Source: Nitrospinaceae bacterium (GTDB taxonomy: Bacteria > Nitrospinota > Nitrospinia > Nitrospinales > JACRGP01). Taken from it: a stretch of DNA of 47,350 bases. Both the position numbers and the translations under genes were made by a program. Within the stretch, counting starts at the first letter, position 1, and the number at the start of each line of letters is the position of its first letter. Below, piece by piece: positions 1-47,350 of the stretch. The notes beneath the pieces are model-generated. The model saw only the letters and a list, made by a program, of their open reading frames with translations. It ran no database searches and was not told the DNA's origin. The stretch lies in the NCBI GenBank assembly GCA_029261555.1, contig JAJDBB010000073.1, forward strand, positions 1 through 47,350, given 5' to 3'.

Positions 1-1
1 G

Positions 2-205
2 GCGCATCAGGACGTAGACGGAGCCGGCAACTGGACCAACAGTAAGTGGGCGGTCGTGTTCAAGCGTTCTTTGAGCTCGAGCGATTCCAATGACACGCAG
101 TTCAGCGGCGGAAAGACCCCGATGGGGATCGCTATCTGGAACGGCGGCAACAAGGAAAGAAATGGTCAGAAGGCTGTAACCCAGTGGAACACCCTGCAGT
201 ACTAA
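2..205 (+). CDS. C-terminal fragment of haem-b-binding subunit, ethylbenzene dehydrogenase gamma / NxrC-like (partial)
   Basis: The window opens inside a gene. Frame 2 reads 67 residues to a TAA at 203-205. The translation has the closing pattern of the ethylbenzene-dehydrogenase-type haem-binding domain: a KWAVVFKR strand, a D-x-Q-F-x-x-G turn, then IAIWNGGNKERNGQKAV. This family supplies the periplasmic haem-b subunit (gamma) of type II DMSO-reductase-family enzymes, including nitrite oxidoreductase, nitrate reductase-like and ethylbenzene dehydrogenase. Only the end is visible, so the exact enzyme cannot be decided. NxrC is my preferred reading given the other hints of a nitrite oxidiser. 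A strong terminator follows at once, so this is the last gene of its unit. Confidence 0.72.
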   Translation, partial: AHQDVDGAGNWTNSKWAVVFKRSLSSSDSNDTQFSGGKTPMGIAIWNGGNKERNGQKAVTQWNTLQY

Positions 206-235
206 GCTGGTAGTTTTTTAGACCAAGCAGTATCG

Positions 236-274
236 ACCCAGGGAGGCGCATGTCGCTTCCCTGGGTTTTTTTTT
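236..274 (+). terminator. Rho-independent terminator after the haem-subunit gene
   Basis: A perfect 9-bp stem ACCCAGGGA (236-244) / TCCCTGGGT (258-266), extended inward by further pairs, is followed by nine T (266-274). It lies 31 bases after the stop codon of the upstream gene. Confidence 0.93.
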
Positions 275-603
275 GCCCGGCGAGCGCCCCGGGGTAGCCC
301 CGGAGGCAATGGTTGCCGGCTGCGAAGTTCTCTTCGACTTGGATTCTAACTTGCCAAATTCTCATTATTGCATTTGATATGCAAATGTTCCCAAGCGCGT
401 AGCGCCACCCGCATAAGATGCGCCCTCGGCCTCCAGGCGCTTGCCTGGCGTCTACTGACCCCGCGGCGCCTTTGCCGGGTTTTTGATTTTAATTTTTTAA
501 ATCCCTTCTGACAAAACCCGCATCTTATTAAGCAACTTCCTGCGAGATTGCCAGTTTTATGTGATTTCCAGTCATTAAAAATTTTTTCTACAATTTCTAA
601 TAC
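275..603. other. Non-coding spacer with small palindromes
   Basis: No convincing gene is seen in these 330 bases. The stretch is rich in short inverted repeats: GGCAA/TTGCC near 306-318 and CCAGGC-GCTT-GCCTGG at 433-448. The second shares its GCGCTTGC core with palindromes at 5861-5875, 5961-5974 and, on the other strand, 23681-23696. AT-rich sequence from about 485 to 603 probably carries the promoter of the next gene, but no clear -35/-10 pair could be chosen. Confidence 0.5.
433..448 (+). repeat. Short intergenic palindrome, GCGCTTGC-core family
   Basis: CCAGGC-GCTT-GCCTGG is a perfect 6-bp stem with a GCTT loop. It belongs to a small family of intergenic palindromes in this window in which the core is constant and the outer stem bases change together. 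Confidence 0.6.
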
Positions 604-2310
604 ATGTTTATATTTGATCCTTTGATTCAGGGTTTGGAGGCGCTTGCGCAACGCGAGTTGGAGGGCGCGGAACGTTTATTTCTGCAGGTCATTAACGATC
701 CTTATTCCCAGGATGACGAACTGGCCCTGGCGCGCAAATACCTGGAGGAGATTCGCTCCTGTCAGGCGGGCAATACGAATCTGGATTTTGATCAATACAA
801 AAGGGCGGCCAAAAAAACGGTGGTTCTTTTGGATAATGTGAATGAGTTGCTTTCCTCCATTTACTTTTCCCGGGAAACAGGTTTTTCGGAAATTGAGGCA
901 GAAATTCAAAAAGTTTTGCCAAAGGCAATCAATCGTTTGAAGCGCGTAAAAATTTGCGACATCGTTTCCCGCGACAAATTATTTGCCAACCTGGAAAAGC
1001 AGGCTCTAAAAATCATCCGACAACGGCTGGGAAGCATGAAGGGCGAAACGGGGAAGGTTCTCGCTCTGGATATTTTTCGGTGGAAAACTATATATAGAAA
1101 GTTTCTTCAGCGTGTCAATCCCATATTGCTGGAGTGCCATTTTGAGATGCTGGAATATATTCTGGCGTCCGGAGATATAGGTTTGCTGGACGACCCCAAG
1201 CTAACCATTCTTACGCCAAAATATCGTTGGATCATTGAGTCCACTTTAAAATCCAAATGGTATTTGCTGAGGAGTTATTTTTTCAAAGCCAAAACGGAGG
1301 TGCAGGAACAATTTTTTAAGAAGGAAGGGACGCGAAAATATTGGGAAGAGGTGAAATACAAAAAAATCCAGATTTTTGAAGAGTGTGGGTTTCATGAGAA
1401 GCACATTCAGAAGTTTCTTTTTATAGATAAATTGAATTATAAAACGTTGGAAGAGATTCACCGCTTTGCCAAAAGTTTGGACCTTTCCTTAATGCCCAGG
1501 GACGTGAGCCTCGCCTTGAGAGGAGTCGAGAAATCCAAGGACCATATCAAGGAGCGTGGGGGAACTCTTTTTGGAAACCGAAAGGTTTTTCAGGACGAGT
1601 TGCTGGAACTGGGGTTTGACCGCGACGGTTCGTTTAAAATTGCCCGTCAGGCGAAAAAGGCGAACAATCATCAGATTGCGGCTTCGTTTAAATTGTCCTT
1701 GCAGGCGGCGCGGGAGGAAATTTTCTGGTACCGCGCTTCTCCGGATTCAGAAAAACTTTGGAAGGACCTGCAAGCGCAATGTTACAAGCATCTTAGCACC
1801 GTGCGCATTCATTTGTTCGAGCGCGGTAGATTGAATAAACTGCTTTTGCAAATTGGCAAGAGTTTGATTCGCAGGTATCTGATCAAGATTTACGGGGCGG
1901 GAGTGGTGGACCTGCATTGCTATTTCCGGTTGGAGACCGTCCACCAATATTACAAGTTAAAATTTTTTGAGAACCATTCCAAAAAAATCCCCAGCGTGTC
2001 TGAGTTGATAAAAATCAGCCGCAAAGAGTTCAAGCCGGTATTGCTGGAGGGTTATCAGGCCTTCGTCAAGAAGCGGCGTTTGACGATTCCCGCCTCGCTT
2101 TTGCAGGCGACGGCCAAGTCAAAATCCCTGACTCAATGGGAGGACGCCTACACCACGCCCGAAGAAAAATTGTTGTTGAAGTTTTGGTTTTTAATGGACC
2201 ACGGGGCGTCGGTAACGCAAGGCGCGATCAATAAAGGCTGGTTGGATCCCAAGTCGGACTTATGGGGTTATGTCAAATCTCACGGGCCTTTTGCTGAATG
2301 TGAAATTTGA
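604..2310 (+). CDS. Unrecognised 568-residue protein
   Basis: A long open frame starting at ATG and ending TGA at 2308-2310. I do not recognise a family. The N-terminal 60 residues look helical and TPR-like (alternating A/L with GLEAL, REL, LARKYLEEI spacing). The rest is strongly basic and aromatic, with many K, R, F, W and Y and few glycines, and looks all-helical. No signal peptide, membrane span or known catalytic motif could be picked out. It is read as real because the frame is long, third-position composition matches neighbours, and no competing frame is credible. Its 3' end overlaps the convergent ygfZ-TPR gene by 31 bases, which could matter for mutual expression. Function unknown; a nucleic-acid- or protein-binding role would be a guess from charge alone. 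Confidence 0.85.
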   Translation: MFIFDPLIQGLEALAQRELEGAERLFLQVINDPYSQDDELALARKYLEEIRSCQAGNTNLDFDQYKRAAKKTVVLLDNVNELLSSIYFSRETGFSEIEAEIQKVLPKAINRLKRVKICDIVSRDKLFANLEKQALKIIRQRLGSMKGETGKVLALDIFRWKTIYRKFLQRVNPILLECHFEMLEYILASGDIGLLDDPKLTILTPKYRWIIESTLKSKWYLLRSYFFKAKTEVQEQFFKKEGTRKYWEEVKYKKIQIFEECGFHEKHIQKFLFIDKLNYKTLEEIHRFAKSLDLSLMPRDVSLALRGVEKSKDHIKERGGTLFGNRKVFQDELLELGFDRDGSFKIARQAKKANNHQIAASFKLSLQAAREEIFWYRASPDSEKLWKDLQAQCYKHLSTVRIHLFERGRLNKLLLQIGKSLIRRYLIKIYGAGVVDLHCYFRLETVHQYYKLKFFENHSKKIPSVSELIKISRKEFKPVLLEGYQAFVKKRRLTIPASLLQATAKSKSLTQWEDAYTTPEEKLLLKFWFLMDHGASVTQGAINKGWLDPKSDLWGYVKSHGPFAECEI

Positions 2311-4025
2311 TTCATTCGGGTTTGCATTTCCTTTAAAGGCATGAGGTCGCCTTTTCTGGACGCCGCGTTGATTCCCTCTTTGTAGATGTTTGCGGCTTCC
2401 TCGTGCTGTTCCAGTTTTTCCAGGTTTTTCCCCAAGATCAGATAGGCGGCGGAATAATCCTTATATTCTCGTAGGAGAGTTTGCAGGGGCGGCAGAGCCT
2501 TGGAATATTCTCCCAACTCGTAGTAAACCGATCCCAAACCAAAGTTGGCCACCTGGTCGACAGGGTCGATTTCCAGAACCTGGTTGAACATATCGATTTT
2601 TTTTACCAGATCCACTTTTTTCTGAGCCTCTTCCTTCTCCATATTTTTTTTTGCTTTTCCGGCCATCATTAGTTTTTCAAATTGCAAGGCGGTGGCCTCC
2701 GCTTTTTCGTTTTCCGCTTCCTCTATGCGCCCAAGCTTCATGTAGTAAATGGACAAATTGGTGTGCGCCATGATCTCCTCGGGATCGATTTCCGCTAACC
2801 GCTTCATCAGAGCGATGGCTTCTTCAAACTTTTCCTGCTTTGCAAGCAGAACCCCCAGGGACTCGTAGGCGCGGGCATTTTTGGAATCAAGCTCTATCGC
2901 TTCGCGTAACAGTCTTATCGGCGTTTCAAGGTCGTCTTCTTTTTTGAAATAGTTTAAGGCCTGATCGAGTAATTTTTGCGCATGGTCCTTGCTGGTTTGC
3001 GGCTGGTAAAACGGCAACAACTGAACATGCAGTTTTAAGGTTTGGGAGTCTATTTCAACCTCCCAACAGGAGCCGGGACTGCGGTAGTCTTTTTGCAGGT
3101 AGGCGAGGGCGATATTTTTATCCAGATGAAGGGAGCGACACGAACTTTTTATCGTCCCGATTTTTTTGTCATTCAATAAAATTGCGGAATCGGGAGCGGG
3201 CAGAACGTCGCCGTCCAGGAGAATTCCCATCAAAGCCACGGCGGGGGAGCCGTAGGTTTTAATTCGAGCGATCACTTCCTGGCCGATGTAGCAACCTTTG
3301 TTATAGCTGACGGAACTGTGCTCTAATCCTGTTTCCGGCAGGATAAACTTTTCACTCATATCTTTCCCGAACAGCGGAATTCCCGCTTCAATTCGCAGGG
3401 TCTCCCATGTTTCGAGGCTAATTGCAGAGACGGCATGAGCGCCGCTTGCGGACCCGGTTATTTTTTCAGAAATTTCCGGAGCCGATTCGGAACCGTAGAT
3501 CAGGACAAACCCTTCCTCTCCGGTAAAACTTTTGTTGATTAAAAATACTGGTTTTCCGTTCAATTCAGTTTGCAAAATATCGTTTGGTTTTTCGGGAAGG
3601 TTTCCAGTCCACCCACAGTGTTTTAAAGTCAGGGGACTCTTGGGACCTTGAAGGGCCAGAAGGAAATTTTGAGGTATTTCGGGTTCGAAGGTCACGTCTT
3701 CCCGGAAATGGTACGTTTCCAGGTGCTGTAGCAAACGAGGTTTTTGAGAGTTTTCCACCAACAGCAAAACAGAGTCTTCGGCAAAATGGTGAATCGAAAA
3801 GGTGGAAACGATTTTGGCTTTTCGGTCTACAATCGCGCTGTTTTGCCCCTTGCCGACCTGGAGTTGGAGGACGTCGTTTGTGGTCTGGGTTTGGAGGAAA
3901 TTTAACGCGTCCGCGCCTGCGGCTTTTACCAGGCTCCAGTCTTTAAGGTGAAAGTACCCGACGGATCGGCGGACCGATTGGTAATCGTTTGGAGTATTAA
4001 TATTTGGAATATTAGCGGCTGACAT
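2280..4025 (-). CDS. ygfZ: YgfZ/Iba57-like folate-binding Fe-S maturation protein fused to a TPR domain
   Basis: 581 residues, ATG start. Residues about 20-340 are a GcvT-like folate-binding domain with the YgfZ signature K-G-C-Y-I-G-Q-E around residues 243-250 (Cys245). YgfZ/Iba57 proteins help A-type carriers make or repair [4Fe-4S] clusters and act in the cytoplasm with tetrahydrofolate. Residues about 345-581 are tetratricopeptide repeats (YESLGVLLAKQEKFEEAI, NFGLGSVYYELGEYSKAL), absent from E. coli YgfZ (326 residues). The TPR half probably recruits a client or partner. It lies directly downstream of the A-type carrier gene on the same strand, which fits the known Iba57-IscA partnership. 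A terminator-like hairpin between the two suggests partly separate expression. The 3' end overlaps the convergent 568-residue gene. Confidence 0.9.
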   Translation of the reverse strand: MSAANIPNINTPNDYQSVRRSVGYFHLKDWSLVKAAGADALNFLQTQTTNDVLQLQVGKGQNSAIVDRKAKIVSTFSIHHFAEDSVLLLVENSQKPRLLQHLETYHFREDVTFEPEIPQNFLLALQGPKSPLTLKHCGWTGNLPEKPNDILQTELNGKPVFLINKSFTGEEGFVLIYGSESAPEISEKITGSASGAHAVSAISLETWETLRIEAGIPLFGKDMSEKFILPETGLEHSSVSYNKGCYIGQEVIARIKTYGSPAVALMGILLDGDVLPAPDSAILLNDKKIGTIKSSCRSLHLDKNIALAYLQKDYRSPGSCWEVEIDSQTLKLHVQLLPFYQPQTSKDHAQKLLDQALNYFKKEDDLETPIRLLREAIELDSKNARAYESLGVLLAKQEKFEEAIALMKRLAEIDPEEIMAHTNLSIYYMKLGRIEEAENEKAEATALQFEKLMMAGKAKKNMEKEEAQKKVDLVKKIDMFNQVLEIDPVDQVANFGLGSVYYELGEYSKALPPLQTLLREYKDYSAAYLILGKNLEKLEQHEEAANIYKEGINAASRKGDLMPLKEMQTRMNQISHSAKGP

Positions 4026-4033
4026 GGCGAAAT

Positions 4034-4070
4034 AAAAAAAGCGCGCCGAATCTTGAAATCCGGAGCGCTT
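4034..4070 (-). terminator. Terminator-like hairpin between the A-type carrier and ygfZ genes
   Basis: On the minus strand an AAGCGC / GCGCTT stem with an inner CCG / CGG pairing is followed by seven T. It sits after the A-type carrier stop codon and just before the ygfZ ATG, so it may attenuate rather than fully separate the two genes. Confidence 0.7.
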
Positions 4071-4103
4071 GAGTTTGGCGAGGTTGAGCCGATGGCTTTC
4101 GGC

Positions 4104-4445
4104 CTAGATGGAAAATGATTCTCCGCACCCGCAAGTCGAAGTTGCGTTGGGGTTTTGGAAAACGAAGCCTTTTCCATTTAAACCGTCCTGGAAGTCTAAT
4201 TCCATGCCTTTAAGATAGATCATGCCTTTGGCGTCCATAAAGACCTGGAAGCCGTCAAAGTCAATTACCGTGTCGCCTGCTTCCGTAGGCGTGAATTGTA
4301 ACTCATAAGACAGGCCGGAACATCCTCCGCCCTTAACGCCCAAACGAAGCCCAATATCCGGTTTTTCGTCGGCGAGAACCAGCCGCTTGACTTCTTCCTG
4401 GGCCTTTGGAGTGATTTTTATAAAATCTTGTCCTACCGCAACCAT
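4104..4445 (-). CDS. iscA: A-type iron-sulfur carrier protein (IscA/ErpA/HesB family)
   Basis: 113 residues, the usual length for A-type carriers. The three cluster-binding cysteines are present: Cys42 in GGGCSGL and Cys105/Cys107 in the C-terminal CGCG motif. These proteins receive iron or [2Fe-2S] units and deliver [4Fe-4S] clusters to apo-enzymes, often with YgfZ/Iba57. The start is ATG with a GGAGG-like site just upstream (GAGGAAACC before ATG on the minus strand). The next gene downstream is the ygfZ fusion. Divergently across a 275-base spacer lie bolA and a monothiol glutaredoxin, which belong to the same biochemical pathway. IscA, ErpA and SufA cannot be told apart from sequence alone. 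Confidence 0.93.
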   Translation of the reverse strand: MVAVGQDFIKITPKAQEEVKRLVLADEKPDIGLRLGVKGGGCSGLSYELQFTPTEAGDTVIDFDGFQVFMDAKGMIYLKGMELDFQDGLNGKGFVFQNPNATSTCGCGESFSI

Positions 4446-4720
4446 GGTTTCCTCCGAATGGGTTGGTATCCTTCTAATCTTTAATAATTAGATAGGATTT
4501 TTCAAATGAAGATTCTAACTTTGTATCAAAAATGATAAAATGCCCGTTTCATCAAGATAATGGGCAGAGAGCCAAGAATCTAGTAAGCTTGGAACGCCAT
4601 TAACTTCCTATTTTATCATAATTTAATGTCGTTGGAAAAAGTTAAACCTTTTAGCGGAAAATTGAATCCTATAATTTCAATCGCTGAATGTAATTTTGTA
4701 GAGGAGAAGACAAACTCAAA
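4446..4720. promoter_or_regulatory. Divergent promoter region between the A-type carrier and bolA
   Basis: AT-rich spacer separating two diverging Fe-S genes. It holds an inverted repeat TCTAAT-N8-ATTAGA at 4473-4492, 30 bases upstream of the carrier start, a good place for an operator. It also holds a TATAAT at 4670-4675, about 45 bases ahead of the bolA ATG, as a -10 candidate. No good -35 was found and no known IscR or SufR box could be recognised. Confidence 0.45.
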
Positions 4721-4954
4721 ATGATTAGCATTCCAGAACTGGTAAATTTGGTCAAAGAAAAAATCCCCGACGCGGAAGTCAACGTCATGGATAAAACCGG
4801 CATGAGCGATCATTTCACGCTTCATGTCGAGTCCGCTGCATTTGAAGGTAAAAACGTGATGGAGAGGCACCGGATGGTCCAGGGAATTTTAACGCCCGCC
4901 ATGAATGACGGCCGCATCCACGCGCTGGAAATTAAAACCGCCACGCCCGGTTAA
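4721..4954 (+). CDS. bolA: BolA-family protein
   Basis: 77 residues with the BolA fold pattern, including the loop/strand DHFTLHVES and the helix segment ERHRMVQGIL preceding HALEIKT. BolA proteins bind [2Fe-2S] clusters together with CGFS-type monothiol glutaredoxins and act in cluster delivery. In mitochondria they serve late [4Fe-4S] transfer. A clear GAGGAG site lies about 15 bases upstream of the ATG. The gene directly downstream (37-base gap) encodes the expected glutaredoxin partner, which supports a BolA-Grx heterodimer. The short length is normal for this family. Confidence 0.93.
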   Translation: MISIPELVNLVKEKIPDAEVNVMDKTGMSDHFTLHVESAAFEGKNVMERHRMVQGILTPAMNDGRIHALEIKTATPG

Positions 4955-4991
4955 TTAATAATCTTAGTTATTTCAAAAAGGAGTTGGACGC

Positions 4992-5318
4992 ATGTCTGCT
5001 ATTGAGGATGAAATTAAAGAAGAAATTGGAAGTAACAAAATTTTGATCTACGGGAAAGGGACCAAAGCGGCTCCGCAATGCGGATTCACCGTGGAGACCA
5101 TTCAGTTTTTCCAAAAATATGGGTACCCGTTTGAAGTTGTCAACGCATTAAACAATCATGAAAAACGCGAAGCGCTCAGCAAAATGACCAATTGGCCCAC
5201 CCTGCCGAAGGTTTTCATCGACGGAGATTTTTATGGCGATACGGACATTCTGGACGAGATGGAAGCCAAGAACGAAGTGAAGCCCCTGCTGGATAAAGCT
5301 TTTGGCAAGGAATCCTAA
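4992..5318 (+). CDS. grxD: Monothiol glutaredoxin (Grx4/GLRX5-type) with CGFT active site
   Basis: 108 residues. Hallmarks of class II monothiol glutaredoxins are present: K-G-T (residues 22-24), the active site at 30-33, the WPTLPKVFIDG segment, and a GDTDIL element near the C-terminus. The canonical CGFS motif is CGFT here, so Ser is replaced by Thr next to the single catalytic Cys30. Such proteins hold a [2Fe-2S] cluster between two monomers or with BolA and hand it to carriers. An AAGGAG site precedes the ATG. It is sandwiched between bolA and a peroxiredoxin-like gene that starts 3 bases after its stop, so the three are almost certainly one transcript. Confidence 0.93.
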   Translation: MSAIEDEIKEEIGSNKILIYGKGTKAAPQCGFTVETIQFFQKYGYPFEVVNALNNHEKREALSKMTNWPTLPKVFIDGDFYGDTDILDEMEAKNEVKPLLDKAFGKES

Positions 5319-5321
5319 CCT

Positions 5322-5843
5322 ATGCCAGATTTATTGGAAGTAGGCGACCGCGCTCCCAACTTTGAACTGCCTGCGGTTTACGGGTATAAAGCGGGCGCCA
5401 AAAGTCCCTCCGCCGAAGAGAAGGTCCGCGTTTCCCTGAAAGATTTCCAGGACAAGCGCTGGGTGGTCCTCTGCTTTTACGTCTTCGACAGCAGTCCGGA
5501 AGACACCCGGTTGATGGTTGGGTTTAACGAATGGAACCGCCGCTTTAAAACGCGCGAGGTGGAAATTCTGGGTTGCAGTTGGAACGGAGTGAATTCGCAT
5601 CAGCAATTCATCGAAGTTTACCAATTGGGTTTCACCCTGCTGGCGGACGAGTATAAGGACGCTACGGAAAAATACGGCGTGATTGTCGAGGAAGATGATC
5701 TCGGCCAGATGGTGAAGAAAATTCAACGATCCACTTTCGTGATCGATAAAACAGGGATGATCCGCGGCGTTTGGAGGGACATTGAAGATCTGCGCAACCA
5801 CGCCAAGGACGTTTGGGATTTGATCAAAGCGGAAAAGCGTTGA
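5322..5843 (+). CDS. Peroxiredoxin-fold protein lacking the peroxidatic cysteine
   Basis: 173 residues with the AhpC/TSA thioredoxin-like fold: GDRAPNFELPA at the N-terminus, the core strand WVVLCFYV, and the RSTFVIDKTGMIRGVW strand pair. In ordinary peroxiredoxins the loop after the core strand reads F-Y-P-x-D-F-T-P-x-C-T. Here it reads FYVFDSSPEDT, so the peroxidatic Cys position is Asp61. Two cysteines remain, Cys51 in the core strand and Cys85 in LGCSWNG, neither at the catalytic position. It is therefore unlikely to be a conventional peroxidase. It starts 3 bases after the glutaredoxin stop, so it is probably co-translated with it. A role in the BolA-Grx Fe-S system, as chaperone, sensor or adaptor, is inference. 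Confidence 0.85.
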   Translation: MPDLLEVGDRAPNFELPAVYGYKAGAKSPSAEEKVRVSLKDFQDKRWVVLCFYVFDSSPEDTRLMVGFNEWNRRFKTREVEILGCSWNGVNSHQQFIEVYQLGFTLLADEYKDATEKYGVIVEEDDLGQMVKKIQRSTFVIDKTGMIRGVWRDIEDLRNHAKDVWDLIKAEKR

Positions 5844-6001
5844 CCAGCGTGCCGCTGGACCCAGCGCTTGCCTGGCGACTGTTCTCCATTGAGTTTGACA
5901 TGCAAGCTTAAGCTTTCCAGCCCTAGTCGCGTTTTCCAAATTATTTACGCTAGTTGCCGTCGGGCGCTTGCCCGGCTTGCCTGGCGGCGCTTCGCCGGCA
6001 G
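5844..6001. repeat. Convergent spacer with two GCGCTTGC-core palindromes
   Basis: This spacer lies between the peroxiredoxin-like gene and the convergent plsC. It holds CAGCG-TGC-CGCTG (5845-5857), an imperfect CCAGCGCTTGCCTGG (5861-5875), AAGCTTAAGCTT, and CGGGC-GCTT-GCCCG (5961-5974) followed by a GGCG/CGCC hairpin. A 16-base string (5931-5946) recurs on the far side of plsC. No gene or classical T-tailed terminator is seen. The hairpins may serve as mRNA 3' ends for both flanking genes. Confidence 0.6.
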
Positions 6002-6730
6002 TTAAGAAGAATTCCCCTCAAAATTACGGCAGATAATTTCGCGGATCTCCTGTAAAACGTTGTCTCCATTTTTGGATTTTTTTACATCCCATTCCGCCGG
6101 TGGAGAGATAATGATTTTCATGGGTTGCGGGTTGATCATCCCGCTTCCCTTTTTGATGATTCCCCTGCTCCCGATAATGGTTACAGGCGTCATGGGGGCT
6201 TTGGAGCGGGCGGAGAGTAGGTGTCCGCCTTTTTTAAATTCGCCGATTTCCCCGGTTTCCGACCGGGTTCCCTCCGGGAAGATTACCACCGACTTTCCTG
6301 ATTTTAGTTTTTCCGCCGAAGCGATAAAAGCCCGGTAAGATTGTTTTTTGTCGTCCCTTTCAACGCTGACGTAATCAGCGGCCCGCATTGCCCAGCCCAC
6401 CAAAGGGATTTTGAAAATACTGGCTTTGGATATCCACCGAAGTTGAACGGGCAAAAAACCGTCCAGCGCAAAAATATCGAAATAACCCTGATGGTTGGCC
6501 ACAAAAATCTGGGCGCGACTGGGGTCGACATGTTCCATCCCCTCCACGGTAACCTTCACCCCGTTTAAAATGCAGATCCATCGGCTCCACCAACTGTTTA
6601 CGGTGTGGGACAAGTCCCCACTGGAATCCACCAGCCGGACCAAAACCGAAGTGGGAGCGAAAATCAGGGTCAACAGCGCAATGCTCAGCCAAAACCGGAC
6701 GGTAAAAAATAGTTGTTTTAGGAATTGCAT
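6002..6730 (-). CDS. plsC: 1-acyl-sn-glycerol-3-phosphate acyltransferase (PlsC family)
   Basis: 242 residues from the ATG at 6730; a TTG 33 bases further upstream is possible but less likely. Motifs of the LPLAT family are present: N-H-Q-G-Y-F-D (the HX4D catalytic pair) about 80 residues in, and FPEGTRS about 60 residues later for glycerol-3-phosphate binding. One or two hydrophobic segments at the N-terminus anchor it in the inner membrane. It converts lysophosphatidic acid to phosphatidic acid in phospholipid synthesis. It is divergent from the nuclease gene starting at 6787 and stands alone on its strand. A 16-base direct repeat flanks the gene (5931-5946 and 6755-6770). Confidence 0.9.
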   Translation of the reverse strand: MQFLKQLFFTVRFWLSIALLTLIFAPTSVLVRLVDSSGDLSHTVNSWWSRWICILNGVKVTVEGMEHVDPSRAQIFVANHQGYFDIFALDGFLPVQLRWISKASIFKIPLVGWAMRAADYVSVERDDKKQSYRAFIASAEKLKSGKSVVIFPEGTRSETGEIGEFKKGGHLLSARSKAPMTPVTIIGSRGIIKKGSGMINPQPMKIIISPPAEWDVKKSKNGDNVLQEIREIICRNFEGNSS

Positions 6731-6786
6731 GATGGGAACGCGACAAGGCGTTGTGTTTTCCAAATTATTTTGCGACGATAACTAAT

Positions 6787-7629
6787 ATGCTTTGGCGAAT
6801 TATCAAAGGAACAGGAACGTTCTGCAACGGTTTAATTTTAAAGTGTCTGCCGGTCCTGTTGGGCTTCGCATGTTGTGTTGCGCCTCCAGCAGTAGCTTGG
6901 GGTCCACAAGGCCATCGAATCGTTGCCGAAATTGCTCAAATTCATTTAGACCCCGGCGTCAATGCGAGGATCGCCAAGGATTTTAACATAATTAAATTGT
7001 CCAATATCTCGGTCTGGGCGGATAAAATCAGAGACGAGAGAACCCGGGAAAAACCCTGGCACTATACCAATATTGCCAAGGGGAAAAAAACCTACAGCCG
7101 CAAAAGGGATTGCCCGCGCGGAAACTGCGTGACGGAGAAAATATTGCAATTCGAGAAGACATTGGGGGACGAAAAAAAATCTCTCGACAAGCGGCGTGAC
7201 GCCTTGAGATATCTGGTTCATTTTGTGGCGGACGTTCATCAGCCGCTCCACCTGGGGAATAAGGAGGATCGCGGGGGAAACAAAATTAAAGTAATCCATG
7301 ATTTTAAGGAAACCAATCTGCACGCTTTGTGGGATTCCGGATTAATCTTTCTGAATAAGGGGCAAAGCCTGTCCGGCTACGCCAGAAAATTGAACCGTCG
7401 AATCGGCCGCGAAGAACTCCGTAAATGGAGCGCAGGAACTGCGCGGGAGTGGAGCGACGAATCGAGACGACTTGCGCTAAAATACGCGTATCCCCTGCAG
7501 TTGACGGCGCTCAAACATTTGAAATTTGAATATTTCGACCAGGCTCACCAGGTTGTCCACATGCAATTGAGTAAAGCGGGGATCCGGTTGGCTAATCTAT
7601 TAAATCGCGCGTTAAAACCTCGACCATAG
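6787..7629 (+). CDS. Secreted S1/P1-type single-strand nuclease
   Basis: 280 residues from the ATG at 6787. The first 37 residues form a signal peptide (hydrophobic LPVLLGFACCVAPP, ending AVA), so the mature protein begins W-G-P-Q-G-H. That N-terminal Trp38 is the zinc ligand typical of S1/P1 nucleases. Further metal-ligand motifs follow: VHFVADVHQPLH with its His residues, and H-A-L-W-D-S. The family cleaves single-stranded DNA/RNA and 3'-nucleotides with three zinc ions, outside the cytoplasm. Here it would act in the periplasm or outside the cell, perhaps for phosphate or nucleotide scavenging. The MBL hydrolase gene starts 11 bases after its stop. Confidence 0.9.
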   Translation: MLWRIIKGTGTFCNGLILKCLPVLLGFACCVAPPAVAWGPQGHRIVAEIAQIHLDPGVNARIAKDFNIIKLSNISVWADKIRDERTREKPWHYTNIAKGKKTYSRKRDCPRGNCVTEKILQFEKTLGDEKKSLDKRRDALRYLVHFVADVHQPLHLGNKEDRGGNKIKVIHDFKETNLHALWDSGLIFLNKGQSLSGYARKLNRRIGREELRKWSAGTAREWSDESRRLALKYAYPLQLTALKHLKFEYFDQAHQVVHMQLSKAGIRLANLLNRALKPRP

Positions 7630-7640
7630 GAGCGTTCGCC

Positions 7641-8363
7641 TTGAGCCAAAACGAAACGATGTACTTTAAACAATTGCTGACCGGTCAGGATTTGGCGACC
7701 GACGACGCATCCGCCCGGCAGATGGCTAATTTTATTTACGTGATCGGAGACGCCGAAAGCCGCGATTGCGTGGTCATCGATCCGGCCTGGGACGTCGACG
7801 GTTTGCTGGATATTCTTCAGAAAGACGACATGAACCTCGTCGGCGCTCTGGTCACGCATTATCATCCCGACCACGTTGGCGGTGAAATTTTTGGGATGAA
7901 CATAAAAGGACTGCCGGAGTTGATGGGGAAAAATCCGGTTCCCGTTTATGTCAACAAACACGAAGCCGACGGACTCATGCAGGTGACCGGACTGTCCAAA
8001 AGCGACATGAAGCTGGTGGACAGCGAAGACAAAATAAAAGTCGGGTCGCTGGAGATTTCCTGCTTGCACACTCCGGGGCACACTCCGGGTTCGCAATGTT
8101 TTCGCATATCCGACTCCCTGCTGGCCGGCGACACCCTGTTTCTTCAGGGGTGCGGACGCGTCGATTTACCGGGCGGCGACAGCGAGGAAATGTTTCGCAC
8201 CCTCACCACGCGCCTGACAAAAATCCAGGACAACATTGTATTGTATCCCGGCCACAACTACGGAGGCCGACCCAACGCTCCCATGGGCGAGGTTAGGAAA
8301 ACAAACTCTTATCTTCATATTAACAACCTGCGGGACTGGATGGGGTTGATGGGCGCTTTTTAA
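7641..8363 (+). CDS. Metallo-beta-lactamase-fold hydrolase, glyoxalase II / persulfide dioxygenase-like
   Basis: 240 residues. The metal motif is T-H-Y-H-P-D-H at 72-78, followed by HTPGHTPGS (third His), LLAGDTLF (bridging Asp) and YPGHNYGG (last His). This matches the glyoxalase II group, which includes hydroxyacylglutathione hydrolases, persulfide dioxygenases and generic thioester hydrolases; the substrate cannot be told. I use the TTG at 7641 because a TAGGAG site lies 8 bases upstream. An ATG at 7659 would be 26 bases from it. It follows the nuclease gene closely and may be co-transcribed. Confidence 0.88.
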   Translation: MSQNETMYFKQLLTGQDLATDDASARQMANFIYVIGDAESRDCVVIDPAWDVDGLLDILQKDDMNLVGALVTHYHPDHVGGEIFGMNIKGLPELMGKNPVPVYVNKHEADGLMQVTGLSKSDMKLVDSEDKIKVGSLEISCLHTPGHTPGSQCFRISDSLLAGDTLFLQGCGRVDLPGGDSEEMFRTLTTRLTKIQDNIVLYPGHNYGGRPNAPMGEVRKTNSYLHINNLRDWMGLMGAF

Positions 8364-8428
8364 TATTTCCGTTTCCGTAGCCAGGGTTTTCGCCAACATT
8401 GTATTTAACGCTTCAACCCGATTAAATT

Positions 8429-10894
8429 GTGCCGACTCAAGTTAATTCCAGATTAATAACTCTTTCCTACGCGCTGGCTTTTCTGACGGGTGGCACGGCG
8501 CTGGTGTTTCAAAATACCTGGCACCGTTACCTCGTCTATCTCCTGGGTTCCCAGTCGGAGGCCACCGCCACCATCATCGCCGTTTTTCTTGGCGGCATGT
8601 CCGCAGGATATTTTTTATACGGACGCCTGTCCCGTGTTTTCCATAGAAGCCTGTTCAAACTTTACGGGGTCACGGAATTCGCCATAGGAATCTGGGCCAT
8701 TTTTTCTCCCAAGCTGTACACGGCGCTTTCCGGGGTTCCAATAAGTTATTTCTGGCAGGAAATTGGAGTCACGCTTTGTTTTCTGGTTCCGCCCACATTG
8801 CTCATGGGCGGGACCATTCCGGTGTTGACCCAGGCGTTAAGCTCCGACCTGCAATCCGCCACCCGGACGCATTCCACGCTTTATGGACTGAACACCCTGG
8901 GCGCGGCGGGAGGGTGCTTGATCGCTGGATTTTATTTGCTCCCATCGTTTGGACTTCCCATGACCTTGATCGGCGGGGGCATGGTCAACGTCTTTGTTGG
9001 ATTGATTTTTTACGGAATGAAACCGACGGACAGGCTGGAAGCGGCGGTTTCAACGTCGACAGTTAAGTCTAAAGACGCCGACGCTTCCAAACAGGTCTCC
9101 AAGGTGGGGTGGCTGTGGGTGGTGGCATTCATCGCGGGTTTTGTAACCATTGGACTTGAAACCCTGCTCATTCGCCTGGTGGGTTTGTCCGCCGGATCGT
9201 CCACATTTTCCTTTTCCCTGATCGTCGCGATTTTTATTCTTTGCATCGCGCTGGGCGGCCTGCTCGTGAGCCGTTTGAAATCTCTTCCTCCCGGCAGTTT
9301 GAATTGGCTGTTATTGATCGGAGGTTTGTCCCTGCTGGCGCTTTACAACAGCATTGAAGCCTGGCCGTATTATTTCCATGTATTGAGGACGTTTTTTTCT
9401 TCCAACGCGGAAACCTTTTGGGTTTTTCAAATCGTTTTGGGCGCCGCGCTAACGCTGATTTTATTAATACCCATCTCTCTTTCCGGCGCCGTACTTCCTC
9501 TGTGTTTCCATTATTCTAAAAGGAATATGGATGCGCTGGGAGCCGATACGGGGAAGCTTTACGCGCTCAATACCCTGGGTTGCGTGTTTGGCGCGTTGCT
9601 CGGCGGTTTTTATCTTTTGTACTGGCTGGACATGAATCAGGTCTTTTTTTTCCTGATTTGCCTAGTCCAGGTTTCCTTGTTGATCTCCCTGGCGAATACC
9701 CGGCGAATGGTTGGGAAAAGAATCCTGACGGTTTTGGTTGCCGGAGTATTGATTTTTACGGCGCTCCTGGGCAGGCAACCTCTTTGGGATAAGGAGTATT
9801 TTGGGGTTGGGTTGTTTAGAACGGTAAAGAAAATCCCCAGCACTTTCTCGGGGTATCGCAAGAATAAACATCCCTTGCCTTTTTTCTTTTTACAGGACGG
9901 ACCCACCGCGACGGTTTCCGTTTTTAAATTTGGATTTGAAGATCGCAGGGAAATCGGTTTGTCCATCGTGGTAAACGGAAAAGTGGACAGCAACACGCAT
10001 CCATTGATGGCGGATTATTTAACCATTCAATTGCTGGGGCATATGCCCGTGTTGTTGGCCGAAAAACCCGAGAACGTTGCGGTGATAGGTTTTGGGACCG
10101 GCGTGACCGCCGGGGCTGTCGGGCAATACGGCGAAGTGAAAAATGTCGACGTGGTCGAATTGAATCCGATGGTTCTGAAAGCGGCGCCCTGGTTTGAACC
10201 GTTCAACTATCGCTTGTTGGAGAACCCAAAAATTCAGCTTCATAATGTGGACGCCTTTCGGTTTTTTCGCAACCGCAACGCCGCCTACGACGTCGTTATC
10301 AGCGAACCCAGCAACCCCTGGATGATGGGAGTCGCCAACCTGTTCTCCAGAGATTTTTACCAACTGGCCCATCAGAGCCTTGCCCAAAAGGGAGTGTTCT
10401 TTCAGTGGATTCACGGTTATTCCCTGTCCAGGGAAACGTTCCTGCTTATTATGAATACGTTCCAATCCGTGTTCGAGCATCTTTATCTATTTAAATTTAA
10501 CGTATTCGATTATGGTTTGCTGGGGACCAAGGAGCCGCTTTCAAAAAATGATTTGTTAAACCTTGAAAAGCGACTGGAACTGGAAAAAGATAATCAGGCC
10601 ATTCGCGACATTGGCCTGACGGACGTCGAACAATACTTGGCGTTGGAGCGAATGGGCGAAGAGGATATCGGGTATTTAACGAAGGGAAGGGGATTGCATA
10701 CCCTGGAAAATCCCAAGCTGGGTTATTGGGCGGCGGTCGACTTTTTTTCCAGGGCGAACGCGCGAATGCCGGAGGGCGACGGGTTGTTGTCAAAATGGAG
10801 AAAAGGCGGGGATTCGTCCGGGCCGATTGCTTTTCCTGCCATATTTTGTAAACACAACCCAAAGGTCTGCAAGAAATATAAAGGCAAAAGATGA
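8429..10894 (+). CDS. Polytopic membrane protein fused to a spermidine-synthase-like domain
   Basis: 821 residues from a GTG start; no good ribosome site is visible, so the start is uncertain. Residues about 5-480 contain many hydrophobic spans in an MFS-like arrangement (GLNTLGAAGGCLIAGF and ALNTLGCVFGALLGGF repeat in two halves). Residues about 530-740 are a Rossmann domain of the spermidine synthase class: GFGTGVTAGAV, VELNPMV and ISEPSNPWMMGVANLFS. The canonical catalytic DxxDP element is SEPSNP here. Fused proteins of this type are widespread but mostly uncharacterised; aminopropyl transfer to a substrate handled at the membrane is possible but unproved. A short C-terminal region of about 80 residues has no recognised motif. 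Confidence 0.88.
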   Translation: MPTQVNSRLITLSYALAFLTGGTALVFQNTWHRYLVYLLGSQSEATATIIAVFLGGMSAGYFLYGRLSRVFHRSLFKLYGVTEFAIGIWAIFSPKLYTALSGVPISYFWQEIGVTLCFLVPPTLLMGGTIPVLTQALSSDLQSATRTHSTLYGLNTLGAAGGCLIAGFYLLPSFGLPMTLIGGGMVNVFVGLIFYGMKPTDRLEAAVSTSTVKSKDADASKQVSKVGWLWVVAFIAGFVTIGLETLLIRLVGLSAGSSTFSFSLIVAIFILCIALGGLLVSRLKSLPPGSLNWLLLIGGLSLLALYNSIEAWPYYFHVLRTFFSSNAETFWVFQIVLGAALTLILLIPISLSGAVLPLCFHYSKRNMDALGADTGKLYALNTLGCVFGALLGGFYLLYWLDMNQVFFFLICLVQVSLLISLANTRRMVGKRILTVLVAGVLIFTALLGRQPLWDKEYFGVGLFRTVKKIPSTFSGYRKNKHPLPFFFLQDGPTATVSVFKFGFEDRREIGLSIVVNGKVDSNTHPLMADYLTIQLLGHMPVLLAEKPENVAVIGFGTGVTAGAVGQYGEVKNVDVVELNPMVLKAAPWFEPFNYRLLENPKIQLHNVDAFRFFRNRNAAYDVVISEPSNPWMMGVANLFSRDFYQLAHQSLAQKGVFFQWIHGYSLSRETFLLIMNTFQSVFEHLYLFKFNVFDYGLLGTKEPLSKNDLLNLEKRLELEKDNQAIRDIGLTDVEQYLALERMGEEDIGYLTKGRGLHTLENPKLGYWAAVDFFSRANARMPEGDGLLSKWRKGGDSSGPIAFPAIFCKHNPKVCKKYKGKR

Positions 10895-10972
10895 GCCAAA
10901 GTATGTATGCCGCATTTTCCAGCGTAGATTTCCTGAGAGAGAAATCTTTGTGAAACCGGAGAGCATTATTCG

Positions 10973-10978
10973 TATAAT
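10973..10978 (+). promoter_or_regulatory. Candidate -10 box for the small membrane protein
   Basis: A perfect TATAAT lies 28 bases ahead of the ATG at 11006. The -35 is weak (TTGTGA at 10948-10953, 19-base spacing). A 6-bp hairpin GATTTC/GAAATC at 10927-10946 sits just upstream. Confidence 0.4.
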
Positions 10979-11005
10979 GGCGGATCGAAACAAAAGCGCA
11001 CGACT

Positions 11006-11170
11006 ATGATTAAGAGAAAATCAATTTACCTTGCGGTCGCCGGATACCTGGTTTTATTCTCCCTGGCATTGTTGGTCCTGGATTTTATTGCCCTGCTGAT
11101 AGGCGTGTCTTTCGCTTTGTTCGCCTTGTGCTATTTTAATATCCGGAGTTCCCGCCGGAAAATGTTTTAA
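11006..11170 (+). CDS. Small membrane protein, 54 residues
   Basis: An ATG-to-TAA frame in the gap between two longer genes. The peptide begins M-I-K-R-K, continues with a nearly unbroken hydrophobic stretch (YLAVAGYLVLFSLALLVLDF, then ALLIGVSFALFALCYF) and ends NIRSSRRKMF. This looks like two short transmembrane helices with basic ends, both facing the cytoplasm. A TATAAT precedes it. No family is recognised. Conservation in relatives is needed before it can be called certain. Confidence 0.55.
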   Translation: MIKRKSIYLAVAGYLVLFSLALLVLDFIALLIGVSFALFALCYFNIRSSRRKMF

Positions 11171-11188
11171 CCGGTTTTGCCTGCCTCC

Positions 11189-11980
11189 ATGAAAGTTTCC
11201 GGACAACTGCTTAAAATGACCGTTGAAGACGGTCGTCCCGTTCAATATTGTCTGAGCCTGGATGAAAAAGCCTGGCCAATTTCTGATCGCCTGGGCGAAA
11301 AAATTTCCGTCCGTTTTTCCGGGAAAATCACCTGCGTGGAATGCGGACGAACTATTAAAAAAACCTACAATCAAGGCTACTGTTATCCCTGCTTCGCGGA
11401 CCTTCCGGAAAACGCCCCCTGTTCCATCAAACCGGAAACCTGCGTCCATGAAAGCGGCAACGAGCAGGACCGCGAGTTTTTTCGCGACCATTGCAACGTC
11501 GATCATTTTGTTTACCTGTCGTTGACCTCCGGCGTTAAAGTGGGGGTCACCCGCCAAATCAAATCCCCCACCCGGTGGATCGATCAGGGCGCCGTCCAGG
11601 CCCTTGTCATTGCGAGGACTCCGCAAAGAAAGTTTGCGGGACAGATAGAAGTCGCTCTGGCCCAGCACATGGCCGATAAGACCAATTGGAGAAAAATGCT
11701 CAAGGGCGAGGTCGCCGCGGCGGACTTAAAGGAAGTCAGAGGGAACGTTTTGAAATGGTTTCCGGAAAACCTGCGCGGCTATGCATTGGAAGACGAGCCC
11801 CTTCGCGAGTTTGAATACCCGATTTTGAAAGTCCCGGAAAAAATCGTCAGCCACAACCTGGATAAAATCGGCGAGTTTGCCGATACCCTTTGGGGGATCA
11901 AGGGACAGTATTTAATTTTTGAAAATCGGGTGATTAATTTGAGAAAATACTCCGGATACCACGTGGAGTTCGAAATGTGA
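11189..11980 (+). CDS. DUF2797 family protein with Zn ribbon
   Basis: 263 residues from the ATG at 11189; a TTG at 11177 would add four. The N-terminal third ends in a zinc-ribbon-like C-x-x-C...C-x-x-C (CVECG, then CYPCF). This is followed by further Cys/His (APCSIKPETC, DHCNVDHFVYL). The central VKVGVTRQ...TRWIDQGA segment is typical of the DUF2797 family. That family is found in many bacteria with no settled function; a role with RNA or DNA is guessed from the ribbon. It lies 18 bases after the small membrane protein and ends near a convergent desaturase. Confidence 0.78.
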   Translation: MKVSGQLLKMTVEDGRPVQYCLSLDEKAWPISDRLGEKISVRFSGKITCVECGRTIKKTYNQGYCYPCFADLPENAPCSIKPETCVHESGNEQDREFFRDHCNVDHFVYLSLTSGVKVGVTRQIKSPTRWIDQGAVQALVIARTPQRKFAGQIEVALAQHMADKTNWRKMLKGEVAAADLKEVRGNVLKWFPENLRGYALEDEPLREFEYPILKVPEKIVSHNLDKIGEFADTLWGIKGQYLIFENRVINLRKYSGYHVEFEM

Positions 11981-11997
11981 GGGGAGGGTGAAGCTTA

Positions 11998-12072
11998 CCG
12001 CGGTTCGTACGCAATGCGCCGTAACCGCGGCTTAAAAAAATGAAGTGAGGCGGCCGATTGGAGTCAGGCCGC
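11998..12072. repeat. Inverted repeats in the convergent gap
   Basis: CCGCGGTT (11998-12005) pairs with AACCGCGG (12023-12030). A second hairpin GCGGCC (12050-12055) / GGCCGC (12067-12072) carries the desaturase stop codon in its loop. Neither has a properly placed T-tract, so they are not clear terminators for either convergent gene. Confidence 0.5.
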
Positions 12073-12966
12073 TTTGTGGACAATTTCTCCGCTGAACCAG
12101 ACCTGTGATTCGTCTTCGGACTCTTTGGGTAGAGGACTCATCGCCACTACTTTTACGTTGGTCGCCAGCCCCAATTTTTGCATTAGGCTAATGGCCAGCC
12201 AGGTGACGTCAAATTCCCAGGGGCGCAAGCCGTGGCGAGCGGACTGGGGATGCGCATGGTGGTTGTTGTGCCAGCCTTCTCCCATCGCCAACAGTCCCAC
12301 CCACCAACAGTTGGTGGAGAGGTCTTTTTCCAGGAGAAAGTTTTTGTAGCCAAACATATGGGAGGCGCTATTTACGAACCAGGTCACATGGTAAACCAGC
12401 ACCAGCCGGAAAAATACGCCCCAGAAAACCCAGGACCATCCTCCGAGCGCCAAAAAGGTCAGGCCTAAAGCGATTTGGATTTTTATATAATTGTTGTCCA
12501 GGAATCTATAGTAGCGGTTTTCGTTGATGTCCCGCGTCCATTTGTTCACGATCTCCGGAGGGTCTATGTTGTCGTTCCAGAACATCATCCAGCCCATGTG
12601 CGACCACCAGAAACCTCTTTTGGCGTTGTGCGGATCTTTAGTCGTATCCGAGTAGGCATGATGCATTCGGTGATGAGCGGTCCATTTGATCGGTCCGTTT
12701 TGGCAGGCCAGGGCGCCGAAGGTAACGAAAATATTCGCCATCCATTGAGGGCTGTCAAAACTGCGATGCGTTAAATAGCGATGGAATCCCATGCAAATGC
12801 CCAACGAAGCGGTCAGCCAGTAAAACAACAACATCAACGCCACTCCGCTCCAGGAGAAAAACGGCGGAAATAAAGCCGCCAAGGCGCCTGCATGAAGAAA
12901 GACAAAGAAGCCAATGTTCACTTTGCTGAGGGTGTAATTGGAACCCAGTTTTACGACGTCGCCCAT
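12064..12966 (-). CDS. Membrane fatty-acid desaturase (acyl-CoA delta-9 type)
   Basis: 300 residues, ATG start with GAGAGG upstream. The three histidine boxes of the SCD/DesC-type desaturases are present: HRYLTH at 62-67, HHRMHH at 98-103, and HNNHH near 235. Four hydrophobic segments flank them in the expected pairs. These di-iron enzymes insert a cis double bond into an acyl chain at the inner membrane, using oxygen and an electron donor. The gene is divergent from a histidine kinase/response regulator pair with only 120 bases between, suggesting control of membrane fluidity by that pair. The C-terminal 30 residues are hydrophilic. Confidence 0.93.
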   Translation of the reverse strand: MGDVVKLGSNYTLSKVNIGFFVFLHAGALAALFPPFFSWSGVALMLLFYWLTASLGICMGFHRYLTHRSFDSPQWMANIFVTFGALACQNGPIKWTAHHRMHHAYSDTTKDPHNAKRGFWWSHMGWMMFWNDNIDPPEIVNKWTRDINENRYYRFLDNNYIKIQIALGLTFLALGGWSWVFWGVFFRLVLVYHVTWFVNSASHMFGYKNFLLEKDLSTNCWWVGLLAMGEGWHNNHHAHPQSARHGLRPWEFDVTWLAISLMQKLGLATNVKVVAMSPLPKESEDESQVWFSGEIVHKAA

Positions 12967-13012
12967 TTAGAACCTCTCAATACGAGTTTGTATAAAAACC
13001 GCCAAATTCAAA

Positions 13013-13021
13013 TGATATACT
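13013..13021 (+). promoter_or_regulatory. Extended -10 promoter for the histidine kinase operon
   Basis: TGATATACT matches the TGnTATAAT extended -10 pattern. Its spacing puts a start site near 13028, about 58 bases ahead of the GTG start codon. No good -35 was seen, as is usual for extended -10 promoters. Confidence 0.45.
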
Positions 13022-13042
13022 ACCTCTGTTGAGAAGCCGTAA

Positions 13043-13059
13043 ATGTAAAAGTTATGTAA
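13043..13059. promoter_or_regulatory. ATGTAA direct repeats at 11-bp spacing, candidate OmpR/PhoB-type operator
   Basis: ATGTAA (13043-13048) and ATGTAA (13054-13059) are separated by 5 bases, so repeat units are 11 bp apart on the same face of the helix. This is the usual geometry of OmpR/PhoB-family binding sites. It lies between the divergent desaturase and kinase genes. Confidence 0.5.
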
Positions 13060-13086
13060 TTTTATCAACGTCCAACGGAGTTTGGG

Positions 13087-14076
13087 GTGAGCAAACTACG
13101 GACCCTGTTTCATCCAATTATTATTTTCATCGGCGTGCAGGTCGCCTGGATCATCCTAATGGGGGTGTGGATCTATTGGTACCTGAAAAACAGTCAGAAC
13201 TTCGACGATCTTGCCAAGCGCTTTAATCCTGGATTTCTCACGGACGATTTTAACTGGATTATTTTGCTGGAGGGTTGTTTCCTCATGCTGGTGATCCTTG
13301 CCGGGGTCTATTTGATTTTTGTGTATTGGAACAAGCAGGCCCGCCTGAATCAATTGCAAAGCAATTTTGTTTCCAGCGTTTCCCATGAACTAAAATCTCC
13401 GCTGGCCTCCATCCAGTTGTATCTGGAAACCCTGAAATACCAGGAGGTTTCTCAAAAAGAAACCCGCGACTTTGTCGAAACCATGCTGGTCGATACCGAA
13501 CGACTTTCCGGGTTGATCGACAATATCATGGAGGCCAGCAAATCGGATCCGAAAAGCATGCAGTTTCAATTTGAGCCGGTAGAAGTGAAACCTTTTTTGC
13601 AGGAGATCATGGCTCATTTTGGCAGGCAATTTGAGGACCGGGGATTCAAAGTTAAATTGGACGTAGAGGAGAATCCAGTTTTGCAAATGGATAAAAAGTC
13701 CATGCGCATGGTGTTTAACAATCTCGTTGGAAATGCCCTGCGGTACTCGCCGCCGGGTTCCCGGTTGGACGTCCAGATTCGCCGGAAAAAGAAATATTGC
13801 GACATCGTGTTTTCCGACGCGGGCATGGGATTGGATAAAAAAGATTTGAAAAAAATATTCAGAAAATTCTACCGGGTGCAAAATTACGAAACCCAAAATA
13901 TCGAAGGCGCCGGAATTGGTTTGTATATTTCCAGGGAGATCGTAAAAAACCACAAGGGGAAGATTCAGGTGGGCAGTCCCGGGGTGGGAAAAGGTTGCGA
14001 TTTTACCGTGTCGCTTCCCCTGAACCTTGAAAACAAAAAGTCGGTTAAATCCTTAGTGACACAGCTTTTTAGTTGA
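13087..14076 (+). CDS. Membrane sensor histidine kinase
   Basis: 329 residues. Two membrane spans (about 11-32 and 57-80) enclose a very short periplasmic loop of about 25 residues. The HisKA domain has the phosphorylated His100 in VSHELKSPLAS. The HATPase domain has the N box NNLVGNALRYSPPGS, G1 DAGMGLD, the F box KIFRKFYR and G2 GAGIGL. The small loop argues for sensing within the membrane or via a partner rather than binding a soluble ligand. The GTG start is preceded by GGAG at 6-base spacing. The regulator gene begins 4 bases after its stop. The neighbouring divergent desaturase makes lipid state a plausible signal (inference). Confidence 0.93.
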   Translation: MSKLRTLFHPIIIFIGVQVAWIILMGVWIYWYLKNSQNFDDLAKRFNPGFLTDDFNWIILLEGCFLMLVILAGVYLIFVYWNKQARLNQLQSNFVSSVSHELKSPLASIQLYLETLKYQEVSQKETRDFVETMLVDTERLSGLIDNIMEASKSDPKSMQFQFEPVEVKPFLQEIMAHFGRQFEDRGFKVKLDVEENPVLQMDKKSMRMVFNNLVGNALRYSPPGSRLDVQIRRKKKYCDIVFSDAGMGLDKKDLKKIFRKFYRVQNYETQNIEGAGIGLYISREIVKNHKGKIQVGSPGVGKGCDFTVSLPLNLENKKSVKSLVTQLFS

Positions 14077-14080
14077 GACC

Positions 14081-14791
14081 GTGAAAACACAAGAAACGAA
14101 AGCAAAGAAAATTTTACTGGTCGAGGATGAAAAACACTTGGCCAAAGGGTTGAAGTTCAACCTGGAGAGGGAGGGTTACGAGGTGTCTCTGGCGGAAGAC
14201 GGGGTGACGGCCCTCCAGCGCCTGAACGAAATAGATTTCGACCTGCTCATTCTGGATCTCATGCTTCCCAAGATGGGAGGACTCGAGGTGGCGCGTAAAA
14301 TCCGCGATACCCATGCGCGCTTCCCCATATTAATTCTAACCGCCAAGTCGACCGAATCCGACCGCGAGCTGGGGCTGGAAACGGGCGCGGACGACTATCT
14401 GACCAAGCCCTTTCATTTGCCGGAACTTCTCCTGCGGGTGAAAGGCATATTGCGAAGATGGGAGTGGTACAAAACCCCGTTGCACGATCAGGAAGTTTTT
14501 CGTTTTGGAAAGATGTGGATAAACTTTGCCACGGGAAAAGCCAAAGGCGCGTCGGGGGAATTGTTGTTGACCAATAAAGAAGCGCTGATCATGAAACTGC
14601 TGATTTCCAAAAAAGGCGAAGCGGTGAGCCGGGACGAATTGTTGGAGAAAGTCTGGGGATACGAGCCGGGGACGGAAACTCGAACCGTCGATAACTTCAT
14701 CGCTCGGCTGAGAAAATACTTTGAAAAAAAACCCCAAAAACCGGAACGGATCGTAACCGTCAGGGAAAAGGGATACCAATTCAATCCCTGA
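14081..14791 (+). CDS. OmpR/PhoB-family response regulator
   Basis: 236 residues, GTG start 4 bases after the kinase stop. The receiver domain carries VEDE near residue 14, the phospho-acceptor Asp59 in LLILDLMLP, TAKS and DDYLTKPF (conserved Lys). The C-terminal winged helix (about 140-236) ends in the typical RTVDNFIARLRKYF...VTVREKGYQF pattern. It almost certainly takes phosphate from the upstream kinase and binds DNA as a dimer to tandem half-sites. The ATGTAA repeat upstream of the operon is a candidate target. Confidence 0.95.
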   Translation: MKTQETKAKKILLVEDEKHLAKGLKFNLEREGYEVSLAEDGVTALQRLNEIDFDLLILDLMLPKMGGLEVARKIRDTHARFPILILTAKSTESDRELGLETGADDYLTKPFHLPELLLRVKGILRRWEWYKTPLHDQEVFRFGKMWINFATGKAKGASGELLLTNKEALIMKLLISKKGEAVSRDELLEKVWGYEPGTETRTVDNFIARLRKYFEKKPQKPERIVTVREKGYQFNP

Positions 14792-14811
14792 ATCGCCAAA
14801 AGAATTTCAAC

Positions 14812-14834
14812 GCCTTCCTTAGGGGCTTTTTTTT
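14812..14834 (+). terminator. Terminator after the response regulator
   Basis: A short GCC...GGC stem with two inner G-T pairs is followed by eight T (14827-14834), 20 bases after the stop. The stem is weak but the T-tract is good. Confidence 0.55.
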
Positions 14835-15528
14835 AAAGAGTTTGCCAATCCAGACAGTCTTTTAACCTATCCAGATTCTCTCCCTGGAAATGTTCAGGAG
14901 ACGGGTTTTCGACGTAGGGGAGGACGCCCAAAACGGGGACGTCCGTAAAATCTCGCACGATATCGGGATTGGAATCTTGAATGAAATCCGCCTCTCCGGG
15001 CCGGTTCTGATTAAACACGATTCCCTTGACGTTGAGATTGAAAAATTTGGCCGCCTCCAGAGTCAACAAGGTATGATTGAGCGTCCCCAAAGCCAACCGG
15101 CTTACCACCAGAACGGGAAGCCCTATATCCCGCGCCAGGCGTCCCAGTAAATAACCCTGTTTAATGGGGACCATGAGTCCGCCCACGCCTTCCACGATAA
15201 CGATTTTATGTTTGGCGGCCAACCTTTCGTAAGCGGCCAGTATTTTGGGGATTTCTATAGGACTTTTTTCCAGGTTCGACGCCAGGTAGGGAGCCGCCGG
15301 GGTTGCGAAGCGCGCGGGGCAAATCTCTTCCAGCGGATCTTCAGCGCCAACCGAGGCCGATAAAAACTCCGCGTCGGACGCTCCGGGAGTGAATCCCGTC
15401 TCTATCGGTTTCATCACGCCCACGTCGCCAAAACTTTGTTTGATCAGCGCGGCCAACAAGGCGGCAAAAAAAGTTTTGCCGACGCCGGTATCCGTTCCCG
15501 CGATGAAATATCCCTTGCAGTCTTTCAA
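14833..15528 (-). CDS. bioD: Dethiobiotin synthetase
   Basis: 231 residues. The P-loop GTDTGVGKT lies at residues 11-19, followed by MKPIETG (substrate lysine) and the VEGVGGLMVPI motif. BioD uses ATP and CO2 to close the ureido ring of dethiobiotin, the penultimate step of biotin synthesis. I use the TTG at 15528 because AGGAGG lies 10 bases upstream and no ATG is near. No other bio genes are in the window, so the pathway is split. It is divergent from the small Zn-ribbon gene. Confidence 0.93.
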   Translation of the reverse strand: MKDCKGYFIAGTDTGVGKTFFAALLAALIKQSFGDVGVMKPIETGFTPGASDAEFLSASVGAEDPLEEICPARFATPAAPYLASNLEKSPIEIPKILAAYERLAAKHKIVIVEGVGGLMVPIKQGYLLGRLARDIGLPVLVVSRLALGTLNHTLLTLEAAKFFNLNVKGIVFNQNRPGEADFIQDSNPDIVRDFTDVPVLGVLPYVENPSPEHFQGENLDRLKDCLDWQTL

Positions 15529-15608
15529 GCTAAATTTGCCTCCTGTGTTAACGGCGATTCAAACGCAAAAATCGGCGCATGTACGAACCCGTTTAATCTT
15601 TTTTTTGA

Positions 15609-15614
15609 TATAAT
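15609..15614 (+). promoter_or_regulatory. Candidate -10 box for the small Zn-ribbon gene
   Basis: A perfect TATAAT in TTGATATAATTC lies 48 bases before the ATG at 15663. No convincing -35 was found. Confidence 0.4.
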
Positions 15615-15662
15615 TCAGTTTGAAAAGCGAATTGAAAATTTTAACATTGGGATCTGTCGAAC

Positions 15663-15953
15663 ATGAGCGCAAAACATTTGACCGTGACTTGCCCCTGTTG
15701 TGAAAGCAAGCTGGAAGTAGACGCAAAAACGGGAGCCGTGGTTTGGGAAGAAAAAAAACAAAAAGAACACGCTTCGCTTTCCGATCTGGTAAAGGGTTTG
15801 GACGCGCAGAAGAAAGAACAGGCCAGTCAGTTTCAAAAACAAAACGAACTGCAAAAAGAGCGCTCCCGGCTTTTGGAAGAAAAGTTTAAAGAGTCCCAAA
15901 AGCACGTCGATAAAACTTCCGACAAACCCCTGCGCGATTTCGATTTGGATTAG
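15663..15953 (+). CDS. Small protein with Cys-pair motif and coiled coil
   Basis: 96 residues. The N-terminus has VTCPCCESKLEVD, a cysteine cluster resembling half of a zinc ribbon. Residues about 30-80 are almost all charged or glutamine-rich (DAQKKEQ, QNELQKERSRLLEEKFKE) and predict a coiled coil. The end is PLRDFDLD. Function is unknown. The last 30 bases are repeated 81 bases downstream in the same reading frame (16002-16035), so read-through of the TAG at 15951 would add 26 residues ending in the same PLRDFDLD. The ATG at 15663 gives the most natural N-terminus. Confidence 0.82.
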   Translation: MSAKHLTVTCPCCESKLEVDAKTGAVVWEEKKQKEHASLSDLVKGLDAQKKEQASQFQKQNELQKERSRLLEEKFKESQKHVDKTSDKPLRDFDLD

Positions 15954-16035
15954 AACAGTCGCTTGGCAACCATCCCTCCGTTCCGGTTCCGGTCGTGGCT
16001 AACAAAACCCCTGCGTGATTTCGATTTGGACTAAG
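15922..16035 (+). repeat. In-frame direct repeat of a gene's 3' end
   Basis: The stretch 15922-15953, ending in the codons for PLRDFDLD and a TAG stop, recurs at 16002-16035 with two base substitutions and a one-base length difference in the A-run. It ends in TAA. The offset is 81 bases, 27 codons. The second copy also holds the stop codon of the convergent PhnP-like gene. Confidence 0.88.
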
Positions 16036-16801
16036 GTTCCAAATCGACCGTCAACCCGTCGTAGGCCAGGCTCACGTTATCCGGCAACTGCCTGCTCACC
16101 GTTTCATGGTCGAATTGGTGGTTGATGTGAGTCAAAAGCGCACGTCGCGGTTTGATCTCCTCTATAGCCTCCAAAGCTTCCTCCAGGCAAAAATGCGTTG
16201 GGTGTGGTTTGAAACCCAAAGCGTTCAAAACGAGTAAATCCAGATCATTCAATTGTTCGCGCGCGCCGGCGGGAATGCCGTTGCAATCGGTGATATAGGC
16301 TGCGGATCCTATGCGGTAACCGTTGATGATTAACGAGCCGTGTTCGATATCCAGAGGCGTTATATTCAAGCCGCCGAGCGCGAAGTTTTCTCCCACGGTT
16401 TCCTGGAGGATGAGTTGCGGAATCCCGCCGCCTTCGGGCCGGACGCCGTTAAAAATGTAGCCGAAATTTTCCTTGATCCTGGCCAGCGTGAATTCTCTGC
16501 CATAGCAGGGGATCGTCGTTTTGTTGAAAAAATTGAACGACCGCAACTCGTCGATTCCATGCACATGGTCGGCGTGGTGGTGCGTATAGAGGACCGCGTC
16601 GATTTTCTCGATTCCGTTGGCGAGGCACTGTTGCCGGAGGTCGGTGGATGTGTCGACGAGAAGGTGAAATCCGTCGTTTTGAACCAGGACGGAGGATCGC
16701 AGTCTTTTATTTTTGGGGTCGTCGGACCGGCAAACCCGGCAGTCGCAACATAGCGAGGGGACGCCGGTGGAGGTTCCCGTTCCCAAAAAAACAATTTTCA
16801 T
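16031..16801 (-). CDS. Metallo-beta-lactamase-fold phosphodiesterase, PhnP-like
   Basis: 256 residues, ATG start. It opens with MKIVFLGTGTSTGVP, followed by a four-Cys cluster in CCDCRVCRS, then THHHADHVHG (metal site) and a TDCNG segment. These features match PhnP/phosphoribosyl cyclic phosphodiesterase-type MBL proteins, where the extra cysteines bind a structural zinc. Late His motifs are present (THINHQFD). The substrate is not certain because no phn genes are nearby. Related proteins also act on cyclic nucleotides. It is convergent with the small Zn-ribbon gene and its stop lies inside the repeat described there. Confidence 0.87.
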   Translation of the reverse strand: MKIVFLGTGTSTGVPSLCCDCRVCRSDDPKNKRLRSSVLVQNDGFHLLVDTSTDLRQQCLANGIEKIDAVLYTHHHADHVHGIDELRSFNFFNKTTIPCYGREFTLARIKENFGYIFNGVRPEGGGIPQLILQETVGENFALGGLNITPLDIEHGSLIINGYRIGSAAYITDCNGIPAGAREQLNDLDLLVLNALGFKPHPTHFCLEEALEAIEEIKPRRALLTHINHQFDHETVSRQLPDNVSLAYDGLTVDLEP

Positions 16802-16817
16802 TTTTGCGCGACCTTGC

Positions 16818-17744
16818 TCAGTGCTTCATTTCGCATAACGCTTCGACTTGTCCGCAGGGGTTGGATTCAAACTGGATGGTGGAATGCGAAATATTGAATT
16901 GGCTTTTCAACGCCGCCTCGATTTTTATCAGCAGAGGTTCCATCTGGTTGACCTTCTGGTCGTTGACCAGGGCGTGGGCGCTGAGCGCGTAAATGTTGGA
17001 GCAGATGCACCAGATATGCAGTTCGTGGACGTCCCGAACTTCGGGAATGGCGACCAGCGCCTTTTCGACGTCCTCCAGCGAGACGCCTTTGGGCACGCCT
17101 TCGAGGAGAATGTGCCAGGCGTCGCCGATCAGGCTTCGGGCGCCCCAAAACAGCAAGCCGCAAATCGCAACCCCCATCACGGCGTCGGCAATAAACCAAC
17201 CTTTGAAATAAATAATCAGTCCGCTGACGATCACTCCAACGGAAGCGACGGAGTCGCCCAGAACATGCCAGAACGCGCTTTTGATATTGAGGTCGTGGCT
17301 GTGGAGTTTTACCGAATCCTTGAGGAGAAAAATGACGGCAATGTTGGTCAGTAAACCCAAAACCGCGACAACGATTACCGCAAGGCCTTGCACTTCCTGG
17401 GGATGTTGAAAACGCAACACGGCGTGATAAAGAATCGCTGCCGCCATTGCGAATATGAGCAAGCCATTGGCGAGGGCCGCAAAGATTTCCATGCGGTGGT
17501 AGCCAAAGGTTTTTGTGGAAGTCGCGGGTTGATCGGAAATTTTCAGCGCGAACCAGCTCAGGCTGAGGGCGAACGCGTCCATGAACATGTGGCCCGCGTC
17601 TCCGATAAGGGCGAGGCTATTGGCCCAAAAGCCGCCGAACAGTTCTGCGCAGAAAATGAAAAAGGTAAAGCCTATTGCGAGTTGCAAGCGGGATTGAACG
17701 TTTGACGGAGGCATTTTTTTGAATCTTTCCGGCGGGTGAAACAT
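16818..17744 (-). CDS. Cation diffusion facilitator (CDF) metal exporter
   Basis: 308 residues from the ATG at 17744; an ATG at 17714 is an alternative. Six hydrophobic spans are visible. Metal sites of the CDF family are present: DAGHMFMDAF in the second span and HVLGDSVAS in the fifth, each with a His/Asp pair. There is also a His-containing SHDLN loop and a cytoplasmic C-terminal ferredoxin-like domain (VHELHIW, ISHSTIQFE). It exchanges cytoplasmic Zn, Co or Cd for protons at the inner membrane. It sits 16 bases upstream of the PhnP-like gene on the same strand, so the two are likely one transcript. Confidence 0.93.
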   Translation of the reverse strand: MFHPPERFKKMPPSNVQSRLQLAIGFTFFIFCAELFGGFWANSLALIGDAGHMFMDAFALSLSWFALKISDQPATSTKTFGYHRMEIFAALANGLLIFAMAAAILYHAVLRFQHPQEVQGLAVIVVAVLGLLTNIAVIFLLKDSVKLHSHDLNIKSAFWHVLGDSVASVGVIVSGLIIYFKGWFIADAVMGVAICGLLFWGARSLIGDAWHILLEGVPKGVSLEDVEKALVAIPEVRDVHELHIWCICSNIYALSAHALVNDQKVNQMEPLLIKIEAALKSQFNISHSTIQFESNPCGQVEALCEMKH

Positions 17745-17884
17745 CAAAAGAGGTATTCCATGTAAACGGGAAATCGCTCATTTTTGCGACCCGTTCTCTA
17801 CCAAACATTTTAGAAACAGCCGAGCGACCTGTCAAGCGTGGGTCTTGGAAGTATGGGTTGTCCGGGATATGAATTGCGGGTATT

Positions 17885-17906
17885 CAAAAGTCTTTTGTGA
17901 TATAAA
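17885..17906 (+). promoter_or_regulatory. Promoter with palindromic candidate operator upstream of the 2-Cys peroxiredoxin
   Basis: CAAAAG-T-CTTTTG (17885-17897) is a perfect palindrome directly upstream of a TATAAA (-10 candidate, 17901-17906), so it would sit in the promoter spacer. It is placed to act as an operator. It does not match the PerR or Fur boxes I know. Confidence 0.45.
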
Positions 17907-17952
17907 TGGATTGATTTTCCCAAAACATTTTACAATTTAAGGAGTGTCAAAG

Positions 17953-18540
17953 ATGCCGACGTTAGTATCGAAGGAAGCCCCTGACTTTAAAGCCAATGCG
18001 GTAATGCCGGATGGCAGTTTCAAGGAGGTTAAAATCTCGGATTACCGGGGAAAATATGTAGTCCTGTTCTTCTACCCGCTTGATTTTACTTTCGTGTGCC
18101 CTACGGAAATTATTTCGTTCAGCGAAAAGATTGCGGACTTTGAAAGCCGAAACGTTCAAGTGCTCGGCGTATCCGTCGACAGTCATTTTTCCCATCTTGC
18201 CTGGAAAAACACCGACCGGAAACAGGGCGGATTGGGCGATATAAAATACCCGTTGGTGGCGGATCTCGACAAATCCATCGCTCGCGCATACGACGTTCTG
18301 TTCAACGACGCCATCGCCTTTCGCGGTTTGTTTTTGATCGATAAAGACGGAATCGTTCAGCATCAACTCATCAACAATCTGCCACTCGGACGAAATGTGG
18401 ACGAGGCTTTGCGCGTCGTCGACGCTCTCCAGCATCACGAAGAGCACGGCGAGGTCTGCCCGGCCAACTGGAAAAAAGGGGACGACGCCATGAAGCCCGG
18501 TCCCAAGGAATCGCAGGAATATTTCCAAAAGAAATATTAA
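17953..18540 (+). CDS. ahpC: Typical 2-Cys peroxiredoxin (AhpC/Tsa)
   Basis: 195 residues. The start is the ATG at 17953, with AAGGAG 8 bases upstream; a GTG at 17944 overlaps that site and is rejected. The peroxidatic Cys49 lies in [13 protein letters not shown] and the resolving Cys169 in GEVCPANW. The enzyme reduces hydrogen peroxide and organic hydroperoxides, recycled by thioredoxin or AhpF-like reductases. The C-terminus YFQKKY is the normal tail. This is a fully active-looking peroxiredoxin, in contrast to the Cys-less one at 5322. It is a single-gene unit with its own terminator. Confidence 0.96.
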
Positions 18541-18564
18541 GCTAAGGGCGTTATTTGCCCCGAT

Positions 18565-18598
18565 AAAAAGGCGGGACCGCAAGGTCGCCGCCTTTTTT
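18565..18598 (+). terminator. Terminator after the 2-Cys peroxiredoxin
   Basis: A long stem AAAAAGGCGGGACC-GCAA-GGTC-GCCGCCTTTTTT, with a GCAA tetraloop and six T, lies 25 bases after the stop. The A-rich 5' arm makes it potentially bidirectional. Confidence 0.93.
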
Positions 18599-18631
18599 CA
18601 TTTTAATGAGTCTGACATTGGAGACGTCCTT

Positions 18632-19402
18632 TTGATTGTCATCACTAACGACGACGGATTCAACGCCGGCGGCATACAGGCGTTGCGAAAAGAGCTTGCG
18701 AAGGAATTTGAGGTTCTTGTAGTGGCTCCAGAAACAGAGCAAAGCGCCATGGGTCACGCCATCACCCTGAACGCTCCTCTCAAGGCGAGGAAAGTTGAGG
18801 AGGACGGAAAGCTGATCGGTTACGCCGTGAGCGGCACTCCGGCGGACTGCGTGAAACTGGCGGCGACGGAACTGTTAGACAAGCCGCCGGAACTGGTGGT
18901 TTCCGGAGTCAACCTGGGCGGCAACCTGGGTTCCTGCGTGATCTACTCTGGAACCGTATCCGCCGCGACCGAAGCCGCCATCATGGGATTTCCGGCGATT
19001 GCGGTTTCGCTGGATACCTGGGAGAACCCGGATTTCTCTTTCGCCGCCGAGTTCGCCCGCAAAATGGTCTCACTGGTTTTAAAAAAGGGATTGGCAGAAG
19101 GGGTTTGCCTGAACGTGAACGTTCCCGCAGTAAAACGGGAACTCATTCGCGGCGCCCGGATTGCCCGGCAGGGCAAGTCGCGGGTGATTGAATCTTTCGA
19201 TCGCCGTACCGACCCGCGCAACAACACCTACTATTGGCTTGCGGGGGAAATGCACTTCAACGAAGTGCACGAGGGAACGGATACGGAAACGGTTGCGAAT
19301 AATTATGTTTCAATAACGCCCCTGCATTTCGACCTGACGTGTTTTCAGTTTATGGAAGAAATTCAGGGGTGGGATTTGCCGTCCAACGACGCGGCGGAAT
19401 AA
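18632..19402 (+). CDS. surE: 5'/3'-nucleotidase SurE
   Basis: 256 residues. The N-terminal ITNDDG motif (metal-binding Asp pair), then APETEQSAMGHAIT and VSGVNLGGNLG(S), are classic SurE signatures. SurE dephosphorylates nucleoside mono- and polyphosphates in stationary-phase physiology and acts in the cytoplasm. The start is the TTG at 18632, with GGAG 8 bases upstream, and it gives the normal position of ITNDDG close to the N-terminus. In many bacteria surE lies next to pcm or rpoS; here it stands alone between peroxiredoxin and pnp. Confidence 0.95.
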   Translation: MIVITNDDGFNAGGIQALRKELAKEFEVLVVAPETEQSAMGHAITLNAPLKARKVEEDGKLIGYAVSGTPADCVKLAATELLDKPPELVVSGVNLGGNLGSCVIYSGTVSAATEAAIMGFPAIAVSLDTWENPDFSFAAEFARKMVSLVLKKGLAEGVCLNVNVPAVKRELIRGARIARQGKSRVIESFDRRTDPRNNTYYWLAGEMHFNEVHEGTDTETVANNYVSITPLHFDLTCFQFMEEIQGWDLPSNDAAE

Positions 19403-19436
19403 AAAAAGCGGACCCGCTTTGAAAAGCGAGTCCGCT
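19401..19436 (-). terminator. Terminator of the rimP-pnp operon
   Basis: On the minus strand AGCGGAC...GTCCGCT encloses an inner CGCTT/AAGCG pairing and is followed by seven T. It lies about 45 bases after the pnp stop. The plus strand side (after surE) lacks a T-tract, so the orientation is mainly minus. Confidence 0.85.
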
Positions 19437-19482
19437 GAATTTATTCGCCCTCGGCGGGGCGCCAAGAGCTTGGTTTATGGCT

Positions 19483-21627
19483 TTAGCTTTTATCCGCCGC
19501 TGCCGCTGCCTCTTCTTCGTCTTTAGCGACGCCGGACGCCGTCGCGCCGTCGCGCAGGGCTTCCTTGCGGCTGAGCTTGACTTTACCCTGACGGTCCACG
19601 TCGATAACCTTCACGACAATTTCATCGCCCTCAGAGAGTTCGTCGGTGACTTTATTAATTCGCCGTTCGCAAATCTGTGAGATATGCACCAGGCCGTCGG
19701 TTCCGGAGAATATTTCCACGAAAGCGCCGAAGTCCACGATCTTTTTCACCGTGCCTAGGTAGACTTTCCCGACTTCCACTTCCTGAACCAGATCCTCGAT
19801 GATTTTGATGGCCTTTTTTGCAGCCTCTTCGTCGGAGGAAGCGATTTTAACCTGGCCGCTATCGTTGATGTCGATAGAAACTCCCGTGGCGTCGATGATC
19901 GACCGGATCATCTTGCCGCCGGGTCCGATGACGTCCTTGATCTTCTCCGTATTGATCTGAATCGTAACGATTCGTGGAGCGTACTTGGAGAGGTCGTCTC
20001 TCGGCTCGGTCAGCGCTTTTTCCATCTCGCCCAGAATATGCATGCGACCTTCTTTGGCTTGTTGCAGGGCTTGTTGCATGATGCCCTTGTCCAGTCCGCC
20101 AATTTTGATGTCCATTTGCAGAGCGGTGATTCCCTCCTTGGTGCCGGCTACTTTGAAATCCATATCGCCCAAGTGATCTTCGTCTCCCAGGATGTCGGAC
20201 AAGATTGCAATCTTGTCGTCTTCCTTGATGAGTCCCATGGCAATGCCGGCCACGGGAGCCTTGATCGGCACGCCGGCGTCCATCATTGACAAGGCGCCTC
20301 CGCATACCGAGGCCATGGAAGAGGAACCGTTTGATTCCAGAACTTCCGAGACCAGCCGGATGGTGTAAGGGAAATCGTCTTTATTGGGGACGACCGGAGC
20401 CAACGCTCTTTCCGCCAACATGCCGTGTCCGACTTCTCGCCGACCCGGTCCAGCCATGAACTTGACTTCGCCGGTACAAAAAGCGGGGAAATTGTAATGC
20501 AAGTAGAAAGCTTTGTTGCCGCGAACTTCCAGGGTGTCGAGCCGCTGTTCGTCCATTGAGGTTCCCAGGGTGGTGGTCGCCAGAGCCTGGGTCTCGCCGC
20601 GTGTGAACAGGGCGGAGCCATGCGTCCGCGCGAGGTATCCGACGGAACAGGAAATGGGCCGGATATCGCTCAGGCCGCGTCCGTCGATGCGTTTTTGTTT
20701 ATCCACGGCCATCCCACGAACCACGCTTTTTTCGAGGCCCTGAAAAGAGGATTTGATCGCGGCTGCTTTTTCCTCGTCGTTGTCCGGATTCAATTCAGCT
20801 TTCATGGAATCCTTGATCTCGGCAATGGCGTCGCGGCGCTCCTGCTTGCCGGCAATTTCCATCGCAGCTGACAATTTGGCTTTGGCGAAATCGTTGACTT
20901 GTTTTTCAATTTCAGGATCGGCTTCTTCCACCTCGACGGTTTGCTTTTCTTTGCCGAGGAGTCCTTTTAATTGCATTTGCAGGTCGATGAGTTTTTTGAT
21001 TCTATCGTGCCCGAACTCCAGGGCGTCCATCATGATCTCTTCCGAAAGCTCGTTGCATCCGGATTCCACCATGACGATGCCTTCCATGGTTCCGGCCATG
21101 ATCAAATTGAGGTCGCTGGCGTCGATTTCTTCCCGCGTGGGGTTGAACACGAAATTCCCGTCGATTCTACCGACGCGCGCGCCCGCGATGGGGTTGTTGA
21201 AAGGAATGTCCGAAAGCGTCAGAGCAGCGGAAGCGCCCACCAGAGCGATGGCGTCCGCCGGGTTTTCGCTGTCGTGCGAAAGCACGAGGCAAACGACTTG
21301 CGTTTCGTTTTTAAATCCCTTGTCGAACAGGGGTCGGATGGGCCGGTCGATCAAACGGCACACCAGGGTTTCCAAATCGGAGGGCCTGGCTTCGCGTTTG
21401 AAAAAACCGCCGGGAATTTTGCCGGCGGCGTAGGTTTTTTCCCGGAAATCCACGGTCAACGGGAAAAAATCGATCCCCTCGCGGGGAGAGCTGGACATGG
21501 TGGCCGTTACCAAAACCTGGGTGTCTCCTTGTCGAATCAAGACGGCGCCGTTGGCTTGATGGGCCAGTTCGCCGGATTCTATTGACAGTACTTTCCCGTC
21601 AAGGTCTATTTCTACCTTTTGTCGCAT
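19483..21627 (-). CDS. pnp: Polyribonucleotide nucleotidyltransferase (PNPase)
   Basis: 714 residues, close to the E. coli length (711). Two RNase-PH domains are visible, the second with FMAGPGRREVGHGMLAERAL and the DFKVAGT catalytic segment. A KH domain (VIGPGGKMIRSII) and an S1 domain (GTVKKIVDFGAFVEI) follow. It degrades RNA 3'-5' phosphorolytically and partners with RNase E and helicases. ATG start preceded by AGGAGAT. It follows rpsO after 21 bases, the classical rpsO-pnp arrangement. The C-terminal tail is Ala/Glu-rich (DEEEAAAAADKS). Confidence 0.97.
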   Translation of the reverse strand: MRQKVEIDLDGKVLSIESGELAHQANGAVLIRQGDTQVLVTATMSSSPREGIDFFPLTVDFREKTYAAGKIPGGFFKREARPSDLETLVCRLIDRPIRPLFDKGFKNETQVVCLVLSHDSENPADAIALVGASAALTLSDIPFNNPIAGARVGRIDGNFVFNPTREEIDASDLNLIMAGTMEGIVMVESGCNELSEEIMMDALEFGHDRIKKLIDLQMQLKGLLGKEKQTVEVEEADPEIEKQVNDFAKAKLSAAMEIAGKQERRDAIAEIKDSMKAELNPDNDEEKAAAIKSSFQGLEKSVVRGMAVDKQKRIDGRGLSDIRPISCSVGYLARTHGSALFTRGETQALATTTLGTSMDEQRLDTLEVRGNKAFYLHYNFPAFCTGEVKFMAGPGRREVGHGMLAERALAPVVPNKDDFPYTIRLVSEVLESNGSSSMASVCGGALSMMDAGVPIKAPVAGIAMGLIKEDDKIAILSDILGDEDHLGDMDFKVAGTKEGITALQMDIKIGGLDKGIMQQALQQAKEGRMHILGEMEKALTEPRDDLSKYAPRIVTIQINTEKIKDVIGPGGKMIRSIIDATGVSIDINDSGQVKIASSDEEAAKKAIKIIEDLVQEVEVGKVYLGTVKKIVDFGAFVEIFSGTDGLVHISQICERRINKVTDELSEGDEIVVKVIDVDRQGKVKLSRKEALRDGATASGVAKDEEEAAAAADKS

Positions 21628-21648
21628 TAAAATATCTCCTGTTTGTTT

Positions 21649-21918
21649 TTACCGCCTGATTTTGAGGCGCGTTATGACGTCCTGATACCGTTTGAGGTCT
21701 TCTGTCTTGAGGTGGTCCAATAATTTTCTTCGTCGACTGACGATTTTTAACAGACCTCTTCTGGAATGATGATCCTTCTTGTGACTCTTGAAATGATCGT
21801 TCAAATCATTGAGTCGCCGCGTCAGAAGGGCAATTTGCACCTCCGACGATCCCGTATCAGTGTCGTGAGTTTTGTAATCTCCAATCAATTCAACTTTTAC
21901 TTCTTTTGTTAAGGACAT
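21649..21918 (-). CDS. rpsO: 30S ribosomal protein S15
   Basis: 89 residues from the ATG at 21918 (the standard length), with a GGGAG ribosome site upstream; a longer frame to 21963 is not needed. The S15 signature [18 protein letters not shown]...[19 protein letters not shown] is complete. It binds 16S rRNA early in platform assembly. In E. coli S15 represses its own mRNA through a pseudoknot; the 142-base leader here could do the same, but I could not define such a fold. Confidence 0.97.
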
Positions 21919-22060
21919 AATCGATTCTCCCTCTTGCTCGATGGCTCGCTTAAGGGTTGGCAAATGTTTTCACTGGGGAGATCGCTTCATGCACTCTTAG
22001 CAAAGGCTCTGTTGATCTTCCCATTAAAAACACTCCAACCCCTTGTGCGAATTGGTTCAT

Positions 22061-22993
22061 TTAAACAAATACCCGCTTGGGCTTAAAAACGACGTCTCCG
22101 GAGACCATTTGATTGAATACATTCTGGTCGGTCACGGATTCTACAACGGCCACCAGGCGGCGGTCGCTGTCTTTCACGCAAAAATTCATTCCCGATTTAA
22201 AATTCTCCGGGAAGCTTTTTAAAAATGATTTGGTCAGGGCCGCTCCGTTTGAAACGGCGCGAATCCGGTCTTCCTTCACCGCGATTTCCGGAATAAAACT
22301 CAACGCTTCTTCGATGGGGTAAATCTTTTCCCGAAAGGTATTGTTTTCGCGAGCCAGAGCCAGTTCTTCAAGGCTCAGACTACGGCCTTCATCGAACCCC
22401 CCCACGGCGGTTCTTTTTAAGTGAACCATAAAAGCGCCACATCCCAACTGTGTCCCCAAATCGTGACACAGGGTGCGGATGTAAGTCCCCGCCGAGCATT
22501 CTACCGTGAAGGAAACCAGATTTCCCTCTTTTTTCTCCATTTCCAAGTTGTAAATGCAAATGGGGACCGGTTCTCTGGGAACTGTAATACCATTTCTCGC
22601 CAATTTGTAAAGAGGAATTCCATTTTTTTTCTTGGCGGAGAACATGGGGGGAACCTGCAATTGTTCGCCGATAAAGGACTTCAACCTGGTTTCTACCGTT
22701 TCCGCCGAAATACCCGAGGGGTCGGATTCAAATATTTTCTTCCCTGTCGCGTCCTGGGAGTCCGTTGCCGTCCCAAGTTCCAAAGTGGCGGCGTATTTTT
22801 TGGACAGCCCGGAAAGGAACTGAACAATTTTGGTCGATTCGTTCAGGCAAATGGGCAACACCCCCTCCGCGAGAGGATCCAGGGTTCCCGCGTGACCGGC
22901 CTTCTTTACTCCCAGAACCTTCCGGACCGCCTGAACGGCGGCGAACGAGGTGGGCCCCGGGGCTTTGTATAAATTGACGACGCCGTTAATCAT
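22061..22993 (-). CDS. truB: tRNA pseudouridine(55) synthase
   Basis: 310 residues from the ATG at 22993, which overlaps the rbfA stop by 8 bases (ATGATTAA). The N-terminus INGVVNLYKAPGPTSF and the catalytic GHAGTLDPLAEGVLP (active Asp) are TruB hallmarks. YAATLELGTATDSQDATG and the C-terminal PUA-like tail complete the enzyme. It makes pseudouridine 55 in the T-loop of tRNAs. The overlap implies translational coupling to rbfA. Confidence 0.96.
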   Translation of the reverse strand: MINGVVNLYKAPGPTSFAAVQAVRKVLGVKKAGHAGTLDPLAEGVLPICLNESTKIVQFLSGLSKKYAATLELGTATDSQDATGKKIFESDPSGISAETVETRLKSFIGEQLQVPPMFSAKKKNGIPLYKLARNGITVPREPVPICIYNLEMEKKEGNLVSFTVECSAGTYIRTLCHDLGTQLGCGAFMVHLKRTAVGGFDEGRSLSLEELALARENNTFREKIYPIEEALSFIPEIAVKEDRIRAVSNGAALTKSFLKSFPENFKSGMNFCVKDSDRRLVAVVESVTDQNVFNQMVSGDVVFKPKRVFV

Positions 22994-23342
22994 TGTGAAT
23001 CTGGTGGATGATTCGCGAAATTTTTTCAACCTCTTTAGGGGTTTCGTCCTGGAGGATTATTAATTCCGGGATATATCTCAGATAAAGGTTTTTTGCCAAT
23101 TGCGCACGGATAAATCCCGCAGCGCTGGATAGGCCTTTCAGCGTGTTGCGTTGTTCGTCTTCGGAACCCATGACGCTGACGTATACTTTTGCGTGCTTCA
23201 GGTTGTCCGTCAGGTCCACTCCGGTGACGGTGGCGAAACCGATTCGCGGGTCTTTGAGTCCGCTTTGGATAACTTTGGAAATTTCCTCCAAAATCAATTC
23301 CTGGATTCGCGCGGATCTTTTATAGGAAAAACGGCCTGGCAT
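22986..23342 (-). CDS. rbfA: Ribosome-binding factor A
   Basis: 118 residues. RSARIQELILEEISKVIQSGLKDPRI and the KH-like VDLTDNLKHAKVYVSVMG pattern are typical. RbfA binds the 30S subunit during late maturation. It lies 15 bases after the DUF503 gene and overlaps truB by 8 bases, in the standard infB-rbfA-truB order. Confidence 0.95.
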   Translation of the reverse strand: MPGRFSYKRSARIQELILEEISKVIQSGLKDPRIGFATVTGVDLTDNLKHAKVYVSVMGSEDEQRNTLKGLSSAAGFIRAQLAKNLYLRYIPELIILQDETPKEVEKISRIIHQIHND

Positions 23343-23357
23343 GGTTCGTTAACAGCG

Positions 23358-23657
23358 TTAAAACTTTTCGTTGATGTGCAATAGTTCCACCTGGCAATCG
23401 GTCATTTCGGCCAAGTTTAAATTATCAATAAAATCGACCGCCTGTTGGATCAATCCTTCCAGATAACGGGAGTCCGAGCCGACGGCGGCGACCCCAATTT
23501 GAAGCGTCTGCCAGACGTCCTGATTTCCCGTTTCCGCCACGGACAGGTTGAACTTGTTCTTAACCCGGTCCTTTATTGATTTGACAACTTTGCGTTTTCC
23601 TTTAAGAGAACGGTTGCCGTGCAAATGAAACTTTAGAGACCCGCAAGCGACGATCAT
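23358..23657 (-). CDS. DUF503 (YlxP-like) protein
   Basis: 99 residues with the DUF503 pattern: LHGNRSLKGKRKVVKSIKDRVKNKFNLSVAE followed by VWQTLQIGVAAVGSDSRYLEG. These small ferredoxin-like proteins are common between infB and rbfA. In Firmicutes the YlxP member is linked to ribosome assembly with RbfA. The gene placement here is exactly that. Confidence 0.9.
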   Translation of the reverse strand: MIVACGSLKFHLHGNRSLKGKRKVVKSIKDRVKNKFNLSVAETGNQDVWQTLQIGVAAVGSDSRYLEGLIQQAVDFIDNLNLAEMTDCQVELLHINEKF

Positions 23658-23680
23658 TTTACTAAATCTTTCAACTCAAG

Positions 23681-23696
23681 CCAAGCAAGCGCTTGG
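23681..23696 (-). repeat. Short intergenic palindrome, GCGCTTGC-core family
   Basis: On the minus strand this reads CCAAGC-GCTT-GCTTGG: the same GCTT loop and GC/GC closing bases as the copies at 433 and 5961, with a different but still perfectly paired outer stem. It lies in the gap between infB and the DUF503 gene. Confidence 0.6.
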
Positions 23697-23756
23697 AGGC
23701 AGTGAGCGTGATTTATCCGGTGAATGCCCCGAGCTACGTTGGTTTTTCAAATCCAA

Positions 23757-23785
23757 ACCACCGGCTCCGGGGCCTTGCCGGTGGT
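23757..23785 (-). other. Strong hairpin at the infB stop codon without a T-tract
   Basis: On the minus strand a 9-bp stem ACCACCGGC / GCCGGTGGT starts within the infB stop codon. The following bases (TTGGATTTG) do not form a proper T-tract. It may be an RNA processing or stability element between infB and DUF503 rather than a terminator. Confidence 0.55.
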
Positions 23786-26127
23786 CAGCGGGCGACTTCC
23801 TCCAGAATATAGGGTTCGACAATGTCTCCCTGTTTAATGTCCTGGTATTTTTCCAGGGCCAGTCCGCATTCATAGCCGTTGGGAACTTCCTTGACGTCGT
23901 CTTTAAATCTCCGCAGAGATCCGATTTTCCCATCGTAAACCACCACGCTATCGCGGACGAGCCGCGCGTTCTGGTTGCGCTCCAGATTCCCGGAAACCAC
24001 CATGCACCCGGCAATGACGCCGACCTTTGGAATGGTGTAAACTTCCCGCACTTCGGCGCGGCCCATGATCTTTTCAGTGAACTTCGGCTCCAGTAGGCCT
24101 TCCAGCGCTTTTTTCATATCTTCAATGGCGTCATAAATGACGTTATACAACCGAAGGTCGACGCTTTCTTTCTCCGCAAGTTCGCGGGCCTGGTCCGTCG
24201 GTCTCACGTTGAAGCCGATCACGATGGCGTTGGAGGCGGTGGACAGTAAAACGTCGGATTCCGTGATCCCGCCCACGGATCCGTGAATGACCTTGATGCG
24301 CACGGCGTCGGAATCCAGCTTGCCAAACGCCTCTTTTACGGCTTGGATAGACCCCTGGACGTCGGCTTTAAGGATAACGTTAAGTTCCTTGATTTCGCCT
24401 TCTTCGATTTGCCGGTGCAAATCGTCCATGGTCACCCGCGCGGTTTTATTCAGGGAAAGTTCCCGCATTTTTTGTTGCATCTGGGAGCTGATCTGCCTGG
24501 CCTTGCGTTCGTCGCGAACGACGAAAAACTTGTCGCCCGCGTTTGGCACTTCGGGCAAACCCAGGATTTCAACCGGGGTGGAAGGTCCGGCTTCCTTTTT
24601 TTTCTTGCCGTGGTCGTTGATGAGAGCGCGCACTTTCCCGAAGTAGCAACCGGCGGTAAAGGGGTCGCCTATCCGAACCGTGCCCTTTTGAACGACGACG
24701 GTGGCCACGGGCCCTCGGCCTTTGTCGAGCTTGGATTCAATGACGACTCCCTGGCCCAAAAGTTTTGGATTGGCCTTGAGTTCCATGATTTCAGCCTGCA
24801 ACAGGATCATGTCCAATAGATTGTCGATCCCGGTTCCTTGTTTGGCGGAAACCTGGGCGAAAATGGTTTGTCCTCCCCAAGATTCCGGGAGCAGTCCGAC
24901 GTCCGCCAGTTGTTTTTGAACCTCATCCGGTTTGGCGTCGGGTTTGTCGATTTTATTGATCGCAACCAAGATCGGAACGCCTGCGGCGTTTGCGTGGTCG
25001 ATGGCTTCCTGGGTTTGCGGTTTGATGCCGTCGTCCGCCGCCACCACCAATACAACGACGTCCGTTACCTGCGCTCCCCGCGCGCGCATGGCTGTAAAGG
25101 CTTCGTGGCCGGGCGTGTCCAGAAAGGTAATACTGGTGTTCTTGACGTCTACCTTATAGGCGCCGATGTGCTGGGTGATCCCGCCTTTTTCCAGGTCCGT
25201 AACGTTGGTTTTTCGAATGGTATCCAGCAACGAGGTTTTCCCATGGTCGACGTGACCCATGATAGTGACGATGGGGGCGCGGGGAAGCCTGTCCTCGGGA
25301 AGGTCTGGCTCTGAGTTTTCAACGTCCAGTTCAAGGTCATGGGATACGACTTCGACTTCAAATCCCAGTTTATCGGCAACCTTGGAGGCCAAGCTCAGAT
25401 CAAGGCTTTGATTAATGTTGGCCATGACGCCGAACAACATCAATTCCTTGATGATCCCGTTGGGCGTGGTCTTTAATTTTTCAGCCAGATCCCGAATGGG
25501 CATGTTTTCGCTTAACTGAACCATTTCGAATCCGCCTTCTTCTACGACTTGAGGAGGAGGCTCTACGGCTTCTTTTTTAATTTCCCGGGATTTTGTCTTG
25601 GGTTTTTCCGAAGATGGATGGGCGGCTTCTTTTTTCGGAGCGGCGGGAGCGGTTTTTTTATTTGATTCGGGTTCTTTGGGCTTTTCTTCTTTTATCTCTT
25701 GCTTGAAGATCTTTAAACCCGGCCGTTTATTACCTTTTGCGGCGTCCTTTTCTTCTGCTTCCGTGGGCGCCGCTTTTGGGGCGGGTTTTTGGGTCTCGCT
25801 AATTTTCGGCGCCTCGACCGCTTCCGTTTTTACCGGGGCTTCGGCGTCGGTTTTGGAGGCTGTTTTTGTTGCGGCTTTCGCTTTGGGCGCGGCTTTGGCC
25901 TTGGCCTTGGCTTTTGCTTTGGGCGCGGCTTTTGCCTTTGTTTTGGCTTTTGCTTTGGCGGGGCTTACGGTTTTACTGAATATTTCCCGGATATAGTCCG
26001 CAGACTCTCCGTCGATCGAACTCATATAGTTCTTTACGGGAACGTCTTTCTTTAAAAGCTCGTCGATGATCTGGTCGTTTTGGATATTCAATTCCAAAGC
26101 CAATTTATTGATCCTGATTTTGGCCAA
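23785..26127 (-). CDS. infB: Translation initiation factor IF-2
   Basis: 780 residues. An IF2_N module at the start ([22 protein letters not shown]) is followed by a long Ala/Lys/Pro linker (about 55-185) of KAKAKA and PKAKA repeats. A second IF2_N-like segment follows ([22 protein letters not shown]), then the GTPase G domain with [20 protein letters not shown] and NKID. Domains C1 and C2, which bind fMet-tRNA, end the protein. The TTG at 26127 is the start, with AGGAGG 5 bases upstream. It lies 77 bases after nusA; the usual ylxR and L7Ae-like genes are missing from the gap. Confidence 0.97.
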
Positions 26128-26203
26128 ACAATCCTCCTTTTACCGTAGGCGTCTAATTATTTTGCTAAATAGGTCAAGCCAGGGAGGGACGTCCTCCCGC
26201 ATT

Positions 26204-27868
26204 TTAATTTTGCGCGCTTTCCAGCCCTTCCATAATTGACTTGGCCTGCTCCAGAATGGCCTGCGCAATATCTTCATCGATCCCATCAATTGCCGTAAGC
26301 TCGTCCAAGGCGGTGATGGACAATTCCGCGATGGTTTGGAACCCGTTTTGTTCCAGCAATTGGATGGTTTCGGCGTTGAGCTCTTGTAAATTCTGAAGGG
26401 GAAGATCCTGATCGTCGTCATCTTCCTCTTCGGCTTCCGATCCTTCCTCGGCGTCCGGCGCGGATTCTGTCTCTTCGTTCGATCCGGGCGCTTCCTGGCC
26501 TTCCTCCGCCGCGACCTCTTCAGAGGCTTCGCCGGAAGGAACGTCAACGCTGCCGGCGTTCGATTCCGCCAGAGCGGTCTCCTCTTCCTGGGCCTGTTGA
26601 ACTTGCTCCTCGGCCAAAGCCAACAAGGCCTCCGCTTTTTTGGGACCGATTCCGGCAAGCTTGGTCAATCCCTGAACGCCTAACTCGGCCACTTGTATGG
26701 CGGTGTTGACGCTGTCCGCAAACAGAATGGCGACAATTCTTTCGCCAAGACCTTTTGCATTTTTGACGCTGTCCAGATAGTCGACTTTCGCAACCTTGGA
26801 GGAGCCTAGTAATCCCAGGGAGGGTTGCAGAAGCCCCAGGTTTTCAGATTCGCCTTTTATGTCGACTTTCCATTTTACCAGTTTAGCGGCGAGCCGAACG
26901 TTTTGACCTTTTTTGCCGATGGCCAGGGACATTTGATCGTCGGCGACGATCAGGGTCATTTGTTTTTCTTCCTCATTCAGGACAATCCGAGAAATTTTCG
27001 CCGGGCTGATGGCGTTACGGATAAACTCCTGGGGATCCTCGGAGTATTCCACGATGTCGATTTTTTCGCCGCGAAGCTCCTGAACAATGGCCTGGACGCG
27101 CATTCCGCGCATCCCCACGCAGGCTCCGACAGCGTCGATATCCCGCTCATTTGACCGGACTGTTATTTTTGTGCGTCCGCTGGGTTCACGGGCGACGTCA
27201 ATGATTTCCACCATGCCTTCGCTGATTTCCGGCACTTCCAATTCAAACAGGCGCCTGATGAGTCCCGTGTGCGTCCGGGAGAGAATCACCATGGCGTTTT
27301 TAGCCGTTTTGCGGACGTCCAGAACATAGGCCCGGATGCGCTCGCCGCGATTGAAAGACTCGCGAAATACCTGCTCGCGCCGGGGAAGGACGCCCTCGGT
27401 TTTTCCCAGGTCGACGATGATGTCTCCGTGCTCGAACCGTTGCACCCCGCCGTTGATCAGTTCGCCTTTTTTATCGATGAATTCATTATAAGTATTGTCA
27501 ATCTCGGCTTCGCGGACTTTTTGGAGGATGACTTGCTTGGCCATCTGAGAGGCAATGCGGCCATAATTTTCCATGATCACCGGAACCAAAATGGTTTCCC
27601 CCACCTCGGCTTCGGGATTAATATTTCTGGCTTCGCGCAGGTCGGCTTCCTGATGAACATTTTCGAGTTTTTCGACCACCGTCATTTCGCTGAAAATTTT
27701 TATTTCCCCGGTTTCAGGATCGAACTCGGTGTGCAGGGTTTGCAGTTTCGGGAAATTTTTGCGCGCGGCGACCTCGATGGCGCTTTTTATGGCGTCGATG
27801 AGGTAATCCTTGTCGATGCCTTTTTCGCGGGCAATCTGTTCCAGTAAATGTATGGCTTCCAAGTTCAT
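26204..27868 (-). CDS. nusA: Transcription termination/antitermination factor NusA
   Basis: 554 residues. The N-terminal RNAP-binding domain, S1 domain (VIVDLGKTEGVLPRREQ) and two KH domains (GACVGMRGMRVQAIVQEL and AIGKKGQNVRLAAKL) are in order. After these a helix-hairpin-helix segment (LTKLAGIGPKKAEALL) is followed by a strongly acidic low-complexity linker and a second HhH-like repeat (LDELTAIDGIDEDIAQAIL). The acidic linker, E/D-rich over about 50 residues, sits where E. coli has its AR1-AR2 repeats. ATG start 10 bases after the rimP stop. Confidence 0.97.
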   Translation of the reverse strand: MNLEAIHLLEQIAREKGIDKDYLIDAIKSAIEVAARKNFPKLQTLHTEFDPETGEIKIFSEMTVVEKLENVHQEADLREARNINPEAEVGETILVPVIMENYGRIASQMAKQVILQKVREAEIDNTYNEFIDKKGELINGGVQRFEHGDIIVDLGKTEGVLPRREQVFRESFNRGERIRAYVLDVRKTAKNAMVILSRTHTGLIRRLFELEVPEISEGMVEIIDVAREPSGRTKITVRSNERDIDAVGACVGMRGMRVQAIVQELRGEKIDIVEYSEDPQEFIRNAISPAKISRIVLNEEEKQMTLIVADDQMSLAIGKKGQNVRLAAKLVKWKVDIKGESENLGLLQPSLGLLGSSKVAKVDYLDSVKNAKGLGERIVAILFADSVNTAIQVAELGVQGLTKLAGIGPKKAEALLALAEEQVQQAQEEETALAESNAGSVDVPSGEASEEVAAEEGQEAPGSNEETESAPDAEEGSEAEEEDDDDQDLPLQNLQELNAETIQLLEQNGFQTIAELSITALDELTAIDGIDEDIAQAILEQAKSIMEGLESAQN

Positions 27869-27878
27869 GGGGTTGGGC

Positions 27879-28340
27879 TTAAAATTCGATGAGCAATTGG
27901 GCTTTGGCGATTGCGTCCAGGGGGATTTCTTCGCGGGTTCCTTTTATATCTAAGCTCAGGGTATTGTTTTTAAAATCGACGATTCGTCCGGAAAACTGAT
28001 TTTTTCCCTTGATGGGCGTTTCGGCGGTTATCTCGACTTTTTTGTCGATATTTCTCAAGAAATCTTTTTCCCCCTTCAAGGGCCGGTCAAGCCCGGGAGA
28101 AGATACTTCCAAGGTGTAGGGGGCCGGAACAAGTTCCTCGACCTCCAGCATGTCCTCTATTTTTCGGCTGACGCGACGACAATCTTCAACTGTCACCCCG
28201 CCTTTTTTATCTATGAATATTCTGAGAACCCAGGAGAGCCCTTTTTTTTTATATTCAATGTCCACCAGATCCAGAGATTCTTTTTGGAGGGTGGATTCTA
28301 TTAAATCGTTTGCCGACCCGGCAATGGAAGCTTTGCCCAT
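27879..28340 (-). CDS. rimP: Ribosome maturation factor RimP
   Basis: 153 residues. LDLVDIEYKKKGLSWVLRIFIDKKGGVTVEDCRRVSRKIEDML and YTLEVSSPGLDRPLK are the RimP family pattern. It assists 30S assembly. It is the first gene of the operon running down to pnp, and its upstream region (28341-28445) must carry the operon promoter. No consensus pair could be chosen. Confidence 0.95.
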   Translation of the reverse strand: MGKASIAGSANDLIESTLQKESLDLVDIEYKKKGLSWVLRIFIDKKGGVTVEDCRRVSRKIEDMLEVEELVPAPYTLEVSSPGLDRPLKGEKDFLRNIDKKVEITAETPIKGKNQFSGRIVDFKNNTLSLDIKGTREEIPLDAIAKAQLLIEF

Positions 28341-28446
28341 TTTAAATTTTTTTACCCGAGCCGCTTGGGACGGGAATCTTTCTGGAGGCTTGAACTTTCA
28401 ATCAACAGGGGAGTTATCGACGCTCTTACCGGTTAAAACCCGCGAC

Positions 28447-28475
28447 AAAAAAAAATGCGGGCTGGTTAGCCCGCA
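28447..28475 (-). terminator. Terminator after proS
   Basis: A perfect 8-bp stem TGCGGGCT-N4-AGCCCGCA is followed on the minus strand by nine T (28447-28455). It lies about 95 bases after the proS stop and upstream of rimP, cleanly separating the two transcripts. Confidence 0.93.
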
Positions 28476-28569
28476 CTCTTTTAAGCAGACCTGTTTTGTT
28501 GAGAGAAGTCTACAGTAACCTGGGTAACGTTTCAAGGAATTTTTTCCACAATGGGCAAAAGAGATGAGT

Positions 28570-30279
28570 TTATAAGTCGTTTAAAATATTGCGGATTTCG
28601 CCGGAAAAATCGGGGTAGGGAACCAATCTGGATTCTCCGGTTTTGCGAATTTTTACTTCCACCTGTCCCGAATCAAGGTTTTTGGGTCCCACAATTATTT
28701 GCAGGGGGATTCCTATCAATTCGGCGTCCTTAAACTTTACGCCCAACCGGTCCGAGCGATCGTCGAGAAGGGCGTCGATGCCTTGGTCCCACAAGGTTTT
28801 ATATATATGGTCGCTTGCCTCCCGGACGGAATCGGTCGAGTAATTGACGGGCATGACGACGACTTGAAACGGGGCGATAGGCAAAGGCCAGACGATTCCC
28901 TTGTCGTCGTGGTTTTGCTCAATGGCGGCGGCGGCTGTTCTCCCGACGCCCACGCCGTAACATCCCATCACCATGAGGTTTTCCTTGCCCTGATCGTTCA
29001 GAAAAGTCGCATTCAAAGCGGAGCTGTATTTGGTTCCCAGAACGAAGATATGCCCGACTTCAATACCGCGCTTGACTCCGTATTTTCCGTCGGCGCAACG
29101 CGGACAAGGTTCGTTTTCTTCTATCAGGCGGACGTCTCCGGGTTTTTCAATTTTGAAGTCCCGGCCCGGTTGAACGTCGGTGAAATGGGCGTCCGGTTTG
29201 TTGGCTCCGACGATCATGGATTTCATGAGGGCGACTTCCCGGTCGGCGTAAATTTTCAGTTTTAAACCCACGGGGCCGACATAGCCCACCGGAACACCGA
29301 CTTTTTGGGCGATGAGTTTTTCGTCCGCGGGTTGCGCCCATTCGACGTCCAGAAGGTTTTTCAGTTTGACGGCGTTGACTTGCCTGTCGCCGCGAACCAG
29401 CGCCGCGACCAGTCCCTGATCCGTGTCGAACAAAATGGTTTTTACCAGAGCCTTGGAGGGAACGGATAGGAATTGGCAGACCTCCTCAACGGATTTTTTT
29501 CCGGGAGTGGCGACTTCTTTTAAATCCTGAGCCGCGGTTTCGTCGTTTTCGGGAACAGGGTCGCGGGCTTCGGATTTTTCCAGGTTGGAGGCGTAATCGC
29601 AGGAGTCGCAAAACGCCACGGCGTCTTCTCCTGAATTGGCGAGCACCATGAATTCGTGCGAAAGGTTTCCTCCGATGGTGCCGGAATCGGCTTCTACTTT
29701 TTTAAATTCCAGGCCGCACCGGCGGAAAATGTTGGAATAGGCGGTCGCGGTATCCTGATAAGTTTCCCGAGCGCTTTCCTCGCCGGCGTGAAAGCTGTAG
29801 GCGTCTTTCATCATAAATTCCCGCCCGCGCATCATGCCGAATCGCGGGCGTACCTCGTCGCGGAACTTGGTTTGAATTTGATAAAGTAAGACGGGCAGTT
29901 GCCGGTAGGATTTTATTTCCTTGCGCAGAATATCGGTGATCACGTCCTCGTGCGTGGGACCGTAGCAGAATTCGCGGTCGTGCCGATCCTTGAGGCGCAG
30001 TAATTCCTTGCCGTAAAAATCCCAGCGTCCGCTTTCCTTCCATAGCTCGGCGGGCTGAATGCTGGGGAGAAATACTTCCTGTCCGCCGATGCGGTTCATT
30101 TCTTCGCGGATGATGTTTTCCACTTTCCTGAGGACGCGCAGGCCCATAGGCAATATGGAGTAAATGCCTGCGGCCAGTTGGCGGATCATACCCGCCCGTA
30201 CCATGAGTTGGTGGCTGATGACCTCGGCCTCTGCCGGGGACTCTTTTAACGTGGGAATAAAAAGTTTTGAATAGCGCAT
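28570..30279 (-). CDS. proS: Prolyl-tRNA synthetase (bacterial type)
   Basis: 569 residues, the usual length for the long bacterial form with an editing insertion. Class II motifs are present: MGLRVLRKVENIIREEMNRIG (motif 1), FRDEVRPRFGMMRGREFMMKDAYSFH (motif 2) and the late GVGVGRT (motif 3). A YbaK-like editing domain (VPSKALVKTILF...VPVGYVGPVGLK) lies between, which removes mischarged Ala. The C-terminal anticodon-binding domain ends the protein. ATG start. A following terminator separates it from the rimP operon. Confidence 0.97.
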   Translation of the reverse strand: MRYSKLFIPTLKESPAEAEVISHQLMVRAGMIRQLAAGIYSILPMGLRVLRKVENIIREEMNRIGGQEVFLPSIQPAELWKESGRWDFYGKELLRLKDRHDREFCYGPTHEDVITDILRKEIKSYRQLPVLLYQIQTKFRDEVRPRFGMMRGREFMMKDAYSFHAGEESARETYQDTATAYSNIFRRCGLEFKKVEADSGTIGGNLSHEFMVLANSGEDAVAFCDSCDYASNLEKSEARDPVPENDETAAQDLKEVATPGKKSVEEVCQFLSVPSKALVKTILFDTDQGLVAALVRGDRQVNAVKLKNLLDVEWAQPADEKLIAQKVGVPVGYVGPVGLKLKIYADREVALMKSMIVGANKPDAHFTDVQPGRDFKIEKPGDVRLIEENEPCPRCADGKYGVKRGIEVGHIFVLGTKYSSALNATFLNDQGKENLMVMGCYGVGVGRTAAAAIEQNHDDKGIVWPLPIAPFQVVVMPVNYSTDSVREASDHIYKTLWDQGIDALLDDRSDRLGVKFKDAELIGIPLQIIVGPKNLDSGQVEVKIRKTGESRLVPYPDFSGEIRNILNDL

Positions 30280-30377
30280 TGTGTTTTTGGTTGGGTGAGA
30301 TTAATTCCTGCGGAAGGCAAAAAAAACCGACGGAACTCTTTCTCCTCCGCCTGGATCCCAGCCTTCTTCAGGGCGTT

Positions 30378-32120
30378 CTATGGATTTTCAGATTTAAACA
30401 ATTTATTGGCAAGCTCAATGTCTTCGGGATAATGGATCTCGATCCAGCCTTTATGAACTTCCATGAAGTTGACGGTGAATTCCCGGTCGATCATTTCCTG
30501 GATCAGGTCGGTAAAATTCAATTGTGAAATGTCGTCCGCTTCATGCAGTCGGCCTTCGTAGTTCTGGACGCAATCCTGGTAGGTCTGTATGAATCGTTCC
30601 GCGCCGGTTTTGCTGAATTTTGCCAGTCCCATGAACTCGTGGGTGGCGTGCTCCGGGTTAATTTTTTTCCCGATCCGGGCGACGTCGTTCTCATAGACAA
30701 AACTTATTTTTCGCCGCGAGGGAGTGTGCCATTGTTTGCTCGCCACGAAATCGATGTAATGTCCGCTTTCGTTTTTGTGGTACTGGATGGAGTCGTCCAC
30801 CGCCAGAACAATGTCTTCCTCACAGGCCATGAGTTTGGTGATGATGTGACTTTCCAGAAGAATGTCCGAGTACAGGAGAACAAAGCCGTCTTCCAGTTTG
30901 TCCCGCGCCGCAAAAATGCTGTTCAATAAAGTTCCTTTTTTATAATCCTTGTTTTCCACGAAGGAACATCCTTCGGCTTGAACATGTTCCGCGCCGTATC
31001 CCGTCACTACGGTGACGTCCATCAGGTTATTTTTGTTGAACCCGGCGACTTGCCGGTGGAGCAGGGGCTTGCCCGCAATGTCCAGCATGGCTTTGGGTTT
31101 TCCGTTGAGGACGTCCTTGAGCCTAATTTCCTCTCCGGCGGCGGGAATGACGACGGGTATGTTTGTGTTGGTCTGGTCTTGTTTGTCTTTTTCTTTCACG
31201 TCCAGAAAGCCGACGGTATTGAAAATATCGCGCACCGGGGCGCAGTAGGGGTCGACTTCAAAGGATCGCTGGTGAACCAGAATGTTCTTTCCAGTTTTCA
31301 TCATAGCCCGATAGGCGCTGCGAAGCAGATGGTTGGCGTAGATGGCCACGTTGAATCCGGCTGAGGCTAATTCGTCCTCCGTCACTTTATTGTATGTGGT
31401 GGGCACACACACCAGCGGGCGCTTGAGGCCGAGTTCCTTAGACAGAGTCTGGTATTGCTTTGCAAAATCGAAAATCTCGTCCGGTTCCTTGGATTTGGAA
31501 TGGATCATGATACCGTCCGCCCCCGCGAGTAGGTATTCCCGGGCGCGCGATAGGGCGTCCTCGACGCTTCTTCCGGCGATGAGGCTTTCCAGCCGGGCGA
31601 TGATCATGAAGTCGTCGGTGATTTGTATTTGTTTGCCGCGTCGAATCTTGTTGGCGAATATTTTGGGATTTTCGAGGGTTTGTTGCGCGCCGTCCTCCAG
31701 GCTGTTGCGCTTGGGGAATACCTTGTCTTCAATAATGACGGCGGAAACTCCGGCCTTTTCCAGTCGAGTGATGGTGTATTCAAAGTTGTTGGGATCGCCG
31801 CCAGTGTCTCCATCCACGATGAGGGGCTTGCTGGTGACCGCCAGAATTTCCGAAATGGTTTGCAGGCGGGAGTCGAAGCTGACGACTTCGATGTCGGGAT
31901 AGCCCTTGGAGGCGGAGTCGGTGAGACTGCTCTCCCAAAGCGCGTCGAATTCCCGCGTCACCGGCTTTCCGCCGGACTCGCCTTCGACCTTGAGGTTGTT
32001 GGCGACAATGCCACTCAATCCGTTGTGCGCTTCCAGAACGCGCACCAGGTTTCCTTGTTTTAAAAGCGCTTTGAGTTTGCCTCTGCGAATTTCCGGTAGA
32101 ATATTGTTGCGAAGCGTCAT
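30378..32120 (-). CDS. pepM: PEP mutase fused to a nucleotidyltransferase
   Basis: 580 residues, ATG start overlapping the upstream gene's stop (ATGA). Residues about 15-300 are a phosphoenolpyruvate mutase: VDGDTGG (Asp103, Asp105) and EDKVFPKRNS (131-140), the diagnostic loop of C-P-bond-forming mutases as opposed to isocitrate lyases. Residues about 320-580 are a sugar-phosphate-type nucleotidyltransferase with PAAGEEIRLKDVLNGKPKAML. PepM makes phosphonopyruvate, the entry to phosphonates. The attached transferase suggests CTP activation of a phosphonate for a lipid or glycan. In Fom1 of fosfomycin producers the two domains are joined in the opposite order. The decarboxylase that normally pulls the reaction forward is not in this window. 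Confidence 0.92.
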   Translation of the reverse strand: MTLRNNILPEIRRGKLKALLKQGNLVRVLEAHNGLSGIVANNLKVEGESGGKPVTREFDALWESSLTDSASKGYPDIEVVSFDSRLQTISEILAVTSKPLIVDGDTGGDPNNFEYTITRLEKAGVSAVIIEDKVFPKRNSLEDGAQQTLENPKIFANKIRRGKQIQITDDFMIIARLESLIAGRSVEDALSRAREYLLAGADGIMIHSKSKEPDEIFDFAKQYQTLSKELGLKRPLVCVPTTYNKVTEDELASAGFNVAIYANHLLRSAYRAMMKTGKNILVHQRSFEVDPYCAPVRDIFNTVGFLDVKEKDKQDQTNTNIPVVIPAAGEEIRLKDVLNGKPKAMLDIAGKPLLHRQVAGFNKNNLMDVTVVTGYGAEHVQAEGCSFVENKDYKKGTLLNSIFAARDKLEDGFVLLYSDILLESHIITKLMACEEDIVLAVDDSIQYHKNESGHYIDFVASKQWHTPSRRKISFVYENDVARIGKKINPEHATHEFMGLAKFSKTGAERFIQTYQDCVQNYEGRLHEADDISQLNFTDLIQEMIDREFTVNFMEVHKGWIEIHYPEDIELANKLFKSENP

Positions 32121-32422
32121 TCACCAATCCTTGAAGGGGTTGGGTTTTCCAGGCATTCCCGGATCCAGATGGGGATGTAAATTTCTTCCAGATCAAATTT
32201 AATGAAGGTTTCGAGGACGATTTCTATTTGACCCAGCAGGCTTAAATGTTTGTCTAGAACGATCAGGTTTTGACCTTTCAATTTGCAAAATCCGCTGGAA
32301 AACTTAATTTCGTCGCTCGCCAGGTCGGTGAACATAAAATCTATGGATAATTTAGCGGCGACGGACTTCAAATCTTGCCAGGCGGTTTCCGGGTCGGGCA
32401 TGGAATTTTTATTGAAATTCAT
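32117..32422 (-). CDS. Unrecognised 101-residue protein coupled to pepM
   Basis: ATG start, stop overlapping the pepM start by 4 bases (ATGA), a sign of translational coupling. The sequence is soluble, mixed alpha/beta, slightly acidic, with SGFCKLKGQNLIVLDKHLSLLGQIEIVLETF in the middle. No family is recognised. Its position makes it a candidate partner or accessory subunit of the PEP mutase fusion. Confidence 0.75.
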   Translation of the reverse strand: MNFNKNSMPDPETAWQDLKSVAAKLSIDFMFTDLASDEIKFSSGFCKLKGQNLIVLDKHLSLLGQIEIVLETFIKFDLEEIYIPIWIRECLENPTPSRIGE

Positions 32423-32755
32423 TAGATTTTTCTCTGTTGCCGAGCGCCAGACGTTGAAATACCCATAAAATAAAGGCTTGAAATAACGTCAGTCTCTGAA
32501 ATTTAACATAAATCTTGCCGGGAAAACATCAAATAATCCAATATTTTAATGCTATCTGGAAAAAATTGGCGCGGAATGTATTTTTCCCTAAAGTGATTTT
32601 AAAAAATTCCCGATAAATTTAGTGTTATGCCTCCACCTTGGCTTCGGGGAACGGGTTAAGGGAATAACCTTTTCCCCGAAGCCTCTAATTCTACATTCTG
32701 CGGGCGTCCGCCCCAACCGGACAATATTCCATAAAGGTACTCGCCCTCTCCCGGA
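32423..32755. other. Spacer with one large hairpin; promoter region of the pepM unit
   Basis: No gene is seen. The half near 32423-32600 is very AT-rich and probably holds the promoter of the 101-residue/pepM unit on the minus strand. A 44-base hairpin lies at 32640-32683. Confidence 0.5.
32640..32683. repeat. Large perfect inverted repeat
   Basis: GGCTTCGGGGAA (32640-32651) and TTCCCCGAAGCC (32672-32683) form 12 perfect pairs. Inside, GGTTA (32654-32658) pairs with TAACC (32665-32669). This gives about 17 pairs with a 2x2 internal loop. There is no T-tract on either side. Confidence 0.8.
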
Positions 32756-33343
32756 TTATTTTATATCTTTAAAATCCCGGCGCCGGGTTTCCAGTTGTTC
32801 GCGGTAGCGGGCGGCGTCTCCGTAGTCGAAAAACTTTTTGTACCGGCTGTGTACGCTCTTTACCCGGCGCGCGTGTTTGATGGGGCACCAGTATTGCTCG
32901 GTCCGCGCGGCGATTTCCCGGGCGTAAGCGACCACTCCGTTAAAATAGCCGCAATACGCGCAATTCGCCTTTTCAATGAAGTTCAAATAGCTCAAATACC
33001 TCCGGTCTAGAATAATGTAGTCCCTGCGTCGCACCTTGGGCAGTCCATAAATAGGAAAGCAAACCGCCTGGTAAAACGATAAGACCAAATCCATCGCCAG
33101 AGCCGGAAACAGGCACAACCAGATTACCGGCGCGGTTAAAACTGTTGGCAAGCTCGATTCGATAAAATAGCGCCTCAGAGTTTTTGCCAGCAGGCGGTGT
33201 CTAGCCTTGATTCCCCGTTCAAAGTGGATTTTTTTTTCGTGGATCTTGTATAAGAATTCCTGCTCGTTTTTCTGGATCTCAACGAGGAGTTCATTTTCCA
33301 GGTGATGGATTTTTTCGAGCAATGCTTCCATTCTGTTTTCCAT
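32756..33343 (-). CDS. Conserved two-span membrane protein with CxxC and Cys-Pro motifs
   Basis: 195 residues. The N-terminal 60 residues are a charged, probably coiled-coil helix (EALLEKIHHLENELLVEIQKNEQEF). Then two hydrophobic spans (TVLTAPVIWLCLFPALAMDLVLSFYQAVCF) are followed by ANCAYCGYFNGVVAYAREIAARTEQYWCPIKHA. I have seen this last pattern as a conserved hypothetical family in Gram-negative bacteria. The C-x-x-C and later C-P-I-K-H look like a metal or redox site on the cytoplasmic side. No function is known to me. Only the last gene of its strand before the large hairpin. Confidence 0.82.
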   Translation of the reverse strand: MENRMEALLEKIHHLENELLVEIQKNEQEFLYKIHEKKIHFERGIKARHRLLAKTLRRYFIESSLPTVLTAPVIWLCLFPALAMDLVLSFYQAVCFPIYGLPKVRRRDYIILDRRYLSYLNFIEKANCAYCGYFNGVVAYAREIAARTEQYWCPIKHARRVKSVHSRYKKFFDYGDAARYREQLETRRRDFKDIK

Positions 33344-33430
33344 AAAGCGGACCCTGGCGTAAAGGTTGACGGATTTGCGCGGGAAGAAAAATCCATCGCA
33401 AAATATGGCTTCAAAATTTTAATTTGGGGG

Positions 33431-33436
33431 TATAAT
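33431..33436 (+). promoter_or_regulatory. Candidate -10 box for the Nfu gene
   Basis: TATAAT in GGGGGTATAATGG, 46 bases before the preferred ATG at 33483. It overlaps an in-frame ATG at 33435, which argues against that upstream start. The -35 is poor. Confidence 0.35.
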
Positions 33437-33482
33437 GGCGACGAAGCTTTTAATTTCCCTCCACGGTTTTTTGACGATTGTC

Positions 33483-34100
33483 ATGGCTACAGACTTCGAG
33501 AGTCACTTCAAAATTGAAAACATCCAGCCGACGCCCAATCCGGACGCGATAAAGATCGTTCTAGATCGTTCGGTAGCGCCCGCTGGAGCCGTTTCGTTTG
33601 AAAGAGACGACTATCAGGGCGGAGACTCCTTTGCCGACGCGATGTTTTCCCTGCGCGGAGTAGAGTCGGTTTACCTCAACGAAAATTTTATCACCCTGAC
33701 CAAATCAATGCTAACCGATTGGCTGGATTTGGAGGCGCCGGTTCGCAAGTTAGTGGAGGATCGGTTGGGGAGCTACGACAACCCCGAACATCCCGCTGGG
33801 AGCAAAAAAGACGACGCCGAAAAAAGCATTTTGGAAGACGTGACCCCGGAGGCGTTTCAAAAATGCACGGACTCGGAAAAGGCCGAAATCATAGACGCCT
33901 TGTTCGACGAACGCATTCGGCCCGCATTGGCCGCAGACGGCGGCGGCCTGCGCGTCGCTTTGGTGGAAGGCAAAAAGGTGCGCATCCATTACGAAGGCGC
34001 CTGCGGCTCTTGTCCCAGCTCGGTTTCGGGAACGCTTCGCACCATTCAGAATATTTTGCAGGAAACCCTGGATCCGGAGATACAGGTTTTTTCCATGTAG
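33483..34100 (+). CDS. Nfu-type iron-sulfur carrier (Nfu_N plus NifU C-terminal domain)
   Basis: 205 residues from the ATG at 33483; an ATG at 33435 would add 16 residues but overlaps a -10-like TATAAT. Residues about 8-90 match the Nfu N-terminal domain (IENIQPTPNPDAIKIVLDR...FSLRGVESVYLNENFITLTK). Residues about 130-205 are the NifU C-terminal domain with the cluster-binding CGSCPSS. This is the NFU1-like layout, which delivers [4Fe-4S] clusters late in assembly. It therefore adds to the Fe-S factors at 2.3-5.3 kb, though 28 kb away. Confidence 0.92.
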   Translation: MATDFESHFKIENIQPTPNPDAIKIVLDRSVAPAGAVSFERDDYQGGDSFADAMFSLRGVESVYLNENFITLTKSMLTDWLDLEAPVRKLVEDRLGSYDNPEHPAGSKKDDAEKSILEDVTPEAFQKCTDSEKAEIIDALFDERIRPALAADGGGLRVALVEGKKVRIHYEGACGSCPSSVSGTLRTIQNILQETLDPEIQVFSM

Positions 34101-34159
34101 GTTTTTTGCGCCCCCAGCATTTATCCCTCCCAATCGTTTAACCCACCCTCGTTACTTTA

Positions 34160-34687
34160 ATGGATTCTTCAAAACCCACGATCATGGAGTTTTCTTCCCG
34201 GACCGCCGAAAAGTTCGGCAAGCCGCTCAACCAGAAAGCAGTGGTTGCGGTTAAGGACGTTCACCGATTTTGGGACGATATTCGCTCCGGAATAAAAGCA
34301 AAAACGTTGAGCGTCGCTTTGAACCACGCCAGCCTGGCGCATAAATACCGCGAGCACAGCCGCCAAAAACTGCAGGGCGCGGGGTTTTTTTTAGCCGTCC
34401 TGGGATTAGCGGGGTTGTTTGTTCAATGGCAATTTGGCGTTGCGGGGATTCTGCTGGGCGGACTGGTATTTTTCGTCGCGAAAAAAAGTCAGGATCAAAC
34501 CAGCCGCAGGTTCGCGTCGCAATTGGTAGAAGACTTGGCGGATCCTTCCAAAACCGAGGCGATGGAGGTGTTGGCGTCGCTTTACATTTCCGGGATACTG
34601 ACTCTGGAATCCGAAACCGGCAAGGCCCACTGGCCGCAATACCCATCCGACGTTTTCACCGGCGAGACGCGCTTCATCGCTTATTAA
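34160..34687 (+). CDS. Unrecognised protein with a hydrophobic hairpin
   Basis: 175 residues, ATG start; a second ATG eight codons in is possible. Residues about 72-106 form two adjacent hydrophobic segments (GFFLAVLGLAGLFVQW and GVAGILLGGLVFFVA), flanked by positively charged helices (RQKLQ, KKSQDQTSRRF). No family is recognised. It follows the Nfu gene by 59 bases on the same strand and is convergent with rseP. Confidence 0.72.
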   Translation: MDSSKPTIMEFSSRTAEKFGKPLNQKAVVAVKDVHRFWDDIRSGIKAKTLSVALNHASLAHKYREHSRQKLQGAGFFLAVLGLAGLFVQWQFGVAGILLGGLVFFVAKKSQDQTSRRFASQLVEDLADPSKTEAMEVLASLYISGILTLESETGKAHWPQYPSDVFTGETRFIAY

Positions 34688-34692
34688 GCGAC

Positions 34693-36060
34693 TCAGTTAA
34701 TGATGCGGGCGATGTCGTTGTAGAAGGCGAAGGCCATCAGGCTGAGGAGCATGAAGAGTCCCACTTGATGGGCGCGTTCCCTGTTCTTTTCGCTGACGGG
34801 CCGGCCCTTGAGCGCTTCGATGGAAAAGAAAAACAAATGCCCGCCGTCCAGCATGGGAATAGGCAGTAAATTTAACAGGCCCAGGTTGATGCTGAGCAGG
34901 GCGGTGAGGAGAATCAGTTCGAGAAATCCTTGCTCGGCCTGTTGACCATAAATCTGGAAAATCAGGATCGGGCCGCCTATGGAGTCAGCGGGGACTGAAC
35001 CGAGAATCATTTTTTTGATGCTGGCGCCAATCAGGTAAGTGACGCGCCAGGTTTCCTTGAAGGCGCGTTTGACGGCGCCGAACGGGCCGTACTGTTCGGT
35101 CAGCATTTCTCCGATGAGGCCCATGCCCAGGGTTCCAATTTCCACTTTCTTGCCTTCGCGGTCCTTAACAATTTCGGATTTGGGAGTCACGGCAATGCTC
35201 AACCTGTCCCCGCCCCGATCAACTCCGAAGATCGCTTCTTTTCCGGGATGGTCCGCCGCATTTTCTTTCAGCGTTTCCCAACCCTGCATCGGCGCGCCGT
35301 TGATGGATACGATAACGTCTCCCAGTTGGAATCCGGCCTTTTCGGCAGGGGCGTCTTTTTTGAGGTAGGCGATTTCCTGGACCAGGGGGGTGACGCCGAT
35401 AAGCCCAACGGATTCTTTTTCGCCGAACATATTGGTGATCTCCTCCGCCAGCGGGGTGATCGCCAGGTTCATGACTTTGGCGGCGTTTCTTTCAATGACG
35501 ATATTTAATTCCTTACCAGGGCTTTTGTGCACGGTTTTCAACAGGTCTTCCCAGTAGAGTACCGGTTGGCCGTCTATTTCAACGATGCGGTCGCCTGTGG
35601 CGAGGCCCGCGGCCTGCGCTGGAGAGGAGTCGCGCACCGATCCGATCTGGGTGGAGAGGACCGGGACGCCGCCGAGATAAACGAAGTAATAAATAAGAAT
35701 GGAGAACAGAATATTGAACAGCGGACCGGCAAAGGCGATGATCATTCTACTGCTCACCGGCGCGGCGGAAAACGAACCTTCTTCGGGGGACTCTTCGTCC
35801 AGTTCTTCTCCCTTCATCTTGACATAGCCGCCCAGCGGAATGGCGCAGATGAGGAATTCGGTTCCGCCCGAGGTTTTGCTGACTATTTTGGGACCAAATC
35901 CCAGTGAAAATTTTTCCACGACCACGCCGCACCTGCGCGCGGCAAGGAAATGCCCTAGCTCGTGGACAAAAATCAGCGCTGCCAGGCCCGCAAGAAATAT
36001 GAAAGTCTTGGAGCTGTAGTCGATGATTGTATCAATAGGGAGAATGGAAAGTTCCAGCAT
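34693..36060 (-). CDS. rseP: Site-2 protease RseP (sigma-E pathway, M50)
   Basis: 455 residues. The zinc motif HELGH (33-37) is in the first membrane span. Two PDZ domains follow (about 120-200 and 205-290; VRDSSPAQAAGLATGDRIVEIDG and KKDAPAEKAGFQLGDVIVSING). The last spans carry the LLPIPMLDGGH metal ligand. RseP cuts anti-sigma factors and leftover signal peptides within the inner membrane. It is the last gene of a minus-strand run with lolA, purN and the LpxC fusion, fitting an envelope-stress and envelope-assembly theme. Confidence 0.96.
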   Translation of the reverse strand: MLELSILPIDTIIDYSSKTFIFLAGLAALIFVHELGHFLAARRCGVVVEKFSLGFGPKIVSKTSGGTEFLICAIPLGGYVKMKGEELDEESPEEGSFSAAPVSSRMIIAFAGPLFNILFSILIYYFVYLGGVPVLSTQIGSVRDSSPAQAAGLATGDRIVEIDGQPVLYWEDLLKTVHKSPGKELNIVIERNAAKVMNLAITPLAEEITNMFGEKESVGLIGVTPLVQEIAYLKKDAPAEKAGFQLGDVIVSINGAPMQGWETLKENAADHPGKEAIFGVDRGGDRLSIAVTPKSEIVKDREGKKVEIGTLGMGLIGEMLTEQYGPFGAVKRAFKETWRVTYLIGASIKKMILGSVPADSIGGPILIFQIYGQQAEQGFLELILLTALLSINLGLLNLLPIPMLDGGHLFFFSIEALKGRPVSEKNRERAHQVGLFMLLSLMAFAFYNDIARIIN

Positions 36061-36070
36061 GCTCGGCCTC

Positions 36071-36763
36071 TTATTTATGATCTTCCAGGGAGTCGGTGAA
36101 ATCCAAAACTTCGACTCCGCGGGGGGGATGAAATTGGAAAAGTTGGTCCGGTAAATCCAGATTGACTTCTATTTGACTGAATTTAATTTCTGTTTTGTTC
36201 CCTAATTTATCATACACGCTCGAACCCAGAATCTGATAGCTTTTCTTGTCCGCGAATAGGGTGAGCGTTTTCACGTTCATTTTCTTGTCCTTGGGCGCGA
36301 GTTCCACCTGGTAGGTCTCGGAGTTTGAGGTCACGCGCGCCACCTCGAACGATTCCGTCAGTTTTCCCTTGCCCGCGAGAAACAGGGCCGGGGTGTTGTT
36401 GGAATACACGTTTTTCATGGGCATTTTGTTGACCTGGTTTTCCTCAGGAACATATAGCCAGAGCATGTCTCCGTTGCTGATCAAAATCTGGGGATCAGGC
36501 GCGTCGTACAGCCATTTCATTTTCCCCGGCTTTTTAATAAAGACCTCGCCTTCCGTCGTTTGCACCTGATCCATTAATTTGATGAACGCTTTTTGAACGA
36601 ATTTTGCTTTCCAGGTTCGCGTCGCCTCGTACTTTTTTTGAACGGCGTCGACAGTCGCTTGTTCCTTACTGACGGCTCCTGCCGGCCCGGCGCACATCAG
36701 GCTAAACGCCAGAAACAAGGCCGCCGTCCCGAAAATTGAATTTATGAGTTTAAGATCAATCAT
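36071..36763 (-). CDS. lolA: Outer-membrane lipoprotein carrier protein LolA
   Basis: 230 residues. A signal peptide (hydrophobic AALFLAFSLMCAGPAGA) is cleaved near residue 30. The mature protein has the LolA beta-barrel pattern: TWKAKFVQ, TTEGEVFIKKPGKMKWLYDAP, ILISNGDMLWLYVPEENQV. It ferries lipoproteins across the periplasm. The ATG overlaps the purN stop by 8 bases (ATGATTGA), implying coupled translation. Confidence 0.94.
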   Translation of the reverse strand: MIDLKLINSIFGTAALFLAFSLMCAGPAGAVSKEQATVDAVQKKYEATRTWKAKFVQKAFIKLMDQVQTTEGEVFIKKPGKMKWLYDAPDPQILISNGDMLWLYVPEENQVNKMPMKNVYSNNTPALFLAGKGKLTESFEVARVTSNSETYQVELAPKDKKMNVKTLTLFADKKSYQILGSSVYDKLGNKTEIKFSQIEVNLDLPDQLFQFHPPRGVEVLDFTDSLEDHK

Positions 36764-37379
36764 CTTTTATTAACACCCTGCCGCCCGAGACCGTCAACCG
36801 ATTTTCCAGAAATAATTGGATCGCTCTCGGGTAGATAATATGTTCTTGCTCCAGAATGCGTTGAGCCAATTCGTCTACCCCGTCGGAGTCCTTAACGGGA
36901 ACGGCGGATTGCAGGACGATGGGTCCCGCGTCCACCGCCAGCTCGACAAAATGGACGGTGCATCCGCTGACTTTAACGCCTGCGTCCAGAGCCTGCTGTT
37001 GCGGGAACAGGCCCGGAAAATCGGGAAGGAGCGAAGGATGAATGTTTAAAATCCTGCCCTGGAAGGTTTCGATGAATTCAGCTCCTAAAATGCGCATGTA
37101 ACCTGCAAGGCAAACCAGGTCGACTTGTTTTTCCTTTAGCCGACGGCTCATCTCGCGGTCGAAGGATTCTTTATCCGGAGACGCTTTGGGATCGACAAAG
37201 GCGCATTCAATATTGTGCTTTTTGCCGCGCTCCAGCGCCTGGGCGTTTTCCTTGTTGCTGAGGATAACGGAAATTTCGGCGTCGACGTCTCCCCGTTCGA
37301 CGGCGTCGATAATGGCTTGCAGATTACTGCCGCGTCCGGAAGCCAGTATTCCTATTTTAGATTGCGTCTTATTGGTCAA
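36756..37379 (-). CDS. purN: Phosphoribosylglycinamide formyltransferase
   Basis: 207 residues. ILASGRGSNLQAII at the N-terminus binds GAR, and the catalytic region shows LAGYMRIL, NIHPSLLPDFPG and GCTVHFV...DAGPI. It transfers a formyl group from 10-formyl-THF in purine synthesis. The only sensible start is the TTG at 37379, 8 bases after the LpxC-fusion stop, with no clear ribosome site, so translation is probably coupled. Confidence 0.95.
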   Translation of the reverse strand: MTNKTQSKIGILASGRGSNLQAIIDAVERGDVDAEISVILSNKENAQALERGKKHNIECAFVDPKASPDKESFDREMSRRLKEKQVDLVCLAGYMRILGAEFIETFQGRILNIHPSLLPDFPGLFPQQQALDAGVKVSGCTVHFVELAVDAGPIVLQSAVPVKDSDGVDELAQRILEQEHIIYPRAIQLFLENRLTVSGGRVLIKDD

Positions 37380-37387
37380 GGAAAAAT

Positions 37388-39433
37388 CTAGGATAAGCTG
37401 GTCAGGATATTTTTGAGAAGCCCGATATTTTGCGTGTGCCCGGATTTATGGGCGCGGACCCGCCCGCGAATGGGTTTTCCCAGGAGATAAAGGTCGCCGA
37501 TGATGTCCAGGATTTTGTGGCGAACAAATTCGTTGTCATAACGTAGCTCGGTGTTCAAAACCTTTCCGTCGCCCAGCAGGATGAAATTGTCCAGTTTGCC
37601 GCCGACGCCGAATCCCATCGCGTTCAATTGCGCCACTTCCTCCATGAATCCAAAAGTGCGTGCCGGGGCGATTGCGGTTTTAAAACTTTCTGCCCCGGAA
37701 AACTCGTAGGTGTAATCGCAAACCCCGATGGGTTCGGGATATTCCATGTGGTACTCAACGATGAAATTATCCGCCGGCTCGATGGAAATATAGGCGCCGC
37801 CGTTTTCCTTGGACCCGAAACTGTATTTTTGACGAATGACCATTTCCTCCTGCTCCTCGTCCTGGATTTCGAATTCGCCGTCTTCAATAAGCTGGCAAAA
37901 ATCCTTGGCCGAGCCGTCCATTACCGGGGCTTCGTCGCCAATTTTTATCAGAAGATTGGTGATCCGGTACATGTGAAGAACCGCCATGATGTGTTCGATG
38001 GTGGCCACGGAGGAAGGTCCCTTCCCCAGGCAGGTGGAGTAATCGGTGGACTGTACGTTTTCCAACCGCGCGGGAATTGTGTGGCGGCTGGAAATGTCGC
38101 CAAAGATAATTCCGCTTCCGGGCGGCAGGGGTTGCAGGATCAAACCGGTATTGATTCCGGAATGCAAACCGCTTCCGCAAAGCACCACGCTTCTTTTTAA
38201 CGTCCGTTGCCTGAGGGGAGGCGCAGTTTTTTTTTCAGTGGAACCTCGGGAATCGCCGCCGTTGGAAGATGTGGAAGCCCGAACGTCTGGGGTCTCCACG
38301 CAGGCGATTCGAAATTTTGCCGGCAAATCGTTCAGCGAAATCGTTTGACGGTTGGTTCCCGGAATCACTATTTGTTCCAAAAGGCCGCGCAACTCTTTAA
38401 TGTTGCCGGGCCAGGAATAGGCGCAAAGGGTTTTCAAGGCGTCAGGATCAAATTGCGGAGCCTTGGCCCCATCGCCCTCCAGAAATTCTTCAAAATAGGT
38501 TTGGATCAAGTTGGGAATGCGATCAGAATACTCCCGCAGAGGGGGAATGGCTAGCGACCCCTTTTCCAGAATTCCGTACAGTCCCGGATGGAAATCCCCT
38601 TTTTGTGCCAGTTCGGCAAGATTCACCGAGCTTGCCGCGATCAGCCGGGCCGCAAGGAACCCGGCGTCATTGCCTTTGGGATCCTCTTCCTGTGCCTTTA
38701 GCGCTTTGGCTAGTTTTTCCTGAAGGCTTTTGCCCAGAGCTTCAATGTTCGTCAGGTAAACGATTTTCCGGTCCGGCGCCCCCAGTTCCTTCTTGGTTGA
38801 GGATCTTGGAGACGATTTGAACAACTGGGACTGAATGTTTGGCATGGGCCGCACTGCGCAGTTCAATTTTATCAGCGGAAGTTCGCGGATTTTGCTTTGG
38901 CGATGGATGGACTGAGCAATCAACTCCTTACCGACGCCGGATTCTCCCAAAATCAATGTCGGCTTAATGTGGCGTGCCATGGACTTGATGGATTTTTTGA
39001 TCTCAACCATTCGATCAAAACAAAACGGGATCTCGTTGTTCCAGGATTTTTCTCGCGACTCGGTTTGCCGGTCGCGCAAGGCTGAGGCGATGCTTTTGGT
39101 GATCTGGTCCAGGGAAAACGGTTTTTCGATGAAGTTATACGCCCCCAGCTTGGTGGCCTTCACCGCCGTTTCGATTGTCCCGTGACCGGACATGATCAAC
39201 ACCGCCATTTCGGGATAATAGGTTTTTATGGTTTTCAAAACCTCGATGCCGTCCATTCCCGGAATCCAGATATCCAGCAAAACCAAATCCGGCGGATCGT
39301 TCTGAATTTTTTCCAAAGCGTCCAAGCCGTCCATGGAAGACCCGACCTCGTAACCTTCGTCCGCGAGAATATCCTGTAACGAGGCGACGATGTTTTTTTC
39401 GTCGTCTACGATTAGAACTCTTTCCTTGTTCAA
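37388..39433 (-). CDS. lpxC: Response regulator - degenerate AAA+ - LpxC fusion (lipid A deacetylase)
   Basis: 681 residues from a TTG at 39433, with GGAGG 6 bases upstream. Residues 1-120 are an NtrC-type receiver: Asp10/Asp11, phospho-acceptor Asp54, Ser82, Lys104. Residues about 140-375 are the AAA+ domain of sigma-54 activators. Walker A GESGVGKE is kept (163-170), but the GAFTGA loop is absent, the Walker B DE is TN (YLTNIEAL), and the arginine-finger segment reads FHPGLYGIL. No HTH follows. A Ser/Gly/Lys-rich linker leads to LpxC (about 407-681). Its catalytic set is complete: Glu480/His481, His639 and Asp643 (zinc), His666. LpxC deacetylates UDP-3-O-acyl-GlcNAc, the committed step of lipid A synthesis. 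No stop or frameshift separates the parts. Receiver control of LpxC activity is inference. Confidence 0.93.
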   Translation of the reverse strand: MNKERVLIVDDEKNIVASLQDILADEGYEVGSSMDGLDALEKIQNDPPDLVLLDIWIPGMDGIEVLKTIKTYYPEMAVLIMSGHGTIETAVKATKLGAYNFIEKPFSLDQITKSIASALRDRQTESREKSWNNEIPFCFDRMVEIKKSIKSMARHIKPTLILGESGVGKELIAQSIHRQSKIRELPLIKLNCAVRPMPNIQSQLFKSSPRSSTKKELGAPDRKIVYLTNIEALGKSLQEKLAKALKAQEEDPKGNDAGFLAARLIAASSVNLAELAQKGDFHPGLYGILEKGSLAIPPLREYSDRIPNLIQTYFEEFLEGDGAKAPQFDPDALKTLCAYSWPGNIKELRGLLEQIVIPGTNRQTISLNDLPAKFRIACVETPDVRASTSSNGGDSRGSTEKKTAPPLRQRTLKRSVVLCGSGLHSGINTGLILQPLPPGSGIIFGDISSRHTIPARLENVQSTDYSTCLGKGPSSVATIEHIMAVLHMYRITNLLIKIGDEAPVMDGSAKDFCQLIEDGEFEIQDEEQEEMVIRQKYSFGSKENGGAYISIEPADNFIVEYHMEYPEPIGVCDYTYEFSGAESFKTAIAPARTFGFMEEVAQLNAMGFGVGGKLDNFILLGDGKVLNTELRYDNEFVRHKILDIIGDLYLLGKPIRGRVRAHKSGHTQNIGLLKNILTSLS

Positions 39434-39506
39434 AATGCGCCTCCAACTCCGGGTAATAAAGCAAGCCGTCCACATATTTTCCCGGTTTGAATAGAAATTG
39501 TAAACC

Positions 39507-40145
39507 TTATTCTTTAATGAAGTCCGTGTAGTAAATCGTGTGCCCGTTGCGGATAAAATAATTTTCGTATTTGGTTTTGGGCACGTCGCTTCTTTCGTGA
39601 AAAAACTGCGTCTCACCCGATTTGTTTTTCAATAGCGGCTCGTTTTCCAGGTAGACAATCATTTCCCGGGCATAGGGTTCGCTGTCCGTGGCGAGGCGGA
39701 GGGTTCCGCCTGGTTCCAAAAGCGTCGCCAGTAAATGGACGAAATCAGGCTTTATCAGCCGCCGTTTGATGTGGCGTTTTTTGGGCCAGGGATCGGGAAA
39801 GTTGATAAAAATTTCGCTCAGCTCGCCGGCCTGGAATAAAACGGGGACTTTCTGACGGGCGTCCCCATAGCATATCCGGGCATTATTTATCATCAACTTG
39901 TCCAGCCGGGTGACGGATTTACGAATCCCTTTATGATAAAAATCAAGTCCGATTAAATTACTTTCCTGCCGCTGGAGAGCCAGTTCTATTAAAAACCGTC
40001 CATTGCCAAAACCAATCTCCAGTTTCAGGGGATGGTCGTTTTCGAAAATGCGCGGCCAGTCGGGGCGCTCGTCCGTGTTGATAAAAAGAGGATGGCCCGA
40101 CGATTCTAGCTCGTCAAAAGATATGAGGTTTTTAGCGGAAGACAT
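39507..40145 (-). CDS. trmB: tRNA (guanine-N7-)-methyltransferase
   Basis: 212 residues, ATG start. The SAM site LEIGFGNGRFLIELA and the family motif INFPDPWPKKRHIKRRL are intact. It makes m7G46 in tRNA. It begins 6 bases after greA ends and precedes the LpxC fusion by 73 bases on the same strand. Confidence 0.96.
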   Translation of the reverse strand: MSSAKNLISFDELESSGHPLFINTDERPDWPRIFENDHPLKLEIGFGNGRFLIELALQRQESNLIGLDFYHKGIRKSVTRLDKLMINNARICYGDARQKVPVLFQAGELSEIFINFPDPWPKKRHIKRRLIKPDFVHLLATLLEPGGTLRLATDSEPYAREMIVYLENEPLLKNKSGETQFFHERSDVPKTKYENYFIRNGHTIYYTDFIKE

Positions 40146-40151
40146 GGATTA

Positions 40152-40637
40152 TTAAACTTCGTCTTCCCCGGTATTTTCGTGAATGGTCGTCATGCGGACA
40201 ATTTCATATTCCTTGATTTCGCCGTCCCGGGGCAGTTCCGCCAGATCTCCCTCGACCTTGCCCAGGAGGGCCTTGCCCAGAGGAGACGCCAGGGAGATTT
40301 TTCCTTCATCGGGATTCACTTCTTCCGGAAACACCAGTTTGAAAACCCTGGATTCCCCGGAGTCGAGATCCTTTAAGTCCAGCGTGGAACCAAGACCGGA
40401 CCGGTCTTTGGGGATACGGTCAATGTTGATCGACGAAATATCGCTGATTCTTTTTTGCAATTGCGAAACACGGGACTCCAAAAACATCTGCCGTTCCTTG
40501 GCGGATTTATATTCGGCGTTTTCGCTCAAGTCGCCGTGCGCGGCGGCTTCCATCAATGCCTTGGGAATATCCACTTCCAATTCTTTTTTGGATTTCATTA
40601 AATCTTGATCCAGTTTGTCAAGAATGGGCAGTCTCAT
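40152..40637 (-). CDS. greA: Transcription elongation factor GreA/GreB
   Basis: 161 residues from the ATG at 40637; a GTG at 40646 would add three. The N-terminal coiled coil carries the acidic tip HGDLSENAEYKSAKERQ, which enters the RNAP secondary channel to stimulate RNA cleavage. The C-terminal FKBP-like domain is recognisable (ISLASPLGKALLGKVEGD). The frame stays open to the stop and the length is standard for GreA. Confidence 0.92.
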   Translation of the reverse strand: MRLPILDKLDQDLMKSKKELEVDIPKALMEAAAHGDLSENAEYKSAKERQMFLESRVSQLQKRISDISSINIDRIPKDRSGLGSTLDLKDLDSGESRVFKLVFPEEVNPDEGKISLASPLGKALLGKVEGDLAELPRDGEIKEYEIVRMTTIHENTGEDEV

Positions 40638-40737
40638 ATCAAACACTCTTTCATATTAGTCGTTCCGGGTTGATAGCGGCGCCCAAAAAGCGGCGGGCTG
40701 AAAGGGTAACGGCCTGGAGTCCGCGGCGGTTAAGGCG

Positions 40738-41502
40738 TCATTCGGCTCTGACAATAAAAGCCTCGGGATAGCCTCGTTCTCGAACTTGGTCTCTGCGTTC
40801 AATCGCTTGCTCGTAATCAGGAAAACTCCCCACCAATATACGGTAAAACGGTTTCCCGTTTTTGTCGAAAGTCCGAACCCGACCGTCCTCGATTTTTCGT
40901 CCGGCCTTCTCGGCGTTTTTCATGTCGGAGAAAACGGCCAGTTGAACGGCGTAATTACTTTCCGCTTTCGAGTTCCGGTTGGCGTCTCCAGAATTTTTTA
41001 AGACGGTTATTCTAACACGGGCCGTTCCTTTTTCAATCACTCCCAAAGTCCTGGCGGCCCCGCGGCTCAGGTCCAGAATCCGGTCGCCCACAAAAGGTCC
41101 CCGGTCGTTCACCCTCAATTGGACCTTTCGTCCGTTTTCAAGATTTTCCACTCGCAAAAGGGTCTGGAAGGGCAGGGTTTTATGCGCCGCCGTCACCCCG
41201 TCCATATCGTAGATTTCCTTGTTGGACGTTTCTTTGCCATGGAACTTGGGTCCGTACCAGGAAGCGGTTCCTGTTTGGGAAAACCCGGCTTTCACATAGC
41301 TCATGGGACGATAGATTTTTCCGTCCACCTCGTAAGGCAGGGAGCCGGATTCTTTTGGGAGCGGCTTCGAAGTGGGCTTGGAGGATGGAATGTATCTGGA
41401 TTTCGAACGGCACCCCGACCAAAAAATCAGAAAGCCAAAAATTAATAAGAGGGCGAAAATAGCAAAAGTTTTTTGCCTAAAAAAAACGGAAAAGGGAAGC
41501 AT
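40738..41502 (-). CDS. rlpA: RlpA-type septal lipoprotein with DPBB and SPOR domains
   Basis: 254 residues from the ATG at 41502, which puts the lipobox Cys at position 31 (FWSGC) after a hydrophobic stretch. An ATG at 41598 would place 32 extra residues before it. The DPBB domain shows GTASWYGPKFHGKETSN and VNDRGPFVGDRILDLSRGAA; the conserved catalytic Asp and His of lytic-transglycosylase RlpA are in these segments. A C-terminal SPOR domain (YAVQLAVFSDMKNAEKA...YRILVGSF) binds denuded glycan. It acts on the outer-membrane inner face at the division site. Confidence 0.9.
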   Translation of the reverse strand: MLPFSVFFRQKTFAIFALLLIFGFLIFWSGCRSKSRYIPSSKPTSKPLPKESGSLPYEVDGKIYRPMSYVKAGFSQTGTASWYGPKFHGKETSNKEIYDMDGVTAAHKTLPFQTLLRVENLENGRKVQLRVNDRGPFVGDRILDLSRGAARTLGVIEKGTARVRITVLKNSGDANRNSKAESNYAVQLAVFSDMKNAEKAGRKIEDGRVRTFDKNGKPFYRILVGSFPDYEQAIERRDQVRERGYPEAFIVRAE

Positions 41503-41731
41503 TGATTTGTGGGGAAATTTTTGAAGCCGCCGCGTGGCCGGAGAGGATTTCAGTAAATATGAGGAAGCATATGCGGCCAGGTTTTCCGCCAACCGCATTT
41601 ACAATTATAAAATCGCATTCTAGGGTCAGTCAGCCCCCAAATCAACCCAAATTCTTATGAAGGCGTAATGCGGGCGGCGAGGCGGTAGGTTTATGCGATA
41701 AATGCTTGACGAATAAGGAGATAAAAGGATA

Positions 41732-42640
41732 ATGGCTGTGGAGACCAAAATTTTAGGGATGGGATTGGAGTCCATCATGGCGAGTGAGCCCAGAGAAAAA
41801 ATTTTAAAATTGATTGAGGAGAGGGGCGACCTGCCTCCTTTATCCGATATTCTTGTGAGTTTGTCCGCCAAAATCGACGACCCGCATTGCGAGCTTTCCG
41901 AAATAGCGGCCTTGATTGAAACCGAGCCGGTGTTAGCCGGGAAAATGATTCGACTGGCCAACAGCGTGTTTTTTGCCGGAGGAAGGGAACAGGCCAAAGA
42001 CCTGACCACCGCCGTTTGGCGCTTGGGCCTCAAACTGATTTTGGACTTGGCTTATACCCTGGAATTGCCAAAAATGTTTTACAAGTGCCGGGGATTTGTT
42101 CAGCGGGATTTTTGGCGGCATTCTCTGGCAGTGGCTATCTTGTCGCAAAATTTTGGCGCTCAGTTGATAGACGATAAAAAGGTCCGCGAGCAATGTTATG
42201 TCGCCGGTCTTATGCACGACGTTGGCATACTTGTGTTTTTTTATTTGATTCCAAAAATGTATCAGGATTTTGTCAAGGAGCTGGACCCAGAAGAAAAAAC
42301 CCTGGAGTTTTGCGAAACGCAAAAGTTTGGAGTTTCCCATTCCCAAATGGGAGCTTTGTACATTGAAAAATGGTGGCCGGTGGACCGTTCCGTGGTGGAG
42401 GCGGTCAGGAGCCACCACCTCGAACAACTCGATTGTTCCACTCCAAACCCGTCGAATATTGTGTGGGTCTCAAACCGGATCGCCAATGGCGTTGAAATTA
42501 CCGGCGGAATCCAGACCTGTTTTGATCCCATTCCCTACGAGGTATTGAACGGCTGGGGATTTGCCGAAGATGGGATTGAACGGATGGTCGACGAAGTGAA
42601 TGAATCATTGGAATCGACGGAATCCCTGATGGATTTTTGA
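41732..42640 (+). CDS. HDOD-domain signalling protein
   Basis: 302 residues, ATG start with AAGGAG upstream. LPPLSDILVSLSAKIDDPHCELSEIAALIETEPVLAGKMIRLANSVFF is the HDOD opening. DFWRHSLAVAILSQ and AGLMHDVGILVF keep HD-like His and Asp residues. HDOD proteins are regulators in motility, c-di-GMP and stress signalling; most lack phosphodiesterase activity. No output domain is attached. It is divergent from rlpA and precedes an MBL gene. Confidence 0.9.
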   Translation: MAVETKILGMGLESIMASEPREKILKLIEERGDLPPLSDILVSLSAKIDDPHCELSEIAALIETEPVLAGKMIRLANSVFFAGGREQAKDLTTAVWRLGLKLILDLAYTLELPKMFYKCRGFVQRDFWRHSLAVAILSQNFGAQLIDDKKVREQCYVAGLMHDVGILVFFYLIPKMYQDFVKELDPEEKTLEFCETQKFGVSHSQMGALYIEKWWPVDRSVVEAVRSHHLEQLDCSTPNPSNIVWVSNRIANGVEITGGIQTCFDPIPYEVLNGWGFAEDGIERMVDEVNESLESTESLMDF

Positions 42641-42750
42641 CCCGGCGTCGTTAACCCCTTCCTGTTTTTAAAAAGTTTGTTATTATGGGAGCCGAAAAAT
42701 AATTGGTCTCAAACAAATATTAGGCTCTTGATCCCCTCCCTGAAAAACTT

Positions 42751-43719
42751 ATGAGCAAAAAACCGTTTCGCGTCAATTTCCGCGGCGTCAGAGGCTCTAT
42801 CCCCACTCCTATTTCCTCGGCGGCCATTGAGGAAAAAATGTTGATAGCCCTTGAACAGGCGAAGCCCGAAGATTTGAAAGACGCCGCCTCACGCAAAAAA
42901 TTTATCCAGTCATTGCCCGAATATGTCAAAGGATGCTACGGCGGCAACTCATCCTGCATTCACGTCGAAGCGGACGGGCGTCATTTGGTCTTCGACGCAG
43001 GCACCGGCCTGCGCGAGTTAGGACGCGACTGGATGAAGCGGGAGTTTGGCGAGGGCGAGGGCAAAGCGGATATCTTTATCACGCACACGCATTGGGATCA
43101 CATCATGGGAATTCCTTTCTTCGTTCCCATGTTCATCGGCGGCAATCAATTCACGGTTTGCAGTCCGTTCCCGGATTTGCGCAAGCGCCTGCAAGGACAA
43201 CAGGAGTTTAAATATTTCCCCGTCTCCTTCGATTCCATGCACGCCGATATTGATTTTGTGGACTTGAACAACCACCCGGAATATAAAGTTGGAAACGCGA
43301 AGGTTACCTGGAAGGAAATGTACCATCCCGGAAAAAGCTTCGCCTACCGGGTAGACTTTGCCGGCAATTCTTTTGTGTTCGCCACAGATTCGGAGTACAA
43401 GCAACTGGGACACGAGGCCTTGAAACCGGCGGTGGATTTTTTCCGGGGAGCCGATATGCTGGTCTTCGATTCCCAGTACACTTTTATCGAAGGCATAGAA
43501 AAGGAAGACTGGGGCCACAGCTCCACTTTCATCGGCGTCGATATCGCCGTGGAAGCCGGAGTCAAGCATATCGTCTTCTTTCACCACGAACCCACCTACA
43601 GTGATTTCAAGCTGGCGGAAGTTTTGGAAAACACCGAGAAATATCTTAAAGTCATCGCTCCAAACTCCAAGCTGAAAATGTCCATGGCGCGGGAGGGCTG
43701 GACGGTGGACCTGCTTTAA
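42751..43719 (+). CDS. MBL-fold metallohydrolase
   Basis: 322 residues, ATG start. The N-terminal FRGVRGSIPTP, then YGGNSSCIHVEADGRHLVFDAGTGLRELG, THTHWDHIMG and FATDSEY motifs are typical of the cyclic-nucleotide-phosphodiesterase-like MBL group with RGSIPTP. A late HSSTFIGVDIA and FHHEP supply further ligands. The substrate is unknown. An insert of about 40 residues separates RGSIPTP from YGGN. It lies between the HDOD gene and the 5-oxoprolinase gene, 13 bases ahead of the latter. Confidence 0.88.
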   Translation: MSKKPFRVNFRGVRGSIPTPISSAAIEEKMLIALEQAKPEDLKDAASRKKFIQSLPEYVKGCYGGNSSCIHVEADGRHLVFDAGTGLRELGRDWMKREFGEGEGKADIFITHTHWDHIMGIPFFVPMFIGGNQFTVCSPFPDLRKRLQGQQEFKYFPVSFDSMHADIDFVDLNNHPEYKVGNAKVTWKEMYHPGKSFAYRVDFAGNSFVFATDSEYKQLGHEALKPAVDFFRGADMLVFDSQYTFIEGIEKEDWGHSSTFIGVDIAVEAGVKHIVFFHHEPTYSDFKLAEVLENTEKYLKVIAPNSKLKMSMAREGWTVDLL

Positions 43720-43732
43720 TTCCCGTCTCCCC

Positions 43733-46700
43733 GTGCCCACGCCCAACGCATTCCGTTTTTCTATTGACCGCGGCGGAACCTTCACCGACGTCTACGCCGA
43801 GGTTCCCGGCGCCTCCGGCTATCGCGTTCTAAAACTTCTCTCCGACGATCCCTCCAATTACCTCGACGCTCCCAAAGAAGGCGTCCGCCGAATTTTACAG
43901 GACGTTGCGGGCGTCCCCATACCCAGGGATGATTTTGATTCCAGCGGTATCGAATGGATCCGCATGGGAACCACTCTCGCCACCAACGCTCTGCTGGAAA
44001 GAAAAGGTCGTCCATGCGCGCTCCTCATTACCAAAGGTTTTGGGGACTTGCTCAAAATCGGCAAACAGGACCGACCGCAAATTTTCGACCTTGAAATTTC
44101 CAAGCCGTCGCCGCTCTATCAATCCGTTGTGGAGGTGGACGAGCGGGTTCGCCCTGCGGGGAAGGCCCCTCCCGATGGTCGCAAGGGTTTTGAGCGGGGC
44201 GTCGGCGGCCAATGGGTTGAAGTGATACGTGAACTGGACGCCCTCCGGATTCAAAACGATCTTGAAGCGCTTCGCCGGAAGGGCGTGGACAGTCTGGCCG
44301 TCGTTCTGATGCATGCCTCAGTTTTTCCACGCCATGAAAAAGAAATCCGGGACCTTGCAAAAAAATTAGGCTTTGGACATGTTTCTCTATCATGGGAGGT
44401 CATGCCGCGAATTAAAATCGTCGACCGCGGCCAGACCTGTTGCCTCGACGCGTATCTGACTCCCGTGATACGCGAGTATGTCGACCGGTTCCAGGCGGGG
44501 TTCATGCGCGAAACTACCCAACTGCATTTTATGCAGTCCGACGGCGGACTGGCCCCGGCGGACGATTTTATGGGAAGCCGCGCGGTGTTGTCCGGACCGG
44601 CGGGCGGCGTGGTCGGCTACGCCAAAACCACCTTCGATCCCAAAAATCCGCAGCCGGTCATCGGCTTTGATATGGGCGGCACCTCGACGGACGTCTCCCG
44701 CTACGACGGCGAATTCGACTGGGTCCAGGAAACCGAAACCGCAGGCGTGCATCTGCTGGCGCCGCAGTTGAACATCAATACCGTCGCGGCGGGCGGCGGG
44801 TCGCGACTGTTCTTTAAAAACGGAATGCTCGTCGTCGGACCCGAGTCTGCGGGCGCCCACCCCGGTCCCGTCTGTTATCGAAAAAACGGATTCCTTTCCG
44901 TCACCGACGCCAATCTGGTCCTGGGACGTTTACTGCCGGAGTACTTTCCAAAAATTTTTGGTTCCGCCGGAGACCTGCCTCTGGACCGGGAGTCAGCGCA
45001 GTCGGAGCTTCAGGAACTTGTCGACCGGATCAACGCCGAACCCGGCGGTTCCGCTATGAAGCTGGAAGAAGCGGCTCATGGTTTCATTCAAGTGGCCAAC
45101 GAAACGATGGCCCGGTCCATCCGGGAAATCACTCTGGCGCGCGGGCACGACGCCAGGGAGCACGTTCTCGCCTGCTTCGGCGGCGCAGGAGGGCAACACG
45201 CCTGTTCCCTCGCCCGCTTGCTCGGAATAAAAAAAATATTCATTCATCGCTTCGCGGGCGTCCTTTCCGCCTACGGGCTGGGCTTGGCCGACCGCATGGA
45301 AAGCGCACAGGAACCCGCTTCGCAAGATTTGAATTCAACCAACCTGCCAGATATTTTGAAACGGCTGGACGTCTTAGCTCAAACGCCAATTGAAAGGCTA
45401 AAACGTCAGAACTTTGCGGGCGATCGACTGGAGGTCCGGCATTACCTCAACCTGCGTTTCAATGGAACGGATACCAGCATGATGGTTTTGCGTCCTAAAG
45501 ACGACGATTTTCAAAAATCATTTAGGGAATTGCATCGCCGGGAATTCGGGTTCGACATGCCGGGCAGGGACGTTCTGGTGGACGATTTGAAAGTTCAGGT
45601 CGTCGGCAAAACGCCGGGGATAAAAAGAATTCCCATCGCATTTAAAGAAGGCCCGCCCGTGCCGGAGACCGAGGCCTCTTGTTACTTCGACGGCGGTTGG
45701 CGCCAGACTCAGGTGTTCTTGTTGGACGCTCTGGGCGCGGGGCAAGTTGTGTCCGGTCCCGCAATCATTATTCACCAGACCACCACCATTCTGATCGAGC
45801 CGGAATGCCGGGCGTCGATCACTGAATACGGCGACGTGGAAATAGAGGTAGGACAAAACGCGCCGAAAAAAATCGGCGTGGAAAAGGACCCCGTTCAACT
45901 CGCCGTGTTCGGCGCTCGCTTCATGTCCATCGCCGAGCAGATGGGGCGCATCCTCGAACGCACCGCAATTTCCACCAACATCAAGGAGCGGCGCGATTTT
46001 TCCTGCGCCTTGTTTGGTCCGGAGGGCGACCTCGTGGCCAACGCGCCGCATCAACCCGTGCATCTTGGTTCTATGGGCGAAGCGGTGAAGGAACAAATCC
46101 GGTTGACGGGCGGCAAGTTTAAAGAGGGCGATGTGTTCATGACCAACCATCCCGCCGTAGGCGGAAGCCATTTGCCCGATATCACAGTGATCACGCCGGT
46201 ATTAAACGAAGGCCGTCCTATCTTCTTCGTCGCGAGCCGGGGGCATCATGCGGACGTCGGCGGCATATCGCCGGGGTCCATGCCGCCGTTTTCAAAAACT
46301 CTTGAGGAGGAGGGCGTGAGCTTCAAGTCCTTCAAGCTGGTCGAGGGCGGCGTGTTCAATGAAGAGGGCGTTGCCCGACTACTGTTGAAACAGGACCAAG
46401 CGGCTTCGGCGCCGTCGCCGACCATTCCCGGAACGCGCGCGCTGGCGGACAATATTTCCGACCTCAAAGCCCAGGTCGCCGCAAATCAAAAAGGCGTCGC
46501 CCTGCTGGAAGAAATGATCCGTCAGGACTCCCTGCAAACAGTACAGGCTTATATGAGGCACATTCAATCGGCGGCGGCGGAGGCGGTGCGCTCCATGATC
46601 AAAAAAGTTTCGTTGGAAAAAGGTTTGGACGGGGTCGGCGTTCTCGAGGCCGAGGATTTTATGGACGACGGCACGCCGCTCAGGTTGAAATTGACGCTCG

Positions 46701-47350
46701 ACCGGCGGGACGGTAGCGCTGTGTTTGATTTTGCGGGAACGGGACCGCAAGTTGCGGGCAACTGCAACACGCCGAAGACGGTGACCCATTCCGCCGTGCT
46801 GTATTGTCTGCGATGCCTGGCGCTGGACGACATGCCGCTCAACCAGGGATGCCTGAACCCCGTGCGCATCGAAATTCCCGATGGCTCTATCTTGTCCCCG
46901 TCGGAAGGGGCGGCGGTGGCGGCGGGCAACGTGTTGACCTCCCAGCGGATCGTCGACGTAATTCTGAAAGCGTTTGGCACGGCGGCGGCTTCGCAGGGGT
47001 GCATGAACAATTTCACATTCGGCAACGACAGTTTTGGCTATTACGAAACCATCGGCGGCGGGGCCGGGGCAGGGGCTAACTGGCGGGGGCAATCCGGCGT
47101 TCACACTCACATGACTAATACCCGCATCACCGACCCGGAAATTTTGGAGACGCGCTATCCCGTTTTGCTCCGCGAGTTTTCCATCCGCAAAGGCTCGGGC
47201 GGAGTGGGGAAAAATTCTGGCGGCGACGGGTTGATCCGCGAGGTGGAGTTTCTCGAACCGTTGAATGTCGGAATACTATCCGACCGCAGGGTATACGCGC
47301 CCTACGGATTGGAAGGCGGCGAACCGGGACAAAAAGGAAAGAACGTTTTT
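43733..47350 (+). CDS. oplaH: ATP-dependent 5-oxoprolinase, fused HyuA-HyuB type (3' end beyond the window)
   Basis: A GTG at 43733, 13 bases after the MBL stop, opens a frame of 1206 codons without a stop to the window edge. The N-terminal half is HyuA-like ([48 protein letters not shown]). The second half is HyuB-like from about residue 720 ([53 protein letters not shown]). Order and motifs match eukaryotic-type 5-oxoprolinase (OPLAH, about 1290 residues) more closely than separate HyuA/HyuB hydantoinases. It opens 5-oxoproline to glutamate using ATP. About 60-80 residues are missing at the edge. Confidence 0.93.

Follow-up and report, generated by a model that had tools for sequence, protein, structure and literature searches.

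LpxC is the enzyme that commits the cell to lipid A synthesis, and its known controls act either on its amount, through FtsH/LapB proteolysis, or on its transcription. A 2025 review of lipid A regulation names proteolysis and transcription control by NtrYX/ChvGI, states that NtrYX inhibits lpxC transcription in Caulobacter, and gave no match when its text was searched for the terms fused, fusion or response regulator (PMC12444477). Loss of NtrYX in Rhodobacter sphaeroides raised lpxC mRNA 8.8-fold and LPS about 2-fold (PMC7240162). The response regulator DVU2934 of Desulfovibrio vulgaris has lpxC as its single target, but it differs from the protein described here in binding DNA upstream of a separate, unfused lpxC (PMC3333781). 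CheB-type response regulators with enzymatic output share with this protein the principle of a receiver covalently attached to an enzyme (PMC12471899), whereas the enzyme attached in the present case performs the committed step of lipid A synthesis and is the sole copy in the genome. LpxC-FabZ proteins, which explained the long LpxC frames of five sampled genomes (G144, G174, G247, G269 and G290; frames extending upstream) that had been considered as receiver fusions, also carry LpxC in a multidomain protein, but their C-terminal FabZ is a pathway enzyme and they have no signalling domain. No published fusion of LpxC to a receiver was found in the open-access literature searched, which does not cover subscription papers. 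The kind is thus known, a response regulator with enzymatic output, and LpxC as the output had not been met in that literature.

In the window, the whole stretch of 47,350 nucleotides analysed here from a Nitrospinaceae bacterium, a receiver, an AAA+ domain and LpxC are encoded in one frame (Table 1). We propose, with a probability of roughly three in four, that the product is an NtrX-derived response regulator with LpxC as its output, in which Asp54 would be phosphorylated by the histidine kinase NtrY. The first-pass annotation had described a 681-residue frame joining a receiver to LpxC; the frame is real, judging from its start codon, ribosome-binding site and Pfam domains, and both domains were correctly named, but the degenerate sigma-54-type AAA+ domain between them had been overlooked. 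All four Pfam domains scored far over their cut-offs, namely Response_reg at residues 6-115 (E 1e-31), Sigma54_activat at 141-290 (2e-21), AAA_lid_14 at 300-375 (1e-14) and LpxC at 409-677 (2e-79). The best PDB match of the N-terminal half, by sequence (E 1e-54) and by fold, was NtrX of Brucella abortus (PDB 5m7n/5m7o), with which it shares the order and sequence of receiver and AAA+, and the C-terminal half matched LpxC. The fusion differs from NtrX in its C-terminal LpxC, and the window protein also in its eroded Walker B (IVYLTNI), in the absence of a Fis-type HTH and in its score against the NCBIfam NtrX model (239.8 bits, under the cut-off of 600). Its AAA+ domain has an intact Walker A and lacks the GAFTGA loop. 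With standard LpxC (TIGR00325, PF03331) the fusion shares the complete domain, scoring 267 bits against a curated cut-off of 27 for PF03331 and 235 against 187 for TIGR00325, and the full set of zinc ligands and catalytic residues, recovered by comparison with the fused homologues and by alignment to P. aeruginosa LpxC; deacetylase activity is predicted. In contrast to standard LpxC, it carries a receiver and belongs to a deep clade of its own.

Table 1. Features of the fusion gene and its neighbours, in positions of the window.
Feature	Position	Strand	Evidence or remark
Receiver-AAA+-LpxC fusion gene	37388..39433	(-)	681 aa, TTG start, TAG stop; ORF, Pfam, homologous fusions
Ribosome-binding site GGAGG	39440..39444	(-)	6 nt 5' of TTG start at 39433; sequence
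NtrC/NtrX-type receiver, residues 4-118	39080..39424	(-)	Pfam PF00072 E 1.1e-31; folded in AlphaFold2 model
Asp54, predicted phospho-acceptor	39272..39274	(-)	kept in 66/66 fused homologues
Degenerate sigma-54-type AAA+ and lid, residues 140-375	38309..39016	(-)	Pfam PF00158, PF25601
Walker A GESGVGK, residues 163-169	38927..38947	(-)	sequence
Linker, residues 376-406	38216..38308	(-)	HTH position in relatives, none in window; pLDDT <50 at 378-403
Complete LpxC deacetylase domain, residues 407-681	37391..38215	(-)	PF03331 E 2e-79, TIGR00325 235 bits, PDB LpxC matches
Glu480-His481, LpxC general base and zinc ligand	37991..37996	(-)	66/66
His639, LpxC zinc ligand	37517..37519	(-)	66/66
Asp643, LpxC zinc ligand	37505..37507	(-)	66/66
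His666, LpxC catalytic His	37436..37438	(-)	66/66
trmB-like tRNA methyltransferase, upstream neighbour	39507..40145	(-)	ORF; same place in most Nitrospinales loci; named by inspection
purN-like, downstream neighbour	36756..37379	(-)	8 nt past fusion stop; ORF, conserved position; named by inspection
LolA-like lipoprotein carrier	36071..36763	(-)	ORF, conserved position; named by inspection
RseP-like site-2 protease	34693..36060	(-)	ORF, conserved position; named by inspection

The enterobacterial LpxC controlled by FtsH/LapB carries a C-terminal degron tail, and the fused clade is without it. The short C-terminus noted by the first-pass annotation is real, with 15 residues after His666 in the window protein. 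The missing tail alone says little, because 13-32 residues after this histidine are the rule of the clade and betaproteobacterial LpxC is likewise without a C-terminal degron (PMC12444477). A search with the curated LapB model gave a match over the cut-off in one of 77 genomes and none in the genome of the window, and among the controls matches were obtained in E. coli only. The sole match (L262, G013 contig 145, 1275-2420) lies on a possibly contaminating contig.

The purN-, lolA- and rseP-like genes form a run (34693-37379, minus strand) 3' of the fusion, the order of which recurs in several lineages, and give the locus an envelope-related neighbourhood. A further frame of the window (30378-32120, minus strand) encodes 580 residues that by inspection resemble a PEP mutase/isocitrate-lyase-type domain fused to a nucleotidyltransferase; it suggests phosphonate-containing lipids or polymers, and relatives lie close to the fused gene at L041, L042 and L097.

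In most sampled lineages outside Nitrospinales, the order of the window, the gene upstream of the fusion was the histidine kinase NtrY on the same strand. At 18 of the loci examined, with L175 and L176 added, it lay directly 5' of the fusion as a membrane kinase of 737-785 residues (a contig-cut part in L035) with NtrY_N, HAMP, PAS, HisKA and HATPase domains; four kinases were assigned by Pfam scan and the rest via sequence clustering. The linkage is operon-like, the distance from NtrY to the fusion start being mostly -8 to +139 bases where measured, and in G067 and G068 the NtrY stop overlaps the fusion start by 4 bases. NtrY is also retained together with the fusion: each of the nine fusion-bearing genomes from other phyla has it, and within the phylum most genomes gave a single strong match over its full length. 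The fused lineages in which NtrY adjoins thus resemble the NtrY-NtrX arrangement, whereas in the genome of the window NtrY is unlinked to the fusion (L215, contig 22, 37667-39871; E 1.8e-282). In Nitrospinales the fusion has moved to a place beside trmB and purN, and NtrY, recovered as one full-length match of this kind in most genomes of the order, is located elsewhere without a neighbouring regulator. As in the linked lineages, NtrY has kept mutS, galE and a DUF4390-like gene upstream of it, and the gene 3' of it is an unrelated aldehyde dehydrogenase-like or DUF1566-like one.

The genome of the window encodes five full NtrC-type regulators, three of which are adjoined by a kinase of their own; beside the other two (contigs 31 and 68) no kinase was found within the stretches searched. 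The regulator on contig 31 (L241, 6044-7477), with no kinase in the 13 kb read, has GAFTNA in place of GAFTGA. The receiver of the window protein was 30-35% identical to the receivers of these five regulators, versus 48-60% to those of fusions from other lineages, the majority of them NtrY-linked. Because the fused receivers are the nearer ones, orthology points to NtrY as the best candidate partner of the window fusion. Of the 12 named fused loci, a pair (L104 and L105) had another histidine kinase, divergently oriented, nearby in place of NtrY. It is a PAS-type kinase lying just upstream with an HDOD-like gene, a possible kinase replacement.

In the proposed mechanism, NtrY would phosphorylate Asp54 of the fused receiver, and the phosphorylated receiver would change state and alter LpxC. 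Comparison of 66 fused sequences, which include at least one duplicate between genomes (L094 and L039 look identical), showed that Asp11, Asp54, Gly83, Lys104 and Pro105 of the receiver were invariant, with Asp or Glu at position 10 and Ser or Thr at position 82 throughout, and that Glu480, His481, His639, Lys640, Asp643 and His666 of LpxC were invariant as well. The residues listed in the first-pass annotation for the receiver (Asp10/11, Asp54, Ser82 and Lys104) and for LpxC (Glu480, His481, His639, Asp643 and His666) are therefore present and, over the family, essentially or fully conserved. In the AlphaFold2 model of the window protein the domains were well folded and residues 378-403, between receiver and LpxC, were disordered; in that of L098, a receiver-LpxC form, the disordered linker comprised about 50 residues. 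No receiver-enzyme interface was seen in either model, and no rigid allosteric path was visible. Since folded domains are placed on disordered linkers in these models, dimerisation, docking or tethering would be favoured over a rigid relay.

The same linkers leave room for a different, tentative reading, which we hold possible and rather unlikely, that the receiver is a tether or oligomerisation module which NtrY binds, thereby bringing LpxC to the membrane or into a complex; phosphorylation would then set location or stability and not catalytic rate. It would suit the long disordered linkers predicted, a kinase that is a membrane protein, and E. coli LpxC, which is controlled by amount through FtsH and not by rate (PMC12444477). 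However, a pure tether would have no need of full phospho-site invariance, which holds in all 66 sequences. The two readings also overlap, as the response regulator with LpxC output admits control of location. Under this response-regulator reading we infer phosphotransfer from NtrY to the fusion and an effect on LpxC, and phosphorylation may change the deacetylase activity, as the first-pass annotation had supposed. As a weak prior, restraint of LpxC may be taken as the direction of the effect, because NtrYX of R. sphaeroides restrains lpxC transcription and LPS.

The domains of the fusion have had different fates. Thirty-three of the 66 fusions have both AAA+ and HTH, 25 have AAA+ only, as in the window, seven are receiver-LpxC proteins (among them those of G067, G068 and G022) and one is receiver-HTH-LpxC (G001); the HTH is accordingly found in 34 and missing in 32, and AAA+ is missing in eight. 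At least four state changes of AAA+ and at least nine of the HTH were required on the tree, and we infer that these were losses and not gains because the origin is NtrX-like; the receiver was retained in every fused sequence read. Mean pairwise identity over the 66 fusions was 0.636 for the receiver and 0.640 for LpxC, against 0.327 for AAA+. Between the window protein and its congener, dN was 0.023 for receiver and LpxC alike and 0.097 for AAA+, and other close pairs likewise gave similar values for receiver and LpxC, both well under AAA+; the dN comparison refers to close pairs only, dN/dS being saturated and GC-biased for distant ones. In relatives, the Fis-type HTH is located between AAA+ and LpxC, so LpxC was evidently added at the end of a complete NtrX-like regulator and did not take the place of its DNA-binding domain. 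The loss of that domain from the window protein, as first annotated, stands, and its replacement by the enzyme does not. Sequence comparison thus suggests that the transcription parts decayed after the joining as receiver and enzyme were held, and among the computational arguments for a receiver that now serves LpxC this pattern is the strongest.

The motif GAFTGA was found in none of the 66 fusions, which rules out an active sigma-54 activator. In other respects the fusion might still be a transcription regulator that carries LpxC and has a dual function, a reading we regard as unlikely. The AAA+ and Fis-type HTH kept together in half of the sequences would agree with it, as would an intact Walker B in several fusions of other lineages and in family f9 of the phylum, but the missing GAFTGA, the 32 sequences without HTH, the eight without AAA+ and the rapid evolution of AAA+, the fastest of the domains, argue against it, and for the window protein the missing HTH already does so. 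A separate LpxC, arising through internal initiation or proteolytic cleavage and active without its receiver, is very unlikely: the linker, disordered in the models, could be cleaved, but an ATG with a Shine-Dalgarno-like sequence was found within 45 codons 5' of LpxC in only four of the 66 sequences, and the candidates in this stretch of the window are three GTG codons, none of which has a sequence of that kind. Still less credence belongs to the idea that the receiver is a passive remnant, fixed by chance beside an LpxC that alone is active. LpxC tolerates fusion, as the LpxC-FabZ proteins indicate, but a remnant should not be conserved like the enzyme, with an invariant phospho-site and a linked kinase, and never be lost beside decaying domains.

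A profile search with PF03331 recovered one LpxC in the genome of the window (86% complete), which is the fusion. The second lpxC envisaged by the first-pass annotation was thus looked for and not found in this genome, and inactivity of the present copy through decay is contradicted by its intact catalytic residues. LpxB is present, so the lipid A pathway exists. In the phylum, LpxC was found in 65 of 77 genomes, each with exactly one copy, in frames of nearly always 670-797 residues, and every frame read that was not cut by a contig end was fused; the short frames read were either cut at contig ends (L025 and L027) or reduced fusions (those of G067, G068, G022 and G001). No stand-alone LpxC was seen among these 77 genomes, the frames of G040, G044 and G050 (short frames or partial matches) standing outside the individually read set. 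Two genomes, G023 (96% complete) and G003 (99%), have NtrY (partial in G003) and gave no LpxC match, through an assembly gap or true loss.

The search for the architecture elsewhere, as the first-pass annotation had advised, was positive. Nine of the genomes sampled outside the phylum (G106, G117, G123, G138, G148, G162, G213, G262 and G279) encode receiver-AAA+-(HTH)-LpxC proteins. When named genomes were scanned with the LpxC part as query, the best 12 loci listed (49-60% identity) were all receiver fusions, from Nitrospinota, Desulfomonile, other Thermodesulfobacteriota and 'Deltaproteobacteria' or unclassified MAGs; below these, identity fell to 42% or less among the matches listed, and the 11 read were all stand-alone LpxC of about 300 residues. 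When 46 fused LpxCs were placed together with 34 others in a maximum-likelihood tree, the fused ones all lay on one side of a branch recovered in 100% of bootstrap trees (100/100). Their clade is deep, on a long stem of 1.68 changes per column. A single origin is the simplest reading of these sequences. An assembly or sequencing artefact that merged two genes, for which nothing but the draft status of the genome speaks, can be dismissed, as the identical architecture occurs in dozens of independent genomes, including the single-contig assemblies G009, G047 and G057, and forms this one clade.

LpxC as a response-regulator output is well supported, because the single LpxC, the invariant phospho-site, the receiver kept amid erosion of AAA+ and HTH, and the conserved NtrY all point to it, and in the fused lineages a sensor kinase can probably act directly on lipid A synthesis. 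It seems fairly likely, at somewhat lower confidence than the response-regulator reading itself, that NtrY/NtrX-LpxC acts on the committed enzyme without a transcription step, and that it had a single origin, came to be distributed over several phyla and retained only receiver and enzyme as the transcription machinery decayed. If this is true, a sole LpxC with its own phospho-receiver beside a kinase would be a direct link from signal to enzyme for outer-membrane synthesis, and would suggest how LPS is kept in balance in Nitrospinota and their relatives, where the enterobacterial degron is missing. As a natural coupling of receiver and enzyme, the fusion would also help in asking which signal NtrY detects and for what reason NtrYX influences LPS in other bacteria.
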